Shown: positions 1-64,000 of the stretch, piece after piece
Layout of the letters: every line of letters starts with the position of its first letter
Position numbering within the stretch: the first letter of the stretch is position 1
Origin: Bordetella parapertussis
GTDB taxonomy: Bacteria > Pseudomonadota > Gammaproteobacteria > Burkholderiales > SG8-41
Assembly (NCBI GenBank): GCA_945885345.1
Contig: CAMCYP010000008.1
Span: forward strand, 1-64,000
Length of the DNA: 64,000 bases
Direction of reading: 5' to 3'
Translations under genes and position numbers: made by a program
Notes under the pieces: model-generated
What the model saw: the letters and a program-made list of their open reading frames with translations, nothing else
What the model was told of the DNA's origin: nothing
The model's database searches: none

Positions 1-1128
1 AGCATTGACGATACGGCCACCACCGAAATCGACGACGCATTTTCATTGCAGACCCTGCCCGGCGGCGTACGCCGGCTGGGCATCCATATTGCTGCCCCGG
101 CACTGGGCATCACACCGGATTCACCGCTGGATGCGATCGCGCGCGAGCGCATGTCGACGGTATATTTTCCCGGCGGCAAGATCACCATGCTGCCCGATGC
201 GGCGGTCGAGGCGTACACGCTGGCAGCAGGGCGCGAGTGTCCCGCACTGTCGATTTATTTCGATGTCGCAGAGGATTTTTCGATTACCGGGCACGAAACC
301 CGGATTGAGCGCGTGCTGATTGCCGACAACCTGCGCCATGAAGCGCTGGAGCCGGTGTTCAACACGACAACCCTGGCGACCGGCAAGGTGGCGCATCCGC
401 AGGGCGAAGCGCTGGCCTGGCTATGGCAGTTTTCGGGCAGCCGGCTGCATACGCGCAAGGGCGATCAGCCGCCGATGGAAGACCGCCCCGAGTTCGTGTT
501 TCAGGTGACGGATGGCCGGGTGGTGATTTCCCGCCGCCAGCGCGGTACGCCGATCGACCGGGTAGTGGCGGAGCTGATGATCCTCGCCAACAGCACCTGG
601 GCCGGGGAGTTGCACGCCGCCGGGCAGCCTGCGCTGTATCGCGTGCAAAGCGGCGGCAAGGTGCGCAGCAGCACGGCAGCCGGTCCGCATGACGGGCTGG
701 GTGTTGCGCAGTACATGTGGGCGAGTTCGCCGCTGCGGCGTTACGCGGACCTGGTCAACCAGCGGCAGCTGATCGCGCGTGTGCGCGGTGAGGCGCCGGC
801 GTACAGCGCCAAAGACACGGCGCTGCTGACGGCGATGCGCGACTTCGAGGCGGCGTACGACGTTTACGGCGAATACCAGCGCACCATGGAACGTTACTGG
901 AGCCTGCGCTGGCTGGTCCAGGAGCAGGCGGCGACCGTGACCGGCGTGGTGTTGCGCGAAAACCTGGTGCGGCTGGACGCGGTGCCGATTACCCAGCGTG
1001 TGCCGTCCATCGACGCCACCGTGGTACCCGGCGCCCGGATCGAACTCACAGTCGGGGCAGTGGATTTACTGGAGCTGGGTGCGCAACTGGACTTCAAGGC
1101 GGTGCTGGAAGTGCCACCAAGTCAGTAG
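1..1128 (+). CDS. RNB-domain exoribonuclease (RNase II/R family), 5'-truncated by the window edge
   Basis: The reading frame is open at base 1, so the true start lies upstream. The visible 375 residues begin inside the RNB catalytic domain: the opening DDTATTEIDDA carries the Asp cluster that binds Mg2+ in RNase II-type 3'-5' exoribonucleases. About 230 residues further on, SSPLRRYADLVNQRQL is the second family signature, which precedes the C-terminal part. The last ~75 residues look like a small beta-rich S1/OB-type RNA-binding domain. The protein would degrade single-stranded RNA processively in the cytoplasm. It precedes a TonB-like gene and aroE, a common betaproteobacterial order. RNase II and RNase R cannot be told apart without the N-terminus. 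Confidence 0.9.
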   Translation, partial: SIDDTATTEIDDAFSLQTLPGGVRRLGIHIAAPALGITPDSPLDAIARERMSTVYFPGGKITMLPDAAVEAYTLAAGRECPALSIYFDVAEDFSITGHETRIERVLIADNLRHEALEPVFNTTTLATGKVAHPQGEALAWLWQFSGSRLHTRKGDQPPMEDRPEFVFQVTDGRVVISRRQRGTPIDRVVAELMILANSTWAGELHAAGQPALYRVQSGGKVRSSTAAGPHDGLGVAQYMWASSPLRRYADLVNQRQLIARVRGEAPAYSAKDTALLTAMRDFEAAYDVYGEYQRTMERYWSLRWLVQEQAATVTGVVLRENLVRLDAVPITQRVPSIDATVVPGARIELTVGAVDLLELGAQLDFKAVLEVPPSQ

Positions 1129-1200
1129 TCGCTAACAGCAGCTCCGATGCTGGAATCAGCTTTAAGCAAAACAGTTAATTAGCTGATTTTAATGTTTTTA

Positions 1201-1228
1201 TTGCTATTTTAAGACTCTGGCCTAGAAT
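1201..1228 (+). promoter_or_regulatory. Possible sigma-70 promoter of the tonB-like gene
   Basis: TTGCTA (1201-1206), a 16-base spacer and TAGAAT (1223-1228) lie in the AT-rich gap after the RNB gene. Transcription would start at about 1235, practically on the ATG at 1236, and no Shine-Dalgarno sequence is visible. If real, the transcript would be leaderless or nearly so. The -35 matches consensus at only 4 of 6 positions. Confidence 0.3.
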
Positions 1229-1235
1229 AGCCGGG

Positions 1236-2249
1236 ATGAGTGCTCAGCCCGCCAAGAACGTCGTGCCATTGCCGCGCCGCGCGAAACATCCGCGTCGTGG
1301 TTCCTGGGGCGGCGCCGTGGACCGGCTCGACGAACGCGTCGCTGAACTGGAGCGGCGCATCGCCGATTTCGACCGGCGTTACGCGCAGATGACCGTGCGC
1401 ACCCGCTTTGGCGCTGCCGGCGGCATTTCGCTGCTGGTGCATGCTTTCGTGGTTTTCGGATTGACCTTCACCGTGCCCGACCTGCGCAACCTGCAGAACA
1501 TGGCGCCGCCGCTGGACGTGGTGCTGGTCAATACCAAATCGCAGGCGAAGCCGAGCAAAGCCGATGCGCTGGCTCAGCATCATCTCGATGGCGGCGGCAA
1601 CACCGACGCCAAACTGCGCGCGAGCAGTCCCTTGCCAGTGGTCAGCCAGGATACGCAGACCACCGAGCTGCAGCAGGCAAAAAAACGCGTTGCTGAACTG
1701 GAACGGGAAGCGCGTCGCCTGCTGGCGCGGGCGGGAGTGAGCCAGGTTGATATTACGCCGGCAAAACCGGCGCCGGAGCCGACGCCGGAAAAAGGGCCGG
1801 CGGTAGACGGCACGGAACTGATACAGCGCAGTCTGGCGATCGCGCGGCTGGAAGCGCAGATCGGCAAGGACTGGAACGCCTATCAGGAGCGGCCGCGGCG
1901 CAAATTTGTCGGCGCCCGTACCCAGGAATACCGCTTTGCGCGCTACATTGAAGACTGGCGGCAGAAAATCGAGCGTATCGGCGAGCTGAATTACCCGCAG
2001 GCCGCACGTGACCAGCGCATTTACGGCAGTCTGATGGCCACAGTATCGATCAAGGCCGACGGCTCGCTGGAGAAGATCCAGATTGACCGCTCCTCCGGCA
2101 ACAAGGTGCTCGATGAAGCCACGGTGCAGATCGTGAAAATGGCCGCGCCCTATGCGGCCCTGCCGCCGGACATCGCACGCGACACCGATGTCCTGCACAT
2201 CACCCGCACCTGGACTTACACGCGGGCGGACAGGCTCGTCAGCCAGTGA
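1236..2249 (+). CDS. TonB-family energy transducer / TonB C-terminal domain protein
   Basis: 337 residues. Residues 1-55 are charged and contain a short heptad-like helix (LDERVAELERRIADFDRRY). A single membrane helix lies at about 61-80. A Pro/Ala-rich periplasmic linker follows, with a predicted coiled coil near 143-165. The C-terminal ~95 residues carry the TonB fold signature (YPQAARDQRIYGSL, then IDRSSGNKVLDEATVQIV). Family members span the inner membrane and transmit proton-motive energy from ExbB/ExbD to outer-membrane receptors; no exbBD is present here, so the partner is unknown. The extended N-terminal coil before the membrane helix is longer than in E. coli TonB. It sits between the RNB nuclease and aroE. 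Confidence 0.85.
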   Translation: MSAQPAKNVVPLPRRAKHPRRGSWGGAVDRLDERVAELERRIADFDRRYAQMTVRTRFGAAGGISLLVHAFVVFGLTFTVPDLRNLQNMAPPLDVVLVNTKSQAKPSKADALAQHHLDGGGNTDAKLRASSPLPVVSQDTQTTELQQAKKRVAELEREARRLLARAGVSQVDITPAKPAPEPTPEKGPAVDGTELIQRSLAIARLEAQIGKDWNAYQERPRRKFVGARTQEYRFARYIEDWRQKIERIGELNYPQAARDQRIYGSLMATVSIKADGSLEKIQIDRSSGNKVLDEATVQIVKMAAPYAALPPDIARDTDVLHITRTWTYTRADRLVSQ

Positions 2250-2272
2250 GCGGTCACCATGAGTGATCCGAA

Positions 2273-3094
2273 TTGAGCGATAGATACGCAGTGATCGGCA
2301 ACCCGGTCGCGCACAGCCAATCGCCGCAGATCCATGCCGAGTTTGCTCAGCAGACTGGACAGGATCTGGTTTATGAGCGTTTGCTGGCGCCGCTGGATGC
2401 GTTTGAGGCTACGGCCAAGCGATTTTTCAGTGAAGGCGGCAAAGGACTGAATGTCACAGTGCCGTTCAAACACGATGCATGGAATATGGTCAACGCCCAT
2501 GCGGGCGTTGCCCTTGATGCCGAGGCGGTGAACACCATCAAATTGGAGGGTGGAAAATTCATCGGGCACAACACCGACGGGATCGGCCTGGTTACTGATC
2601 TTGAACGGAATCTCGGATTCCCGATTGCCGGAAAACGTGTACTGCTAATGGGGGCTGGTGGTGCGACTCGAGGCGTGATGAATCCCATCCTCGAGAAGAA
2701 TCCAAGGCTGATGGTGGTAGCCAATCGTACACTCGACAAGGCGATGAGTCTTGTCAGCCATTTCCAGAAGTTCAAGGATTTTACGTCAGGCGGGATATCA
2801 GCCTCGCCGTACCCGGATCTTGCTGGCTCGAAATTCGATTTGGTCATCAATGCCACATCGGCTGGACTCAGCGGCGAGATGCCATCACTGCCGGAAGGCA
2901 TTTTTGGCAAGGGTGCATTGGCTTACGACATGGTCTATGGCCGCGACACGCCGTTCATGATTTTTGCCCGCAAAGAAGGGGCACGTGCCGTCGATGGCCT
3001 CGGTATGCTGGTCGAGCAGGCCGCAGAATCGTTCTACATCTGGCGCGGCGTGCGACCGCAGACAGCGCCGGTGATTGCGAAACTCCGGGGCTGA
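2273..3094 (+). CDS. aroE: Shikimate dehydrogenase (NADP+)
   Basis: 273 residues; reduces 3-dehydroshikimate to shikimate in aromatic amino-acid synthesis. Substrate-site NVTVPFKHDAW contains the catalytic Lys, NTDGIG the catalytic Asp, and GAGGATRGV is the glycine-rich NADP loop. The start is TTG at 2273. An ATG AGT GAT lies 14 bases upstream but is out of frame and stops after five codons. Codon use is less biased than in the neighbours, with AGA, AGG, several CGA, many GGA, CTA and GTA, which suggests a different origin or local replacement. The gene occupies the usual betaproteobacterial place between the TonB-like gene and mtgA. Confidence 0.93.
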   Translation: MSDRYAVIGNPVAHSQSPQIHAEFAQQTGQDLVYERLLAPLDAFEATAKRFFSEGGKGLNVTVPFKHDAWNMVNAHAGVALDAEAVNTIKLEGGKFIGHNTDGIGLVTDLERNLGFPIAGKRVLLMGAGGATRGVMNPILEKNPRLMVVANRTLDKAMSLVSHFQKFKDFTSGGISASPYPDLAGSKFDLVINATSAGLSGEMPSLPEGIFGKGALAYDMVYGRDTPFMIFARKEGARAVDGLGMLVEQAAESFYIWRGVRPQTAPVIAKLRG

Positions 3095-3164
3095 AATCTG
3101 CGTAATATCGGGGCCGCGGCAGCCGATAAATTCAAAGTTCACGTTTCAAAATTCGCGCAACATC

Positions 3165-3863
3165 ATGCTGAAATCCATCTTTCGCTGGAGCTGGCGCACC
3201 CTGTTGCTGGTGCTGATCGTGCTGGCTGCAGTGCAGTTCTGGTTTCTGGTGCATATCTGGTACTGGAACAGCCATAACCCGGAGTCAACCGCGTTCATGC
3301 GTGCGCGCCTGGAAATCCTGCGCGAAGATAATCCCAAGGCGCGCCTGCGCCAGCAGTGGGTGCCGTATCAGCGCATCTCCGGCCACCTGAAGCGCGCGCT
3401 GGTCGCCGCGGAAGATGCCAAATTTGTCGAGCACCACGGTTTTGACTGGGAAGGCATCCAGAAAGCCTACGAAAAAAATCTGCGCGAAGGCGAGATCGTC
3501 GCCGGCGGGTCAACCATCACTCAGCAACTGGCGAAAAACCTGTTTTTCTCCGGTGAACGGGCATGGTGGCGCAAGGCGCAGGAAGCAGTCATTGCGGTAA
3601 TGCTCGAAACCATCATGAGCAAACGCCGCATATTCGAGATTTACCTCAATGTCATTGAATGGGATGACGGTGTGTTCGGCGCCGAAGCCGCTGCCCGTCA
3701 CCATTACGGCACCACTGCGGCTGCACTGGGCGCTGAACAGGCCGCGCGTCTGGCGGCCATCGTGCCGAGTCCGCGCCGTTACGGCCCGGGCAGCAATACC
3801 GGTTATCTGCAGCGGCGCACCCAGACCATATTGGCGCGCATGAACGGGGCACAGGTACCCTAA
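3165..3863 (+). CDS. mtgA: Monofunctional biosynthetic peptidoglycan transglycosylase
   Basis: 232 residues from the ATG at 3165; the frame is open further upstream, but that part is not conserved and overlaps aroE. A membrane anchor spans about residues 11-30. The GT51 domain follows: EDAKFVEHHGFDW holds the catalytic Glu (83) and GGSTITQQLAKNL (114-126) is the second family motif. The enzyme polymerises lipid II into glycan strands at the periplasmic face of the inner membrane. There is no transpeptidase domain, so it is MtgA rather than a bifunctional PBP1. No strong ribosome-binding site precedes the start; the gap from aroE is 70 bases. Confidence 0.93.
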   Translation: MLKSIFRWSWRTLLLVLIVLAAVQFWFLVHIWYWNSHNPESTAFMRARLEILREDNPKARLRQQWVPYQRISGHLKRALVAAEDAKFVEHHGFDWEGIQKAYEKNLREGEIVAGGSTITQQLAKNLFFSGERAWWRKAQEAVIAVMLETIMSKRRIFEIYLNVIEWDDGVFGAEAAARHHYGTTAAALGAEQAARLAAIVPSPRRYGPGSNTGYLQRRTQTILARMNGAQVP

Positions 3864-3951
3864 ACCTTGGCTGTTTGCGTTTTGTGCGTCGCGTCAGTCA
3901 CCGCCAACGGACATTTGTAATGGACGAGAGCGGCGGAACCGGTACTTTCAG

Positions 3952-3979
3952 TTGACCATGACCCCTGCCGCAGCATAAT
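3952..3979 (+). promoter_or_regulatory. Probable sigma-70 promoter of the ior-sox operon
   Basis: TTGACC (3952-3957), a 16-base spacer and CATAAT (3974-3979) match the vegetative consensus at 5 of 6 positions in each box. It lies in the 249-base gap between mtgA and iorA, about 130 bases before the iorA start, and is the best promoter candidate for the six-gene run that follows. Nothing else recognisable is present in the gap. Confidence 0.5.
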
Positions 3980-4112
3980 CTGCCGTTCGGCGTGCGCAGA
4001 CACGCCCCACTGCGGCATCAGACTGCGGGGACGACCAGAACGTCGAGGACATCAGTGATTGCGCGCATGCTTGGACGGCGCACCATCCAAATCAACACTG
4101 AGGAGAAAAGAC

Positions 4113-4610
4113 GTGGCCCAATTGAATATCAATGGTCGTTCGCATCAGGTCGATGTCGAACCCGATACCCCCCTGCTGTGGGCGATCCGCGAACAGGTCG
4201 GACTGACCGGCACCAAGTACGGTTGTGGCGTGGCGCAGTGCGGCGCCTGCTCGGTGCACCTGAACGGCGAAGTGGTGCGTTCCTGTTCATTTCCCGTCAG
4301 CGCGATCAAGGCGACAGACAGGATCACGACGATTGAAGGCTTGTCCAAAGACAGTTCGCACCCGGTACAAAAGGCCTGGGCAGCGATCGATGTGCCGCAG
4401 TGCGGCTACTGCCAGTCGGGCCAGATCATGGCTGCTGCCGCATTGCTTGCCAAAAAAGCCAAACCCACGGACAAGGACATCGACGAAGCGATGTCCAATA
4501 TCTGCCGTTGCGGTACTTATCACCGGATCCGTGCCGCGGTGCACATTGCCGCCGGCAACGCCAAGGTGGGCAGTGCCGATGCGCTGGCTTCCGATCAACA
4601 AAACGCCTAA
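4113..4610 (+). CDS. iorA: (2Fe-2S)-binding subunit of an IorAB-type molybdenum oxidoreductase
   Basis: 165 residues, starting at GTG 4113 because AGGAG sits 7 bases upstream; the earlier in-frame ATG lacks such a site. An N-terminal plant-type ferredoxin domain shows CGVAQCGAC and a later Cys at RSC. The all-helical second domain has CGYCQSGQ and [10 protein letters not shown] for the second [2Fe-2S] cluster. In the xanthine-oxidase family this subunit passes electrons from the Mo centre to an acceptor. The closest named relatives are isoquinoline 1-oxidoreductase alpha subunits and membrane-associated aldehyde dehydrogenase small subunits; the substrate cannot be deduced. The large subunit follows after 15 bases. 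Confidence 0.88.
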
Positions 4611-4625
4611 GACCGGAGAATAAAA

Positions 4626-6830
4626 ATGAAAAATACGATCTCCGGCGAACTGCCGAAAATTTCCCGTCGCAAATTTCTGGTCGCCAGCGCTGCCGCCGGT
4701 GGCGGCCTTGCACTGGGCTTCAATCTTCCCTTCGGTGCCGGCACCGCTGCTGCGCAAAGCGCCGCCGATGCTGCTGAAGTGAATATCTGGGTGGTGGTCA
4801 AACCTGACGACACCTGCATGATCCGTATTGCGCGCGCCGAGATGGGCCAGGGCACGATGACCGGTCTTGCGCAACTGGTGGCTGAGGAGCTGGAGTGCGA
4901 CTGGAAAAAAGTCAAAACCGAACAGATCACCGCCGGCCAGAACCTGGCGCGCAAACGGGCCTGGGGCGACATGTCCACGGCGGGCAGCCGCGGTATCCGC
5001 ACGTCCCACGATTACGTGCGTCGTGGCGGCGCGGCAGCGCGCATGATGCTGATGCAGGCGGCCGCCAATGAATGGAATGTTCCGGTGACTGATCTGCAGG
5101 TGGCCAACGGCGTGATTACCCATGCCGGTTCTGGCCGCACCACCAGTTACGGCAAGGTCGCCACTGCGGCGGCGAAGTTGACGCCGCCGGATCCGAAGAG
5201 CATCAAGCTCAAGGACGTCAAAGACTGGAAAATCGCCGGTAAACCGCTGCGCCGCCTCGATACTGCAGACAAACTCAATGGCCAGAAAATTTATGCCATC
5301 GATCTGAAGATGCCGGGCATGCTGCACGCCACGGTGAAGGACTGCCCGGTGTTTGGCGGCAAACTCACCAGCTTCGATGATTCGAAAGTGAAGGGGATGC
5401 CGGGCGTCAAGGGTGTGATGAAAATCAATGACACCACGGTGGCAGTGGTTGCCGATACCTGGTGGCGGGCGAAAAAAGCGATGGACGCGCTGCCCATCGT
5501 CTGGGATGAAGGCCCCAATGCCAAGGTCAACAGCGCGTCGATTGCCGAGCACCTGAAGAGCGGTCTGACGGGCAGCGATGCGTTTGCCGACATCGATACC
5601 GGCGACGCACCGAAGGCGATTGCCGCGGCTGCGAAGAAAATCGAGGCGGTGTACAGCGTACCGTTCACTTCGCACACACCGATGGAGCCGATGAACTGCA
5701 CGGTGAAACTGTCACCGGACAAGGCCGAGATCTGGATCCCGACGCAAAGCCTGGAAGCTTCGCTGGCCGCATTGTCCAGCGCTTCGGGCCAGCCGCTGGA
5801 AAAATGCGAAGCCTATGTGATGGATCTGGGCGGAGGTTTTGGCCGGCGCATCGGCAACCAGGACGTGGTGCGGCAGGGCGTGGCCATCGCCAAGGCCTTC
5901 CCCGGCACGCCGGTGAAAATGGTGTGGACCCGCGAAGAGGATCAGGCGCATGATTTCTACCGGCCCATCGCACAATGCCGTCTGTCCGCAGGCGTCGACG
6001 AAAAAGGCAATCTTGCCGGCCTGCATCTGCGGGTATCGGGTCAGTCGATCAACGCGTTTGCCAATCCGGCGGCGATCAAGGATGGCAAGGACAAGCGGCA
6101 GTTGCAGGGCCTGTGGCCGGAGCCGAACGACGCGCAGATCGGTTACACCCACGCCAACTGGCGTACCGAATACGCGATGCGCAACACGCATCTGCCGGTC
6201 GGCCCGTGGCGCGGCGTCAACACCAACCAGAACGGCATTTTCCTCGAGTGCTTCATGGACGAGGTGGCGAAGCTGGCGAACCGTGACCCGCTGGAGTTCC
6301 GCCGTTCGCTGATGAGCGAACGTCCGAAACATCTGGGCGTGCTCAACGCCGTGGCCGAGAGAGCCGGCTGGGGCAAACCGCTGCCCAAGGGCGTGTACCG
6401 CGGCATTGCGCAGTTCATGGGTTACGGCAGTTATTCCGCCGCAGTGGCCGAGGTTTCAGTCAGTCCGAAGGGCGAGGTCAAGGTGCATCGCTGCGTGTTC
6501 GCGCTGAATTGCGGCAACGTTGTCAATCCCGACCAGACGGCGGCGCAGATCGAGGGCTCGGTGGCTTACGGCATGACCACGCTGCACAGCGAAATTTCGG
6601 TGGATAACGGCCGGGTGGTGGAAACCAATTTCCACAATTTCCGCGTGATGAAGATCACCGAGATGCCCAAGGTCGAAGTCATACTGCCGCTGACCCATGA
6701 TTTCTGGGGCGGCGTCGGCGAGCCGACCATCTGCGTGGTGGTGCCGGCGATATTGAATGCGGTTCACGCCGCAACCGGGAAACCGGTGCGCAGCCTGCCG
6801 TTGTCCAAGCAGGGCCTGACACTGGTCTGA
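4626..6830 (+). CDS. iorB: Molybdopterin-binding catalytic subunit of an IorAB-type oxidoreductase, Tat-exported
   Basis: 734 residues with a GGAG site before the ATG. The N-terminus has a twin-arginine signal (SRRKFLVASAAAGGG, arginines 14-15), so the folded Mo enzyme should be periplasmic. LGGGFGRR is the Mo-pterin contact motif, and GGVGEP near the C-terminus holds the catalytic Glu of the xanthine-oxidase family. Relatives are isoquinoline 1-oxidoreductase beta and quinone/cytochrome-linked aldehyde dehydrogenases. It forms a pair with iorA, and soxX begins 9 bases after its stop, so cytochrome c could be its electron acceptor (inference). There is no FAD subunit. The actual substrate is unknown. 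Confidence 0.9.
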   Translation: MKNTISGELPKISRRKFLVASAAAGGGLALGFNLPFGAGTAAAQSAADAAEVNIWVVVKPDDTCMIRIARAEMGQGTMTGLAQLVAEELECDWKKVKTEQITAGQNLARKRAWGDMSTAGSRGIRTSHDYVRRGGAAARMMLMQAAANEWNVPVTDLQVANGVITHAGSGRTTSYGKVATAAAKLTPPDPKSIKLKDVKDWKIAGKPLRRLDTADKLNGQKIYAIDLKMPGMLHATVKDCPVFGGKLTSFDDSKVKGMPGVKGVMKINDTTVAVVADTWWRAKKAMDALPIVWDEGPNAKVNSASIAEHLKSGLTGSDAFADIDTGDAPKAIAAAAKKIEAVYSVPFTSHTPMEPMNCTVKLSPDKAEIWIPTQSLEASLAALSSASGQPLEKCEAYVMDLGGGFGRRIGNQDVVRQGVAIAKAFPGTPVKMVWTREEDQAHDFYRPIAQCRLSAGVDEKGNLAGLHLRVSGQSINAFANPAAIKDGKDKRQLQGLWPEPNDAQIGYTHANWRTEYAMRNTHLPVGPWRGVNTNQNGIFLECFMDEVAKLANRDPLEFRRSLMSERPKHLGVLNAVAERAGWGKPLPKGVYRGIAQFMGYGSYSAAVAEVSVSPKGEVKVHRCVFALNCGNVVNPDQTAAQIEGSVAYGMTTLHSEISVDNGRVVETNFHNFRVMKITEMPKVEVILPLTHDFWGGVGEPTICVVVPAILNAVHAATGKPVRSLPLSKQGLTLV

Positions 6831-6838
6831 CCGGCGGC

Positions 6839-7279
6839 GTGCGTTTTCCGGGCTGGAGTCTGCTGTTTGCCGCGATGGCTGGTTGTGCCGTCGCGGTGCC
6901 CGGGGAACTGGCGCCTTACCGGGTCGAGGGCGACGCCATTCGCGTGCCGCTGGCATCCGTTGCCGGAGATGCGGCCCGCGGCAGGACGGTGGTGATGGGG
7001 CGCGAAGCCAACTGCCTGCTGTGTCATGCAGTCCCTGAAACAGGGGTGCGTTTCATGGGCAGCATCGGGCCACCGCTGTCCGGCATCGGCGCACGCTTGT
7101 CGGCGGGACAGTTGCGCCTGCGCGTCGTCGATCAATCGCGCCTCAACCATGATACGGTGATGCCTTCGTATTACCGGGTTGAAGGCCTGGTTCGCGTGGC
7201 CCCGGCCTATCAGGGCAAACCGGTGCTGAGCGCCGGCCAGATTGAAGACGTAGTCGCTTTTCTGCAGACGCTGCAATAG
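6839..7279 (+). CDS. soxX: SoxX-type monohaem cytochrome c
   Basis: 146 residues from GTG 6839, 9 bases after iorB. A short hydrophobic signal segment is followed by one haem site, CLLCH. The stretch SRLNHDTVMPSYYRVEGLVRVA, conserved in SoxX, contains the Met that should ligate the haem iron. SoxX pairs with SoxA in the periplasm to attach thiosulfate oxidatively to the SoxY cysteine and feed electrons to cytochrome c. Its place directly behind a Mo-hydroxylase gene rather than behind sox regulators or soxVW is unusual. Confidence 0.85.
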   Translation: MRFPGWSLLFAAMAGCAVAVPGELAPYRVEGDAIRVPLASVAGDAARGRTVVMGREANCLLCHAVPETGVRFMGSIGPPLSGIGARLSAGQLRLRVVDQSRLNHDTVMPSYYRVEGLVRVAPAYQGKPVLSAGQIEDVVAFLQTLQ

Positions 7280-7296
7280 GGAATCCGCAAGACCGC

Positions 7297-7746
7297 ATGG
7301 CCACCCGTCGCCGTTTCCTGTTTACCTTGAGCGCGCTCGCCGGCTTCACGCTGGTGGACGGGGCGCATGCGCAGGCGTCCCCCGAGCGCGAAGCCCTGTT
7401 GCGCCAGATCACCGGTGGTGCCGTGGTGCGGCCGGGGCGGGTGACATTCGATACGCCGGAACTGGCGGACAACGGGCATGCAGTGCCGGTGCGCATCGCC
7501 GTCGACAGCCCGATGACTGCGGCCGATCATGTGCGCAGCATTACCGTGATCGCCGAGCGCAATCCGCGGCCGATTGTCGCCACATTCACCCTGGGCCCGC
7601 ATTCGGGCCGCGCCCAGGTCGTCACCCGGATCCGGCTGGCCGACAGCCAGGAAGTGCTCGCACTGGCGCAGCTGTCCGATGGTTCTTACTGGTCGGGGGG
7701 CGCCCGCGTGGTCGTCACCGAACTCGCCTGCCTGGAGGGCGGCTGA
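7297..7746 (+). CDS. soxY: SoxY-type sulfur carrier with atypical C-terminal tail
   Basis: 149 residues with an Arg-rich signal sequence (ATRRRFLFTLSALAGF), possibly Tat-type, ending near AHAQA. The body fits the SoxY immunoglobulin-like domain. Canonical SoxY ends in a flexible GGCGG whose Cys carries the sulfur intermediate. Here the protein ends TELACLEGG: the single Cys is kept but is fifth from the end and flanked by Ala and Leu-Glu. The reading is clear in the DNA (GCC TGC CTG GAG GGC GGC TGA), with no sign of a frameshift. It is followed two bases later by soxZ. The carrier role is likely; the changed arm may alter partner recognition. Confidence 0.82.
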   Translation: MATRRRFLFTLSALAGFTLVDGAHAQASPEREALLRQITGGAVVRPGRVTFDTPELADNGHAVPVRIAVDSPMTAADHVRSITVIAERNPRPIVATFTLGPHSGRAQVVTRIRLADSQEVLALAQLSDGSYWSGGARVVVTELACLEGG

Positions 7747-7748
7747 GC

Positions 7749-8069
7749 ATGCTCGCCCGGATCGAAGTGCCGCGGCAGGCGAAACGCGGGGAGATCATCC
7801 TGCTGCGCATCGCCATCCAGCATCCGATGGAAACCGGATACCGGCTCGACAATTTCGGCCGGCGCATTCCGAAGAATGTCGTCAACAACCTGACATGCCG
7901 TTATAACGGCGTCGAAGTGTTTCGCGCTGAAATGGGCTCCGGCATATCGGCGAATCCGCTGTTGCAGTTTCATGCGGTGGCCGAGGCCAGTGGTGAATTC
8001 GTGTTCGAGTGGGTGGACGATTCCGGCCAGCGCGGTTCCGAGCGGGCGGCGATCACCATAAGCGCTTGA
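7749..8069 (+). CDS. soxZ: SoxZ, partner of the SoxY sulfur carrier
   Basis: 106 residues, the usual size. It starts at ATG 7749, two bases after the soxY stop. Opening ARIEVPRQAKRGEIILLR and the HPMETGYR segment are typical of SoxZ, which forms a heterodimer with SoxY in the periplasm. It has no signal peptide of its own and is expected to be exported with SoxY. Its stop overlaps the proposed soxA start, which suggests translational coupling. Confidence 0.88.
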   Translation: MLARIEVPRQAKRGEIILLRIAIQHPMETGYRLDNFGRRIPKNVVNNLTCRYNGVEVFRAEMGSGISANPLLQFHAVAEASGEFVFEWVDDSGQRGSERAAITISA

Positions 8070-8848
8070 ATTTTCTGCCGCCCATCGCCCTGATGTTTGC
8101 GGCAACGCTGGGGAGCGGCGTATTTGCAGCCGAACCGCAGCGCCTGCCGGCTCCCAAATCCGGCATCGCATATGCCGGCGCCGATATCCGCGCGATGCAG
8201 GCCGATGATTTCGCCAATCCCGGCATGCTGTGGGTCGCGCGCGGCGAAAAACTGTGGAATACCCCGGCAGGCCGCAGCAACAAATCCTGCGCCACCTGTC
8301 ATCAGGATGCGTCGACCAGCATGAAAGGCGTTGCAGCGCGCCATCCGCGCATCGATGCCGCAACGGGCAAGGTCATCAACATCGAAGGCCGCATCAACGC
8401 CTGTCGTGAACGGCAGCAGGCCGCGGATCCGCTGCAGTACGAATCGGAAGAGTTGCTGGCGCTGACCGCGTATGTGGCGCACCAGTCGCACGGCATGCCG
8501 GTTGCCGTGGTGGCGGATGCGACCAATCGTCCGCACCTCGAACGCGGCCGCGACATCTATTACCGTCGCCAGGGCCAGATGAACCTGGCCTGCACGCATT
8601 GCCACGAACAGAACGCGGGCCGCAAACTGCTCGCCGATACCATCAGCGAAGGCCATGGCAATGCCTATCCGGCCTATCGCCTGGAATGGCAGGCCATCGG
8701 TTCGCTGCAGCGGCGGTTGCGCGCCTGTTATTACGGCGTGCGCGCAGCGATGCCGGCGTTTGGTTCGGATGAGTTGCTGGATCTGGAGCTGTATCTCGCC
8801 CGGCGCGCCACGGGATTAACCGTGGAAACGCCGGGCGTCAGACGTTAG
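8066..8848 (+). CDS. soxA: SoxA dihaem cytochrome c (L-cysteine S-thiosulfotransferase subunit)
   Basis: 260 residues if it starts at TTG 8066, which overlaps the soxZ stop and gives a complete signal peptide ending at FAAEP; ATG 8093 is an alternative. Two haem sites are present, CATCH and CTHCH. The conserved cysteines INACRERQ and RACYYGVRA are also there, the latter being the expected persulfide ligand of the active haem, and the ending ETPGVRR is a family hallmark. With SoxX it would join thiosulfate to SoxY. soxB, normally next, is absent: the gene meets kup tail to tail with three bases between stops. Confidence 0.88.
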   Translation: MNFLPPIALMFAATLGSGVFAAEPQRLPAPKSGIAYAGADIRAMQADDFANPGMLWVARGEKLWNTPAGRSNKSCATCHQDASTSMKGVAARHPRIDAATGKVINIEGRINACRERQQAADPLQYESEELLALTAYVAHQSHGMPVAVVADATNRPHLERGRDIYYRRQGQMNLACTHCHEQNAGRKLLADTISEGHGNAYPAYRLEWQAIGSLQRRLRACYYGVRAAMPAFGSDELLDLELYLARRATGLTVETPGVRR

Positions 8849-8851
8849 TTT

Positions 8852-10735
8852 TTAAATCTCGATCCGCGTGCCCAGCTCAATCACGCGGTTCGCTGGCAGG
8901 TGGAAATACTCGACCACGCTGCTGGCGTTGCGCGCCATGGTGGCAAACAGGCGTTCCCGCCACAGCGCCATGCCGTCGTCACCGATGACCGGGATCAGCG
9001 TTTCGCGGCTGAGGAAAAACGAGGTTTCCATCATCTCGAAACCGAGCCCGTGTTCGCAGCATAGCGCAAGCGTCTGCGGCACATCGACCGGATTCTTGAA
9101 ACCGAAGCGCATGCGGATGCGCCAGCAGCCGTTACCCAGCGCTTCCACAGTGACTCGTTCGTTGAACGGCACCCAGGGTGTGTCGGCAATGGTTACGGTG
9201 AGGAAGATCACGCGTTCATGCAGCACCTTGTTGTGCGCGAGGTTGTGCAGCAGCGCATGCGGCACAGCATTGGCATCGGCCACCATGAACACCGCCGTGC
9301 CCGGGACACGGTGCGGCGGATATTTGAACAGTGAAGCCAGAAAATCCTGTACTGGAATGGCCGAAGTCTGCAGGCGCTTGGCGAGAATGCGCCGGCCATG
9401 CCACCAGGTCAGCATCACGATGAACATGATCGCGCCCAGCGCCAGCGGGAACCAGCCGCCATCGTCGATCTTGAGCAGGCTCGACGAGAAAAACGCCAGG
9501 TCGAGCAGAATGAAAAAGCCGGTGGCGGCAATGCACAGCGCGAGGTTATAGCCCCAGACCTTGCGGATCACGAAAAACGTCAGAAAGGTGGTGACCAGCA
9601 TGGTGCCGGTGACGGCGACGCCGTAAGCCGAAGCGAGGCTGCTTGACGAACCGAAGCCGAAGACGGCGGCGAGCACGATTGCCAGCAATATCCAGTTCAC
9701 CGCCGGCATGTAGATCTGGCCCATTTCCTTGGCCGAGGTCTGTTGCACGCTCATGCGTGGCAGATAACCGAGCTGGATCGCCTGACGCGTCAGCGAGTAG
9801 GTGCCGGAGATGGTCGCCTGCGACGCAATCACTGTGGCCGCGGTGGCCAGCGCCACCATCGGATACAGCGCCCACTCCGGATACAGCAGGTAAAAGGGGT
9901 TGCTGACGGACTTTGGATTGACGATCAGCAGCGCGCCCTGGCCGAGGTAATTCAGCACCAGCGCCGGGAATACCAGGCCGAACCACGCGAGGCGGATGGC
10001 TTCCTTGCCGAAATGGCCCATGTCGGCATACAGCGCCTCAGCGCCGGTAAAGGCCAGCAGCACCGCGCCGATCACGACAAAGGATGCGAAGCCGTGCTGT
10101 GTGACAAAAGCGATGGCGTGCGTCGGAATGAAGGCCTGCAGGATCACGGGGGCTTGCAGGATGCCATGGATGCCGGCTGCACCAAGCGCGAGAAACCACA
10201 GGATCACGATCGGGCCGAACAGCAGGCCGACGCGCGCGGTGCCGTAACGCTGGAACGAGAACAGCGCGATCAGTACGCCGGCGGATATTGGCAGCACATA
10301 AGGTTTGAAGGTGGTGGTTCCGATCTCCAGGCCTTCGACGGCGGAGAGCACGGATATCGCGGGGGTCAGCACCGCGTCGCCGTAGAACAGCGCAGCACCA
10401 GCCAGCCCGGCGAACAGGATCGCTGCGTATTGACGGGGATGGTCTTTGCAGGCGGAGGAGGCCAGTGCCAGCAGCGCCATGATGCCGCCCTCGCCGCGGT
10501 TGTTGGCGCGCATGATCAGCACCACGTATTTCAGCGACACCACCAGCATCAGCGCCCAGAAAATCGCCGAGATGCCGCCGAGGATGGTTTCTGTTTCGAG
10601 GGGGATGCCGTGGTCCGGGGAGAAGGTTTCCTTGACGGCGTAGAGCGGGCTGGTGCCGATGTCGCCGTAGACGATACCGAGGGCGGCGAGGGTGAGTGCT
10701 GCACGGGACTGCTTCAGACGCGGGTCGGTATCCAT
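8852..10735 (-). CDS. kup: Kup-type low-affinity potassium:proton symporter
   Basis: 627 residues, the normal length. The signature ALGIVYGDIGTSPLYA is near the N-terminus, followed by about twelve membrane helices (residues ~15-440) and a ~180-residue cytoplasmic tail. It takes up K+ across the inner membrane together with H+. A GGAGG site precedes the ATG. It is monocistronic and convergent with soxA. The 187 bases upstream are AT-rich and hold no gene. Confidence 0.95.
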   Translation of the reverse strand: MDTDPRLKQSRAALTLAALGIVYGDIGTSPLYAVKETFSPDHGIPLETETILGGISAIFWALMLVVSLKYVVLIMRANNRGEGGIMALLALASSACKDHPRQYAAILFAGLAGAALFYGDAVLTPAISVLSAVEGLEIGTTTFKPYVLPISAGVLIALFSFQRYGTARVGLLFGPIVILWFLALGAAGIHGILQAPVILQAFIPTHAIAFVTQHGFASFVVIGAVLLAFTGAEALYADMGHFGKEAIRLAWFGLVFPALVLNYLGQGALLIVNPKSVSNPFYLLYPEWALYPMVALATAATVIASQATISGTYSLTRQAIQLGYLPRMSVQQTSAKEMGQIYMPAVNWILLAIVLAAVFGFGSSSSLASAYGVAVTGTMLVTTFLTFFVIRKVWGYNLALCIAATGFFILLDLAFFSSSLLKIDDGGWFPLALGAIMFIVMLTWWHGRRILAKRLQTSAIPVQDFLASLFKYPPHRVPGTAVFMVADANAVPHALLHNLAHNKVLHERVIFLTVTIADTPWVPFNERVTVEALGNGCWRIRMRFGFKNPVDVPQTLALCCEHGLGFEMMETSFFLSRETLIPVIGDDGMALWRERLFATMARNASSVVEYFHLPANRVIELGTRIEI

Positions 10736-10922
10736 ACCGGCCTCCTTTTCTTGTTGTTAAAGGAGAGCGCGGATTCTCATGCTGCGACGCACAAAATACA
10801 AGTGAGCTAGTGCACGCCAACTTTCCACAAGGAATAAATTCAAATAAATATCAATTAAATCAATAATTTATGAATTTTTATGCCGGAGGCGAAAATACAA
10901 CAGCCAGACAACCAGCAAGGCT

Positions 10923-11480
10923 TCACGGGGCCGGTGCGGCGCTTGCGGCCGAGGCCATGCGGGCAAAGTTTTCGTAGAGATCCCAGTCGAGCGGATGGGC
11001 TTCCAGCGTCTGCGGATGCCACATCCGCCGCGGCAGTTCGAAAATGTCACCACCGTAGACATGCAGCCCGATGGCCGGCGTGTCGCCGAGGCATTCCGCG
11101 ACATGCGCTGTCTCCGCGCGCATGTTCAGTATCGCGCCCCTGGTCAGTGTGACCTCGCTGGCGCGGCGCAGCTGACTGTTGTCGGTGCGGTAAAGCGTGT
11201 TCTTTTCCTCGCCAGACAGCAGCAGGATGGAAGCCCAAGTGCCGTGATCATGCGGCGGCGTGCGCCGGCCATTGGGAAAGCGCACCTTGAGCAGGGTCAG
11301 GTCGGGCGAGCGGTAAAACACCTGGCGCGCATTGCCGCCGGTGCCGGAAACATAACTCAGCGCCTGTTCGATTTCTTCGACCCGGGTGCTGAGGCTTTGC
11401 AGCACTTCGCGCATTGCCGCCATCGGGTCGGCACTTTCGCGGGCCTGGGCGCAGCGGGTGACGAGTTCATGTACTTTCAT
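10923..11480 (-). CDS. Cupin thiol dioxygenase (cysteine/3-mercaptopropionate dioxygenase family)
   Basis: 185 residues. The iron-binding His pair appears in PPHDHGTWA (H77, H79) and the third ligand in ETAHVAEC (H126), the pattern of the cysteine dioxygenase family. Members add O2 to a small thiol to give a sulfinate. The bacterial group includes both cysteine and 3-mercaptopropionate dioxygenases, which short motifs do not separate. It is transcribed downstream of, and separately from, the kor operon. With the nearby sox genes it gives this stretch a loose sulfur theme, which may be coincidental. Confidence 0.82.
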   Translation of the reverse strand: MKVHELVTRCAQARESADPMAAMREVLQSLSTRVEEIEQALSYVSGTGGNARQVFYRSPDLTLLKVRFPNGRRTPPHDHGTWASILLLSGEEKNTLYRTDNSQLRRASEVTLTRGAILNMRAETAHVAECLGDTPAIGLHVYGGDIFELPRRMWHPQTLEAHPLDWDLYENFARMASAASAAPAP

Positions 11481-11613
11481 GGGTGCTCATCTTTGTCAGG
11501 GGTTGTAGCCCGTAAGAAGTCCTGCAACACCATCAGGATGAACGGATTACGGGAAACAGAAATTCCGTATTTCAGCTCGTTTTATACGAGCTATACCCGC
11601 CCGCGGTTGAACT

Positions 11614-12669
11614 TCAGCGCAACCCGGCGTTGATTTTCTCCAGCGCAGCCGAACCCGGGCACAGCTCTTTCGTGCCAAGCTGATTCAGCGGCGTCTGCAC
11701 CGTATTGATGTACTGATGCAGATCAGCCGCTTCCGACGCGAGGTAAAGCAGACCAGTGACGATCTCGCCGGCTGCCGCGCGTTCCTGCACATGGTTCATC
11801 GCCTTGATGCGGTCCGTCGGATCGTAATCGGGCGCCAGTTTGCGCAGTTTGAGCATCGAACCGTCGTGCTGGGCGATGTTGATGACTTCACCCGGGGCGT
11901 AGTCGGCGGTGATTTCGTCGCGGCTTTCGATGAAGTCGAGGCGGTTCACTGCGGCATTGTGCTGGCGCACGTAATCGTAGGATTTGGTCGAACCTTCGTG
12001 GTTGTTGAAGGCGACGCAGGGCGAGATGACGTCGATGAACGACGGGCCCGGATGTCTGATCGCGGCCTTGATCAGCGGCACCAGCTGTTTTTTGTCGCCG
12101 GAGAAAGCGCGGGCAACGAAGGTGGCGCGCAGCAGCAGTGCCATGCCGACCAGATCCACTGGTTCGTCCGGATTCAGCACGCCGCGTTTGGATTTGGAGC
12201 CCTTGGTCGCGGTGGCGGAGAACTGGCCCTTGGTCAGGCCGTAAACGCCGTTGTTTTCGACGATGTACACCATGTTTACGCCGCGGCGGATGCAATGCGC
12301 GAACTGGCCGAGGCCGATCGACGCCGAGTCGCCGTCACCGGAAACACCCAGATAGAGCAGCTCGCGGTTGGCGAGGTTGGCGCCGGTCAGCACCGATGGC
12401 ATGCGGCCGTGCACGCTGTTGAAGCCGTGCGAGTTGCCGAGGAAATAGTCCGGCGTTTTGGACGAGCAGCCGATGCCCGACAGCTTGGCGACGCGGTGCG
12501 GCTGGACGTCCAGTTCCCAGCAGGCCTGGATGATGGCCGCCGAGATCGAATCGTGGCCGCATCCGGCGCACAGCGTGGAAATCTTGCCCTCGTAATCGCG
12601 GCGGGTGTAACCGGCGGCGTTGTGGGCCAGCGACGGGTGGTGCAGTTTGGGTTTGGCGAGATAGGTCAT
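11614..12669 (-). CDS. korB: 2-oxoacid:acceptor oxidoreductase, beta (TPP) subunit
   Basis: 351 residues. The thiamine diphosphate motif is GDGDSASIGLGQ followed by VENNGVYGLTKGQ, and CAGCGHDS near residue 34 supplies cysteines of the electron-transfer cluster. The protein matches 2-oxoglutarate:ferredoxin oxidoreductase beta subunits, extended at the C-terminus. It lies 13 bases after korA, in the operon korC-korA-korB read on the minus strand. The substrate is probably 2-oxoglutarate, but other 2-oxoacids are possible. No clear terminator follows the stop. Confidence 0.88.
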   Translation of the reverse strand: MTYLAKPKLHHPSLAHNAAGYTRRDYEGKISTLCAGCGHDSISAAIIQACWELDVQPHRVAKLSGIGCSSKTPDYFLGNSHGFNSVHGRMPSVLTGANLANRELLYLGVSGDGDSASIGLGQFAHCIRRGVNMVYIVENNGVYGLTKGQFSATATKGSKSKRGVLNPDEPVDLVGMALLLRATFVARAFSGDKKQLVPLIKAAIRHPGPSFIDVISPCVAFNNHEGSTKSYDYVRQHNAAVNRLDFIESRDEITADYAPGEVINIAQHDGSMLKLRKLAPDYDPTDRIKAMNHVQERAAAGEIVTGLLYLASEAADLHQYINTVQTPLNQLGTKELCPGSAALEKINAGLR

Positions 12670-12682
12670 GATGTTTTAATTC

Positions 12683-14518
12683 TCAAGATGCTTTTTTCAG
12701 CGGCACCACGCGGTGGGCGCCGGCATGCTGGGAAATCTGGTCGACGATGAAGCGCGCGGTAATCGGCGTGCCGTCGTAATGCAGCAGCGAAATCAGCCGT
12801 GCCGGGTTGATCTTGCCGTCGGTGACCATCAGGGTTTTTAGCTGTGCGTCGCGGTTCTGCTCGATCACGAACACCCAGGGATGGGAGGCAACAAAATCGC
12901 TGAGTTCGTCGGCAAACGGGAAGCCGCGGATGCGCAGTGCGTTGACGTGTATGCCTTTTTCAGAGAGCGTATCCAGCGCTTCCTGCATCGCCGGGCTGGT
13001 CGAACCGTAGAAAATCGCGCCGAAACGTGCCGGTTTCTCCGCCGGATAGAGCAGCGGTTTCGGTACCAGTGACTTCGCGGTCTCGAACTTGCGCATCAGG
13101 CGCTGCATGTTGTCGACGTAATCGGGGCCGGCTTCAGAATACTGCGCATAACGGTTCTTGGTCGTGCCGCGGGTGAAATAACCGCCGCGGGTCGGATGTG
13201 TTCCCGGGTAAGTGCGGAACGGAATGCCGTCGCCATCCACATCCAGGTAGCGCCCGAAGTCCGCGCCGGCGTCGAGCCGTTCGTAGGTCATCACCTTGCC
13301 GCGATCGTATTCCTTTGTGTCATCCCAGGCGTAGGGCCGGCACAGGCGGGTGTTCATGCCGATGTCGAGATCGGTCATCACGAACACCGGCGTCTGCAAC
13401 CGCTCCGCCAAGTCGAACGCCTGCGCCGTCAGTTCAAAACACTCGGTCGGATCTTCCGGAAACAGCAGCACATGCTTGGTATCGCCGTGCGAGGCATAGG
13501 CGCAGGCCAGCAGGTCCGACTGCTGGGTGCGCGTCGGCATGCCGGTGGAGGGGCCGCCGCGCTGCACATCGACCAGCACCACCGGGATTTCGGCGAAGTA
13601 GGCGAGGCCGATGAACTCGGACATCAGCGAAATGCCGGGGCCGGAAGTCGCAGTGAATGAGCGCGCGCCATTCCAGCCGGCGCCGATGGCGATGCCGATG
13701 GAGGCCAGCTCGTCTTCGCCCTGGATGATCGCGTATTTGTTTTTGCCGGATTCGGTATCAGTACGCATCTTCTTGCAGTAGGCAATGAAGGCTTCGGCGA
13801 CCGATGAAGACGGCGTGATCGGATACCAGGCGCAGACCGAAGCGCCGCCATAAACAGCGCCCAGCGCGATCGCGCTGTTGCCGTCGGTGAAAATCCTGTC
13901 GCCGACGTTGTCGGCGCGCTGCAGCTTGATGCCCAGCGGGCAGGGCAGGTGTTTCAGCGCGTAGTCGCGGCCGAGGTGCAGTGCTTTGACGTTGGACTGC
14001 AGCAGCGCTTCCTTGCCTTTGTACTGCTCGGTGAAGAGTTGTTCGATTTCTTTGGGATCCAGTTCCAGCAGCGCCGACAGCGCGCCGACGTAGATGATGT
14101 TCTTGAACAGCTGGCGCTGGCGCGGATCGGTGTAAGTGGTGTTGCAGATTTCCGTCAGCGGCATGCCGATGGGCGTGACGTCATTGCGGAATTTGCTGGC
14201 GGGGAGCGGCTTGGAGTTGTCGTAGAACAGGTAACCGCCGGATTCGATTTCCTTCAGGTCGTTGTCCCAGGTCTGCGGGTTCATCGACACCATCAGGTCG
14301 ACGCCACCACGGCGGCCCTGATAACCCTTTTCGTTGACCCGTACCTCGTACCAGGTCGGTAGCCCCTGGATATTCGACGGGAAAATATTGCGCGGGCTGA
14401 CCGGCACACCCATGCGCAGGATGGCGCGCGCGAACAGTTCATTGGCCGAAGCCGAACCGGAGCCGTTGACGTTGGCGAATTTGACGACGAAGTCGTTGAT
14501 GGCGGTAATTTGTTTCAT
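12683..14518 (-). CDS. korA: 2-oxoacid:acceptor oxidoreductase, fused gamma-alpha subunit
   Basis: 611 residues. The N-terminal ~190 residues are the gamma domain (KFANVNGSGSASANELFARA and GYQGRRGGVDLMV). The alpha pyrimidine-binding domain begins near GNSAIALGAVYGGASVCAWYPITPSSSVAE and contains TATSGPGISLMSEFIGLA. Such fusions are known for KorA. With KorB it oxidatively decarboxylates a 2-oxoacid to its acyl-CoA, and low-potential electrons pass on, here presumably to KorC. A CACAGAG repeat lies between this gene and korC. Confidence 0.88.
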   Translation of the reverse strand: MKQITAINDFVVKFANVNGSGSASANELFARAILRMGVPVSPRNIFPSNIQGLPTWYEVRVNEKGYQGRRGGVDLMVSMNPQTWDNDLKEIESGGYLFYDNSKPLPASKFRNDVTPIGMPLTEICNTTYTDPRQRQLFKNIIYVGALSALLELDPKEIEQLFTEQYKGKEALLQSNVKALHLGRDYALKHLPCPLGIKLQRADNVGDRIFTDGNSAIALGAVYGGASVCAWYPITPSSSVAEAFIAYCKKMRTDTESGKNKYAIIQGEDELASIGIAIGAGWNGARSFTATSGPGISLMSEFIGLAYFAEIPVVLVDVQRGGPSTGMPTRTQQSDLLACAYASHGDTKHVLLFPEDPTECFELTAQAFDLAERLQTPVFVMTDLDIGMNTRLCRPYAWDDTKEYDRGKVMTYERLDAGADFGRYLDVDGDGIPFRTYPGTHPTRGGYFTRGTTKNRYAQYSEAGPDYVDNMQRLMRKFETAKSLVPKPLLYPAEKPARFGAIFYGSTSPAMQEALDTLSEKGIHVNALRIRGFPFADELSDFVASHPWVFVIEQNRDAQLKTLMVTDGKINPARLISLLHYDGTPITARFIVDQISQHAGAHRVVPLKKAS

Positions 14519-14544
14519 GTTATTCGTGTTTTAAATTCAAAACC

Positions 14545-14641
14545 TTTTAGCCACAGAGAGCACAGAGTTCACAGAGGAAAACCCAAAAAGCCGGGGCCTT
14601 GGTGTTCTTTGCAGTTCTCTGTGTCCTCTGTGGCTGCTTTT
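14545..14641. repeat. Interspersed palindromic repeat, CACAGAG family, copy A
   Basis: The left arm runs TTTTAGCCACAGAGAGCACA and on through TTCACAGAGG (14545-14577). The right arm is its inverted form, ending CCTCTGTGGCTGCTTTT (14613-14641), around a ~35-base centre. It occupies nearly all of the gap between korC and korA. A second copy, related in the arms but not in the centre, is at 37297-37418. No coding capacity; it could fold into a hairpin in RNA. Confidence 0.8.
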
Positions 14642-14657
14642 GACTTTGACCTTGATC

Positions 14658-16514
14658 TCAGGCCGCCTTGCGTTGCGGTTTGCGGCAGCCCGGACCCGCG
14701 TGGGTCATCTCGACCAGGTATTTCTGCATGTCCCAGGCGCCTGTCGGGCAGCGTTCGGCGCAGAGCCCGCAGTGCAGGCAGACATCCTCGTCCTTGGCCA
14801 TGATGCGGCCGGTCATGCGCAGCTTCTCCGACACATAAAGATCCTGGTCCGGATGCAGTGACGGGGCTGTCAGTTGCGTGCGCAGCTCGGCCTCCTCGGC
14901 ATCCGGCGTGAAAGTGATGCAATCCATCGGGCAGATGTCGACGCAGGCGTCGCACTCAATGCACAGCTTGGGCGCGAACACGGTCTGCACATCGCAGTTC
15001 AGGCAGCGCTGGGCTTCGGCCAGGCCGGCCTTGGCATCGAAACCGAGTTCGACCTCGACCTTGATGTTTTTCAGCGTCAGTTTCTGGTCCTGCCACGGCA
15101 CCTTGTTGCGCAGTCCCGCGGAGATGTCGTTGTCGTAGCTCCACTCATGGATGCCCATTTTCTGCGAGATCACCACAACGGCCGGCAGCGGACGATCCTT
15201 CAGTTCTTCGCTGTTGAACATCTTGTCGATGGACACCGCGGCCTCGTGGCCATGCGCCACTGCCCAGATGATGTTTTTCGGGCCGAAGGCCGAGTCGCCG
15301 CCGAAAAATACTTTCGGATTGGTTGACTGGAAAGTCACCTTGTCGACCACCGGCATGTTCCATTTGTCGAATTCCACGCCGGCGTCGCGCTCGATCCACG
15401 GAAAGGCGTTTTCCTGGCCGATGGCAACCAGTACGTCGTCGCATTCAACGAATTGTTCCGGCTCCCCGGTGGGCACCAGATTGCGGCGGCCCTTGGCGTC
15501 GTATTCGGCTTTGACCTTCTCGAAACTCATGCCGATCAATTTGCCACCTTCGACCTTGCACGATTTCGGCACCAGGAAATTGAGAATGGGGATGCCTTCT
15601 TCAATGGCATCTTCTTTTTCCCAGGGACTGGCTTTCATTTCCTCGTAACCCGAGCGCACGATGACCTTGACGTCTTCACCGCCGAGGCGCTTGGCCGAGC
15701 GACAGCAGTCCATCGCGGTGTTGCCGCCGCCGAGGACGATCACGCGTTTGCCAATCTTCTCAATGTGGCCGAACGACACGCTGGCCAGCCAGTCGATGCC
15801 GAGATGCACGTTTTTGGTTTCAGCACGGCCCGGTACGTCGAGATCGCGGCCGCGCGGTGCACCGGTACCAACGAATACCGCATCATAATTTTCCGCGAGT
15901 ATTTTTTTCAGGCTGTCGACGCGGGTGCCGCATTTGACGTCGATGTTGCCGATACTGGTGATGTAGCCGACTTCCTCGTCGATCACGGCTTCCGGCAGGC
16001 GGAAACGCGGCACCTGGCTGCGCATGAAACCGCCGGCCTTGGGATCCGCTTCGTAAATGGTGATGTCGTAACCCAGCGGCGCCAAATCGCGCGCCACGGT
16101 CAGTGATGCCGGCCCGCCGCCGATACAGGCGATGCGTTTGCCGTTTTTTTGCTTGGGGGCTTTCGGCAGCCGCGCGCTGATGTCTTCCTTGTTGTCGGCG
16201 GCCACACGTTTCAGACGGCAGATCGCGACCGGCTCCGGCTGCGAACCATGATCATGCGTGACAGGTTTGCGGATTTCGACATTGCCTTCTTCGACGCGGC
16301 CGCGGCGGCAGGCCGGTTCGCAGGGTCGATCACAGGTGCGGCCGAGAATGCCGGGGAAGACATTCGAATTCCAGTTGACCATGTAGGCATCGCCGTAGCG
16401 GCCTGCAGCGATCAAACGGATGTATTCGGGGACGGGGGTGTGGGCCGGGCAGGCCCACTGACAATCGACAACTTTATGGAAGTAATCGGGGTGCGCAATA
16501 TCAGTCGGCTTCAA
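14658..16514 (-). CDS. korC: FAD/[4Fe-4S] NAD(P)H oxidoreductase subunit, GltD-like (KorC)
   Basis: 618 residues from a TTG start (16512-16514) preceded by AGGAG. An N-terminal GltD-type cluster region has CQWACPAH and CDRPCEPACRRGR. It is followed by two Rossmann folds (IGGGPASLTVARDLA for FAD, VLGGGNTAMDCCRSA for NAD(P)) and a C-terminal double ferredoxin domain (CIECDACVDICP, CLHCGLCAERCP). In the 2-oxoglutarate:NADP+ oxidoreductase described from Azoarcus evansii, a third subunit of this kind lets KorAB reduce NAD(P)+ directly. First gene of the operon. An alternative reading is a free-standing NADPH:ferredoxin oxidoreductase. Confidence 0.8.
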   Translation of the reverse strand: MKPTDIAHPDYFHKVVDCQWACPAHTPVPEYIRLIAAGRYGDAYMVNWNSNVFPGILGRTCDRPCEPACRRGRVEEGNVEIRKPVTHDHGSQPEPVAICRLKRVAADNKEDISARLPKAPKQKNGKRIACIGGGPASLTVARDLAPLGYDITIYEADPKAGGFMRSQVPRFRLPEAVIDEEVGYITSIGNIDVKCGTRVDSLKKILAENYDAVFVGTGAPRGRDLDVPGRAETKNVHLGIDWLASVSFGHIEKIGKRVIVLGGGNTAMDCCRSAKRLGGEDVKVIVRSGYEEMKASPWEKEDAIEEGIPILNFLVPKSCKVEGGKLIGMSFEKVKAEYDAKGRRNLVPTGEPEQFVECDDVLVAIGQENAFPWIERDAGVEFDKWNMPVVDKVTFQSTNPKVFFGGDSAFGPKNIIWAVAHGHEAAVSIDKMFNSEELKDRPLPAVVVISQKMGIHEWSYDNDISAGLRNKVPWQDQKLTLKNIKVEVELGFDAKAGLAEAQRCLNCDVQTVFAPKLCIECDACVDICPMDCITFTPDAEEAELRTQLTAPSLHPDQDLYVSEKLRMTGRIMAKDEDVCLHCGLCAERCPTGAWDMQKYLVEMTHAGPGCRKPQRKAA

Positions 16515-16761
16515 AAAATGGCTCCTGCCTGCAGTTTCACCACATCACACATCTTGTTGTTTTATTTGCCTATTACGCTTCTGGATGATGTGACCAAAAG
16601 TGCCGGAAATACTACGCTTTTGCTGCAGGGAATGAAAGCTGAAGGCCGGTGATCCCCCGATGAAATCGACGTTTGTTCTTACCGCTTGGTAGCGCCGGAC
16701 AATGGCGCGGCAGACACAGTGGGGAAAGTTGTAGTCGATTGTTTTAATTGATATTTTTTAT

Positions 16762-16778
16762 ACTCCACGGCGTGGAGT
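16762..16778. repeat. Perfect 17-base palindrome, possible operator
   Basis: ACTCCACGGCGTGGAGT, two 8-base arms around one G, lies 14 bases beyond the Bug-gene stop in an otherwise featureless 278-base gap before korC. On the minus strand it is followed by A-rich rather than T-rich sequence, so it does not fit an intrinsic terminator for the Bug gene. The near-zero loop suits a dimeric regulator site better. Confidence 0.4.
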
Positions 16779-16792
16779 GTCGGTCGCATCCA

Positions 16793-17779
16793 CTACTCCA
16801 ATTTGATGCCGGCAGTTTTGATCACCTTTGCCCAGTTGGCCGACTCCTGTCTGATGAGGTCGGCGAGTTCCTTCGGGCCGAGCAGCAGCGGATCCATGCC
16901 CTGCCTGATCAGCGTGTCGCGCATGGTGTCGGTGTTCATCACCGCGGCAATGGATGTGTGCAGTGTTTCAATCACTGCTTTCGGTGTTTTCGCCGGCACA
17001 AAAACTGCGCCCCAGGAATTGACATCAAAACCCTTGAGGCCCTGTTCATCCAGCGTCGGAATTTCCGGCGCGCCCGCCGAGCGCTTCAGCGTGGTGACGC
17101 CGAGCGCGCGCAGTTTGCCGGAGCGGACATGGGGCATGGTTGCGGCCAGCCCCGCGCAATAAGCCTGGGTCTGGCCGCCGATGGTGTCCACCACGGCCGG
17201 CGCGCCACCCTTGTACGGCACATGCAGCAGGTCGATGCCGGCCATCATTTTCAGCATTTCGATGCACAGGTGCGGTGTGCCGCCCACGCCCGATGACGCA
17301 AACGACAGTTTGCCCGGACGCGCCTTGGCATAGGCGATAAATTCCTCGAGGTTTTTCACCGGCAGCGAGGCATTGATCACCAGCACATAGGGTACGACCG
17401 CCATCAGCGTCACCGGCACCAGATCCTTGTGCGGGTCGTAGGCGAGTTTGGTGTAGAGATGCGGTCCGATCGAAAACAGTCCGCCGGTGCCATAGAGCAG
17501 CGTGTAGCCGTCCGCCGGCGAACGTGCCACCAGCTCCGCGCCGATGTTGCCGCTGGCGCCGGAGCGGTTGTCGACCACGACATTCTGCCGCCAGCGTTCA
17601 GTGAGTCTGGGCGCGATCTGCCGGGCGAGGATGTCGTTGGAGCTGGCGCCGGCCGGGTAGGGCACGACCAGGCGCACCGGGCGCTCCGGATATTTCTGTG
17701 CCTGCGCCGCACTGGCCAGCAGCATCAGTGCCGTGGCGCATCCGCCCAGCCCGAGCAGCAGGGCTCTGGTTTTGCCCAT
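16793..17779 (-). CDS. Bug-family tripartite tricarboxylate transporter substrate-binding protein
   Basis: 328 residues with a signal peptide ending at SAAQA. The mature start YPERPVRLVVPYPAGASSNDILAR and the VDNRSGASGNIGAE and GVGGTPH segments are diagnostic of Bug receptors. They bind organic acids in the periplasm for TctAB-type carriers or act as sensors. No tctA or tctB is nearby, so this is one of the orphan receptors common in betaproteobacteria, and the ligand is unknown. A GGAGG site lies before the ATG. Confidence 0.9.
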   Translation of the reverse strand: MGKTRALLLGLGGCATALMLLASAAQAQKYPERPVRLVVPYPAGASSNDILARQIAPRLTERWRQNVVVDNRSGASGNIGAELVARSPADGYTLLYGTGGLFSIGPHLYTKLAYDPHKDLVPVTLMAVVPYVLVINASLPVKNLEEFIAYAKARPGKLSFASSGVGGTPHLCIEMLKMMAGIDLLHVPYKGGAPAVVDTIGGQTQAYCAGLAATMPHVRSGKLRALGVTTLKRSAGAPEIPTLDEQGLKGFDVNSWGAVFVPAKTPKAVIETLHTSIAAVMNTDTMRDTLIRQGMDPLLLGPKELADLIRQESANWAKVIKTAGIKLE

Positions 17780-17866
17780 TTTCAGCCTCCTCGCGGAAAA
17801 TTGCAGCAGTTACAGCAAGGTGCGGCGTGATTGTGATTATGGCCGCAGACGCACTATATGACGGAT

Positions 17867-18112
17867 TCAATCCGTTTTGTGATGGGGGTAAATCAGGAAC
17901 GCAAAAAACGCAGCCAGCCCGCCGAAGATCAGCAGCGCGATGGCCATGGCCTTGAATGAAGCGCCGCCGAATCCGGCCTGCAGCATGTTGTAGAGGCTCG
18001 CGACGGGCGCGGGGAAGAAGGGGAACCAGCTGCCGTACGCCAGGTGATAGCCGCCGATGGCTAGGGCGTAGAGGCCGATGATTCCGATGACGGCGCTGAC
18101 GATGAACTGCAT
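17867..18112 (-). CDS. Small two-helix membrane protein of unknown function
   Basis: 81 residues. Two hydrophobic helices (about 2-24 and 52-74) flank a loop containing FPFFPAPVASLYN. The ATG directly abuts the lpdA stop (TAA ATG) with no gap, so it is almost certainly translated from the same message. No motif is recognised. Coupling to lpdA does not by itself imply a shared function. Confidence 0.65.
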   Translation of the reverse strand: MQFIVSAVIGIIGLYALAIGGYHLAYGSWFPFFPAPVASLYNMLQAGFGGASFKAMAIALLIFGGLAAFFAFLIYPHHKTD

Positions 18113-19927
18113 TTATTTTTTCTTCGGTACGTACAGGTCCGTGATTGATCCCTCCGCCATTTCCGCTGCAAAAAACAGCGTCTCCGACAAGGTCGGATGC
18201 GGATGAATGGTCAGGCAGAGGTCGGTGGCGTCGGCGCCCATTTCCAGCGCCAGCACGGCTTCGGCAATCAGTTCGCCGGCATTGACGCCGACGATGGCGG
18301 CGCCGAGTACGCGGCGGGATTGTTTGTCGAGCAGCAGCTTGGTCATGCCGTCTTCGCGGCCGGTCGCCAGTGCACGGCCGCTGGCGGCCCAGGGGAACAC
18401 GGCTTTTTCGTAGTCGATGCCCTGTGCCTGGGCCTGGGTTTCAGTGAGGCCCATCCATGCGATTTCGGGATCGGTGTAGGCGACGGACGGAATGGTGCGT
18501 GCATCAAAGAAAGCCTTGTGGCCGGCAATGACTTCGGCGGCGATCTTGGCTTCGTGCGTGGCCTTGTGTGCGAGCATGGGTTCACCGCAGACGTCGCCGA
18601 TGGCGTAGATGTGCGGGACGTTGGTGCGTTGCTGTTTGTCGGCGGGAATGTAGCCACGTTCGTTGACGGTGACGCCGGCGGCTTCAGCCTTGATCTCGCG
18701 GCCATTGGGACGGCGGCCGACGGCCATCAGTGCGGCGTCGAAGGTGTCGGTGGTTGTTGTTCCGTCGGTTCCTTCGAACGTGACTTTCAATCCGGCTTTG
18801 GTCGCTTCTATTTTTGAAACTTTGGTCTTGAGCAGGATTTTTTCGTAACGTTTCTCAATGCGCTTGGACAGTACGCGCACGATGTCCTTGTCCGCGCCCG
18901 GTATCAGCGCATCCATCAGTTCGACGACGGTGATCTTGCTGCCCAGCGCGTCGTACACCGTGGCCATTTCGAGGCCGATGATGCCGCCGCCGATGACCAG
19001 CAGGCGTTTTGGCACTTCAGTCAGTTTCAGCGCGCCGGTGGAATCGATGATGCGCGGATCGTCATACGGAAAGCCGGGAATGCGCGCCACCGATGAGCCG
19101 GCGGCGATGATGCAGTTCTCGAAGGCGACGGTTTTGACGCCGTCCGCGGTTTCGACGCGGATGGTGTTCGCCGAAGCGAATTCACCGCGGCCGGTGACAA
19201 CGTCCACTTTGCGCTGCTTGGCCATGCCACCGAGGCCTTTGGTCAGCTTGCCCAGTACGCCGTCTTTCCAGCTGCGCAGCTTGTCGATGTCGATGACCGG
19301 TTTGCCGAAGCTGATGCCGGCGTGGCTGGCTTCATCGGCTTCGGTAATGACCTTGGCCATGTGCAGCAGCGCTTTTGACGGAATGCAGCCGACGTTGAGG
19401 CACACGCCGCCCAGCGTCGGATAACGTTCGATCAGCACAACTTTTTTGCCGAGGTCGGCGGCGCGGAAGGCCGCGGTGTAACCGCCGGGGCCGGCGCCTA
19501 GTACCACGACTTCAGCGTGGAAGTCGGCCTTGATGCCGGAGATATCGGTTTTAGGTGCGGCAACTGTTGCTGCTGGCGCTGACGAGGATTGAGGTTTGGG
19601 GATTGAGGATTGCGGGGTGGGGGCAGCAGCAGGAGCAGGGGCTGCAGCGGCAGCGGGTTTCGCGGCCGGTGCTGCGGCAGCACCGGAGCCTTCTTCCAGC
19701 GTCAGAATCAACGTGCCTTTGGAAACCTTGTCGCCGGGTTTCAGGCTCAGTGCCTTGACCACACCGCCGGACGGCGCGGGAATGTCCATCGTCGCCTTGT
19801 CGGATTCCAGCGTGACCAGCGGATCTTCCTTGTTCACGGTGTCGCCGGGTTTGACCAGCACTTCGATCACCGGAATGTTTTTGTAGTCCCCGATATCCGG
19901 AACCTTGACCTCGACGAGTTTGCTCAT
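18113..19927 (-). CDS. lpdA: Dihydrolipoamide dehydrogenase with N-terminal lipoyl domain (E3)
   Basis: 604 residues. A lipoyl domain (1-80) has its lipoylated Lys44 in ESDKATMDIP. An Ala/Pro-rich linker (~81-128) includes the curious TPQSSIPKPQSSS. The flavoprotein disulfide reductase part has FAD motif GAGPGGYTAAFRAADLG, redox pair GGVCLNVGCIPSK (C176/C181) and a C-terminal HPHPTLSE with the catalytic His. It reoxidises the lipoyl groups of 2-oxoacid dehydrogenase complexes. Lipoyl-E3 fusions in betaproteobacteria usually belong to pyruvate dehydrogenase, but aceE and aceF are not adjacent here; proA is upstream. A minus-strand promoter probably lies in the 77-base gap after proA. Confidence 0.93.
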   Translation of the reverse strand: MSKLVEVKVPDIGDYKNIPVIEVLVKPGDTVNKEDPLVTLESDKATMDIPAPSGGVVKALSLKPGDKVSKGTLILTLEEGSGAAAAPAAKPAAAAAPAPAAAPTPQSSIPKPQSSSAPAATVAAPKTDISGIKADFHAEVVVLGAGPGGYTAAFRAADLGKKVVLIERYPTLGGVCLNVGCIPSKALLHMAKVITEADEASHAGISFGKPVIDIDKLRSWKDGVLGKLTKGLGGMAKQRKVDVVTGRGEFASANTIRVETADGVKTVAFENCIIAAGSSVARIPGFPYDDPRIIDSTGALKLTEVPKRLLVIGGGIIGLEMATVYDALGSKITVVELMDALIPGADKDIVRVLSKRIEKRYEKILLKTKVSKIEATKAGLKVTFEGTDGTTTTDTFDAALMAVGRRPNGREIKAEAAGVTVNERGYIPADKQQRTNVPHIYAIGDVCGEPMLAHKATHEAKIAAEVIAGHKAFFDARTIPSVAYTDPEIAWMGLTETQAQAQGIDYEKAVFPWAASGRALATGREDGMTKLLLDKQSRRVLGAAIVGVNAGELIAEAVLALEMGADATDLCLTIHPHPTLSETLFFAAEMAEGSITDLYVPKKK

Positions 19928-20004
19928 GGGATTCTTGAATTGTTGTTTAAAAACAATATCTTACATTTAATTCGGCGCGGGGTTGGTATACATCAAACCT
20001 GCGA

Positions 20005-21261
20005 TCAGCTGCGCACCTGGCCGTCGCCGAACACCACATATTTCAGCGAGGTCAGGCCTTCAAGTCCCACCGGGCCGCGCGCATGCAGCTTGTCGGTGGA
20101 AATGCCGATCTCGGCACCGAGGCCGTATTCATAACCGTCGGCAAAACGTGTCGATGCATTGACCATCACCGAACTCGAATCCACCTCGCGCAGGAAACGC
20201 CGCGCGCGCGTGATGTCTTCGGTGACGATGGCATCGGTGTGCTGCGAACCGTAGCGCGTGATGTGATCAATCGCCGCATCGAGACCGTCGACGATGCGAA
20301 TGGACAGTATCGCGTCGAGATATTCGGTGTACCAGTCATCCTCGGTCGCGGCTTTCATGCCCGGCACAATCTTGCGTGCAGCCTCATCGCCGCGCAGCTC
20401 GATCTTTTTGTCCGTATAAATCTTGCACAGCGGCGGCAGGATCCTGTCGGCGATGCCGCGCGCCACCAGCAGCGTTTCCATGGTGTTGCAGGTGCCAAGG
20501 CGTTGCGTTTTCGCGTTGTCGGCAATGCGCAGCGCCTTGTCAAAATCGGCCTTGTCGTCGATGTAGACATGGCACACGCCGTGCAGGTGCTTGATCATCG
20601 GGATGCGCGATTCCTGCATCAGCCGCTCGATCAGGCCCTTGCCGCCGCGCGGCACGATGATGTCGACGTATTCATGCATGGTGATCAGTTCACCGACCGC
20701 AGCGCGATCGGTGGTTTCGATGACCTGCACCGCGGTTTCCGGCAAGCCGGCGGCCTTGAGGCCGACATGCACGCAGGCGGCAATCGCCTGATTCGAATGC
20801 AGCGCTTCCGAACCGCCGCGCAGGATCGCCGCATTGCCGGATTTGAGGCACAGCCCGGCTGCATCCGCGGTCACGTTCGGCCGCGATTCATAAATGATGC
20901 CGACCACGCCCAGCGGTACACGCATCTGCCCGACCTGGATGCCGGTCGGACGGTATTTGAGCCCGGTAATCTCGCCGACCGGATCGGGCAACGCGGCGAT
21001 CTGGCGCAGGCCATCGGCCATGGCTGCAATGCGTGCCGGCGTCAGCGTCAGCCGGTCAATGGCGGCCTTGTCGAGATTTTTGGCCTTGGCGGCCTCAAGG
21101 TCACGCGCGTTTTCGTGCAGCAGCTCCTTCGCTGCGTGTTCGATCGCGGTCGCCATCGCAGTCAGCGCGGTGTTTTTGGCGCGCGTGTCGGCGACCGCCA
21201 TCGCGCGCGATGCGGCGCGGGCGGCTTTGCCGACGGTTTGCATGTAGGTTTGGACATCCAT
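20005..21261 (-). CDS. proA: Gamma-glutamyl phosphate reductase
   Basis: 418 residues from the ATG at 21259-21261. The open frame extends upstream into the repeat element, but family alignment starts at [17 protein letters not shown]. The catalytic Cys is in [12 protein letters not shown], with the [13 protein letters not shown] and [11 protein letters not shown] segments typical of ProA. It reduces glutamyl-5-phosphate to the semialdehyde in proline synthesis. It is normally the last gene of leuS-lptE-holA-proA; here a 557-bp palindromic element separates it from holA and may cut or modify read-through. Confidence 0.95.
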
Positions 21262-21331
21262 AGGGGGAGATTCTAGCAGGTGGTAACACGCCGCTTTGCC
21301 GCGTTGCGCCTGATTTTTAAACCAGTAAAAG

Positions 21332-21888
21332 TCGCCGGGGGTAGCCCGGCGGCTAGTTACTTTTCTTGCTCCGCCAAGAAAAGTAACCAAAAGAAGGCGG
21401 CCCCGGCTCACCGGCCCTGCGGGCTACCCTGTGCTGCTCGCCAGGCCGGGCGGCTGCGGAACTCGCCCTCGCAAAAAACGCGAGGGCTCAGACAGTCCTC
21501 GCCGACTACCCCCGGCCTGACTGCGCTGCTCGGCGGTTCACAAGGGGGAACCCGGTGGTATGCCGTGATCCGAAGTCCATCACTAAGCGAGGCGGGTCGC
21601 AAACCCATGGTGTTGAAGTTCATCCCCTGTGCGCCGCCGAGCAGCGGAGTCGCACCGGGGGATGTCGGCGAGCACTGTGCGAGCGCGCGAAACGGTCTTG
21701 AAGAGAGGTTCAAACCCGCCCGCAGCTGGGTGCAATCGTCGAACTGGTGCGCGAGTTGCGCAGCCGCCCGGTGGGACGAGCAGCGCAGGGGAGTCCGAAG
21801 GACCGGCAAACTGGGGTGCCCTTTTCTTTGGTTACTTTCTTTTGGGCAAGCAAAAGAAAGTGACTAGCCGCCGGGCTACCCCCGGCGA
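21332..21888. mobile_element. 557-bp non-coding palindromic repeat element with 26-bp perfect terminal inverted repeats
   Basis: The ends 21332-21357 and 21863-21888 are perfect 26-base inverted repeats (outer bases TCGCCGGGGGTAGCCCGGCG). Next to each end is a hairpin: TTACTTTTCTTG/CAAGAAAAGTAA at 21357-21386, and a TTACTTTCTTTTG/CAAAAGAAAGTGA type at the right. Further inward, about 21420-21467 pairs imperfectly with about 21750-21796, and 21498-21536 pairs with 21634-21672. The whole unit is therefore an imperfect palindrome. Open frames inside are by-products of this structure. There is no transposase, so it is probably mobilised in trans, like a MITE. It lies between holA and proA. Confidence 0.8.
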
Positions 21889-21938
21889 ACTTGATCTTGT
21901 CTTGCTTGATTTTTGTTTAGATGGACGAACAGCGCAAA

Positions 21939-23021
21939 CTAGAACAACGCTGGATGCGCCGCAAACGCCGCCGGCACAGCCCGCCGCCCCGGCTGCGCCT
22001 TTACGGTGCCAGGATTATTCCGCGCAAACCGCAATGCGAGTTGCAGCAGTTCATTCCAGGTGTCACCGCGCACCAGACCCTTGACCATGCGGTCGATGAC
22101 CGCGGCGTGACGCAGGGCTTCGCTGACTTGTCCCAGCGTGAAACGTTTGAGGTTGTTCTGCATCGCGCTCTGGTGCGATGGGCTCCAGATGCGGGCTTCG
22201 CGCAGCATCATCGATGCCGGTTTGCCGGTGTTGACGCCGGCGATGATCTTGCCGATGGCGCGGATTTCTTCGGCGAAGGCCCACAGCACCAGCGGGGCTG
22301 CCGTGCCTTCACCCTGCAGGCCGTCGAGCACGCGGGCGACGCGCAGCGGGTCGCCTTCTAGCATGATTTCGCCGAGGTTGAATACGTCGTAGCGCGCAAC
22401 GTCGAGCACCGACGCATTGACCTGGTCGAAGGTGATCGGGCCAGCGGGAAACAGTAACGCGAGTTTTTGTACTTCCTGGTGTGCCGCCATCAGGTTGCCT
22501 TCGACGCGGTCAGCGATGAAGTCCAGTGTGGCGGCGTCGGCGTCCTGCTGCTGGTCCTTCAATCGGCCAGCGATCCATTGTGGCAGTGCGCGGCGCAGCA
22601 CGGCTTTGGCTTCGACCGCGACGCCGCTGCGTTCCAGCGCCTCGAACCACGCGGCTTTCTGGCCGCGCCAGTCGAGTTCGGAGACATAAATCAGGGTGAT
22701 GGTGTCTGGCGGCAGTGACTGGCAGTAGTTCTGCAATGCTTCGCCGCCTTCCTTGCCGGGTTTGCCGGTGGGAATGCGCAGTTCCAGCAGTTTGCGCGAT
22801 GCGAACAGCGATTGTGAATTGCCGGCGAGTGCGAGCTGGTTCCACTTGAAACCGGAATCTACCGTCAGCACTTCGCGTTCGGTGTAGCCTTCGGCACGCG
22901 CCTTGGCACGGATGCGGTCGCTGGCTTCCAGCGCGAGCAGGGGCTCGTTGCCGAATACCGTGTACAGCGGTTTAAGGTCCCGCGCGAGGTGGCTCGCGAG
23001 TTGTTCGGAAGGCAGGCGCAT
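21939..23021 (-). CDS. holA: DNA polymerase III delta subunit
   Basis: 360 residues, normal size. N-terminal LYTVFGNEPLLALEASDRIR is the family signature. The protein has the AAA+-like fold of clamp-loader subunits without a Walker A motif, as expected for delta. It opens the beta clamp during loading. The sequence VFNLGEIMLEGDPLRVARVLDGLQ is also typical. It follows lptE by 26 bases in the leuS-lptE-holA operon. The C-terminal ~20 residues are Ala/Pro-rich and not conserved. Confidence 0.92.
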   Translation of the reverse strand: MRLPSEQLASHLARDLKPLYTVFGNEPLLALEASDRIRAKARAEGYTEREVLTVDSGFKWNQLALAGNSQSLFASRKLLELRIPTGKPGKEGGEALQNYCQSLPPDTITLIYVSELDWRGQKAAWFEALERSGVAVEAKAVLRRALPQWIAGRLKDQQQDADAATLDFIADRVEGNLMAAHQEVQKLALLFPAGPITFDQVNASVLDVARYDVFNLGEIMLEGDPLRVARVLDGLQGEGTAAPLVLWAFAEEIRAIGKIIAGVNTGKPASMMLREARIWSPSHQSAMQNNLKRFTLGQVSEALRHAAVIDRMVKGLVRGDTWNELLQLALRFARNNPGTVKAQPGRRAVPAAFAAHPALF

Positions 23022-23047
23022 CGGTGCGTGTATGTTACCGCATCAAC

Positions 23048-23551
23048 CTAAGATGCGGGTTTGGCTGCTGGTGCCAGTTTTGCAGCCTGCAGGCGCCGCA
23101 GCAGCTGCTGCACGGCGTCGTTCTGCATGTCGCGGAACAGCAGGGCTTCTTCGGATTCCTTGGACAGGGTTTCCTGGTCGTTGAACGAGAAATCGCGCGT
23201 CAGCAAAATTTCCGTGGGCGGTATGGTTTCCACTGCGGCTTTGTCGAGCAGCCGGTAAGTCATCCGGTAACGCAATTGGAATTCACGCACCCGGCCGGCC
23301 CCGGACAGCGACAGGATGCTTTTTTCGCGCGATTCGCTGACCAGCACCAGGGTTGCGGTGGCGATTTTCGGATCGTCGACGATTTTGGTGCCGCTGCCAT
23401 AGGTGACCACGCGCTTGAATTGCTGGGCGAATTGCGAACTCACGGGGGCCTGCACATACAGCGTGTCAAAGGGCAGGTCGGCGGCACCGCGCAGTTTGAA
23501 GCCACAACCGGCGATCAGCAGTGTGCAGAGCAGTGCGATCAGCGTTTTCAT
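23048..23551 (-). CDS. lptE: LPS-assembly lipoprotein LptE
   Basis: 167 residues. A lipoprotein signal ends at LLIAGC (Cys16), followed by GFKLRGAADLPF, the conserved start of mature LptE. It plugs the LptD barrel in the outer membrane and delivers lipopolysaccharide to the surface. The C-terminal ~20 residues are Ala/Lys/Pro-rich. It lies 20 bases after leuS, its usual neighbour. Confidence 0.92.
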   Translation of the reverse strand: MKTLIALLCTLLIAGCGFKLRGAADLPFDTLYVQAPVSSQFAQQFKRVVTYGSGTKIVDDPKIATATLVLVSESREKSILSLSGAGRVREFQLRYRMTYRLLDKAAVETIPPTEILLTRDFSFNDQETLSKESEEALLFRDMQNDAVQQLLRRLQAAKLAPAAKPAS

Positions 23552-23571
23552 GGCGGGTCAGCTTATCACGT

Positions 23572-26202
<2,631 letters not shown>

Positions 26203-26403
26203 TTACGGCACGATGGTGTTCAGGCGGCCGTTTCAAGGCGGAATTATAGACGGTTCTGTGTGCGCTCCGATCTGCACAGTGCGGAAGATGCCGCGCAAAT
26301 GGCGGGCGCGCTGCGCGAGGCCGGTACTTTACTGAGGGTTGATGGCACGGAGTGTCGCGACAGCGCTCCCGTATAATGCAGGTCATCCAAGCTGCATCAC
26401 ACG

Positions 26404-28653
26404 ATGATTCCCGCCACATCTTCTAACCCCGCTGCCCCTGCGTTCCTCGCCGGCCTCAACGCTGAGCAACTCGAAGCCGTCACGCTGCCGCACCAGTCCG
26501 CGCTGATCCTCGCCGGCGCCGGCAGCGGCAAGACCCGCGTGCTGACCACGCGCATGGCCTGGCTGATCCAGACCGGCCAGGTCAATCCGATGAGCCTGCT
26601 CGCCGTGACCTTCACCAACAAGGCGGCGAAGGAAATGATGACGCGGCTGTCGGCGATGCTGCCGATCAACACCCGCGGCATGTGGGTGGGCACTTTCCAC
26701 GGCCTGTGCAACCGCATGCTGCGTGCACATTACCGCGAGGCCGGTCTGCCACAGATGTTCCAGATCCTCGATACCCAGGATCAGCTGGCGCTGGTGAAAC
26801 GCCTGATGCGGGGACTGAACATCGACGAGGAGCGATATCCGCCGCGTCAGGTGCAGTGGTTCATCGCGGCGCAGAAGGAAGAGGGCAAGCGCGCCGACAA
26901 GGTCGAGCCCTACGATGATTTCTCGCGGCGCATGGTGGATGTTTACGCCGAATACGACCGCCAGTGCCAGCGCGAAGGTGTGGTCGATTTCGCCGAACTG
27001 CTGCTGCGTTCGTATGAACTGCTGGCGCGTAACGATCATCTGCGCGAACACTACGCCGGGCGTTTCCGCCATATCCTGGTTGATGAATTCCAGGACACCA
27101 ACCGCCTGCAGTACCGCTGGCTGCAATTGCTGGCCGGGCAGCACAACGCGATATTCGCAGTCGGCGACGATGACCAGTCGATCTACGGCTGGCGCGGCGC
27201 GTCGACGGCGAACATGCAGGACCTGCAGCGCGATTTCCATGTCGAAAAAGTCATCAAGCTCGAGCAGAACTATCGCTCACACGGCAACATCCTCGACGCC
27301 GCCAATGCGCTGATCGGGCATAACCGCAAGCGCCTCGGCAAAAGCCTGTGGACGGCGGATGCCAAGGGCGAACCGCTGCGCGTGTTCGAGGCCGCCACCG
27401 ATTATGAAGAGGCGGCGTACGTGGTCGATGAAGTGCGCAGCCTGCGCAACGAGGGCACGGCGCTGGCCGACATCGCGGTGCTGTACCGTTCCAATGCGCA
27501 GTCGCGGGTCATCGAACATGCCTTGTTTACAGCGGGCATGCCGTACCGGGTTTATGGCGGACTGCGCTTTTTCGAGCGCCAGGAAATCAAACATTCGCTG
27601 GCCTACCTGCGGCTGGTCGCCAATCAGGAAGACGACGGTGCGTTGCTGCGCATCATCAATTTTCCGACACGCGGCATCGGCAACCGCAGCCTCGAACAAC
27701 TGCAGGCCATGGCGAAGGAAGCCGGCATGAGCCTGTGGGCGGCGGCCTGCGCCAACACGCTGTCAGGCAAGGCTGCGACGAGCATCGCCGCGTTTGTGAA
27801 ACTCATTGAAGCCATGCGCAGTGCCACTGCCGGACTGCAGTTGCCGGAAGTGATCAGCCATGTGGTCGAACACAGCGGACTGAAAGCGCATTACCGCAGC
27901 GAAAAGGAAGGCGCGGATCGCATCGAGAATCTGGATGAATTGATCAATGCTGCGGCGGTGTTTGTCGACGAACGCGCGACCTGGGTGCCTGCAGAGGGCG
28001 CACCTGTAGAAGAAGAAATGGACGAACTGACGGCTTTCCTCGCGCATGCCGCGCTGGAAGCCGGCGAACACCAGGCGCTGGCCGGCGCCGATGCGCTGCA
28101 GCTGATGACCGTGCATTCGGCGAAAGGCCTTGAATTCCATGCGGTGTTTGTCACCGGACTGGAAGAAGGTTTGTTCCCGCACGAAAACAGCATGACCGAA
28201 GCTGACGGCGTCGAGGAAGAGCGGCGCCTGATGTATGTCGCGCTGACGCGGGCGCGGCGCAGGTTGTACCTGTTGCTCGCACAAAGCCGCATGCTGCATG
28301 GCCAGACACGTTACAACGTGCCGTCACGATTTTTTCAGGAATTGCCGGAGGCACTGCTGCAGCGTGTGAATCACGTGCGCCAGGCGTCGACTTCAAATTC
28401 CGCTTACGCGCGCCAGTTGTCGCCGTCCTACGGTCCGGCGCGTGCCGGGACTCGTGGCGCTTCGACTGCGCCGGTGATGCCGTCGCACAATTCACCGTGG
28501 CGCATCGGCCAGGCGGTGACCCATGCCAAATTCGGTGCTGGTGTAATCGTCAACGCCGAAGGTGGCGGCAACGATGCACGGGTGCAGGTGAATTTCCGCG
28601 ACTCGGGGCTGAAGTGGCTGATGCTCGAATACGCCAAGCTGACCCCGGTTTAA
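26404..28653 (+). CDS. uvrD: DNA helicase II, UvrD/PcrA family
   Basis: 749 residues. Walker A is AGAGSGKT (37-44), the Walker B/DEAD-like box is LVDEFQDTNRLQY, and later motifs include GDDDQSIYGWRGA, HSAKGLEFHAVFVTGLEEGLFPH and LMYVALTRARRRLYL. The C-terminal end (HAKFGAGVIVNAEGGG) is the UvrD tail thought to contact RNA polymerase or UvrB. It unwinds DNA 3' to 5' in mismatch and excision repair. It is convergent with the BPSS1780-family gene. Confidence 0.94.
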   Translation: MIPATSSNPAAPAFLAGLNAEQLEAVTLPHQSALILAGAGSGKTRVLTTRMAWLIQTGQVNPMSLLAVTFTNKAAKEMMTRLSAMLPINTRGMWVGTFHGLCNRMLRAHYREAGLPQMFQILDTQDQLALVKRLMRGLNIDEERYPPRQVQWFIAAQKEEGKRADKVEPYDDFSRRMVDVYAEYDRQCQREGVVDFAELLLRSYELLARNDHLREHYAGRFRHILVDEFQDTNRLQYRWLQLLAGQHNAIFAVGDDDQSIYGWRGASTANMQDLQRDFHVEKVIKLEQNYRSHGNILDAANALIGHNRKRLGKSLWTADAKGEPLRVFEAATDYEEAAYVVDEVRSLRNEGTALADIAVLYRSNAQSRVIEHALFTAGMPYRVYGGLRFFERQEIKHSLAYLRLVANQEDDGALLRIINFPTRGIGNRSLEQLQAMAKEAGMSLWAAACANTLSGKAATSIAAFVKLIEAMRSATAGLQLPEVISHVVEHSGLKAHYRSEKEGADRIENLDELINAAAVFVDERATWVPAEGAPVEEEMDELTAFLAHAALEAGEHQALAGADALQLMTVHSAKGLEFHAVFVTGLEEGLFPHENSMTEADGVEEERRLMYVALTRARRRLYLLLAQSRMLHGQTRYNVPSRFFQELPEALLQRVNHVRQASTSNSAYARQLSPSYGPARAGTRGASTAPVMPSHNSPWRIGQAVTHAKFGAGVIVNAEGGGNDARVQVNFRDSGLKWLMLEYAKLTPV

Positions 28654-28685
28654 ATTAAAAATAAAATCAAATACTTATAAGCTTT

Positions 28686-29438
28686 TCAGGGATTCAGCGT
28701 TTCCGACACGGCAACCGACGCTGCAGGTTCCACCGGAAAGATGTCCTTGTAACTCGCGTAAATCGAACAAACCAGCACCGGCAGCAACACGATCAGGCCG
28801 AGCATCAGCGGGATAGACGCGAGGATGCCCAATACCAGCGTGGCCACGCCATACACCAGCAACGGCAGAGTGTTGCGCAGGCAGGCCGTGTAAGACATTT
28901 TCATGGCCTCGACTGGCGGCCGGTTGTGGAACACCACCAGCAGTGGTGCGAACCACACGCCCATCAGTATGGGCACGAATACTGCCATGCCCACGGCCAT
29001 GCCCAGCAGCAGACCGCGTGCAGCCGCGAGCACGGCTTCGGGGTCGACGGCGGTTTTCCCCATCAAGGTCGGCAGTGCGGTGCCGCCGGCGACGGCAAAT
29101 ACGACCGCGACAGCGATGATGTTGCCGACCAGATAAATGCCGCCGATGGTGATCAGCGGGTTGGCGTGGGTTTTGAAGGCGGCGAACAACTGGCTGAACT
29201 CGGGTTCACCGTCTTCATCGGTGGTCTTGCAGGCCAGCATCATTCCGGCAAAAAATACCGGCGACACCAGGTTGATCGCCAACGGTCCGATCAGCGGCAG
29301 GACGAAGGTGCAGACTATCCAGATCACCAGCATGACGATGACCAGCGCAATCCAGGTCAGTGGCTGTTTGCGAAAAATCCGGAAGCCTTCAACCATCCAT
29401 TCCCAGCCCCGACCGGCGGCTACGGTGCGTATTTCCAT
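28686..29438 (-). CDS. BPSS1780-family integral membrane protein
   Basis: 250 residues with six or so predicted membrane helices. It begins EIRTVAAGRGWEWMVEGFRIFRK and contains KMSYTACLRNTLPLLVYG, features of a family named from Burkholderia pseudomallei and widespread in betaproteobacteria with no established function. A GGAGG site precedes the ATG. Its position between uvrD and thrB is common in the group. Confidence 0.8.
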   Translation of the reverse strand: MEIRTVAAGRGWEWMVEGFRIFRKQPLTWIALVIVMLVIWIVCTFVLPLIGPLAINLVSPVFFAGMMLACKTTDEDGEPEFSQLFAAFKTHANPLITIGGIYLVGNIIAVAVVFAVAGGTALPTLMGKTAVDPEAVLAAARGLLLGMAVGMAVFVPILMGVWFAPLLVVFHNRPPVEAMKMSYTACLRNTLPLLVYGVATLVLGILASIPLMLGLIVLLPVLVCSIYASYKDIFPVEPAASVAVSETLNP

Positions 29439-29494
29439 GTGTTTCCTCCCCGACTTTCTTGATCACACCGATTATAGGCGCGGCCCGGCGTGGT

Positions 29495-30445
29495 TCAGCG
29501 CGTCAGTACCGGCAGCGCGTCTTCTTCACGGATGCGCAACTCGAGGATGCGGCGGAAGTGGCCCGGATCCTTGGCGTGGGTCAGTTCGCCGGCGCGCGGC
29601 AGATGAAAATCGTAGAGCCGCGATACCCAGAAGCGCAGTGCTGCGGCGCGCAGCATCACCGGCCAGGCGCCGCGTTCGACTGCGGTGTACGGGCGCACTG
29701 CGGCATAGGCATCCAGCAGCGCGCGGGTGCGCGTGATATCCAAAGTGCCGTCCGCGGCAATGCACCAGTCGTTGACGGTGATCGCGATGTCGTAGAGCAG
29801 CACATCGGTACAGGCAAAATAAAAGTCGATGACGCCGGCAACGCGGTCGCCGGCAAACAGCACGTTATCGCGGAACAGGTCGGCGTGGATCGCGCCGCGT
29901 GGCAGATCCGAAAAGCGGTACTGTGACTGGAAGCGTACTTCGTCCTGCAGCAGCGCGGCTTCGGGCGCCGGCAGGAAGGGCAGGATGTCGGGCAGCACGC
30001 CGGTCCACCATTTCGGCCCGCGCGGATTGTCCATGGTCGCCAGGTATGACTCGCCGGCCAGGTGCAGGCGCGCCAGCACGGCACCGACCGCGGCACATTG
30101 CGCAGCCGTCGGCGCGCTGACGTCGCTGCCGTCGAGGCGTGCGACCAGCGCGGCGGGTTTGCCCTTGAGTGTGCCGAGGTAATCACCGCTGCAGTTCGCG
30201 ACCGGATGCGCGCTGGGTACGCCGTGTTCCGCCAGATGCGCCATCAGGTTCAGGTAGAACGGCAATTCCCGCGCCGTCAGTTTCTCAAACAGCGTCAGCA
30301 CGTAGCGACCTGTGCTGGTGGTGACGAAATAGTTGGTGTTTTCGATGCCGGCAGCAATGCCGCGCAATTCGCGCAGTTCGCCGACGGCGTAATCCTGCAG
30401 CCAGCGCTGCAGGTCGTCAGGGCTTACCGTGGTGAAAACAGACAT
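29495..30445 (-). CDS. thrB: Homoserine kinase, APH-like (ThrB type II)
   Basis: 316 residues. The fold is that of aminoglycoside phosphotransferases, not the GHMP kinases used by E. coli. IENTNYFVTTSTGRYVLTLFEK is the nucleotide-binding start, and GAIHADLFRDNVLF is the catalytic loop with the Asp. It phosphorylates homoserine in threonine synthesis, the standard enzyme for this step in many betaproteobacteria. A ~100-base repeat lies immediately before its ATG and probably contains or displaces its promoter. Confidence 0.92.
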   Translation of the reverse strand: MSVFTTVSPDDLQRWLQDYAVGELRELRGIAAGIENTNYFVTTSTGRYVLTLFEKLTARELPFYLNLMAHLAEHGVPSAHPVANCSGDYLGTLKGKPAALVARLDGSDVSAPTAAQCAAVGAVLARLHLAGESYLATMDNPRGPKWWTGVLPDILPFLPAPEAALLQDEVRFQSQYRFSDLPRGAIHADLFRDNVLFAGDRVAGVIDFYFACTDVLLYDIAITVNDWCIAADGTLDITRTRALLDAYAAVRPYTAVERGAWPVMLRAAALRFWVSRLYDFHLPRAGELTHAKDPGHFRRILELRIREEDALPVLTR

Positions 30446-30550
30446 TATTGGTGAATGGTAATTGGTGAATGGAACTGGTGAGTATCCTCACGGGTTTTCA
30501 CCGTTGATATTTACGGTTTACCAATCACTAGTCACTAATTACCAGTTACC
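30446..30550. repeat. ~100-bp imperfect inverted repeat (GGTAATTNGTGA family)
   Basis: The left side has two copies of GGTGAATGG around TAATT. The right side reads, on the other strand, CTGGTAACTGGTAATTAGTG followed by ACTAGTGATTGG. The two sides are imperfect inverted copies, with small hairpins (GTGAG/CTCAC, ACCGT/ACGGT) in the centre. It fills the whole gap between the DUF2782 gene and thrB. The TAA stop of the DUF2782 gene lies within its edge. No protein is encoded. Confidence 0.55.
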
Positions 30551-30938
30551 AGGAATGAATCACCCACATCGGCGGCCGGATACCGGTTTCCGGACCTTCC
30601 TGGCGCGCGAATTTGCCGTCGCCGCGTTCGTCGATCAGGTAATACGGCCGCCCGCCGGCCGGCGTGACCTTGATCATGTAGAGTTTGCCGGCCATGCGGT
30701 ATTCCTCGACAGTGTCTTCGCCGCGTTTGCGGATGGTCACCTGCGGTTCTGCCGCCGGATCCAGTTCGAAGCCGGGCGGGGGTGGCGGCGGTTCGGGAAT
30801 CGGCTGCGCGGCAGATTTGCTGTTCTGTGCCGGCGAATTTTGCGCGGCCGCATTTTGCGCGATTCCAGTCAGCGTCATGGCGCCGGTGGCGGCAAAGGCA
30901 ATCAGGGTCAGGGTAGTCCGGGTGGATGCAGGTCGCAT
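30546..30938 (-). CDS. Secreted DUF2782-family protein
   Basis: 130 residues from ATG 30938, with TGGAG eight bases upstream; a longer frame exists but lacks such a site. It has a signal peptide, then a low-complexity PIPEPPPPPPGF stretch. The conserved domain contains VTIRKRGEDTVEEYRMAGKLYMIKV and ends GIRPPMWVIHSW. Function is unknown; it is regularly found between thrB and polA in betaproteobacteria. The last codons run into the repeat at 30446-30550. Confidence 0.8.
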   Translation of the reverse strand: MRPASTRTTLTLIAFAATGAMTLTGIAQNAAAQNSPAQNSKSAAQPIPEPPPPPPGFELDPAAEPQVTIRKRGEDTVEEYRMAGKLYMIKVTPAGGRPYYLIDERGDGKFARQEGPETGIRPPMWVIHSW

Positions 30939-31093
30939 GATGGGGGCTCCAGTAACTTCCATTATCCGGCTTTCGCCGCTCATTTGAAAGGCTGCACGGC
31001 ATGAGTGTCGCGCGAATTTTGCGATAACTCTGCGATAATTCCGGTCATCCGCAGCGGCAGCACACTGTTGTCGCGCGATTGCCCGGATTCCGC

Positions 31094-33826
31094 ATGAAAA
31101 CCCTGCTTCTCGTTGACGGATCGTCCTATCTGTACCGCGCGTTTCATGCCATACGTGACCTGAGCAACAGCCGCGGCGAACACACCAATGCCATCTATGG
31201 CGTGCTCAACATGCTGCGCAAGCTGCACAAGGACGTGCCGGCGGAATTGAGCGCCTGCGTATTCGACGCCAAGGGCAAAACCTTTCGCGATGACCTGTAT
31301 CCCGAGTACAAGGCCAACCGCCCGGCGATGCCCGATGAGCTGGCATCGCAGATCGGCCCGTTAAAGGAAGCGATCGTCGCCATGGGCTGGCCGTTACTGG
31401 AAGTCGGTGGTGTCGAAGCCGATGACGTCATCGGCACACTGGCGCGGCAGGCCGAGCAGGCGGGCATACGCGTGGTGATTTCCACCGGTGACAAGGACAT
31501 CACGCAGCTGGTGTCGGCGCAGGTGACGCTGGTCAATACCATGTCCAACGAGATCCTCGACATTGCCGGGGTCGAGAAAAAATTTGGCGTGCCGCCGGAA
31601 CGGATGATTGATTACCTGACGCTGATCGGTGACAGCGTCGACAACGTGCCGGGGGTGCCGAAGGTCGGGCCGAAAACCGCGGTGAAATGGCTGGCGCAGT
31701 ACGGCACGCTGGAAAACATCGTCAAAAACGCGCCCGACATCGGCGGCGCGGTCGGGCAGAGCCTGCGCGACTCACTGGACTGGCTGCCGCAGGCGCAGGC
31801 TTTGCTGACCATCAAGTGCGATGTCGAATTGCCGGTGCAATTGACGGAACTCGCGCCCAAGCAGCAGGACAAGGCCAAACTCGCCGAATTGTTCGACCGT
31901 TTTGAATTCAGGACCTGGCGGCGTGAACTGGAGGGTGGTGCCGAGGTGCCTGCTGCCGCCGGTGCTGCATCGCCGGCTCCTGCGCCAGTTGTGGCCGATA
32001 GTCCGGCTGCACCGCAGTATCCGCGAAATTATGAAACCGTGACGACGACCGATGCGCTGGCGCAATGGCTGGCGCGCATCGAGGCCGCGCCGTTGACCGC
32101 GGTTGATACCGAAACCACCAGCCTTGATCCCATGGCGGCGGAGCTGGTGGGCATTTCACTGGCAGTGGAACCGGGTCATGCCGCATACATTCCCGTTGGC
32201 CATATCTATGCCGGCGCACCGCAACAGTTGTCGCGCGATGCAGTGCTGGCTGCGTTGAAACCCTGGCTGGAAAATCCGCAGCGCGCAAAACTCGGCCAGC
32301 ACATCAAGTACGACATGCATGTGTTCGCCAATTACGGTGTGCAGGTGGCAGGCGTTGCTCACGACACGCTGCTCGAATCCTATGTCTTGGAAAGCCATCA
32401 GCGGCATGACATGGATTCCATGGCGCAGAGAATTTTATCAATAAAAACAATTAGTTATGACGATGTTACGGGCAAGGGTGCAAAACGCATCGGTTTCGAA
32501 CAGGTCGCCGTCGAGCAGGCCTCTGATTACGCCGCCGAGGACGCGGACATCACGCTGCAATTGCACCAGGCGCTGCACCCGCGGATTGCTGCCGACCCGA
32601 AACTGAACCATATCTATGCCGACATCGAGATGCCGGCGATGCCGGTGCTGTATGCGATGGAACGCAACGGCGTGCTGATTGACGGCAAGCTGTTGGCGGA
32701 GCTGTCGGCCGAGTTCGGCGCCAAGATGATCGACATCGAGAAACGCGCGCATGAACAGGCGGGGCAACCGTTCAACCTCAGTTCGCCGAAACAGATCCAG
32801 GAAATCCTGTTCGACAAGCAGGGCCTGAAGCCGGTGAAAAAAACGCCTGGCGGCGCACCGTCCACCGATGAGGAATCGCTGGCGGAGCTGGCACTGGACC
32901 ATCCCTTGCCGAAACTGATCCTCGAATACCGCGGCCTGGCGAAACTGAAATCGACCTATACCGACAAGCTGCCACTGATGGTCAACCGCAACACCGGCCG
33001 CGTGCATACCAGTTACGGCCAGGCGACGGCGGTGACCGGGCGGCTGGCCAGCACGGAGCCCAACCTGCAGAACATTCCCATCCGCACCGCAGAGGGCCGG
33101 CGCATCCGCGAGGCTTTCATTGCGCCGCCGGGTACGACGATAGTGTCCGCTGACTATTCGCAGATCGAGCTGCGCATCATGGCGCACATTTCGCGTGATG
33201 AAAGCCTGTTGAAGGCCTTTGCTGCCGGCGAGGACATCCACCGCGCGACCGCCGCGGAAATTTTTGGCCTCACGCCGCAGACCGTGGACAACGAGCAGCG
33301 CCGTTACGCCAAGGTCATCAACTTCGGCCTGATCTACGGCATGTCGGCATTCGGCCTGGCGCGACAACTCGACATTGAACGTTCCGCTGCGCAGCAGTAC
33401 ATGGATCGTTATTTCCAGCGCTACCCGGGTGTCGCCGAATACATGCGCGTCACCCGCGAACAGGCGCGCGAGCAGGGCTATGTCGAAACCGTGTTCGGCC
33501 GCCGGCTATGGCTGCCGGAAATCCGCGGCAGCAATCAGGCACGGCGCCAGGGCGCGGAACGAGCGGCGATCAACGCGCCGATGCAGGGCACGGCGGCAGA
33601 CCTGATCAAGCTGGCGATGATCGCCGTACAGCGCTGGCTGACGGAAGAAAAACTCGGTTCAAAAATGATCATGCAGGTGCACGACGAACTGGTGCTGGAA
33701 GTGCCCGACGCCGAACTCGAAACCATCAAGGTGGGTCTGGCGCGGCTGATGGCCGGGGTCGCGCAGCTGGCGGTGCCGTTGCTGGTGGAAATCGGTGCAG
33801 GTCCCAACTGGGATAAAGCGCATTAA
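31094..33826 (+). CDS. polA: DNA polymerase I
   Basis: 910 residues from ATG 31094. The 5'-3' exonuclease domain (about 1-300) opens KTLLLVDGSSYLYRAFHA. The 3'-5' exonuclease domain keeps its metal ligands in VDTETTSLDP, so proofreading should be intact. The polymerase domain includes VSADYSQIELRIMAH, the O-helix RRYAKVINFGLIYGMSAFGL and QVHDELVLEV. It fills gaps in repair and removes Okazaki primers. It is divergent from the DUF2782/thrB pair. Confidence 0.97.
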   Translation: MKTLLLVDGSSYLYRAFHAIRDLSNSRGEHTNAIYGVLNMLRKLHKDVPAELSACVFDAKGKTFRDDLYPEYKANRPAMPDELASQIGPLKEAIVAMGWPLLEVGGVEADDVIGTLARQAEQAGIRVVISTGDKDITQLVSAQVTLVNTMSNEILDIAGVEKKFGVPPERMIDYLTLIGDSVDNVPGVPKVGPKTAVKWLAQYGTLENIVKNAPDIGGAVGQSLRDSLDWLPQAQALLTIKCDVELPVQLTELAPKQQDKAKLAELFDRFEFRTWRRELEGGAEVPAAAGAASPAPAPVVADSPAAPQYPRNYETVTTTDALAQWLARIEAAPLTAVDTETTSLDPMAAELVGISLAVEPGHAAYIPVGHIYAGAPQQLSRDAVLAALKPWLENPQRAKLGQHIKYDMHVFANYGVQVAGVAHDTLLESYVLESHQRHDMDSMAQRILSIKTISYDDVTGKGAKRIGFEQVAVEQASDYAAEDADITLQLHQALHPRIAADPKLNHIYADIEMPAMPVLYAMERNGVLIDGKLLAELSAEFGAKMIDIEKRAHEQAGQPFNLSSPKQIQEILFDKQGLKPVKKTPGGAPSTDEESLAELALDHPLPKLILEYRGLAKLKSTYTDKLPLMVNRNTGRVHTSYGQATAVTGRLASTEPNLQNIPIRTAEGRRIREAFIAPPGTTIVSADYSQIELRIMAHISRDESLLKAFAAGEDIHRATAAEIFGLTPQTVDNEQRRYAKVINFGLIYGMSAFGLARQLDIERSAAQQYMDRYFQRYPGVAEYMRVTREQAREQGYVETVFGRRLWLPEIRGSNQARRQGAERAAINAPMQGTAADLIKLAMIAVQRWLTEEKLGSKMIMQVHDELVLEVPDAELETIKVGLARLMAGVAQLAVPLLVEIGAGPNWDKAH

Positions 33827-33866
33827 GCAGGCACATTGAAGCGAGCACACGGGGATCAAATAATCC

Positions 33867-34688
33867 ATGAGCGCACAGCCTGACCACTGGAACCAGCATG
33901 CGCGGCAATGGAGCCTGATCGGTTCACCGTTGCGTCCGGCGGCGGAAGACATCGTGCTGCTGGAAAATGAAATCCGTGACTGGTGCGTGCATACCGCAGT
34001 GGTCGCACCCAGTGCGCTGCTCTGTGGCGTGACGCCTGAAGTCGCGCGCATGCGCTGGCCCGACGGTACCCGGCTGGTGGCGGTGGATCATTCGCGACCG
34101 ATGATTTCCGGCGTGTGGCCGGCCGGCGAGACGCCCGGGGTTGCGGTCTGCGGTAACTGGCTGCGCCTGCCGCTGGCCGATTCGAGTCAGCATCTGCTGA
34201 TCGGCGACGGCTGTTACAGCCTGCTGGTCGGGCTGACGCAGTATGCGGCGTTTGCCGCGGAACTGCGGCGCGTGGCCGCCGCGAACGCGCTGCTGGCGAT
34301 GCGTTACTTCGTGCGCCCGGACACGGCCGAGACGGTCGCGCGCGTCATCGATGACCTGTGGCAGAAGCGCATAGGCAATTTCCATGTCTTCAAATGGCGG
34401 CTGGCGATGGCGCTGCATGGCACCCTGGAGCAGGGCGTGCGCCTGCGCGATGTGTGGACAGCCTGGCATCAGGCGGTGCCTGATCCGGAAAAACTCGCGG
34501 CTCACCTCGACTGGCCCGCGCCAGTGGTCAACACCATCAACAATTACCGCGATGTCGATACGCGTTACAGTTTTCCGACGCTGGAGGAGGTGCGCGCCTG
34601 CACCGGCGCTTTCGGGATTACGGCAATGCATGTGCCGGCGTATGAACTTGGCGAACGCTGCCCGACGCTGATCATGCGGCCGGTTTGA
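33867..34688 (+). CDS. SAM-dependent methyltransferase-like protein, unknown substrate
   Basis: 273 residues. LLCGVTPEVARMRWPDGTR followed by LVAVDHSRPMI fits motifs I and II of a class I Rossmann methyltransferase. The early segment DHWNQHARQWSLIGSPLRPA and the C-terminal RYSFPTLEEVRA are seen in a poorly studied family. It is coupled to an adenylate-forming enzyme that starts three bases after its stop, so both may act on one small molecule. The substrate cannot be inferred. Confidence 0.65.
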   Translation: MSAQPDHWNQHARQWSLIGSPLRPAAEDIVLLENEIRDWCVHTAVVAPSALLCGVTPEVARMRWPDGTRLVAVDHSRPMISGVWPAGETPGVAVCGNWLRLPLADSSQHLLIGDGCYSLLVGLTQYAAFAAELRRVAAANALLAMRYFVRPDTAETVARVIDDLWQKRIGNFHVFKWRLAMALHGTLEQGVRLRDVWTAWHQAVPDPEKLAAHLDWPAPVVNTINNYRDVDTRYSFPTLEEVRACTGAFGITAMHVPAYELGERCPTLIMRPV

Positions 34689-34690
34689 AC

Positions 34691-36055
34691 ATGATGCCGT
34701 TCAAGTCTGCCGTTGCCGGTGTTGCCTGGCCGGCCTTGCCTGATGCACAGGCGGCGCAACGCATGGCGCTGTTGTGGCAGTTTGAGCAGAGCGAACGCTG
34801 GCCGGCCGAGCTGCTGCTGCAGCACCAGCTGGGGCAATTGGCACGGGTTATCGACCATGCACGGCGCACGGTGCCGTTTTATCGTGACCGGCTTGCCGGC
34901 TGGCGCGACGGCGAAGCACCGACGCTGGCGCAGTTACGCACCTTGCCGCTGTTGACCCGGCGCGACATCCAGGATGCCGGTCCAGCGCTGCAAAGCACGG
35001 CCATCCCGCCGCAATTCGGTCCGGCTCATGAAAACCGCACTTCGGGTGCGACCGGCCAGCCGGTGCAGGTGCTGCGCACGGCGCTGGATGCGCTGCTGTG
35101 GCAGACCAACACGCTGCGCGACCATTACTGGCATCAGCGCGATCAGTCGCTGAAGCTCGCAGCAATCCGTGCGCTGGCCCCCGGTGTTGCCGATGCACCG
35201 CAGGGCATTACCGCGTCCGGCTGGGGTGCTGCATCCGAGGCTCTGCGTGTGACCGGACCGTCGGCGCTGCTGACGCTCAATGCCGACATTGCCGTGCAGG
35301 CGGCCTGGATCAAACAGCATGCGCCAGGTTATCTGCTGACCTATCCCAGCAATCTTGCCGCGCTGCTGGCGCATTTCGCGCAACAAGGTGAAAAACTGCC
35401 CGGCCTGCGTGCGGTGTTGACTGTCGGCGAAACCGTTACCCCGGCCTTGCGTACGAACTGCCATGACACACTGGGCGTGGGCATCGAGGACACCTACAGC
35501 TCGCAGGAGCTCGGTTACATCGCGCTGCAGTGTCCCGTCTCCGGGCAATATCACGTGATGGCGGAAAGCGTGCTGGTCGAAGTGCTGGATGTCGCCGGTG
35601 AGCCGTGCGCGCCGGGCGAGAGCGGCCGGCTGGTGGTCAGCAGCCTGCACAATTACGCGACGCCGCTGATCCGTTATGAGTTGCGTGACCATGCCGTCGC
35701 CGGCACGCCCTGCGCCTGCGGCCGCACCCTGCCGACGCTGGCGCGCATCGCGGGGCGCGAGCGCAACATGGTGCGACTGCCCGACGGCAGTACGCACTGG
35801 CCGCTGGTCGGCTTCCATCGTTTTCGCGAAATCGCGCCGGTGCGGCAATATCAGCTGGTCCAGCGCAGCTTGCAGTCGGTCGAAGTGCGCCTGGTTTGTG
35901 ATCGCGCGCTGGCGGCAACCGAAGAAGCGCAACTTGGCGGCGTCATCAACGACGCGCTGGGCCATCCGTTTGAACTGCGCTTTGCGTATTTCGAAGGGGA
36001 ACTGCCGCGCGCAGCCAACGGCAAGTTCGAGGAGTTTGTCTGCGCGATCGGCTAG
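34691..36055 (+). CDS. Adenylate-forming enzyme, phenylacetate-CoA ligase/CapK-like
   Basis: 454 residues from ATG 34691; TTG 34685, overlapping the previous stop, is an alternative. The N-terminal segment with LARVIDHARRTVPFYRDRLAG and the ATP-loop TSGATGQPVQV are characteristic of the PaaK/CapK branch. EDTYSSQELGYIALQCP and PLIRYELRDHAV are further adenylation motifs. PaaK-type enzymes make aryl-CoA thioesters, while CapK-like relatives act in polymer or cofactor modification, so the role here is open. The gene ends four bases into the convergent DUF4197 gene. Confidence 0.75.
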   Translation: MMPFKSAVAGVAWPALPDAQAAQRMALLWQFEQSERWPAELLLQHQLGQLARVIDHARRTVPFYRDRLAGWRDGEAPTLAQLRTLPLLTRRDIQDAGPALQSTAIPPQFGPAHENRTSGATGQPVQVLRTALDALLWQTNTLRDHYWHQRDQSLKLAAIRALAPGVADAPQGITASGWGAASEALRVTGPSALLTLNADIAVQAAWIKQHAPGYLLTYPSNLAALLAHFAQQGEKLPGLRAVLTVGETVTPALRTNCHDTLGVGIEDTYSSQELGYIALQCPVSGQYHVMAESVLVEVLDVAGEPCAPGESGRLVVSSLHNYATPLIRYELRDHAVAGTPCACGRTLPTLARIAGRERNMVRLPDGSTHWPLVGFHRFREIAPVRQYQLVQRSLQSVEVRLVCDRALAATEEAQLGGVINDALGHPFELRFAYFEGELPRAANGKFEEFVCAIG

Positions 36056-36729
36056 CGCAGGGCACCGAACACTTTTTTGACGATGCTGCTGCTGGCCCCC
36101 ACCGGATCGGTGCGGAAGGATTTTTCCTGTTCGGCAATCATCAGGTACAGCCCGTCCAGCGCCTTGCGCGTGACGTAGGTTTCGATCGACGCGTCATCCC
36201 GCTTGACCACACCCAGTTTCACGCCCTGGCCGGCGAGGTTGTTGTACTGCTGGGCAAGACCGACGCGGTCGGTGGCTTTTTTGATGATGGGCAGGAAACG
36301 CTGGGTCAGCTGGGCTTGTGTGGTGCGCTTGAAATATTCGGTGGCGGCGGTGTCGCCGCCGGTGAGTATGCCCTTGGCGTCCTGCACAGACATTTTTTTG
36401 ACAGCATCAGTCAGCAACTGTCTGGCTTCCGGCGCCGCGGCTTCGGCGGCGCGGTTCATCGACAGCACCAGCTCATCGGCCTGTTTTTTCATGCCCATCA
36501 TGCGCATCGCACCTTCGACCTTCTGCAGGCTGGGGGGCAACGGAATTTTGACCTTGGCGTTGGCGAAATAGCCGTTTTCCGCCCCCAGCAGTTTTACCGC
36601 AGCCGCGGAACCATCCGCCAAAGCCTGCCTCAAACCGCTGCTGGCATCGGCATTGCTGATGTCAGCAATACCCGCGATGGCCGGCGGGGTGATGACAAAG
36701 GCCAGCAGAACTCCGAGAATACGCATCAT
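36052..36729 (-). CDS. Secreted DUF4197-family protein
   Basis: 225 residues from ATG 36727-36729; the frame runs further upstream without support. It has a signal peptide ending near AIAGIADIS. The body contains SSGLRQALADGSAAAVKLLG, GYFANAKVKIPLPPSLQKVE and YVTRKALDGLYLMIAEQEKSFR, the features of DUF4197, a periplasmic family of unknown function. It overlaps the adenylate ligase gene tail to tail and diverges from the thioredoxin gene. Confidence 0.8.
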   Translation of the reverse strand: MMRILGVLLAFVITPPAIAGIADISNADASSGLRQALADGSAAAVKLLGAENGYFANAKVKIPLPPSLQKVEGAMRMMGMKKQADELVLSMNRAAEAAAPEARQLLTDAVKKMSVQDAKGILTGGDTAATEYFKRTTQAQLTQRFLPIIKKATDRVGLAQQYNNLAGQGVKLGVVKRDDASIETYVTRKALDGLYLMIAEQEKSFRTDPVGASSSIVKKVFGALR

Positions 36730-36795
36730 GTTGATGGTTCCGCTAATGTTCACGCCAAGGTTCATGTCCAATTCTCCTCGCCGCGGTCGGGCCGC

Positions 36796-37299
36796 ATGTT
36801 GAAATCCAGAAACCTCATTCTAGCCGTGGTGGTTGCCGGCGCGTTAGCGTTTGCCGCGGTTGCGATCTGGAGCGCCAAACCGGCGGCACCGGTTGTCACC
36901 TTCATTTCGCTGCAGGGCGAAAAAATCACCACGGCCGATTTGCGCGGCAAGGTGGTGCTGGTCAATTTCTGGGCCACCGATTGCACGACCTGCGTCAAGG
37001 AAATGCCGGAGGTTGTGGCCACATACAACAAGTACCACGGACAGGGCTTCGAAACCATCGCGGTGGCGATGAAGCACGATCCGCCCAATTACGTGCTGAA
37101 CTACACCGAGAAAAACAAGCTGCCGTTCAAGGTGGCGCTGGATCCGATGGGCGATCTGGCCAGGGCCTTCGGTGAAGTAAAACTGACGCCGACGACTTTC
37201 ATCATCGACAAGCAGGGCAAACTGGTGATGCGCATCCTCGGGGAGCCGGATTTCGCCAAGCTGCATGCCTTGCTGGAGGAGAAGCTTAAAGAAACCTAG
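36796..37299 (+). CDS. Membrane-anchored TlpA/ResA-like thioredoxin
   Basis: 167 residues from ATG 36796. An N-terminal membrane anchor (about 7-24) is followed by a thioredoxin fold in the periplasm. The active site is FWATDCTTCVKEMP (C63, C66), and LTPTTFIIDKQGKL contains the cis-Pro. TlpA-like proteins reduce disulfides of cytochrome c or copper-site partners. The stop codon TAG is the first triplet of the CACAGAG repeat that begins at 37297, so the native C-terminus may have been slightly changed. Confidence 0.85.
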   Translation: MLKSRNLILAVVVAGALAFAAVAIWSAKPAAPVVTFISLQGEKITTADLRGKVVLVNFWATDCTTCVKEMPEVVATYNKYHGQGFETIAVAMKHDPPNYVLNYTEKNKLPFKVALDPMGDLARAFGEVKLTPTTFIIDKQGKLVMRILGEPDFAKLHALLEEKLKET

Positions 37300-37418
37300 C
37301 CACAGAGGTCACAGAGTTCACAGAGAAAGGCAAAACCGGACAAATTCTTTCAAGAACAACCGCCCCTCGCGTCTTGGGGTTATCTCTGTGTCCTCTGTGC
37401 TCTCTGTGGCTAAAAGGG
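37297..37418. repeat. Interspersed palindromic repeat, CACAGAG family, copy B
   Basis: The left arm TAGCCACAGAGGTCACAGAG continues through TTCACAGAG. The right arm ends CTGTGCTCTCTGTGGCTAAA near 37414. The ~50-base centre differs from copy A at 14545-14641, so only the arms are conserved. It fills the gap between the convergent thioredoxin and lipA genes, where a bidirectional terminator would be useful. Confidence 0.8.
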
Positions 37419-37425
37419 TTTGACC

Positions 37426-38361
37426 TTAAACCACGCCGGCGTCATGCGCCTGCTGGTCGGCGTGGTACGACGAGCGCACCAGCGGCCCGCTGGCGGCATG
37501 GTTGAAGCCCATGCGTCCCGCTTCCGCGGCATACATGTCAAAAATCGACGGTTCGACATAACGCAGCACCGGCAGGTGGTGTGCTGAAGGCTGCAGGTAC
37601 TGGCCGATGGTCAGCATGTCGACATCGTGCGCGCGCAGGTCGCGCATGACTTCCAGTATTTCTTCATCGGTCTCGCCCAGTCCCACCATCAATCCGGACT
37701 TTGCCGGGATGTGCGGGAAGCGCGCCTTGAAATCCTTCAGCAGCTTCAGCGAATGCGCGTAATCGGAGCCGGGCCGCGCCTGTTTGTAGAGCCGCGGCAC
37801 GGTTTCGAGGTTGTGGTTCATCACGTCCGGCGGGCAGGCCGACAGGATGTCGAGTGCTATGTCGAGGCGGCCGCGGAAATCCGGCACCAGAACTTCGATG
37901 CGAGTCTGCGGCGACAGTTCGCGGACAGCGCGGATGCAGTCCTTGAAATGCCCGGCGCCGCCGTCGCGCAGGTCGTCACGGTCGACACTGGTGATGACCA
38001 CGTATTTGAGTTTCAGCGCGGCGATGGTTTCGGCCAGGTGCCGCGGCTCATCGGCGTCCGGCGGTTTCGGCCGGCCATGGGCGACGTCGCAGAACGGGCA
38101 GCGCCGCGTGCAGAGGTCGCCGAGGATCATGAAGGTCGCCGTGCCTTTGCCGAAACATTCACCGATGTTCGGGCATGAGGCTTCTTCGCACACGGTGTGC
38201 AGTTTCTGCTCGCGCAGGATCTGTTTGATTTCCTGGAAACGTTCACTGTTACCGAGGCGCACGCGGATCCAGTCCGGTTTTTTCAGCGGCGTGGCCGGTA
38301 CGATCTTGATCGGGATGCGCGCAGTCTTGGCGCGGCCTTTTTGTTTCTCGTTGATATTCAT
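37426..38361 (-). CDS. lipA: Lipoyl synthase (radical SAM)
   Basis: 311 residues. The radical SAM cluster is CTRRCPFC (C84, C88, C91) and the auxiliary cluster [12 protein letters not shown] (C58, C63, C69). The conserved Ser is in the C-terminal RSSYHAD. It inserts two sulfurs into octanoyl groups on lipoyl domains such as that of LpdA in this window. It overlaps the lipB stop by four bases (ATGA), so the two are translationally coupled. Confidence 0.96.
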
Positions 38362-39005
38362 TGCAATACTTCTTTAATGTGTCGGATCAGGCGGGCGCCG
38401 ATCCGTGCCTTGGAGTCGGTGATGCCCAGGCGCTGTGTGCTGGTGACTTCGAGCCCCGCATACCCGCAGGGATTGATGGCGTGAAAGGGCTCAAGGTCGA
38501 CGTCCACGTTCAGTGCGAGTCCGTGGTAGCAGCAGCCGTTTTTGACACGCAGTCCCAGCGCGGCGATTTTGGCCGCACCGACATACACGCCAGGCGCATC
38601 GCTGCGGCCCTGCGCTTCGATGGCGTAATCGGCGAGCAGTCCGATCACCGCCCGTTCCATGTGCCGCACCAGCGGCCGGATGGTCAGCCCGCGGCGGCGC
38701 ATGTCGAGCAACAGGTAGGCGACGAGTTGGCCCGGGCCGTGATAGGTGATCTGTCCGCCGCGATCGACGCGTACCAGCGGAATGCCGTTGTCGACGCGCG
38801 GCCAGTGTTCGGTTTTTCCGGCGAGACCGACGGTGTACACCGGTGGATGTTCCAGCAACCACAGCTCATCCGGGGTCTGATCGCTGCGCGCCAGGGTGAA
38901 ATCGCGCATCTGTTCCCAGGTTGGCACGTACGGCACCAGTCCGGGCTGGCGCACGACCAGTGGTTCGGCGGCAATCGAAAGCGGAGCTGTGGAAAGACCG
39001 GTCAC
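38358..39005 (-). CDS. lipB: Octanoyl-ACP:protein octanoyltransferase
   Basis: 215 residues. [17 protein letters not shown] is the family signature, the catalytic Lys is in [14 protein letters not shown] and the catalytic Cys in [10 protein letters not shown]. It moves octanoate from ACP to lipoyl domains for LipA. It starts 81 bases from the oppositely oriented secreted-protein gene. The usual upstream partner ybeD is 1.2 kb away, behind two plus-strand genes. Confidence 0.95.
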
Positions 39006-39086
39006 CTGACCAACCCTGTAGCCGGGCGCGGGGCCCGTGGAATGATGGATAATCAGAATGCATTATAAAGTGATCGGGAGATGGCG

Positions 39087-39581
39087 GTGCGAGTCAATAT
39101 TCTGGGCAAAGTAATGTTGTGTGCAGGGTTGATGGCCGGGATGCCGGTCGTGGCGGCGGAAAGCCCCGGCGATTACGGCGCCAACCTGAGAGAAATCTAT
39201 TTTGCGCACCAGCGCCTGCTGGCGCTGCGCGAGGCCTGTGACCAGGCATTGCCGGCGCAGGCGAAAGCGAGCGAAAAGGCCTATGCCGCCTGGCAGACCC
39301 GCCACAAGGCGCTGCTGAACGAACTGGAGGCACGGCTGACGCTGATGATTCGCCGCGATTCGAAAGATGAAAAGGAATACATGCGCAATGTGGGCAAGTA
39401 TGAAGGCGCGATTCTCGAGTATCGCAACGATAAGCGCGACGAGTTGCTTGCCCAGCCGCGCGACGGCATGGAGCAGTTCTGCGGCGATTTCCGCAATTAC
39501 CTGACGGGATCGGGTTCGGATTTCTACAAGGACTACGCCGACGAACTGCGCGAACTGCGCAAGCGCAAGTTGCCGAAATAA
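39087..39581 (+). CDS. Hypothetical secreted protein
   Basis: 164 residues from GTG 39087, chosen because GGGAG ends six bases before it; the in-frame ATG at 39081 directly touches that site. A signal peptide ends at VVAAES. The mature part is charged, probably helical, with few recognisable motifs (KDEKEYMRNVGKYEGAILEY) and three cysteines. No family is recognised. It and the next gene separate lipB from ybeD. Confidence 0.6.
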   Translation: MRVNILGKVMLCAGLMAGMPVVAAESPGDYGANLREIYFAHQRLLALREACDQALPAQAKASEKAYAAWQTRHKALLNELEARLTLMIRRDSKDEKEYMRNVGKYEGAILEYRNDKRDELLAQPRDGMEQFCGDFRNYLTGSGSDFYKDYADELRELRKRKLPK

Positions 39582-39613
39582 GCGCCCATGCCCTGCGCTG
39601 CAGCCACCGCCTG

Positions 39614-40237
39614 ATGCCGGCCGACCGCACGCTGACGGTCATTTGCGCCATCTGGGGGCTGGCGCTGGTGGCGTCGGGCATTGCGCCTTTTGACCGGCTG
39701 ACCTGGTTCATGGAAGTGCTGCCGGTGCTGATTGCGGCACCGATCATGATCGCCACGCGTGGCCGGCTGCCGCTGACATCGCTGGTGTATGTGCTGGTCG
39801 CGATCCACGGCCTGATCCTGATTTACGGTGGCGCCTACACCTACGCCCGTGTGCCCCTGGGTTTCTGGGTGCAGGATCTCTTCGGTTTCGAGCGTAATCC
39901 CTATGACCGGCTCGGCCATTTGGTGCAGGGCTTCGTCCCGGCCATGGTGGCGCGTGAATTGCTGCTGCGGGTGTTCCACATCGAGGGCAGGAAAATCCTC
40001 AATTTCCTGGTGGTGTGCGTGGCGCTGGCGATCAGCGCGTTCTACGAATTGATCGAATGGTGGTCGGCGCTGGCGATGGGCGCGGGCGCCAACGAATTTC
40101 TCGGCACGCAGGGGGACGTCTGGGATACGCAGTGGGACATGTTCATGGCGCTGACCGGGGCGATACTCGCACTGCTGGTGCTGGGTCGCTGGCACGACCG
40201 GCAGATGAAGCGCTTGAAAAAATCTACAGCACCATGA
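39614..40237 (+). CDS. DUF2238/YjdF-family membrane protein
   Basis: 207 residues with about six membrane helices. NPYDRLGHLVQGFVPAM, SAFYELIEWW and GTQGDVWDTQWDMFMAL are the conserved polar motifs of the YjdF family (DUF2238), whose function is not established. Its 3' end overlaps ybeD by 14 bases on the other strand. It is in the same direction as the secreted-protein gene 32 bases before it. Confidence 0.8.
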   Translation: MPADRTLTVICAIWGLALVASGIAPFDRLTWFMEVLPVLIAAPIMIATRGRLPLTSLVYVLVAIHGLILIYGGAYTYARVPLGFWVQDLFGFERNPYDRLGHLVQGFVPAMVARELLLRVFHIEGRKILNFLVVCVALAISAFYELIEWWSALAMGAGANEFLGTQGDVWDTQWDMFMALTGAILALLVLGRWHDRQMKRLKKSTAP

Positions 40238-40508
40238 CGACCATCGGCAGGTCGCACAACTCCTGATACAGCGCATCAAGCTGTTCGCGCGAAGTGGCGC
40301 GGATCACGCAGGTCACGCTGAGGTACTTGCCCTTCTTGCTGGGCCGCATTTCGAGCGTAGTGCCGTCAAAATCAGGGGCGTGGCGTTTCACCACTTCGAG
40401 CACCGTCTGCGCGAACCCGGGCCGGGTGTGGCCGAGGATTTTCAGCGGAAAGTCGCTGGGGTATTCAATCAGCGACGGCTCAGCAGGGCCGGGATCCGCC
40501 GTTGTCAC
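40224..40508 (-). CDS. YbeD/DUF493-family small protein
   Basis: 94 residues. SDFPLKILGHTRPGFAQTVLEVVKRH and the ending ELCDLPMVVMVL match YbeD, a small ACT-like protein encoded next to lipB in many proteobacteria. Its biochemical role is unknown. It overlaps dat by four bases, so the two are cotranslated. The expected lipB does not follow directly. Confidence 0.85.
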   Translation of the reverse strand: MTTADPGPAEPSLIEYPSDFPLKILGHTRPGFAQTVLEVVKRHAPDFDGTTLEMRPSKKGKYLSVTCVIRATSREQLDALYQELCDLPMVVMVL

Positions 40509-41365
40509 GCCGCAGTTCTCATCTGTTCTTGTTTGAACGACTGGTACAGCGCGTGCATGCGCCGGAACAGCAGGCCGGGTTTGCCGTCGCCGACGGGTTT
40601 GCCATCGAGCGTGGTCACCGCGAGCACTTCCTTGGTCGATGAAGTCACCCAGATTTCGTCGGCGTCGCGTACTTCGGCTTCGCTGACCGGCCGCACTTCG
40701 ATCTGGAATTCGCGGGCGCGGGCGATTTCGATCACTACATCGTAGGTGATGCCCGGCAGTACCAGGTGATCTTTCGGCGGGGCCAGCACCACGCCGTCCC
40801 TGACGATGAATACGTTGCTGGATGAGGCCTCGGTCAGCTGGCCGTCGCGAAAGAGGATGGTTTCGGTGGCGCCGGCATCCACCGACAGCTGGCGCAGCAT
40901 GCAGTTGCCGAGCAGCGATGTCGATTTGATGTCGCAGTTGAGCCAGCGATGGTCCTGCGCCGTGATGCAGGCGACCCCGGACTCGATCAGTGCCGGGGCC
41001 GGCGTCACCAGCGGAGAGCTCATCATGAATACCGTGGGTTTGATGCCTTTCGGAAACGCGTGGTCGCGTTTGGCAACGCCGCGTGTGACCTGCAGATACA
41101 CCGACTGGTCGTTACCGGGATTGCGCTGCAGGATTTCGCTGGTCAGGCGCGCCCATTCGGCATCGCTGTGCGGGTTGGTGATCTGCACCTTGTCGAGACT
41201 GTGCTGCAGACGGGCGAGGTGCTCGGCCATGCGGAACGGATGTTTCGAATAGGCCGGTATCACTTCATACACGCCGTCGCCGAAAATGAAGCCGCGATCG
41301 AGCACGGGAATGTACGCTTTTTCGATCGGCAGGAATTCGCCGTTCAGGTAAACGATGTCGCTCAT
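40505..41365 (-). CDS. dat: D-amino-acid aminotransferase, PLP fold type IV
   Basis: 286 residues from the ATG at 41363-41365. YIPVLDRGFIFGDGVYEVIP is the class IV signature, and the PLP Lys is in CDIKSTSLLGNCM. TEASSSNVFIV and LPGITYDVVIEIA complete the family pattern. It would interconvert D-alanine and D-glutamate for peptidoglycan. A branched-chain aminotransferase is less likely given this motif set and the ybeD-lip context. Confidence 0.88.
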   Translation of the reverse strand: MSDIVYLNGEFLPIEKAYIPVLDRGFIFGDGVYEVIPAYSKHPFRMAEHLARLQHSLDKVQITNPHSDAEWARLTSEILQRNPGNDQSVYLQVTRGVAKRDHAFPKGIKPTVFMMSSPLVTPAPALIESGVACITAQDHRWLNCDIKSTSLLGNCMLRQLSVDAGATETILFRDGQLTEASSSNVFIVRDGVVLAPPKDHLVLPGITYDVVIEIARAREFQIEVRPVSEAEVRDADEIWVTSSTKEVLAVTTLDGKPVGDGKPGLLFRRMHALYQSFKQEQMRTAA

Positions 41366-41416
41366 GATGGTTGCGTCCTGCATTCCCGGGCGGTCGGTGA
41401 CGGTTGAAGTTTAAGT

Positions 41417-42559
41417 CTATTTGAACAGCAGGCGCAGCGTATCCCAGGCGCGGCCGAAAATGCCCGCGACCGGTACCGCCTCCAGTGCGACCACCGGCAG
41501 TTCGCGCCAGGCTTTGCCGTCGATTTCCAGTTTCAGCGTGGCGACACGCTGACCGGGGCTGACCGGGGCGAGCAGCGGCTGCAGGCTTTCCACGGTGGCT
41601 TTGAGTTTGTCACCCTGGCCCTTGGGCAGCGCGACATACAGGTCACTGGTGAATCCAGCTTTGACCATGTCGGAGGAGCCTTTCCACACGCGCAGCTGGG
41701 TCACCGGCTGGTTGCGGGCATAGACGCGCACGCTGTCGTAGAACTGGAAACCCCAGTTCAGCAGTTTCTGGCTTTCGGTGGCGCGCGCTGATTCGGATGC
41801 CGTGCCCAGCACCACCGACACCAGCCGTCGTTCGCCGCGCCGCGCCGAGGTGATCAGGCAATAGCCGGCATTTTCGGTGTAGCCGGTTTTGACGCCGTCG
41901 ACGGTCGGATCCAGCCACAGCAGGCGGTTGCGGTTGGACTGGGTGATGTTGTTGTAGCGGTATTCCTTCTGTGAATACAGCGGATAGTATTCGGGGAAAT
42001 CGCGGATCAGGGCGACCACCAGTTGCGACAGGTCCTGCGCCGTTGTACGCAATTCCGGACTGGGCAGCCCGGTGGCATTGGTGAAATGAGTATTGGCGAG
42101 ACCGAGGCGTTTGGCTTCGCGGTTCATCATCTGCGCAAAGACCTCTTCGCTGCCGCCGATGGCCTCGGCCAGCGCGGTGCTGGCATCATTGCCGGACTGG
42201 ATGATCACGCCATGGATCAGTTCATCAACTGTGACCGGTTTGTTCGGTTCGATGAACATCCGCGAACCTTCGGCTTTCCAGGCGCGGGTGGACACGGGAA
42301 TGATCTGGTCCAGTTTCAGCGATTTCTGTTTCAGCGCGCTGAAGGTGATGTATGCCGTCATCAACTTGGTCAGCGATGCCGGTTCAAAACGTTCATCGGC
42401 TTTCTGGGAAGCCAGCACCTGTCCGCTGTTGACGTCCAGCAGCAGCCAGGCTTTGGCTTCAAGCGCGGGGGCGGGCGGTGCGAGCTGTGCCGATGCAGTC
42501 AGCGGAAACAGTGAGAGAGCGAGTGCGCAGCTGGCGAGGACGGATAAGAAACGTTTCAT
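41417..42559 (-). CDS. dacC: D-alanyl-D-alanine carboxypeptidase (PBP5/6 family)
   Basis: 380 residues from ATG 42557-42559; the upstream extension has no signal sequence, whereas this start gives one ending at TASAQ. Catalytic motifs are SLTKLMTA (SxxK), SGN in SGNDASTALAEAIGG, and KTG in DGVKTGYTENAG. The C-terminal beta domain and amphipathic end (WDTLRLLFK) anchor it to the inner membrane. It trims the terminal D-Ala from pentapeptides. Whether it corresponds to dacA or dacC of E. coli cannot be decided. Confidence 0.93.
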   Translation of the reverse strand: MKRFLSVLASCALALSLFPLTASAQLAPPAPALEAKAWLLLDVNSGQVLASQKADERFEPASLTKLMTAYITFSALKQKSLKLDQIIPVSTRAWKAEGSRMFIEPNKPVTVDELIHGVIIQSGNDASTALAEAIGGSEEVFAQMMNREAKRLGLANTHFTNATGLPSPELRTTAQDLSQLVVALIRDFPEYYPLYSQKEYRYNNITQSNRNRLLWLDPTVDGVKTGYTENAGYCLITSARRGERRLVSVVLGTASESARATESQKLLNWGFQFYDSVRVYARNQPVTQLRVWKGSSDMVKAGFTSDLYVALPKGQGDKLKATVESLQPLLAPVSPGQRVATLKLEIDGKAWRELPVVALEAVPVAGIFGRAWDTLRLLFK

Positions 42560-42978
42560 GTGCGGAAAAAGCCTGATTATAACCGTGCAGGATTGCAGAG
42601 CCTGTGCATCACGCGCTGGATTGCGGGTGAACATCAAGGCAGACCGGACCCTGTCGGCGAAGTTCCCGCATGCCGGTGCTGGACGTTGATCGATGAAGAC
42701 CGGTTCATTCAGAGTGCGGGTGCAAGCCGCAGCCACCAATCAGATTTTCGCGGTCGCAACGGTCCGGCTGTGGGGATATTTTCCGCACACCAGTTCATCG
42801 GTTTGCGCATCCTGCAGTTGACAGACTTTCGGTGCCCCTGCCATTAAAAAATACATTAAAAACAAATACTTATATAATTTCCTTTGATGCTTCCCGATCA
42901 GCCCTTGAAATGGTTTCGTCGGCACCCATATTTGAACCACTGGCGCAACGCGCCATGACCAATTCAAGGAGAGAACTC
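42560..42978. other. 419-base intergenic region between dacC and hsp20
   Basis: No convincing gene is present. The right part is AT-rich (42845-42885) and includes TTGACA at 42818 and TATAAT at 42873, which are not properly spaced to each other. The clear signal is the heat-shock-type promoter at 42904-42931. The divergent dacC promoter should also lie here, but I could not place it. Confidence 0.5.
42904..42931 (+). promoter_or_regulatory. Sigma-32 (RpoH) type heat-shock promoter of hsp20
   Basis: CTTGAAA (42904-42910), a 13-base spacer and ACCCATAT (42924-42931) compare with the consensus CTTGAAA-N(11-15)-CCCCATNT: a perfect -35 and 7 of 8 in the -10. It starts 75 bases before the ATG of an Hsp20 gene, which fits its expected control. 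Confidence 0.75.
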
Positions 42979-43410
42979 ATGCTCAACGTTACCCGCTATA
43001 CCCCGTTTGACGATTCCTTCGACGAACTGCTGCGCGGTTTTTTTGTGCGCCCGATGGCTTTTGAAGGTGCGGCGCCGCAGACGGCACAGTCTTTCCGCGT
43101 CGATGTGCGTGAAGATGACAATGCCTACACCGTGCATGCCGATATTCCCGGCGTCAAAAAGGAAGACATCCACGTCACCATCGATGCCGACCAGATCGCA
43201 ATCAGCGCCGAAACGCGCAATGAACGCGAGGTCAGGGAAGGCGAGCGCGTGCTGCGCGCAGAGCGCCACTACGGCAAGGTCTACCGCGCGTTCACGCTGG
43301 GCCAGGCTGTCGATGAAGACAAAGCCGTGGCCAAGTATGCGGACGGCGTGCTGGAACTGACGCTGCCGAAAAAAGCTGCGGTCAGCGCGCGGCGCCTGTC
43401 CATCAACTGA
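42979..43410 (+). CDS. Hsp20/alpha-crystallin small heat-shock protein
   Basis: 143 residues from ATG 42979, with AAGGAGAG seven bases upstream. The alpha-crystallin domain spans about 38-130 (FRVDVREDDNAYTVHADIPG, with YADGVLELTLPKK near the end). The C-terminal ARRLSIN resembles the I-x-I anchor only loosely. It holds unfolding proteins during heat stress as large oligomers. It has its own sigma-32-like promoter and a strong terminator, so it is monocistronic. Confidence 0.92.
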   Translation: MLNVTRYTPFDDSFDELLRGFFVRPMAFEGAAPQTAQSFRVDVREDDNAYTVHADIPGVKKEDIHVTIDADQIAISAETRNEREVREGERVLRAERHYGKVYRAFTLGQAVDEDKAVAKYADGVLELTLPKKAAVSARRLSIN

Positions 43411-43432
43411 ACCGACGGGTAATCTGCCGTGA

Positions 43433-44425
<993 letters not shown>

Positions 44426-44439
44426 TCCGCAACCACAGC

Positions 44440-45093
44440 ATGACCCGCAATGTGGCGTGGATCTTTGATCTCGACAACACCCTGCACAATGCAACGCCGC
44501 ATATTTTTCCGCATATCAACCGTGCGATGACCGCTTACCTGCAACAGCATTTGCAAATCGACGAGCAGGCGGCCGGTGAACTGCGGCGCCATTACTGGCA
44601 GCGTTACGGTGCAACCCTGCTCGGCCTGATCCGTCACCACGACACCGATCCCCGGCATTTCCTGTGGCATACCCACCAGTTTCCGGACCTGCGGCGCATG
44701 GTCGTCGGTGAACCGCTGCTGCGCCACGCGTTGCGCCGGCTGCCGGGGAGAAAATTCGTGTTTTCCAATGCGCCGGTGCATTACGCGAAAGCCGTGCTGC
44801 GCATTCTCGGCATAGGTGACCTGTTTGATGCGGTGTTCTCAATCGAGCGTGTGCGTTTCCGCCCCAAGCCAGATGCCTATGGTTTTCTGCGCCTGTGCCG
44901 TGCGCATCAACTGCGGCCGCGGCGCTGTATCATGGTCGAGGATTCGCTGGAAAACCTGCGCACCGCAAAAAGGCTGGGCATGAAAACGGTCTGGATATCA
45001 AGGACGAAGCGAGTGCCGGCTTATGTCGATGTGCACGTAGCCGGGATTTCCGGGATTTCCAATCACGCAACAATACTGTATCGGGCCTGTTAA
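44440..45093 (+). CDS. HAD-superfamily pyrimidine 5'-nucleotidase, C-terminus possibly altered by an element
   Basis: 217 residues. Motif I is IFDLDNTLHNA (D10, D12), motif II lies in FVFSNAP, and the Lys and acidic motif are FRPKPDAYGF and IMVEDSLENL. These fit the pyrimidine 5'-nucleotidase group that follows argB in betaproteobacteria. After VPAYVDVHV the tail reads AGISGISNHATILYRAC, and its last codons and stop lie inside the terminal repeat of the 45083-45349 element. The native end was therefore probably replaced, though all catalytic parts are intact. Confidence 0.85.
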   Translation: MTRNVAWIFDLDNTLHNATPHIFPHINRAMTAYLQQHLQIDEQAAGELRRHYWQRYGATLLGLIRHHDTDPRHFLWHTHQFPDLRRMVVGEPLLRHALRRLPGRKFVFSNAPVHYAKAVLRILGIGDLFDAVFSIERVRFRPKPDAYGFLRLCRAHQLRPRRCIMVEDSLENLRTAKRLGMKTVWISRTKRVPAYVDVHVAGISGISNHATILYRAC

Positions 45094-45349
45094 CCATTAC
45101 TTCATGAGTGCGACGGCGACGATTTGGCCCCAGGACGCGAAGCGCCGAGCGCGGTTTGCCCGTAGGCAAATGAGCGAAGGTGCGACAATGGGCTGGAGCC
45201 AAATCGTCCCGTCCCTACGGGTTGTGGCTAAAATCGCCACTGGCGGCGTTGCTTGTCTTGCCCATATTCTCGATATGGGCTGCGGCAAGCGCCTTGCCAT
45301 TGACGATTTTAGCCACAACGCATCTCACGAAGTAATGGTTAACAGGCCC
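45083..45349. mobile_element. 267-bp MITE-like element with 25-bp terminal inverted repeats
   Basis: The left end begins GGGCCTGTTAACCATTACTT (45083) and the right end (45325-45349) is its inverse; over 25 bases only one position differs. Inside are nested stems: GACGATTTGGC/GCCAAATCGTC (45118-45128 with 45198-45208), GTTGTGGCTAAAATCG and its inverse (45221-45236 with 45304-45319), and CCCATAT/ATATGGG (45261-45279). It encodes no protein and ends 12 bases before slmA. A 38-base piece of the same end is at 46306-46343. Confidence 0.82.
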
Positions 45350-45361
45350 TAAAGGAAGCGC

Positions 45362-45946
45362 ATGGCACGCAGCGGCGAACGCAAGTCACAGATTCTGCAG
45401 ACCCTCGCGCAAATGCTCGAGGGACCGTCGGCGGAACGCATCACCACGGCAGCGCTCGCGGCACGCATTGAGGTTTCCGAAGCGGCGCTCTACCGCCACT
45501 TCAAGGGCAAGGCCGACATGTTTGCCGGCCTCATTGATTTCGTCGAGCAGACGCTGTTTTCCCTGATCAACAAGATCACCAGCGAAGAGCAGAGCGGACT
45601 GCGCCAGACCGAGGCGATCATGACCATGCTGCTCGGCTTTGCGCAGAAAAACCGCGGCATGACGCGGGTGCTGATCGGCGACGCGCTGGTCACCGAGGAT
45701 GATGCGCTGCAGGCGCGCATCAACCAGATCCACGACCGCATTGAGACCGCACTGAAGCAGGCATTGCGCTTCGCAGTGACGCAGAAGGAAGTGGCGGACG
45801 ACGTCGACCTCGCGGCGCAGGCCAATGCGCTGATGAGTTTTGTCGCCGGGCGCTGGCACCAGTATGCAAAAAGCGGATTCCGCCGCGATCCGGCGGAATT
45901 CTGGCAGAAGCAATGGAAGCAGCTGATGGAAGGCGTGCTCGCCTGA
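45362..45946 (+). CDS. slmA: SlmA nucleoid-occlusion factor (TetR family)
   Basis: 194 residues. The N-terminal helix-turn-helix includes ITTAALAARIEVSEAALYRHFKGKADMF, with SlmA-specific features such as RKSQILQTLAQMLE and the ending FWQKQWKQLMEGVLA. SlmA binds chromosomal sites and blocks FtsZ ring assembly over the nucleoid. It normally follows argB and the HAD gene; here the MITE-like element lies between, 12 bases from the ATG, and must provide or disturb its leader. Confidence 0.88.
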   Translation: MARSGERKSQILQTLAQMLEGPSAERITTAALAARIEVSEAALYRHFKGKADMFAGLIDFVEQTLFSLINKITSEEQSGLRQTEAIMTMLLGFAQKNRGMTRVLIGDALVTEDDALQARINQIHDRIETALKQALRFAVTQKEVADDVDLAAQANALMSFVAGRWHQYAKSGFRRDPAEFWQKQWKQLMEGVLA

Positions 45947-45981
45947 TCGTTTATCCGGAAATTCAAGACGAGGAGTAAGCC

Positions 45982-46308
45982 ATGGCGGAAGTGACTACAC
46001 AGCAACTCGCGCAACTGATGAGCGGCGTGGCGCGGGCTCAGCTGGCAATAATCGACTCGATCGAAAACTCGAAAGCCGGCTTCAAATTCACCCATGTCCG
46101 GCCGACGCTGGAAACCGCGTCGCGGATCCGTTCCAATCACGCGGAAACCCTGGCCGACTTTCCGTCGCGCCTGCTGCTGCAGATGATCAGCCGCAATGCG
46201 CCGGATCTGGATCGTGTGACGCGTGATCTCGAAGCGCTGGTCAGCGGCAGTCCTGCGGCGACGGGTGGCGGCCCTGCCGCCGCTGATTCACTGGATATGA
46301 CGACCTAG
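45982..46308 (+). CDS. Small hypothetical protein
   Basis: 108 residues with a good GGAG site before the ATG. It is probably helical and cytoplasmic; sequence such as KFTHVRPTLETASRIRSNHAETLADFPSRLLLQ shows no known motif. The C-terminal 25 residues are Gly/Ala-rich. The TAG stop is the first triplet of the element fragment at 46306, so the original end may be lost. It is 35 bases after slmA and probably cotranscribed. Confidence 0.6.
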   Translation: MAEVTTQQLAQLMSGVARAQLAIIDSIENSKAGFKFTHVRPTLETASRIRSNHAETLADFPSRLLLQMISRNAPDLDRVTRDLEALVSGSPAATGGGPAAADSLDMTT

Positions 46309-46343
46309 GGCCTGTTAACCATTACTTCGTGAGTGCGACGGCG
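46306..46343. repeat. Solitary end of the 267-bp MITE-like element
   Basis: TAGGGCCTGTTAACCATTAC and the bases up to GTGCGACGGCG match the left end of the element at 45083 over about 35 bases with a single difference. No matching right end follows: moeB coding sequence begins at 46344. It separates the convergent small hypothetical gene and moeB, and supplies the former's stop codon. Confidence 0.75.
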
Positions 46344-47093
46344 CTAGCGCCCGGCGCAGACCGCGCAGGCAGGATCTTTTTTCAGGTTGATGGTACGCAC
46401 ACCCATGTTCAGTGCGTCGAGCAGCAATAGTTTGCCGGTCAAGGGCTCACCGGCACCAATCAGGATTTTCAGCGCTTCGGCGGCCTGCATGGCGCCGATG
46501 ATGCCGACCAGCGGCGCGAACACCCCCATCACCGCACAGCGCATTTCTTCCATTTCCCCCGCTTCCGGAAACAGGCAGGCATAACACGGCGCATTGTTGT
46601 CGCGCAGATCGAATACTGCGAGCTGCCCGTCAAAACGGATGCCGGCACCTGATACCAGCGGTTTGCGCACCTCTACGCAGGCGCGGTTGACCGCGTGGCG
46701 GGTCGCGAAATTGTCGCTGCCGTCGAGCACCACGTCGGCAGATGCCACCAGTGACTGCAATTGTTCGCCGGCCACCCGTTCGGGCACCGCATTGATGCGG
46801 ATCGCGGGATTGAGCCCGTGCAGCGTGTCGCGCGCTGAATCCACTTTCCTGGCGCCGACCGCAGACTCGCGATGCACGATCTGGCGCTGCAGGTTGGTGA
46901 GGTCCACGGTGTCACCATCGCAGATCGTCAGCGTGCCGACACCCGCGGAGGCCAGGTACAGGGCCGCCGGCGAACCGAGGCCGCCGGCGCCGATCACCAG
47001 CGCATGTGCATCAAGCAGGCGCTGCTGGCCCTCAATGCCGATTTCCGGCAGCAGGATGTGCCGGCTGTAGCGCAGTAGCTGATGGTCGTCCAT
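46344..47093 (-). CDS. moeB: MoeB/ThiF-family adenylyltransferase (E1-like)
   Basis: 249 residues. The ATP loop is VIGAGGLGSPAALYLASAG, the Arg finger region is DLTNLQRQIVH, and the Zn-binding pairs are CYAC and CAVC. Such proteins adenylate the C-terminal Gly-Gly of MoaD or ThiS. HesA-type names are also used, and the partner cannot be fixed without a neighbouring moaD/thiS. It would supply molybdopterin for enzymes such as IorB. It is last in the gpmI-envC-ctpA-moeB run, 65 bases after ctpA with a terminator between. Confidence 0.87.
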   Translation of the reverse strand: MDDHQLLRYSRHILLPEIGIEGQQRLLDAHALVIGAGGLGSPAALYLASAGVGTLTICDGDTVDLTNLQRQIVHRESAVGARKVDSARDTLHGLNPAIRINAVPERVAGEQLQSLVASADVVLDGSDNFATRHAVNRACVEVRKPLVSGAGIRFDGQLAVFDLRDNNAPCYACLFPEAGEMEEMRCAVMGVFAPLVGIIGAMQAAEALKILIGAGEPLTGKLLLLDALNMGVRTINLKKDPACAVCAGR

Positions 47094-47104
47094 GGCGCGA
47101 CTCT

Positions 47105-47137
47105 ATCTAAAACAACAACGCCCGGCAGGGCCGGGCG
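47105..47137 (-). terminator. Probable rho-independent terminator after ctpA
   Basis: Read on the minus strand, CGCCCGGC and GCCGGGCG form an 8-base GC-rich stem (47120-47137), followed by TTGTTGTTTT (47119-47110). It lies 21 bases beyond the ctpA stop and just before the moeB start, so moeB may be only partly cotranscribed. Confidence 0.65.
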
Positions 47138-47158
47138 CTGGTTGCGGGTGGTTGAGGC

Positions 47159-48583
47159 TCAGTTGGCTTTGGTGCCTGAGCGGCTTTTCAGGTAAGCCAC
47201 GGCCTGGTTCAATTCGTAATCATTCGGTGAAACGATTTCACCGGGTTCCGGCCGCAGCGTTTTTTCATCGACTTCTTTCGGCCGGGGGGCCGGCGTGAAC
47301 TTGTACTTCTGTACCGATTTCGCCGCAGCGGCTGTTTTTTCCGCAGGTGTTTCGGCTGCGGCGCTTTCACCCAGGTGCTTGGTCAGATCGGCCTCGCGAA
47401 GTTTCAGCGCTGCGCGGTCGGTGGCGAAATCGTCGAGCGGAATGTCCGGCGTGATGCCCTTGGCCTGGATGGAGCGGCCTTTCGGTGTGTAATAACGCGC
47501 GGTGGTCAGCTTGATCGCGGTGTTGTTGCCCAGGGGCAGGATGGTTTGCACCGAACCTTTTCCGAAGGTCTGCTGGCCCATGACAACTGCGCGCTCATGG
47601 TCCTGCAATGCACCGGCAACGATTTCCGAGGCCGAGGCAGAGCCACCATTGACCAGCACGACCATCGGTACTGTCTTCGCTTCTTTCGGCAGCACCTTGA
47701 GGAAATCGTCCTTGTTGCGGCCGCGCAGATAGTGCTCGGGGCTGGCGGTGAGTTTCATCTTCGCGTCATCGGTGCGGCCGTCGGTGTAGACGACCAGCGC
47801 GTCTTTCGGCAGAAACGCCGCCGAAACTGCCACCGCGCCGTTCAGCAGACCACCCGGATCGTTGCGCAGATCGAGCACCATGCCTTTCATCGGCCCCTGG
47901 TTTTCCTTGAACATGCGTTCGATGGCGCGCGCCATCGTCTCACCGGTGTGTTCCTGGAACTGGCTGACGCGCACATAAGCGTATCCCGGCTCAAGCAGCT
48001 TGGATTTGACACTCTGGATCTTGATGATGGCGCGGATCAGTGTCAGCACGATGGGTTTGGTTTCGCCTTTTCGTACGATAGTGAGCACGATCGGAGTGTT
48101 GGGTTTGCCGCGCATGCGTTTGACCGCATCGTTGAGCGTCATGCCCTTGACCGAGGTCTCGTCGAGTTTGACGATCAGGTCGCCGGCCTTGACGCCGGCG
48201 CGCGAGGCGGGGGAATCGTCGATCGGCGACACGACACGCACAAAACCGTCTTCCATGCCGACTTCGATGCCGAGACCACCGAATTCGCCTTGGGTACCGA
48301 CCTGCATTTCCTTGAAAGCTTCCTGGTCGAGGTAGGCCGAGTGCGGGTCCAGGCCGGAGAGCATGCCGTTGATGGCTTCGGTGATCAGTTTTTTGTCTTC
48401 AACGGGCTCGACATAGTCGCTTTTGACGCGACCGAAGACTTCAGTAAAGGCGCGCAATTCCTCGATCGGCAGCGGCAGCGCGGCTGTTTCGCGCTGGGCG
48501 ATGGCCGAATAATTGAGACTGATCGCGACGCCGAACAATACACCGACGATGATCAGGCCTAACTGATTGAATCTACTGCGCAT
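47159..48583 (-). CDS. ctpA: C-terminal processing peptidase (S41), periplasmic
   Basis: 474 residues from ATG 48581-48583 with AGGAG upstream. It has an N-terminal signal/anchor (LGLIIVGVLFGVAISLN) and a PDZ domain around GLGIEVGMEDGFVRVVSPID. The catalytic dyad is Ser in NGGSASASEIVAGAL and Lys in GQQTFGKGSVQT. The C-terminal ~90 residues are a low-complexity extension. Family members cleave tails of periplasmic proteins, including peptidoglycan hydrolases, consistent with envC next door. Confidence 0.93.
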   Translation of the reverse strand: MRSRFNQLGLIIVGVLFGVAISLNYSAIAQRETAALPLPIEELRAFTEVFGRVKSDYVEPVEDKKLITEAINGMLSGLDPHSAYLDQEAFKEMQVGTQGEFGGLGIEVGMEDGFVRVVSPIDDSPASRAGVKAGDLIVKLDETSVKGMTLNDAVKRMRGKPNTPIVLTIVRKGETKPIVLTLIRAIIKIQSVKSKLLEPGYAYVRVSQFQEHTGETMARAIERMFKENQGPMKGMVLDLRNDPGGLLNGAVAVSAAFLPKDALVVYTDGRTDDAKMKLTASPEHYLRGRNKDDFLKVLPKEAKTVPMVVLVNGGSASASEIVAGALQDHERAVVMGQQTFGKGSVQTILPLGNNTAIKLTTARYYTPKGRSIQAKGITPDIPLDDFATDRAALKLREADLTKHLGESAAAETPAEKTAAAAKSVQKYKFTPAPRPKEVDEKTLRPEPGEIVSPNDYELNQAVAYLKSRSGTKAN

Positions 48584-48663
48584 TTGATGCTCCTGCCGCA
48601 AAATGCGGCTCATGTAACAACGGCTGAATGAGTGGTTAACGAAGGTGAGTAAAGCAATAACAG

Positions 48664-49893
48664 TTATCGCAATTTGACCCAGTTGAGGGGGTCGAAAGGC
48701 CTGCCTTCGTGACGCATTTCAAAGTATAAACCCGATTCCGCATTGCCGCCGCTGTTGCCCACGGTAGCGACCGCTTCGCCGCCGCGGATGACATCGCCGA
48801 CTTGTTTCAACAAGGCTTCCGCGTTGGCGTACAGGGTCATGTAACTGTCGCCATGATCCACGATCAGCAGATTGCCAAAGCCGCGCAGCCAGTCTGCATA
48901 CACCACCCGGCCGTCAGCCACTGCACGCACGTCATCGCCCGGCTTGGCGGCGATGAACAAACCCTTCCAGGTGACGCCGCCATCGTTACGTGGACTGCCA
49001 AACCGGCTGCCAAGTTCCCCTCGCACCGGCAAGGCGAGCTTGCCGCGCAGTGCGGCGAATGGACTGTTGTCGTTTCGGCTGGACGGCACGGCGTCGGTAC
49101 GGGGCCGCGGCCGGTTGTTGGTCGCGGGCTTGCGCACCACCAGCCTTGCCAGCTGGTCGACCAGCCGGGTCAGCCGGTTTTCGTTGGCCTGCATGGCCCG
49201 CATTTCGCGCTGCTGGGCGCGGATGTCGCGCGATACCCGTGACAGGACTCCGGCGCGGGCACGTTTTTCCTGTTCCAGGCGTTTTCTCTGTGTGGTCTGC
49301 TCGGCAGCGATGCGTGCAATGGCTGCGGCCTCATCGGCAATTTCCGCCTTGAGGCGGTCAATTTCGCGCAGGTTGCTGCGCAGTCCATCGACCAGTTGCG
49401 CGCGCGCGCGCGCGATGTGTGCCAGGTAATGCAGCTGGCGTGCCATTTCATTGGGATCCTCGCGGTTTAATGCCAGGCGCAGGGCATCGGACTGGCCCTG
49501 CAGGTATTGCTGGCGCAGCATGCGGCCGAGCAGATCCTGCTGGGTGCGCAGGCTGTTGCCGGTGTCCTGCGAAGATTTTCGTAATTCGCCGAGCTTGGCA
49601 TTCGATTCGCGGGACTGGCGGTTCAGCTGGCGCAGTTCGCGGTTGGCTTCCGAAATTGCCTGCTCGGATTCACGCAAGGCATCCGAAGCTTCGGTCTTGG
49701 TTTCTTCCGCAGCCGCCAGCTTTTTTTGCAGTGCTGAGATGCGCGCCCGCAGTTCGCGTTGCTGTTCACGCGCTTCTTCCTGGGTTTTTGCCGGGTTTGC
49801 CGCAGCGGTCGCAATCGGTGTCCAGGCGGCGGCGATCAGCACCAGCAATGCCGGCAACAGGCGCGCATGACTGCTTGCGCAAATACGCGTCAC
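48664..49893 (-). CDS. envC: EnvC-like murein hydrolase activator
   Basis: 409 residues from GTG at 49891-49893. A signal peptide ends near ATAAANP. A long coiled coil follows (about 37-255, heptads such as ISALQKKLAAAEETKTEASD), then a C-terminal LytM domain (~300-409). The LytM metal ligands are replaced (HGDSYMTLYANAEALL, YFEMRHEG), as in E. coli EnvC, which is itself inactive but activates amidases at the septum. The start overlaps the gpmI stop (GTGA). Confidence 0.9.
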   Translation of the reverse strand: MTRICASSHARLLPALLVLIAAAWTPIATAAANPAKTQEEAREQQRELRARISALQKKLAAAEETKTEASDALRESEQAISEANRELRQLNRQSRESNAKLGELRKSSQDTGNSLRTQQDLLGRMLRQQYLQGQSDALRLALNREDPNEMARQLHYLAHIARARAQLVDGLRSNLREIDRLKAEIADEAAAIARIAAEQTTQRKRLEQEKRARAGVLSRVSRDIRAQQREMRAMQANENRLTRLVDQLARLVVRKPATNNRPRPRTDAVPSSRNDNSPFAALRGKLALPVRGELGSRFGSPRNDGGVTWKGLFIAAKPGDDVRAVADGRVVYADWLRGFGNLLIVDHGDSYMTLYANAEALLKQVGDVIRGGEAVATVGNSGGNAESGLYFEMRHEGRPFDPLNWVKLR

Positions 49894-51413
49894 GCAAACT
49901 CGAGCAGCGACCGCCCCGTCATCGCCGCGGGCTTGGGCAGACCCATCATTGCCAGCAGGGTGGGTGCGACATCCTGCAGCGCGCCGCCGTCGGCGATGCG
50001 CGCCTTGCGGCCGATGTAGAGCAGCGGCACCAGGTTGAGGGTATGGGCGGTGTGCGGCTGCTGCGATTTTTCGTCGCGCATGGTTTCGGCATTGCCGTGA
50101 TCTGCGGTGATCAGCACTTCACCGCCGATGTCGCGCATGGCTTCGACGATGCGGCCGATGCATTCATCGAGCACCTCGATGGCACGGGTCGCGGCGGCAA
50201 GGTTGCCGGTATGGCCGACCATGTCGCCGTTGGCGTAATTGCAGACGATGGCGTCGTACTTGCGCGCCTGGATGGCGGCGACCAGCTTGTCGGTGACTTC
50301 GCGCGCGCTCATCTCCGGCTGCAGGTCGTAAGTGGCGACCTTGGGTGAGGGCACCATGACGCGGTCTTCACCGGCGTATGGTGTTTCCACGCCGCCGTTG
50401 AAGAAATAGGTCACGTGTGCGTATTTTTCCGTTTCAGCGATGCGCAGCTGGCGCAGTCCCTGCTGCGCCAGGTATTCACCGAAACCCTCGCGGATCTGCT
50501 GCGGGCCGAAGGCCGCGGGGATGTGCACGAAATCTTCACCGTAACTGGTCAGCGTGCAGTAGTAGCCGATTTTTGGCACACGATTGCGTGCGAACCCGCT
50601 GAACCCGGGGTCGGTCAGTGCGGAGGTCAGTTGCCGCGCGCGGTCGGAACGGAAGTTCATGAACACCACGGCGTCGCCGTCGTTGATGCGTACGGGCTGA
50701 CCGATGGCCGTGGCTTTGACGAATTCGTCGGTTTCGCCGCGGGCGTACGCGGCTTTCAGGCCGGACAGGGCATCGGGCGCTGCGTACGGCGCAGTGCCAT
50801 TCGTGATCAATTCATAGGCGGGCTGCACCCGTTCCCAGCGCTGGTCGCGGTCCATCGCGAAATAGCGGCCGCAGATCGACGCAATCCGTGTCTGGCCCAG
50901 CGCCCGGCATTTCTCCTGCAGCGCGACCAACGAAGCTTCAGCGCTTTGCGGCGGCGTGTCGCGGCCGTCGAGGAAGGCATGCACATAAACCTGCTTTGCG
51001 CCATTTTGGGCGGCGAGGTCGAGCAATGCGTGAATCTGCGATTCATGGCTGTGCACGCCGCCCGGTGACAGCAGGCCGAGCACGTGCAGTGCGCCGTTGC
51101 GGGATTGGCTGATCGCGGACTTCAGTACCGCATTGGTGGCAAATTCCCCGGTCTCGATGGCATGTTCGATCTTGGTGTAATCCTGGTACACCACGCGGCC
51201 TGCGCCGATGTTCATGTGGCCGACTTCGGAGTTGCCCATTTGCAGCGCCGGTAACCCGACCCATTTCTCGGAGGCATCGATGATGGTGTGCGGCGCGGTT
51301 TTCCAGAGGAAATTCCAGTGCGGTTTGCGCGCCTGGCAGATGGCGTTGTCGTCGCAGGCTTCGCGATAGCCGAAGCCATCGAGTATCACCAGCAGGACAG
51401 GTGTTATCTTCAT
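49890..51413 (-). CDS. gpmI: 2,3-bisphosphoglycerate-independent phosphoglycerate mutase
   Basis: 507 residues from ATG 51411-51413, giving the family start KITPVLLVILDGFGYRE with metal ligand Asp12. The phosphorylated Ser62 is in GNSEVGHMNIGAGRVVYQD. C-terminal metal motifs are NYANGDMVGHTG and LITADHGNAE. It interconverts 3- and 2-phosphoglycerate using Mn2+. First gene of the gpmI-envC-ctpA-moeB run. Confidence 0.95.
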   Translation of the reverse strand: MKITPVLLVILDGFGYREACDDNAICQARKPHWNFLWKTAPHTIIDASEKWVGLPALQMGNSEVGHMNIGAGRVVYQDYTKIEHAIETGEFATNAVLKSAISQSRNGALHVLGLLSPGGVHSHESQIHALLDLAAQNGAKQVYVHAFLDGRDTPPQSAEASLVALQEKCRALGQTRIASICGRYFAMDRDQRWERVQPAYELITNGTAPYAAPDALSGLKAAYARGETDEFVKATAIGQPVRINDGDAVVFMNFRSDRARQLTSALTDPGFSGFARNRVPKIGYYCTLTSYGEDFVHIPAAFGPQQIREGFGEYLAQQGLRQLRIAETEKYAHVTYFFNGGVETPYAGEDRVMVPSPKVATYDLQPEMSAREVTDKLVAAIQARKYDAIVCNYANGDMVGHTGNLAAATRAIEVLDECIGRIVEAMRDIGGEVLITADHGNAETMRDEKSQQPHTAHTLNLVPLLYIGRKARIADGGALQDVAPTLLAMMGLPKPAAMTGRSLLEFA

Positions 51414-51560
51414 GATTTTAATGATATTTTTTAAATTACGATACAATAGGATTCTAAATCATTTCCATCAGCTTGGGCGCACAGGGGAAGTCATGATCGA
51501 ACGGGTTGCAGTGCTCCAGCCATTTTCAGCGATTGTCACCAAAGGCATTGCGTCCAACTG

Positions 51561-53318
51561 GTGCTGTTCTTGAATCCGTCCCGTGGCCTGTTGGTACATC
51601 TGAGCCTGGCGTGCACTGCGCTGCTCTGCGTAGTGCCGTTCCTGCAGCCTTTTCATAATTTCCCGCTGACGTCGTTCTATACCGAGTGGCTGGCATTTGC
51701 GCTGGGGCTGGGGGTGATGATCGTCATGCTGGATCGCCGTACCTGGATTGCTGCCGAGGTGCCCTGGGTTGCGCTTGCGCCTTTCGGGCTCGCACTGCTG
51801 CTGGTGGTGCATGGTGTCATGGGCTGGTCACCGTATTTCGGTCATGCGCTTACCGGGGCCTTGTATCTGGTCTGGGCTGGTCTGTTGATTATCGCGGCGC
51901 GGGCTCTGGTGCGGATTTGCGGCATGGAGCGGGTCGTTACGATTGTCGCAGCCGCTCTTGTTGCGGGCGCGTTGCTGAGTGCGGCGATTGGCGTGATCCA
52001 GTATTTCAACTGGATCACGCCGCTGAATGCTTTTATTGCGCGGCCGTCCAGCGCCGCAATATTCGGCAATATGGCGCAACCGAATCACTTTGCCGCCTAC
52101 ACGACACTGGGTCTGCTGAGTCTGGCCTATTTGCACAGTCGCGATCGACTGCCGCTGCCGGTCGCGGCCATTTGCGCTTTGCCGTTGCTGTTTGTGCTGG
52201 GCGTGTCAGGCTCACGCAGTCCCTGGCTGTATCTGCTCGCGGCGTTTGGATGCGCGGTCTGGTTGCGATCAGTGTCAGAGGACCGTGCGGCGCGACGGCT
52301 GTTTTTGTGGGCGGGCGTTTTTCTGATATTGCATTATGCGATGCAGGTCGCGGTGGGGGCGGGCTGGCTCAAGCCGCCGGAACGGGCAACGGTTACCGCC
52401 ATTGAACGCCTGTTTTCCGGCGCCGACAGTATTGCGGATCGCATTGGACTCTGGGGCGCCGCCTGGTCGATTGCAGTGAATCACCCATTTTTTGGTGTCG
52501 GCTGGGGTGCTTTTGCCGGACAGTATTTTGATTTTATTGCCGAGCCGGGTGCTGCTGCCCCTCTGGGGATTTATAACAATGCGCACAACATACTGATCCA
52601 GTTTTTTGTGGAGACCGGGGTTATTGGCCTCGCCCTGCTTCTGGCGCCCATTACGGCGTGGATCATTGCCATACTGCGAATCAGGCCCGTTGCCGGGCAG
52701 TGGTGGCTACTGGCGACGCTGGCTGTATTCGGAGTGCACAGCATGCTGGAGTACCCGCTTTGGTATGCGTATTTTCTCGGCATCGTTGCATTACTGCTGG
52801 GATTTGGTCCGGGGCCGGTTTTTGTTCCTCAACTGGCGCGGGTGGGACGAATTTTTGCAGCAGCGGTCGTTTTCGTCGGCGTCTACAACCTTGCTGTTTT
52901 ATGGGGGGACTATCGCCAGTTTGAGAGATTGCTTTTACCTTCGTCGGGCCAATCCCCGCGCATGGATTCGCCGGTTTTGGTGACGCGATTGCATCAGAAC
53001 GCCATACTGACCCCATATGTCGAATTGGTTACTGCATTTCCCTCGGCGGTCGCGGAGGAAAATCTGGCGGGGCGGTTGCTGCTGAACGAACGGGTGATCG
53101 GATTTACCCCGATACCCGCTCTGGTCTATCGGCAAGTGTTGTTGCTGGCACTGGCCGGCCGTACCGCTGAATCACAGGCGTTGCTGATCCGGGCTCGGCG
53201 GGCCTATCCTGCCGTGCCACCGGAATTCGAACTTGGCTTGAAGAATCTTGCCCGCGAATATCCGGCGCGTTTCCGTCCTCTGTTAGAATCCGCTGCTCCA
53301 GTCCTGGGTCGTAAATGA
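51561..53318 (+). CDS. PglL/Wzy-type O-oligosaccharyltransferase or O-antigen ligase
   Basis: 585 residues from GTG 51561. About eleven membrane helices carry the PglL motif FGNMAQPNHFAAYTTLGLL near 170 and the Wzy_C region (NHPFFGVGWGAFAGQYFDF, NAHNILIQFFVETGVIGLAL) near 315-360. A soluble ~120-residue C-terminal tail follows. PglL enzymes move lipid-linked glycans onto Ser/Thr of pilins in the periplasm; WaaL ligases use lipid A core instead. The pilin cluster 5 kb downstream makes pilin glycosylation the better guess. Its stop overlaps the rhodanese start. G+C looks somewhat lower than in its neighbours. Confidence 0.8.
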   Translation: MLFLNPSRGLLVHLSLACTALLCVVPFLQPFHNFPLTSFYTEWLAFALGLGVMIVMLDRRTWIAAEVPWVALAPFGLALLLVVHGVMGWSPYFGHALTGALYLVWAGLLIIAARALVRICGMERVVTIVAAALVAGALLSAAIGVIQYFNWITPLNAFIARPSSAAIFGNMAQPNHFAAYTTLGLLSLAYLHSRDRLPLPVAAICALPLLFVLGVSGSRSPWLYLLAAFGCAVWLRSVSEDRAARRLFLWAGVFLILHYAMQVAVGAGWLKPPERATVTAIERLFSGADSIADRIGLWGAAWSIAVNHPFFGVGWGAFAGQYFDFIAEPGAAAPLGIYNNAHNILIQFFVETGVIGLALLLAPITAWIIAILRIRPVAGQWWLLATLAVFGVHSMLEYPLWYAYFLGIVALLLGFGPGPVFVPQLARVGRIFAAAVVFVGVYNLAVLWGDYRQFERLLLPSSGQSPRMDSPVLVTRLHQNAILTPYVELVTAFPSAVAEENLAGRLLLNERVIGFTPIPALVYRQVLLLALAGRTAESQALLIRARRAYPAVPPEFELGLKNLAREYPARFRPLLESAAPVLGRK

Positions 53319-53761
53319 TGCCTTCCATAGAAGCTTTTTTTGTTTTTCTGCAGAAAAGTCCGTTCAACATGATGTTGTTCGGCGGTGCAATGGCCAGTGG
53401 CGTCATGCTGCTGTGGCCGCTGGTGATGCGGCCGTTCCGTGCCGGCCGTGAAGTCGGCGTTGTCGATGCGGTGCAGTTGATCAACCGCAAGGATGCGCTG
53501 GTGATCGATGTGCGCGATACCAGTGAATACGAGGCGGGGCATATCACCGGTGCCCGCCATGTGCCGGAAAAGCAGCTGGCTGAACGCCTCAAGGATCTTG
53601 AAAAATTCAAGGATCGTGCGCTGATCGTGGTCTGCCGCAGCGGGACGCGTTCCGGCGCCGCAGTGCAGGTGCTGCGCGGCAACGGTTTCAATGAAGCGGT
53701 CAACCTGCGCGGTGGCATCGGTGCCTGGCAACAGGCCGGCATGCCGCTCGAAAAGAGATAG
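53315..53761 (+). CDS. Membrane-anchored rhodanese-like sulfurtransferase
   Basis: 148 residues. One membrane helix lies at about 18-37, then a single rhodanese domain (LVIDVRDTSEYEAGHITGAR) with the active-site loop VVCRSGTRSG (C107). It would carry persulfide sulfur, facing the cytoplasm or periplasm depending on topology. ATGA overlap with the PglL-like gene. It precedes grxC and secB as in many betaproteobacteria. Confidence 0.9.
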   Translation: MMPSIEAFFVFLQKSPFNMMLFGGAMASGVMLLWPLVMRPFRAGREVGVVDAVQLINRKDALVIDVRDTSEYEAGHITGARHVPEKQLAERLKDLEKFKDRALIVVCRSGTRSGAAVQVLRGNGFNEAVNLRGGIGAWQQAGMPLEKR

Positions 53762-53778
53762 TCCGGGACGGCGGCGCC

Positions 53779-54033
53779 ATGGCAAAGGTTCGCATGTATA
53801 CCACCGCTGTTTGTCCGTTCTGCCAGATGGCCGAGCGCCTGCTGCAGAGCAAGGGCGCGGAGATCGACAAGGTCCGCGTTGACCTTGATCCGGCCGAGCG
53901 CTCCGCGATGATGGAAAAAACCGGGCGCCGCACGGTGCCGCAGATTTACATCGGCGAAACCCATGTCGGCGGCTACGACGACCTCGCCGCGCTGGATCGT
54001 GCCGGCAAGCTTGATCCGCTGCTCGCATCCTGA
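53779..54033 (+). CDS. grxC: Glutaredoxin 3
   Basis: 84 residues. The dithiol active site is CPFC (C12, C15; E. coli Grx3 has CPYC), with RRTVPQIYIGETHVGGYDDL carrying the cis-Pro and glutathione-binding segment. It reduces disulfides and glutathionylated proteins in the cytoplasm. It lies 17 bases after the rhodanese gene in the rhodanese-grxC-secB run. Confidence 0.94.
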   Translation: MAKVRMYTTAVCPFCQMAERLLQSKGAEIDKVRVDLDPAERSAMMEKTGRRTVPQIYIGETHVGGYDDLAALDRAGKLDPLLAS

Positions 54034-54068
54034 TCTTTTGTTTAACCCCGTTCCGAGGAATTCCGGCA

Positions 54069-54536
54069 ATGAGTGAGCAGCAGCAACCGCAGTTCGGCAT
54101 TGAGAAAATTTACCTGAAGGATCTGTCGCTGGAAATTCCCAATGCGCCACAGATTTTCCTCGAGCGCGAAACCCCGCAGATCGAAATCAATGTCCACAAC
54201 GGCGCCAGCCCTCTCGATCAACCGGGCCTCTACGAAGCCGTGCTGACGGTGACGGTGACCGCCAAGGTGAAGGACAAGACAGCATTCCTGGTGGAAGTTG
54301 CACAGGCCGGAATCTTCCAGATCGTCAACCTGCCGCCGCAAGAACTTGATGCCGTACTCGGCGTGCTGTGTCCGGGTACGCTCTTGCCTTACGCGCGGGA
54401 GGCGGTGGCCAGCGTGATGACACGCGCCGGCTTTCCGCCGGTGATGCTGCAGCACATGAGTTTTGACGCAGCTTATCAGGAGCGCATGCGCCAGATGGAG
54501 CAGGAGCAGGCGGCCAAGGCCGGCGCGCCAAACTGA
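54069..54536 (+). CDS. secB: Protein-export chaperone SecB
   Basis: 155 residues. FGIEKIYLKDLSLEIPNAP and the segment GVLCPGTLLPYAREAVASVMTRAGFPPVML are diagnostic. The tetramer holds preproteins unfolded and hands them to SecA. The C-terminal tail EQAAKAGAPN is less conserved. It lies between grxC and the SH3-domain gene, close to gpsA, the typical neighbour. Confidence 0.96.
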   Translation: MSEQQQPQFGIEKIYLKDLSLEIPNAPQIFLERETPQIEINVHNGASPLDQPGLYEAVLTVTVTAKVKDKTAFLVEVAQAGIFQIVNLPPQELDAVLGVLCPGTLLPYAREAVASVMTRAGFPPVMLQHMSFDAAYQERMRQMEQEQAAKAGAPN

Positions 54537-54538
54537 CG

Positions 54539-54985
54539 GTGAAGGCTATCGCGCGCATCCTGATTGCCGCAGTGGTTCTGGTTTTCGGCCAGGCGGCGGC
54601 GGTCGCTGCGGAGTTCCGTTCCGCGGCCGAGGCTGCGGTGGTGCTTTACGACGCCCCTTCGGTAAAAGGGCGAAAACTCTATATCGTCAACCGCGGTTAT
54701 CCGCTGGAAGTCGTGGTGCAGGTCGAGGGCTGGGTCAAGGTTCGTGACGCTGCCGGCACGCTGTCCTGGGCTGAAACCAGGACGCTCGATACGACGCATA
54801 ACGTGTTGCTCAGGACAGCTGCAACCGTGCGCCAGAAACCTGCTGATGACGCGCCCGTCGCGTTCGAAGCCCAGCGTGATCTGCTGCTGGAAATGCTGGA
54901 GGCCGCGAATGCCGGCTGGGTGCATGTTAAACACCGCGATGGCAGTGCCGGCTATGTGCGCGCCGCGGATGTCTGGGGCGGATGA
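54539..54985 (+). CDS. Secreted bacterial SH3-domain protein
   Basis: 148 residues from GTG 54539, two bases after secB. A signal peptide ends at AAVAAEF. Two SH3-like repeats follow: VVLYDAPSVKGRKLYIVNRGYPLEVV with GWVKVRD, and LLRTAATVRQKPADDAP with GWVHVKHRDGSAGYVRAADVWG. It probably binds peptidoglycan or another periplasmic ligand. The gene recurs between secB and gpsA in betaproteobacteria; its function is unproven. Confidence 0.85.
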   Translation: MKAIARILIAAVVLVFGQAAAVAAEFRSAAEAAVVLYDAPSVKGRKLYIVNRGYPLEVVVQVEGWVKVRDAAGTLSWAETRTLDTTHNVLLRTAATVRQKPADDAPVAFEAQRDLLLEMLEAANAGWVHVKHRDGSAGYVRAADVWGG

Positions 54986-55034
54986 CCGTTATGCCTTCCG
55001 GCGTCGCAAGCGCTGAGGTCTGCGCCGTCTCATC

Positions 55035-56033
55035 ATGAACATCACCATACTCGGCGCCGGCGCCTGGGGTACTGCCCTTGCCATCAACCTCGCGGCCCGG
55101 CATGCAGTGAACTTGTGGGCGCGCGATCCGGCGCAGCTGGAGGCGATGCAGGACCGTCGCGTCAACGACCGCTATCTGCCCGGTTGCGCATTCCCCGATG
55201 CCCTGCAATTGCATGCCGATTTGCACCATGTGTTGACCGGCAGCGATTACCTGATTTGTGCAACACCGGTCTCGGGCCTGCGTGCGACGCTGCGAGCCGT
55301 TCGTGAATCGCGCTGCACGACGCCGATGATCTGGCTGTGCAAGGGTTTCGAACGTCCCGACGCGCGACTGCCGCACGAAGTCTTTGCCGAAGAAACGGGC
55401 GCTGTCGCCGGTGCCGTACTCTCCGGTCCCAGTTTTGCGCAGGAAGTGGCGAGCGGCCTGCCCGCCGCTTTGACGCTGGCGTCCTCCGATCGCAAGCTGG
55501 CAATCGCTGCTGCAAAGGCACTGCATGGTCCCGCGCTGCGGGTGTATTCGCACGATGACGTGATCGGCGTCGAAGTCGGCGGAGCTGTCAAAAACGTGAT
55601 CGCGATTGCTGCAGGTGTCTGTGACGGACTGGGCCTTGGACTTAACGCGCGCGCGGCACTGATGACACGCGGCCTCGCGGAAATGACGCGGTTTGGCGTC
55701 GCGCTGGGCGGACGAGCGGAAACCTTCATGGGACTGTCCGGCGTCGGCGATCTGCTGCTGACCTGCACTGGCGACCTGTCGCGCAACCGCCGGATCGGAC
55801 TGGCGCTGGCGCGAGGCGAGGCTGTAACCACTGCCCAGGCTGGCCTGGGTCATGTCGCCGAAGGCGTTTTCACCGCTGCTGAAGTGCGTCGCCGGGCACA
55901 AGAACGCGGCATTGAAATGCCGATTACCGACGCGGTGTGCCGCTTGCTGGCGCAGCCCGGACGGGCGGCTGATGTAGTCCGCGAGCTGCTCGCGCGCGAT
56001 CCCAAACCGGAAAACGCCGGATCAAGATCCTAG
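55035..56033 (+). CDS. gpsA: NAD(P)-dependent glycerol-3-phosphate dehydrogenase
   Basis: 332 residues. The Rossmann motif ITILGAGAWGTALAINLA opens the protein. VLSGPSFAQEVASGLPAALT, the catalytic Lys in GGAVKNVIAIAAGVCDGLGLG, and GLSGVGDLLLTCTGDLSRN complete the family pattern. It makes sn-glycerol-3-phosphate for phospholipids. It is convergent with trmL, nine bases between stops. Confidence 0.96.
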   Translation: MNITILGAGAWGTALAINLAARHAVNLWARDPAQLEAMQDRRVNDRYLPGCAFPDALQLHADLHHVLTGSDYLICATPVSGLRATLRAVRESRCTTPMIWLCKGFERPDARLPHEVFAEETGAVAGAVLSGPSFAQEVASGLPAALTLASSDRKLAIAAAKALHGPALRVYSHDDVIGVEVGGAVKNVIAIAAGVCDGLGLGLNARAALMTRGLAEMTRFGVALGGRAETFMGLSGVGDLLLTCTGDLSRNRRIGLALARGEAVTTAQAGLGHVAEGVFTAAEVRRRAQERGIEMPITDAVCRLLAQPGRAADVVRELLARDPKPENAGSRS

Positions 56034-56042
56034 TCAGCCCCG

Positions 56043-56507
56043 TCACGCGCCGTTGCTGAAACCGCGCTGGCGCCAGGCCTCATAGACCACGATTGCGACG
56101 GCGTTGGACAGGTTCAGGCTGCGATTACCTGCCTGCATTGGCAGACGTAAACGCTGCGCTTCAGGCACCGTATCCAGTACGGTTGCCGGCAAGCCGCGGG
56201 TTTCCGGGCCGAATAACAACACATCGCCAGTGGTGTAGTGCAGCGTGTCATAGCGCACGCTACCGCGGGTGGTGATGGCCAGCATGCGCCGTCCGGAAAA
56301 ATGGGCCTGACAGGCGATCCAGTCATCATGCACGGTCATCGCCGCGCGCGCGGCGTAATCCAGACCCGCGCGCGCCAGCGTGCGGTCGCTCAGTGTGTAG
56401 CCCAGCGGCCGCACCAGATGCAGCCGGGCGCCGGTGTTGGCGGCCAGGCGCAGCACGTTGCCGGTGTTGGGTGCGATCTCGGGTTCGTACAGCACGATGT
56501 CGAACAT
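56043..56507 (-). CDS. trmL: tRNA (cytidine/uridine-34-2'-O)-methyltransferase TrmL
   Basis: 154 residues, the typical minimal SPOUT enzyme. EPEIAPNTGNVLRLAANTGARLHLVRPLGY, LLFGPETRGLP and the knot motif LPMQAGNRSLNLSNAVAIVVYEAWRQ are diagnostic. It methylates the ribose of the wobble base in leucine tRNAs. It is transcribed away from the msh cluster, so the 155-base gap holds the divergent promoters. Confidence 0.94.
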   Translation of the reverse strand: MFDIVLYEPEIAPNTGNVLRLAANTGARLHLVRPLGYTLSDRTLARAGLDYAARAAMTVHDDWIACQAHFSGRRMLAITTRGSVRYDTLHYTTGDVLLFGPETRGLPATVLDTVPEAQRLRLPMQAGNRSLNLSNAVAIVVYEAWRQRGFSNGA

Positions 56508-56618
56508 CAGACGCCTGCGGGAAAGTGGTGTCGGGTTGTCATCAGGGGCTTAACCGGATATCCTTAAATATCAATAACATGCGCAATCCGCACGGCAACA
56601 GCTTGTGATCCGGAGTTA

Positions 56619-56634
56619 TGGCACGGCGTTTGCG
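56619..56634 (+). promoter_or_regulatory. Sigma-54 (-24/-12) promoter before mshE
   Basis: TGGCACGGCGTTTGCG matches the RpoN consensus TGGCACGNNNNTTGCW at every position but the last. The GG (56620-56621) and GC (56632-56633) are exactly ten bases apart. Transcription would begin near 56645, about 18 bases before the mshE ATG. Confidence 0.72.
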
Positions 56635-56662
56635 TGACCTTCCCATTTTGAGCGAAAACTGA

Positions 56663-58369
56663 ATGGCCCGTCCTGAAAAAATCCGCCTTGGCGACATTCT
56701 CGTCCAGCAAAAGCTGCTGACCGAGGAACAGTTGAAGCACACCCTTGAAGAACAGAAAAAAACCGGGCGCCGGCTGGGTCATGTGCTGATCGAGAAAAAG
56801 TTCATCACCGAGGAGCAGATTTCCAAGGCATTGGCCCGGCAGCTGGGCGCGGTCTACATCGACCTCAAGCACTACAACTTCAAGCGCGAGATGGTGGCCA
56901 AACTGCCGGAAACCCAGGCACGCCGTTTCCGCGCCATGGTGCTCGAAGACAAAGGGCAGTCATATACCGTGGCCATGGCCGACCCGACAGATCTCAATGC
57001 CTATGACGAGATCACGCGCCTGTTGAAGCGGGAAATCGAGCTTGCGGTGGTCACCGAAACCGAATTGCTGCGGGCCATCGATCGCAGCTACCGGCGCACC
57101 GAGCAGATTAGCGGTCTTGCCCAGGAACTCGGGGCAGACATGGGCGATGCGGTAACCGCCGATTTTGGCGCGCTGACCACGACCCCCGGCGCGGAGGAAG
57201 CGCCGGTCGTCAAACTGCTGCAGACCGTGTTCGAGGATGCCACCCAGGCGCGGGCCTCGGACGTTCATATCGAGCCCCAGGAAAAACGGCTGCAGATCCG
57301 TTTTCGTATCGACGGCGTGCTGCATTTACAGACCGAAACCGATCCCAAGATTGCTTCGGCGGTGGTGTTGCGGCTGAAGCTGATGTCCGGGCTGGATATT
57401 TCCGAAAAACGCATGCCGCAGGACGGGCGTTTCGCCGTCAAGATCCGCAACGTCGCGGTCGATGTGCGGATTTCGACCATGCCCACCCAGTACGGCGAAT
57501 CCGTGGTGATGCGTTTGCTGAACCAGGGCAGCGGCCTGCTTGGGCTCGACAACATCGGCATTCCCGCCAACATGCTGGCCAAGATACGCGAGGTGATACA
57601 GCGTCCCAGCGGCATGGTGCTGGTCACCGGCCCGACCGGCAGCGGCAAGACGACGACACTCTACGCAGCGCTCAACGAGCTCAATACGACCGAGCGCAAG
57701 ATCATCACCGTCGAAGACCCGGTGGAATACCGGTTGCCGGGCATCAATCAGGTGCAGATCAACGAAAAAATCGAGCTGACTTTTGATCGTGTGCTGCGTG
57801 CGGCCTTGCGTCAGGATCCCGACGTGGTGCTGGTGGGCGAGATGCGCGATGAAAAAACGGTTGAAACCGGTTTGCGGGCATCGATGACCGGCCACATGGT
57901 GTTCTCCACGCTGCATACCAACGATGCATCGAGCACACCGGTGCGACTGCTCGACATGGGCGCACCGCGTTACATGGTGGCCTTGTCGTTGCAACTGGTC
58001 ATTGCCCAGCGCCTGGTCCGGGTGATCTGCGAGAGCTGTATCGAGGATTACCAGCCGCTGCCGTCCGAGCACGAGTGGCTGCGCAGCGAGCTGGGTGACG
58101 AAGTCGACAAACAGGTCTACAAGCACGGGCGCGGTTGTTCCTATTGCAACGGCACCGGTTATCTCGGCCGTACCGGTGTTTATGAAATGCTGGAAATGAC
58201 CAAGCCGGTGGTGGAAGCGGCTAACCAGCCCGATGTAAACCTTTTTATTGAGGTTGCCCGACGGCAGCTCGGGAAGAACACCTTGCGCCATCACGCTGCG
58301 CAACTGGCCGCCAGCGGCAAAACCTCGCCGGATGAAGCGATGCGCATCAGCAGCCAGCTCGCGGAGTAA
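56663..58369 (+). CDS. mshE: MSHA pilus assembly ATPase (GspE/PilB family) with two MshEN motifs
   Basis: 568 residues. The N-terminus has two tandem 24-residue MshEN motifs (R8-Q31 and R37-Q60, each starting RLG and ending LxxQ), the type that binds c-di-GMP in Vibrio MshE. In both, the usual central Gly is Lys. The ATPase part has Walker A GPTGSGKT (323-330), an Asp box, Walker B LVGEMRDEKT and a Zn motif CESC...CSYC. It powers pilus extension from the cytoplasm. First gene of the cluster, behind a sigma-54-like promoter; mshG follows after seven bases. Confidence 0.9.
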   Translation: MARPEKIRLGDILVQQKLLTEEQLKHTLEEQKKTGRRLGHVLIEKKFITEEQISKALARQLGAVYIDLKHYNFKREMVAKLPETQARRFRAMVLEDKGQSYTVAMADPTDLNAYDEITRLLKREIELAVVTETELLRAIDRSYRRTEQISGLAQELGADMGDAVTADFGALTTTPGAEEAPVVKLLQTVFEDATQARASDVHIEPQEKRLQIRFRIDGVLHLQTETDPKIASAVVLRLKLMSGLDISEKRMPQDGRFAVKIRNVAVDVRISTMPTQYGESVVMRLLNQGSGLLGLDNIGIPANMLAKIREVIQRPSGMVLVTGPTGSGKTTTLYAALNELNTTERKIITVEDPVEYRLPGINQVQINEKIELTFDRVLRAALRQDPDVVLVGEMRDEKTVETGLRASMTGHMVFSTLHTNDASSTPVRLLDMGAPRYMVALSLQLVIAQRLVRVICESCIEDYQPLPSEHEWLRSELGDEVDKQVYKHGRGCSYCNGTGYLGRTGVYEMLEMTKPVVEAANQPDVNLFIEVARRQLGKNTLRHHAAQLAASGKTSPDEAMRISSQLAE

Positions 58370-58376
58370 CCGGCGC

Positions 58377-59606
58377 ATGCCTTTTTTTGCCTACAAGGGG
58401 CGCAACGGACGCGGCGAAGCGGTGCAGGGCGTGCTCGAGGGGGCAGACAGCGGCGCGGTGGCAGGGCAGTTGTTCGGGATCGGTGTGGTGCCGACCGAGA
58501 TCAGGCCATCTGCGCCGCCGAGTGCTGAAGATTCCGGTTTTTCGCTGAGTTTCGGCAAGAAAAAAGTCAGCCATATCGAAGTGCTGCTGTTCAGCCGGCA
58601 GATGTACACGCTGCTCAAGGCGGGTGTGCCGATCATGGGTGCGCTGAAGGGGCTGGAGGAATCCACGGAAAATCTGCGCTTTGCCGAAGTGGTGCGCGAC
58701 TTGCGCGAGAGCCTCGATACCGGCCGCGAGTTGTCCGCATCCCTGGCACGGCACCCCGAGGTGTTCGGCCAGTTCTATACCGCGATGGTCAGCGTGGGAG
58801 AAGGGACCGGCCGCCTGGAGGAAGTTTTCCTGCAACTGTTCCACCACCTTGAATTTGAAAAATTCATGCGCGATCAGGTGAAGTCGGCGATTCGTTATCC
58901 GACGTTTGTGGTGGTGACCATGGGTATTGCCATCGTGATCATCAACATCTGGGTGATTCCTGCTTTTGCCAAGATTTACGCCGGGTTCAAGGCGGAACTG
59001 CCGGTGATGACCAAGCTGCTGATCGGATTTTCCAACTTCATGGTCGAGTACTGGCCGTTCCTGCTGGCGGGTTTGGTCGGGGCGATATTCGGTTTTCGTG
59101 CCTGGGTCAATACTGCTGTGGGACGCATGCTGTGGGATCGCATGAAACTACGGATTCCCGTGGCCGGACAGATTATCCTCAAGGCGACATTGGCGCGATT
59201 CGCGCGCAGCTTCTCGCTGGCATTCCGCAGCGGTGTGCCGGTGACCAGCGGCCTTAGTCTGGTTGCCAATACTGTGGACAATGTTTATGTCAGCGAACGG
59301 ATTACCCGCATGCGCGAGGGCGTGGAGCGCGGCGAATCGGTGCTGCGCACGGCTCGCGACACGGGTGTATTCACACCGGTGGTGCTGCAGATGATCGCTG
59401 TGGGTGAAGAGTCCGGGGCACTGGATGACCTGACCAGTGAAATTGCCGACATGTACCAGCGGGAAGTCGAATACGATCTGAAAAACCTGAGTTCGCAGAT
59501 CGAGCCCATCCTGATCATCTTGTTGGGCATTCTGGTGCTTATTCTGGCATTGGGCGTGTTCCTGCCGATCTGGGATCTGGGAACGGCCGCGATGCCCAAG
59601 AAATAA
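58377..59606 (+). CDS. mshG: MSHA biogenesis platform protein (GspF/PilC family)
   Basis: 409 residues from ATG 58377; the frame is open upstream only by overlap with mshE. Two GspF domains contain LFSRQMYTLLKAGVPIMGAL and FARSFSLAFRSGVPVTSGL, each followed by a VGEGTGRLEEV/VGEESGALDDL signature. Three membrane helices are predicted (about 178-200, 220-242, 375-397). It forms the inner-membrane base of the pilus machine that the MshE ATPase turns. Confidence 0.92.
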   Translation: MPFFAYKGRNGRGEAVQGVLEGADSGAVAGQLFGIGVVPTEIRPSAPPSAEDSGFSLSFGKKKVSHIEVLLFSRQMYTLLKAGVPIMGALKGLEESTENLRFAEVVRDLRESLDTGRELSASLARHPEVFGQFYTAMVSVGEGTGRLEEVFLQLFHHLEFEKFMRDQVKSAIRYPTFVVVTMGIAIVIINIWVIPAFAKIYAGFKAELPVMTKLLIGFSNFMVEYWPFLLAGLVGAIFGFRAWVNTAVGRMLWDRMKLRIPVAGQIILKATLARFARSFSLAFRSGVPVTSGLSLVANTVDNVYVSERITRMREGVERGESVLRTARDTGVFTPVVLQMIAVGEESGALDDLTSEIADMYQREVEYDLKNLSSQIEPILIILLGILVLILALGVFLPIWDLGTAAMPKK

Positions 59607-59610
59607 ACTG

Positions 59611-60111
59611 ATGAGCCGCAACGAGCGCGGGTTTTCGCTGCTTGAGCTGGCCGTGGTTGCGGTGGTGTTGTCGGTAGTGATGGCGGTACTGTTGAACCGT
59701 CTGGCGTTTTATCAGGAGGCGGTCGAGCGAGCCCGGTTCGAGACGACCCTGAGCATTTACAAGACCGCATTGCAGATCCGGCTTGCAGAATTCATTCTGG
59801 ATCATCGCGAAGGCGAAGCGCGGATACTGGAAGTCGAGAATCCGACACATTGGTTGTCGGAAATCCCGACGAATTACGCAGGGGAATACCCGCAACAGCC
59901 GGAACCGGGATACTGGTATTTTGATGGCAATGCCCACGAACTGGTGTACATGGTAAATACCGCCAGACCGGTCGGCGCCGGTGGTAACCGCATGAAACAG
60001 CTGCGTTTCCGAGTACGGATTGTTTACCAGACCATGCGCGCGGGCAGCGGGCAAGTCCGCGGCATCGGGGGCGTTTCCATCACGCCGATGGCGGCGTACC
60101 AATGGCCATGA
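59611..60111 (+). CDS. mshF: MshF-like protein with prepilin-type N-terminus
   Basis: 166 residues. SRNERGFSLLELAVVAVVLS resembles a class III prepilin leader and helix, cut after Gly7 if processed, with Glu at position 5 of the mature part. The rest has no known motif. Position directly between mshG and the pilin genes corresponds to mshF of the Vibrio MSHA locus. It may be a minor pseudopilin. A four-base gap after mshG suggests coupling. Confidence 0.7.
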   Translation: MSRNERGFSLLELAVVAVVLSVVMAVLLNRLAFYQEAVERARFETTLSIYKTALQIRLAEFILDHREGEARILEVENPTHWLSEIPTNYAGEYPQQPEPGYWYFDGNAHELVYMVNTARPVGAGGNRMKQLRFRVRIVYQTMRAGSGQVRGIGGVSITPMAAYQWP

Positions 60112-60126
60112 CGGCTTTGGCGGGCC

Positions 60127-60143
60127 TTGGCATTAGTTTTGCT
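60127..60143 (+). promoter_or_regulatory. Sigma-54-like promoter before mshB
   Basis: TTGGCATTAGTTTTGCT keeps TGGCA and TTGC with GG (60129-60130) and GC (60141-60142) ten bases apart. Two of the outer consensus bases differ (CG to TT). A start near 60154 leaves a ~34-base leader before the ATG at 60188 and argues against the earlier in-frame ATG at 60158. Confidence 0.55.
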
Positions 60144-60187
60144 GTATTATCAACAGGATGCATATGGCAACTCGTGAGAAAAGTCAC

Positions 60188-60667
60188 ATGAATAAAGGTT
60201 TTCAAAACGGCTTCACGTTGATCGAACTGATCGTGGTGATCATTATTCTGTCGATTCTGGCGGCGACGGCTTTGCCGCGTTTTGCCAATCTGCAGGTGCA
60301 GGCGCGCATTGCCAAGCTGAATGGCGCGGTCGGCGCGATGAAAGGGGCCGCAGCACTGGCCCATGCCGCTTGCCTGGCAACCAATCCGCAGTGCGGGGCG
60401 ACCCTGCTGATGGAAGGCGTCAACGTCACCATGATCAATGCCTATCCGACGGCCGATGCCGCGGGCATCGTGTCGGCCGCAGGCATCACCGCCGGGCCGA
60501 CATCCGAGGACGGCTATAACACGGAACTTGGCGGTCCTGCCGCCGGGGCAGTGCTGCGGATGATGGTGATGGGCAATAATCCCCAGACCTGCAGCTTTAC
60601 CTATACGGCGCCTGTGGCCGCCAACCAGTCGCCGACGTTCAGCGCATTGGTGACCGCGGGTTGTTAG
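60188..60667 (+). CDS. mshB: MSHA-type pilin (MshB-like)
   Basis: 159 residues from ATG 60188. The prepilin leader MNKGFQNG is cut before FTLIELIVVIIILSILAATALPRF, an almost perfect type IV pilin helix with Glu5. The body has paired cysteines (CLATNPQC and a C-terminal CSFTYTAPVAANQ...GC). The second pilin mshA follows after 93 bases. By order it is mshB; it could equally be a second major pilin, since it is of full length with its own promoter match. Confidence 0.85.
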   Translation: MNKGFQNGFTLIELIVVIIILSILAATALPRFANLQVQARIAKLNGAVGAMKGAAALAHAACLATNPQCGATLLMEGVNVTMINAYPTADAAGIVSAAGITAGPTSEDGYNTELGGPAAGAVLRMMVMGNNPQTCSFTYTAPVAANQSPTFSALVTAGC

Positions 60668-60677
60668 AGATTGGCGG

Positions 60678-60694
60678 TTGGCATGAAGATTGCA
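60678..60694 (+). promoter_or_regulatory. Sigma-54-like promoter before mshA
   Basis: TTGGCATGAAGATTGCA has one mismatch to TGGCACGNNNNTTGCW (C to T in the -24 box), with GG (60680-60681) and GC (60692-60693) ten bases apart. The start would be near 60705, giving a ~55-base leader with a GGAG site before the mshA ATG. Confidence 0.65.
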
Positions 60695-60760
60695 TTGGAT
60701 GTTAAACACGACAGGTTTTTTCGAAACCCGGTTTCAAGACAGAAAGTTAAGGAGAGCATG

Positions 60761-61156
60761 ATGAAGCAACAACGTGGTTTTACACTGGTTGAATTGATTG
60801 TCGTTATCGCCATTCTCGGCATACTGGCGGCTACGGCGATTCCCCGGTTCATCGACGTCAGCAGCAATGCGCGATCGGCCGCGGCTGATGGACTGGTCGG
60901 TGCCATCAACGGCGCGGTTGCCCTGTGCCAGGCGTCATGGGTTGCTGCCGGCAGTTCCGGCGCTACCTGCAACATGGGCGGCACTAACGTGGCCTCAGCT
61001 AGCGGCATTCCGACGACTGCGGGGATTGTTTCCGCGCTTTCGACGACCAGCGGATTTACCTATGCCGCACCGACGTTCACGATGACGGCGGCGACCGGTT
61101 GCACGATTACCTACTCCACCACCACGCCGTATGCCACAAAGGGCGGCGGCTGCTGA
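60761..61156 (+). CDS. mshA: MSHA pilin, presumed major subunit (MshA-like)
   Basis: 131 residues from ATG 60761, six bases after GGAG; the adjacent ATG 60758 is too close to it. The leader MKQQRG is cut before [24 protein letters not shown]. The mature pilin is small, Ala/Ser/Thr-rich (good O-glycosylation material), with Cys pairs in the body and GGGC at the very end. Its own promoter match, strong ribosome site and a terminator directly after it point to the abundantly made subunit. Confidence 0.86.
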
Positions 61157-61209
61157 TAGCAGAGGCGTAAGTGCATGCCTGACCGTATTTAAAGGCAGGC
61201 CGGGACCGG

Positions 61210-61240
61210 GGGGCGTGCTTTGTTGCGCCCCTCTTTTTTT
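61210..61240 (+). terminator. Rho-independent terminator after mshA
   Basis: GGGGCG and CGCCCC (61210-61215 and 61226-61231) with a ten-base loop, then TCTTTTTTT. It stands 54 bases after the mshA stop and 16 bases before the mshC start, so it should lower expression of the minor pilin genes relative to mshA. Confidence 0.75.
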
Positions 61241-61255
61241 GAACACGGAGTCGCC

Positions 61256-61711
61256 ATGAAAACCGCGGGCTTTACGCTGGTGGAACTGGTGGTCACGATC
61301 GGAATACTGGCGATCATGGCTGCTGTTGCCGCGCCGCGGTTTTTCCAGGCGAGCACTTTTGAATCCCGCGGTTTTTACGATAAATCGGCAGCAGTGATCC
61401 GGCTGGCGCAGAAGACTGCGGTGGCCTGGCGGCGTCCGGTGTTCGTCTGCGTTACCACCGCCGCGGTCAGTACGGTAAAGGCGGGCACTGCTGCCGGTTG
61501 CGGCACCGCCCTGAAATACCCGGAGACCCTTGCCGACGTTTCCGAGTCGGGACCATCGGGCGTTACGCTGAATGCGATCGAATTCAGTTTTGACGCGCTG
61601 GGCCGCCCCAGTGTTCCCGGGGCAACCATCACTTTCACCAGCAGCATTGCCGGCGACCCCGCGCGGCAGATCAGCATCGCAGCCGAAACCGGTTATGTTT
61701 CCGCGAACTGA
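61256..61711 (+). CDS. mshC: MshC-like minor pilin
   Basis: 151 residues from ATG 61256 with an ACGGAG site. A very short leader MKTAG is cut before FTLVELVVTIGILAIMAAVAAPRFF. It is followed by a GspH-like region (AVIRLAQKTAVAWRRPVFVC) that fits MshC/FimT-type minor pilins. IEFSFDALGRPS is the common beta-hairpin motif of this group. Seven bases separate it from mshD. Confidence 0.82.
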   Translation: MKTAGFTLVELVVTIGILAIMAAVAAPRFFQASTFESRGFYDKSAAVIRLAQKTAVAWRRPVFVCVTTAAVSTVKAGTAAGCGTALKYPETLADVSESGPSGVTLNAIEFSFDALGRPSVPGATITFTSSIAGDPARQISIAAETGYVSAN

Positions 61712-61718
61712 AACTCCG

Positions 61719-62333
61719 ATGTCCATTTCCGGCTGCGCCGGCGTGCGCGGTCGCGGGTTTACGCTGGTGGAACTGGTCGTGTTCATCACCATCATCAGTG
61801 TGGGCATTGCCGGCATTCTCGGCGTAATGAATTACACGACCCGTGCCAGCGCCAATCCGCTGGCGCAGAAGCAGGCACTGGCCATCGCCGAAGCCTACCT
61901 CGAAGAAATATTGGCGATGCCGTTTACCTATTGCGATCCGGACGATCTCAATGCGGCAACGGCGCAGTCAACCGCTGCGGTGAATCCTGGGGATCCGACG
62001 GTCTGCGCAGCCACGCTGGAGGGTATCGGGGCCGAGGGCGAAACCCGTGGCAGCGCGACGACACCGTATGACAACGTCAATGATTACAGCAGCCTCGCCG
62101 CCGGCGTTCCGGCCAATGTCGATGGCTCTGCCATCAGCGGACTTGCCGACTATACGGTATCGGTAGGGGTGGCGGCTGTAGCTCTGGCAGGCAGCGGCGG
62201 GACGGTGGCGGCGACCGATGCCAACGGCCGTCCCCAGTCGCTGCGTGTGACCGTGACGGTGACCGGTCCCGGTGGTACCACGGTGGTGCTTGATGGCTAT
62301 CGGACACGTTATGCCCCTAATGCGCTGCCCTGA
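61719..62333 (+). CDS. mshD: MshD-like minor pilin
   Basis: 204 residues from ATG 61719, just after the mshC stop. The leader of 13 residues ends RGRG before FTLVELVVFITIISVGIAGILG, the PilV/GspI-like helix in which Pro is missing. KQALAIAEAYLEEILAMPF is typical of the class. Cys in YCDPDD and TVCAAT may form a disulfide. It is expected in the pilus-tip complex with MshC, MshO and MshP. Confidence 0.82.
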   Translation: MSISGCAGVRGRGFTLVELVVFITIISVGIAGILGVMNYTTRASANPLAQKQALAIAEAYLEEILAMPFTYCDPDDLNAATAQSTAAVNPGDPTVCAATLEGIGAEGETRGSATTPYDNVNDYSSLAAGVPANVDGSAISGLADYTVSVGVAAVALAGSGGTVAATDANGRPQSLRVTVTVTGPGGTTVVLDGYRTRYAPNALP

Positions 62334-62337
62334 AACC

Positions 62338-63165
62338 ATGGACAATCCAAGCAACCGCGGCTTCACGCTGGTGGAGCTGATCGTGGTCATTGCGATCACC
62401 GGGATCGTCGCTGCCGCAGTCGCCGTGTTTATCCGCCGCCCTGTCGAGGGTTATGCGGACGCTGCACGCCGCGCCGGCCTGACTGACGAAGCCGATACCG
62501 CGCTGCGGCGCATGACCCGCGATCTGCGGCTGGCACTGCCCAACAGCGTACGCGTTGATGGCACCGGACAATTTGTCGAATACATCGAAACCACTGGCGG
62601 TGGACGCTATCGGGCGGAGACCGGCACGGGCGGCAGTGGCAACAACATCCTGGATTTCACGACTGCCGATACTGCTTTTGATGTCCTGGGCCCGGTTCCG
62701 ACGCTGGCGACCGGCAACCAGATTGTTGTCTATAACCTGTACAACACAGGTACGGTGTCGAATGCCTATTCTGGGGGCAATCGCGCTGCATTGACCAGTA
62801 TTGCGACGCCGCCGATTGCGATTGCATCCACACTGTTTCCGGAGCCATCACCCGCCAAACGTTTTCACGTGGTCAGCGGCCCCGTGACTTATGGCTGCGT
62901 TGGTGGCCAGTTGCTGCGTTATTCGGGGTACGCCTACAACACGGCGCAGGTGGCGCCACCGGCCGGTGCGACCACCACGGCGGTGCTGGCTGAGCATGTG
63001 GATACCACCAGCGCCAACAAATGCCAGTTCGTGTACACGACAGGTGCGCTCAGCGAGCGGATTGCCACGGTATCGATCATCCTGCCGATTGTCAGCACCT
63101 CGGCCGGCGGCAATGTCGAGCCGGTGCGCATGTTTCAGCAGACTCAGGTGAGCAACGCGCCATGA
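62338..63165 (+). CDS. mshO: MshO-like minor pilin
   Basis: 275 residues from ATG 62338, four bases after mshD. The leader MDNPSNRG precedes [51 protein letters not shown] is the GspJ/PilW-like segment. The long beta-rich C-terminal part with two cysteines (YGCVG, NKCQFVY) is usual for MshO. Its stop overlaps the mshP start (ATGA). Confidence 0.82.
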   Translation: MDNPSNRGFTLVELIVVIAITGIVAAAVAVFIRRPVEGYADAARRAGLTDEADTALRRMTRDLRLALPNSVRVDGTGQFVEYIETTGGGRYRAETGTGGSGNNILDFTTADTAFDVLGPVPTLATGNQIVVYNLYNTGTVSNAYSGGNRAALTSIATPPIAIASTLFPEPSPAKRFHVVSGPVTYGCVGGQLLRYSGYAYNTAQVAPPAGATTTAVLAEHVDTTSANKCQFVYTTGALSERIATVSIILPIVSTSAGGNVEPVRMFQQTQVSNAP

Positions 63166-63695
63166 TGACCATCCAGCGGCCCATGCCGGCTTGCCGTCAG
63201 ATGCGGGGCTTCAGTCTGGTGACGGCGATATTCCTGCTGGTGGTGCTTTCGGCGCTGGGTGCATTCATGGTGAAGTTCACCGGGCTGCAGCAAAACACCA
63301 TCCGGGTTGATGTGCTGGGTGTGAATGCCTATTACGCGGCACGTGCCGGCATCAACTGGGCGATGTATCGGGCTCTGGATCCCGACAATACAATCACCGC
63401 AGCCCCTCCACCCGGAGGGGTAAGCTTCGCACCATGCCCGTCCGGCACGGTCAGCGGCATGGGTGGATCACTGGCCACGTTTACCGTGGTTGTTTCCTGC
63501 AGTTTGACAGCGCCCGATGCCACCGAGGCCAACCGCACCATCCGTGTTTATCAAATCACTGCAACGGCCTGCAACCAGGCGACCTGTCCTGCGGCATCGC
63601 CTGCACCCGGTTATGTCGAGAGAAGCGTGATCGTCACGCTCGCCAAGTGCAAGGACCCGACGGCTGCGGCGCCACGCTATGAATGTGGCTCATAG
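63162..63695 (+). CDS. mshP: MshP-like minor pilin
   Basis: 177 residues from ATG 63162. MRG precedes FSLVTAIFLLVVLSALGAFMVKF, which has Thr rather than Glu at position 5, as in MshP and GspK/PilX-like subunits. GVNAYYAARAGINWAMYRAL is the conserved following segment. Several cysteines (PCPSG, SCSLT, ACNQATC) suggest disulfides. It completes the minor-pilin set; mshQ begins 19 bases later. Confidence 0.82.
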   Translation: MMTIQRPMPACRQMRGFSLVTAIFLLVVLSALGAFMVKFTGLQQNTIRVDVLGVNAYYAARAGINWAMYRALDPDNTITAAPPPGGVSFAPCPSGTVSGMGGSLATFTVVVSCSLTAPDATEANRTIRVYQITATACNQATCPAASPAPGYVERSVIVTLAKCKDPTAAAPRYECGS

Positions 63696-63714
63696 AAAAA
63701 TAAATAAAAACAAT

Positions 63715-64000
63715 ATGTTACATATTATCAGTCAATGTCGCTCCCAATATCGCGAGGTCTGGCGCAAGGCGGAGGGTGCTCGCGTTTCGGCTTTGTTGAT
63801 CAGGCGCCGCTTGGTGGCTGCCTCGATCCTCGCGATCTGTGTGCTGGGCTCGCCCGGCATGGCGCAGGCGGCGATTACCTATGTCGGCTCGGCGTCGAAT
63901 CCGACAGATCCCGGCACTCTGGATTTAACGGTGGCGGCCGTTACGCCCCCGGGAGGCATGCAGACGGGTGATCTTGTCGTCCTGATCGGCAGTGCACGGG
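63715..64000 (+). CDS. mshQ: MshQ-like surface/adhesin protein, 3'-truncated by the window edge
   Basis: The frame is open from ATG 63715 to the end of the window (95 codons). After a basic N-terminus there is a signal sequence (LVAASILAICVLGSPGMAQA). The mature start ITYVGSASNPTDPGTLDLTV and PPGGMQTGDLVVLIGSA match the beginning of large MSHA biogenesis/adhesin-like MshQ proteins. Its place after mshP agrees. The rest is outside the window, so domain content and length are unknown. Confidence 0.72.
   Translation, partial: MLHIISQCRSQYREVWRKAEGARVSALLIRRRLVAASILAICVLGSPGMAQAAITYVGSASNPTDPGTLDLTVAAVTPPGGMQTGDLVVLIGSAR

Follow-up and report, generated by a model that had tools for sequence, protein, structure and literature searches.

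A xanthine-oxidase-family molybdenum hydroxylase paired with an altered-arm SoxYZ carrier: a possible SoxB-independent Sox variant

In a 64,000-nucleotide stretch of DNA from Bordetella parapertussis (hereafter the window), the two genes of a xanthine-oxidase-family molybdenum hydroxylase, labelled IorAB, are joined to a soxXYZA gene set, and the two recur together across two bacterial classes. The SoxY partner has an altered arm that keeps its cysteine, the catalytic motifs of the enzyme are intact, and the module is found in genomes that have no SoxB. It is possible, if somewhat short of probable, that the six genes form a single variant Sox system that works in the periplasm without SoxB: SoxAX would load a substrate, the altered arm present it and IorAB hydroxylate it. 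The name iorAB comes from the preliminary description of this DNA and is used here as a label, from which isoquinoline activity cannot be inferred.

Organisation of the locus

The open reading frames place iorA-iorB-soxX-soxY-soxZ-soxA (Table 1) in a single tight run on one strand, with successive gaps of 15, 8, 17 and 2 nt followed by an overlap of soxZ and soxA. The preliminary description gave the same spacing except between iorB and soxX, for which it had 9. Its account of six same-strand genes with neither soxB nor soxCD at the locus, headed by a Tat-exported molybdenum enzyme of the xanthine oxidase family and ending against kup, agrees with the open reading frames and with the family matches (MoCoBD, Fer2, Tat). 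It also held that the enzyme has no FAD subunit, and neither the open reading frames nor the Pfam matches reveal a gene for one within positions 4113-8848; IorAB thus fits the two-subunit type, with a molybdenum-cofactor-binding subunit and a subunit bearing two [2Fe-2S] domains. The single promoter match said to precede the run does lie upstream (3952-3979) but carries no weight as evidence, since the region holds three such matches where 1.5 are expected. The GTG start of iorA is preceded by GAGGAG, and the real start of soxA probably lies downstream of 8009. The SoxA sequence shows CxxCH at two haem sites, together with a distal cysteine (RLRACYYGVRA), a build that could serve thiosulfate equally well and to that extent speaks against an organosulfur reading.

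Table 1. Genes of the iorAB-sox run and the neighbouring kup gene (cut-offs and scores in bits)
Gene	Position	Strand	Product	Evidence
iorA	4113..4610	+	two-[2Fe-2S]-domain subunit of xanthine-oxidase-family Mo hydroxylase	Fer2_2 3.2e-29; Fer2 1.9e-9
iorB	4626..6830	+	Mo-cofactor subunit, predicted Tat-exported	MoCoBD_1 and MoCoBD_2; Tat signal above cut-off
soxX	6839..7279	+	monohaem cytochrome c, GTG start	TIGR04485 72.8 (cut-off 61)
soxY paralogue	7297..7746	+		TIGR04487 173.7 (cut-off 172); TIGR04488 92.6 (cut-off 125)
soxZ	7749..8069	+		TIGR04490 84.3 (cut-off 76)
soxA	8009..8848 (frame)	+		TIGR04484 241.8 (cut-off 110)
kup	8852-10735	-		abuts soxA

The absence of soxB and soxCD holds for the locus and not for the genome, which encodes soxYZAXB (C35; soxB 850 bits) and soxC (C32; 647 bits) elsewhere. 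The organism is therefore not Sox-deficient, and the six genes form a specialised, paralogous module. A complete soxB/soxCD set elsewhere, which the preliminary description had named as counting against its reading, is thus present in part, yet the module is paralogous and SoxB is missing from 14 of the 40 genomes tested. The altered type is the sole SoxY in 3 of 18 genomes. SoxA was found in 33 of 34 genomes, and the single exception also has no SoxY of this type.

The SoxY arm and the IorB signature

The most telling feature, overlooked in the preliminary description, is the arm of SoxY. The window protein ends in VTELACLEGG, with ACLE where the GGCGG substrate arm would be expected and the cysteine kept. 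It scores above the cut-off of TIGR04487, the 'SoxY-related AACIE arm protein', and below that of TIGR04488, the true SoxY; our literature search found no paper that uses the phrase 'AACIE arm protein'. The TIGR04487 margin is thin, and orthologues within the genus fall below the cut-off (163.5 in G375, for example). As GGCGG-tailed SoxY proteins of Alphaproteobacteria reach 155.9 bits with the same model, its score alone cannot separate the arm types, and the remaining SoxY tails were therefore read directly, which reassigned one copy in G580 and left the genome counts unchanged. Among 80 distinct linked SoxY proteins none ends in GGCG, 79 retain a cysteine close to the end, and the AC-x-[E/D] pattern is found in 67. 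In 30 alphaproteobacterial loci, [AGS]AC tails occur in 20, 19 of them beside iorB or fccB and none beside soxB, and GGCG tails in nine, five of which adjoin soxB; one tail was not read.

IorB has a GGGFGRR loop and a catalytic FW-GGVGE loop containing W694 and E699. The tryptophan is present in all 81 distinct sox-linked IorB proteins, with proline at that position in seven of eight unlinked homologues, and E699 and GGGFGRR are invariant across nine aligned rows. In distinct linked loci the glutamate loop is kept in 79 of 80 and the exact GGGFG in 68 of 80. Across two classes, the SoxX haem site is retained in 59 of 59 distinct loci and the SoxA pattern in 55 of 58, two of the misses being truncated by contig ends. 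The closest solved chain is 8gy3_C, the large subunit of an aldehyde dehydrogenase, which aligns with IorB at the N-terminal RR-x-F, the GGGFGRR loop and the catalytic-loop glutamate but reads KPTGLGEP where IorB reads FWGGVGEP.

Conservation of the pairing

The preliminary description treated the molybdenum enzyme and the sox genes as one unit, and the genome survey extends this link far beyond the genus. Across 250 genomes of the order, the IorB subfamily (at least 900 bits) occurs in 50 and a TIGR04487 match (at least 100 bits) in 47, both being present in 47; the Fisher value for this co-occurrence takes no account of kinship. The 900-bit line was chosen after the gap in scores had been seen (924.9, next 837), the profile (A1) was made from sox-linked IorB and is so biased towards them, and no more than four IorB candidates per genome were scored. 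SoxY tails were read at 53 places in these genomes: 52 are altered, and iorB adjoins 47 of those; the one GGCGG tail belongs to a second SoxY of G580, which lies a long way from iorB. Three of the 50 genomes have the IorB subfamily without an altered SoxY. A class-wide TIGR04487 search of 369 genomes, used just for finding comparators, gave a match at E 0.001 in 178 and above the cut-off in one, the genome of the window itself.

In genome contigs, the surroundings of the 80 closest IorB loci contain all of soxX, soxY, soxZ and soxA in 39 cases, a partial set in ten and none in 31, within the sequence examined; soxB adjoins none of the 80. These 31 loci and the three genomes without the SoxY indicate that members of this IorB subfamily can occur separately from sox genes, which counts against the proposed mechanism. 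Of 33 genomes with no or fragmentary sox genes at the IorB locus, 28 have a TIGR04487 match above the cut-off elsewhere (31 at 1e-20), and among 30 of those SoxY proteins whose tails were read none ends in GGCG and 27 adjoin iorB or fccB. One further set of 20 loci includes 14 in which iorAB-soxYZ is in view and soxX and soxA are not, which suggests that carrier and molybdenum enzyme are the core.

The pairing recurs in Bradyrhizobium, Microvirga, Skermanella, Limnohabitans and Polynucleobacter. Alphaproteobacteria often add flavocytochrome c sulfide dehydrogenase (FCSD), with iorB and soxX separated by fccA-like and fccB genes. Gene order varies: L070 has a divergent arrangement, L095 and L099 a convergent one, and L072 the order soxY-Z-X-A. 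Conservation over two classes and several gene orders rules out a chance neighbourhood. The tail and motif counts for linked loci are on distinct rows, the duplicates L086, L087, L088 and L115 repeating L054, L065, L055 and L062.

Relation to known systems

With the Kelly-Friedrich thiosulfate system the window shares SoxX, SoxZ and SoxA above the thiosulfate-type cut-offs and the SoxY cysteine, but its locus has no SoxB or SoxCD, its arm is not GGCGG, and its molybdenum enzyme belongs to the xanthine oxidase rather than the sulfite oxidase family. TIGR04487 is a sequence family given without a function, and its pairing with IorAB comes from the present analysis. The quinoprotein dehydrogenase-associated SoxYZ-like carrier (TIGR04557) likewise, according to the available part of its report, joins a carrier of SoxYZ type to a periplasmic oxidoreductase that acts on organic compounds (PMC12997753). 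That carrier is a fused SoxYZ, however, and the window SoxY and SoxZ score 66.9 and 47.8 bits against its cut-off of 140.

The arrangement itself has been published for one organism, Starkeya novella, whose second sox cluster (soxX2Y2Z2A2F2 with a xanthine-oxidase-family molybdenum enzyme, Snov_1975-1982) was reported in 2013 (PMC3797975). By published gene content, not sequence, that cluster resembles the window in combining such molybdenum genes with soxXYZA in the absence of soxB and soxCD, and differs in having the flavocytochrome c SoxF2. As far as the available text of that report goes, the cluster was barely expressed on glucose, methanol or thiosulfate/CO2, its SoxAX and SoxYZ proteins being undetected and its transcripts very low, and its authors suggested that it may be functionless; the same text does not discuss the arm of SoxY, how far the cluster is conserved or genomes that lack SoxB (PMC3797975). 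What is new here is the breadth of the arrangement, its near-exclusive pairing, the arm change, the independence from SoxB and the IorB tryptophan signature. In Advenella, the accessible part of one report describes an increase in a SoxYZ on organic sulfur compounds (PMC5373536), which is not counted as evidence for this module.

Proposed mechanism and alternative explanations

Of the two roles proposed in the preliminary description, action on a sulfur substrate bound to SoxYZ is a better fit than simple electron donation to SoxAX, because one branch keeps iorAB-soxYZ with soxX and soxA out of view. The likeliest course is that SoxYZ offers its bound sulfur compound, perhaps an organic thiol, to IorAB in place of SoxB. 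SoxAX would oxidatively load a sulfur-containing substrate onto the C-terminal cysteine of SoxYZ, and the modified arm, mostly AC-x-[E/D] instead of GGCGG, would then offer the conjugate to IorAB rather than to SoxB or SoxCD. IorAB would hydroxylate the conjugate using oxygen from water, the most plausible target being the carbon adjoining the sulfur of an organic thiol, so that the oxidised carbon product would be released and the sulfur would stay on SoxYZ. Since IorAB has no FAD subunit, electrons would exit via c-type cytochromes. In many Alphaproteobacteria the co-encoded FCSD could take the leftover sulfide or persulfide.

IorAB may instead use a free organic substrate, as the closest relative with a solved structure is an aldehyde dehydrogenase. 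It would then be a periplasmic aldehyde or N-heterocycle oxidase passing electrons to the SoxX and SoxA cytochromes, with SoxYZ minor or vestigial. The position of soxX directly after iorB in the window would suit this, as would solute-binding-like reading frames near iorAB, presumably TctC-type (six) and branched-chain-type (four) among 30 loci compared. The constant neighbour, however, is the carrier with its cysteine and not the cytochrome, which makes such an oxidase unlikely, though it is the strongest of the alternatives. The molybdenum enzymes of this family require a Mo=S ligand, and SoxAX and SoxYZ might supply sulfane sulfur that restores this labile sulfido ligand on exported IorB, for maintenance rather than feeding. 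In known cases, however, the cofactor is sulfurated before Tat export, and we know of no precedent for periplasmic repair of the ligand. Such a role, which we consider improbable, would agree with the close pairing with one IorB subfamily away from soxB and with the association, in the available part of one report, of another SoxYZ-like carrier with periplasmic PQQ dehydrogenases (PMC12997753).

Slightly less improbable than ligand repair is the view that the run is an additional sox set acting on thiosulfate or sulfide, which relies on SoxB and SoxCD encoded elsewhere. The soxB and soxC genes of the same genome, the thiosulfate-type scores of SoxX, SoxZ and SoxA and the FCSD of many Alphaproteobacteria are consistent with it. 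Against it stand the SoxB-free genomes, the lack of soxB beside IorB and the lack of GGCG tails among the linked SoxY; the carriage of the module by SoxB-free genomes and a linked arm that is never GGCGG likewise lead us to reject, as the main reading, a thiosulfate operon that is simply missing soxB. The very low transcripts and undetected proteins of the S. novella cluster, also on thiosulfate, point the same way (available text of PMC3797975), as does Bradyrhizobium diazoefficiens, in which, according to the accessible part of its report, just soxY1 of two soxY genes is needed for thiosulfate oxidation (PMC5748708). The latter may apply here by analogy with four other Bradyrhizobium genomes. 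In each of these, one SoxY has an altered tail, another lies some 2 kb from soxB (with a GGCGG tail in the one genome of four where it was read), and a third is longer and probably fused. That the S. novella cluster is expressed at very low levels in the conditions described (PMC3797975, in part) would also suit a cryptic relic with no present function, but the retention of the SoxX, SoxA and IorB motifs across two classes makes this very improbable.

Significance

The soxXYZA genes are commonly read as a sign of thiosulfate oxidation. For this module that reading could be wrong, given its other arm, its other partner and the lack of SoxB in a good share of the genomes tested, and the locus points to an unexplored periplasmic oxidation of sulfur compounds. 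More tentatively, it may be a new periplasmic route for organic sulfur, in which a thiol bound covalently to SoxYZ, whose arm reads AC-x-E/D, is passed to a molybdenum hydroxylase and the C-S bond is cut by hydroxylation without an oxygenase, SoxB or SoxCD. If the carrier does feed IorAB, this would be a third way for SoxYZ-bound sulfur, besides SoxB and SoxCD, and to our knowledge the first case of this molybdenum hydroxylase family acting on a protein-bound substrate. The SoxY tail motif and the IorB tryptophan provide ready markers for locating the module.

The ior-sox operon and the sox genes of its genome

Pfam and NCBIfam searches confirmed each product of the six-gene run iorA-iorB-soxX-soxY-soxZ-soxA. 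The gaps between the genes are 15, 8, 17 and 2 bases and the last pair overlaps; because of this tight spacing a single transcript is likely, albeit unproven, whereas the promoter match on which the preliminary description had also relied is no better than chance allows and carries no weight. The molybdenum enzyme was rightly described as Tat-exported and devoid of an FAD subunit: IorB has a Tat-signal match over the cut-off, IorA has no such match, and no FAD-subunit gene lies within the run. The SoxA of the run carries two CxxCH sites and a distal cysteine.

soxB and soxCD had been reported missing, which is true of the locus but not of the genome (G000; 93.6% complete, 5.49% contamination), where contig C35 carries consecutive soxY-soxZ-soxA-soxX-soxB (soxB at 850 bits) and contig C32 carries soxC (647 bits). 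A second SoxZ was also found. The C35 SoxY ends VTVGGCG, and a single CxxCH is visible in its SoxA. The ORFs adjoining this set presumably encode MoaC-like and M48-protease-like proteins; similar ORFs flank separate soxXYZA genes in four order regions (L246, L248, L250 and L252).

Coordinates of the features discussed
Feature	Sequence	Position	Strand	Remark
mtgA	window	ends 3863		upstream of the run
promoter-like match	window	3952-3979		
iorA-iorB-soxX-soxY-soxZ-soxA	window	4113-8848		six genes, one strand
kup	window			downstream of the run, convergent
185-aa ORF	window	10923-11480	minus	90% identical in locus L049; in 5/20 regions compared; no Pfam match at E 0.001; we take it to be cupin-like
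presumed two-subunit 2-oxoacid:acceptor oxidoreductase genes	window	11614-14518	minus	
ORF	window	11614-12669		one of the presumed oxidoreductase genes above; also adjoins the operon in many genus members
SoxYZAXB-type set	L003 (G000:C35)	10493-14591		
ORF near iorAB-soxYZ	L231	1344-3821		N-terminus presumably like the arsenite oxidase large subunit

Conservation of the IorAB-SoxY pairing

IorB was sought in 41 genomes (the window's own and 40 relatives), and 31 IorB places in relatives were fetched together with six SoxY places as comparators. Among the 20 best IorB places, 18 have sox genes downstream of iorAB, so the synteny survey proposed in the preliminary description finds the link kept in the genus and order; of the exceptions, L058 stops within iorB, and at L068 no sox gene is in view. 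Among the 11 other places, L069 and L073-L079 have iorAB with no sox genes. In the remaining three the order varies, with divergent soxXYZA beside iorAB (L070), iorAB-soxYZ (L071) or soxY-Z-X-A (L072), and such reshuffling favours a functional connection over an inherited gene order. The iorB of G404 (L067) contains one in-frame TAG and that of G390 (L076) is split in two pieces, reflecting either sequencing error or decay.

The SoxY family and the IorB profile were searched separately in 250 genomes of the order with completeness of 90 or more. IorB of at least 900 bits, a line set after the gap was seen, occurs in 50 genomes and SoxY of at least 100 bits in 47, all of them within the 50 (Fisher p ~1e-47, uncorrected for kinship); IorB stands without the SoxY in G569, G644 and G665. 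The tails of the 53 SoxY places at or above 100 bits comprise 52 altered ones and one GGCGG, the latter a second copy in G580 lying 226 kb from iorB. Within 6 kb of a listed IorB are 46 of the 52 altered SoxY (44 on the same strand), and a 47th, on contig C51 of G571, has iorB in view. Six more genomes have a weaker SoxY (75-100 bits) and no IorB of 900 bits: in G620 an 835-bit IorB lies 17 bases from a SoxY ending SACYDGT, those of G632 and G659 end GGCGG, those of G224 and G570 end SGCGM, and the tail in G510 is unreadable. The SGCGM proteins belong to SoxY-SoxZ pairs (L317 in G224, L318 in G570) in genomes without the IorB subfamily and, with a tail of neither the GGCGG nor the AC-x-[E/D] form, are perhaps a further SoxY type. 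At least three IorB copies at the 900-bit level are found in each of G571, G645 and G603, so that IorAB has become more numerous there than its sox partner.

An altered carrier arm and an IorB signature

Where canonical SoxY terminates in GGCGG, the window SoxY has the tail VTELACLEGG. It passes TIGR04487, the SoxY-related AACIE arm family (173.7 against a cut-off of 172), and fails the true-SoxY family (92.6 against 125). Across 84 loci with iorB and SoxY, none of the 80 distinct SoxY has a GGCG tail, 79 keep a cysteine near the end (the exception being L134) and 67 end in AC-x-[E/D]; other tails, such as TAGCGL or SSCG, occur mostly at loci with just iorAB-soxYZ. The SoxX CxxCH is kept in 59/59 distinct proteins from iorB loci, and both haem sites plus the distal cysteine in 55/58 SoxA, two of the misses being contig-end cuts. 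In a SoxY tree of 67 rows chosen from the fetched loci, built on few columns with the last 12 residues left out and two rows dropped for unreadable tails, all 14 GGCG rows and three near variants, which have no iorB link in the DNA seen, form one group of 17 (support 97/93) separate from the remaining 50.

IorB carries a tryptophan, W694, before its catalytic-glutamate loop in 81/81 distinct sox-linked proteins and in 40/41 subfamily relatives without adjacent sox; proline takes this position in 7/8 unlinked homologues, the only comparators.

Breadth across Proteobacteria

Among genomes with names, the 80 nearest IorB loci were viewed over as much as 10 kb on either side. They come from Bradyrhizobium, Microvirga, Skermanella, Limnohabitans, Noviherbaspirillum and Pseudoduganella, among others, as well as from MAGs, some of which seem to have been wrongly named (Bordetella parapertussis, Chitinophaga). 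Full soxX, Y, Z and A are present in 39, part in 10 (L134 with a distant SoxY-like match only) and none in 31; soxB is found in 0/80. The 31 loci without sox genes, together with L106 and L134, belong to 33 genomes; in these, TIGR04487 matches at 1e-20 or better in 31 and over the cut-off in 28, with no match in G453 and G456 (the G456 locus has soxX at a contig edge). Of 30 such places read, Polynucleobacter included, 27 lie beside iorB or fccB, a flavocytochrome c sulfide dehydrogenase (FCSD) gene, and none has a GGCG tail.

In 289 genomes of Alphaproteobacteria, the class of the Bradyrhizobium genome G408, TIGR04487 matches at 1e-30 or better in 48 and over the cut-off in 16, a score that alone does not rule out GGCGG tails. 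Thirty of these loci gave 20 [AGS]AC tails, nine GGCG tails and one unreadable (L290). The [AGS]AC loci lie beside iorB or fccB in 19 cases (L266 is cut by a contig end) and beside soxB in none, while five of the nine GGCG loci adjoin soxB and one (L287) has fccAB. FccB is present in 16 of the 80 IorB loci, between iorB and soxX in ten, elsewhere in five (L114, L150, L151, L153, L164) and after iorB at a contig end in L135. A small cytochrome-like gene precedes fccB in three loci compared, and the L157 FccB has the FCSD flavin-binding and central domains.

Core gene set and proposed mechanism

Forty of the surveyed genomes were searched for SoxB, which reaches its family cut-off in 26 and is absent from 14: three Microvirga, Skermanella, Noviherbaspirillum, Pseudoduganella namucuonensis, G425, five relatives 91-99% complete (G379, G388, G397, G404, G407) and two less complete genomes. 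The altered type is the sole SoxY in 3/18 genomes searched. SoxA was found in 33/34 genomes, the exception, G569, also lacking the SoxY, so that every tested genome with the SoxY has SoxA somewhere.

Twenty further iorB-soxY loci comprise 14 with iorAB and soxYZ only (L226-L238 and L245, of which L233 breaks off near the contig start), five with the full set and L239, with soxA but no soxX match. Another 17 regions, 16 around SoxA elsewhere and one around an extra iorB, comprise 11 soxXYZA sets whose SoxY and SoxZ best match canonical queries (two with soxB in view), three second altered-type sets, soxA and soxX only (L258), a full iorAB-soxXYZA (L256) and iorAB only (L262). In nine of these regions (L246, L247, L249-L255), from members of the order, soxXYZA has SoxYZ of canonical type with soxB not in view, and the genome of G407 is one of those without SoxB.

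What stays constant is IorAB together with a SoxYZ whose altered arm bears a cysteine. This core, combined with a SoxA somewhere in the genome, matches a scheme in which SoxAX would load the carrier and the loaded SoxYZ would be processed by IorAB instead of SoxB; flavocytochrome c would deal with sulfide or persulfide. Since molybdenum hydroxylases of this family transfer oxygen from water to carbon, a carbon-sulfur substrate would fit most simply.

Relation to described systems

The arrangement itself is not new. Starkeya novella has a second cluster, soxX2Y2Z2A2F2 with the xanthine-oxidase-family molybdenum enzyme Snov_1975/1976 and without SoxB or SoxCD. Its SoxAX and SoxYZ went undetected in proteomes, while one SoxF subunit was detected in small amounts except on glucose. 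Transcript levels were very low with glucose, methanol and thiosulfate/CO2. The authors suggested that the cluster either lacks functional significance or matters under other conditions (PMC3797975). In Bradyrhizobium diazoefficiens, thiosulfate oxidation requires only soxY1 of two soxY genes (PMC5748708); by analogy with four other Bradyrhizobium genomes, soxY2 would be of the altered type. SAR324 bins with soxYZ beside flavocytochrome c, in which an isoquinoline 1-oxidoreductase was separately noted, are perhaps another instance (PMC4782131). A recent SoxY phylogeny discarded sequences without the GGC motif (PMC11237559), a filter that would have left the altered group out. As far as the literature search tells, what is added here is the generality of the arrangement, the near-exclusive pairing, the altered carrier and the occurrence without SoxB.
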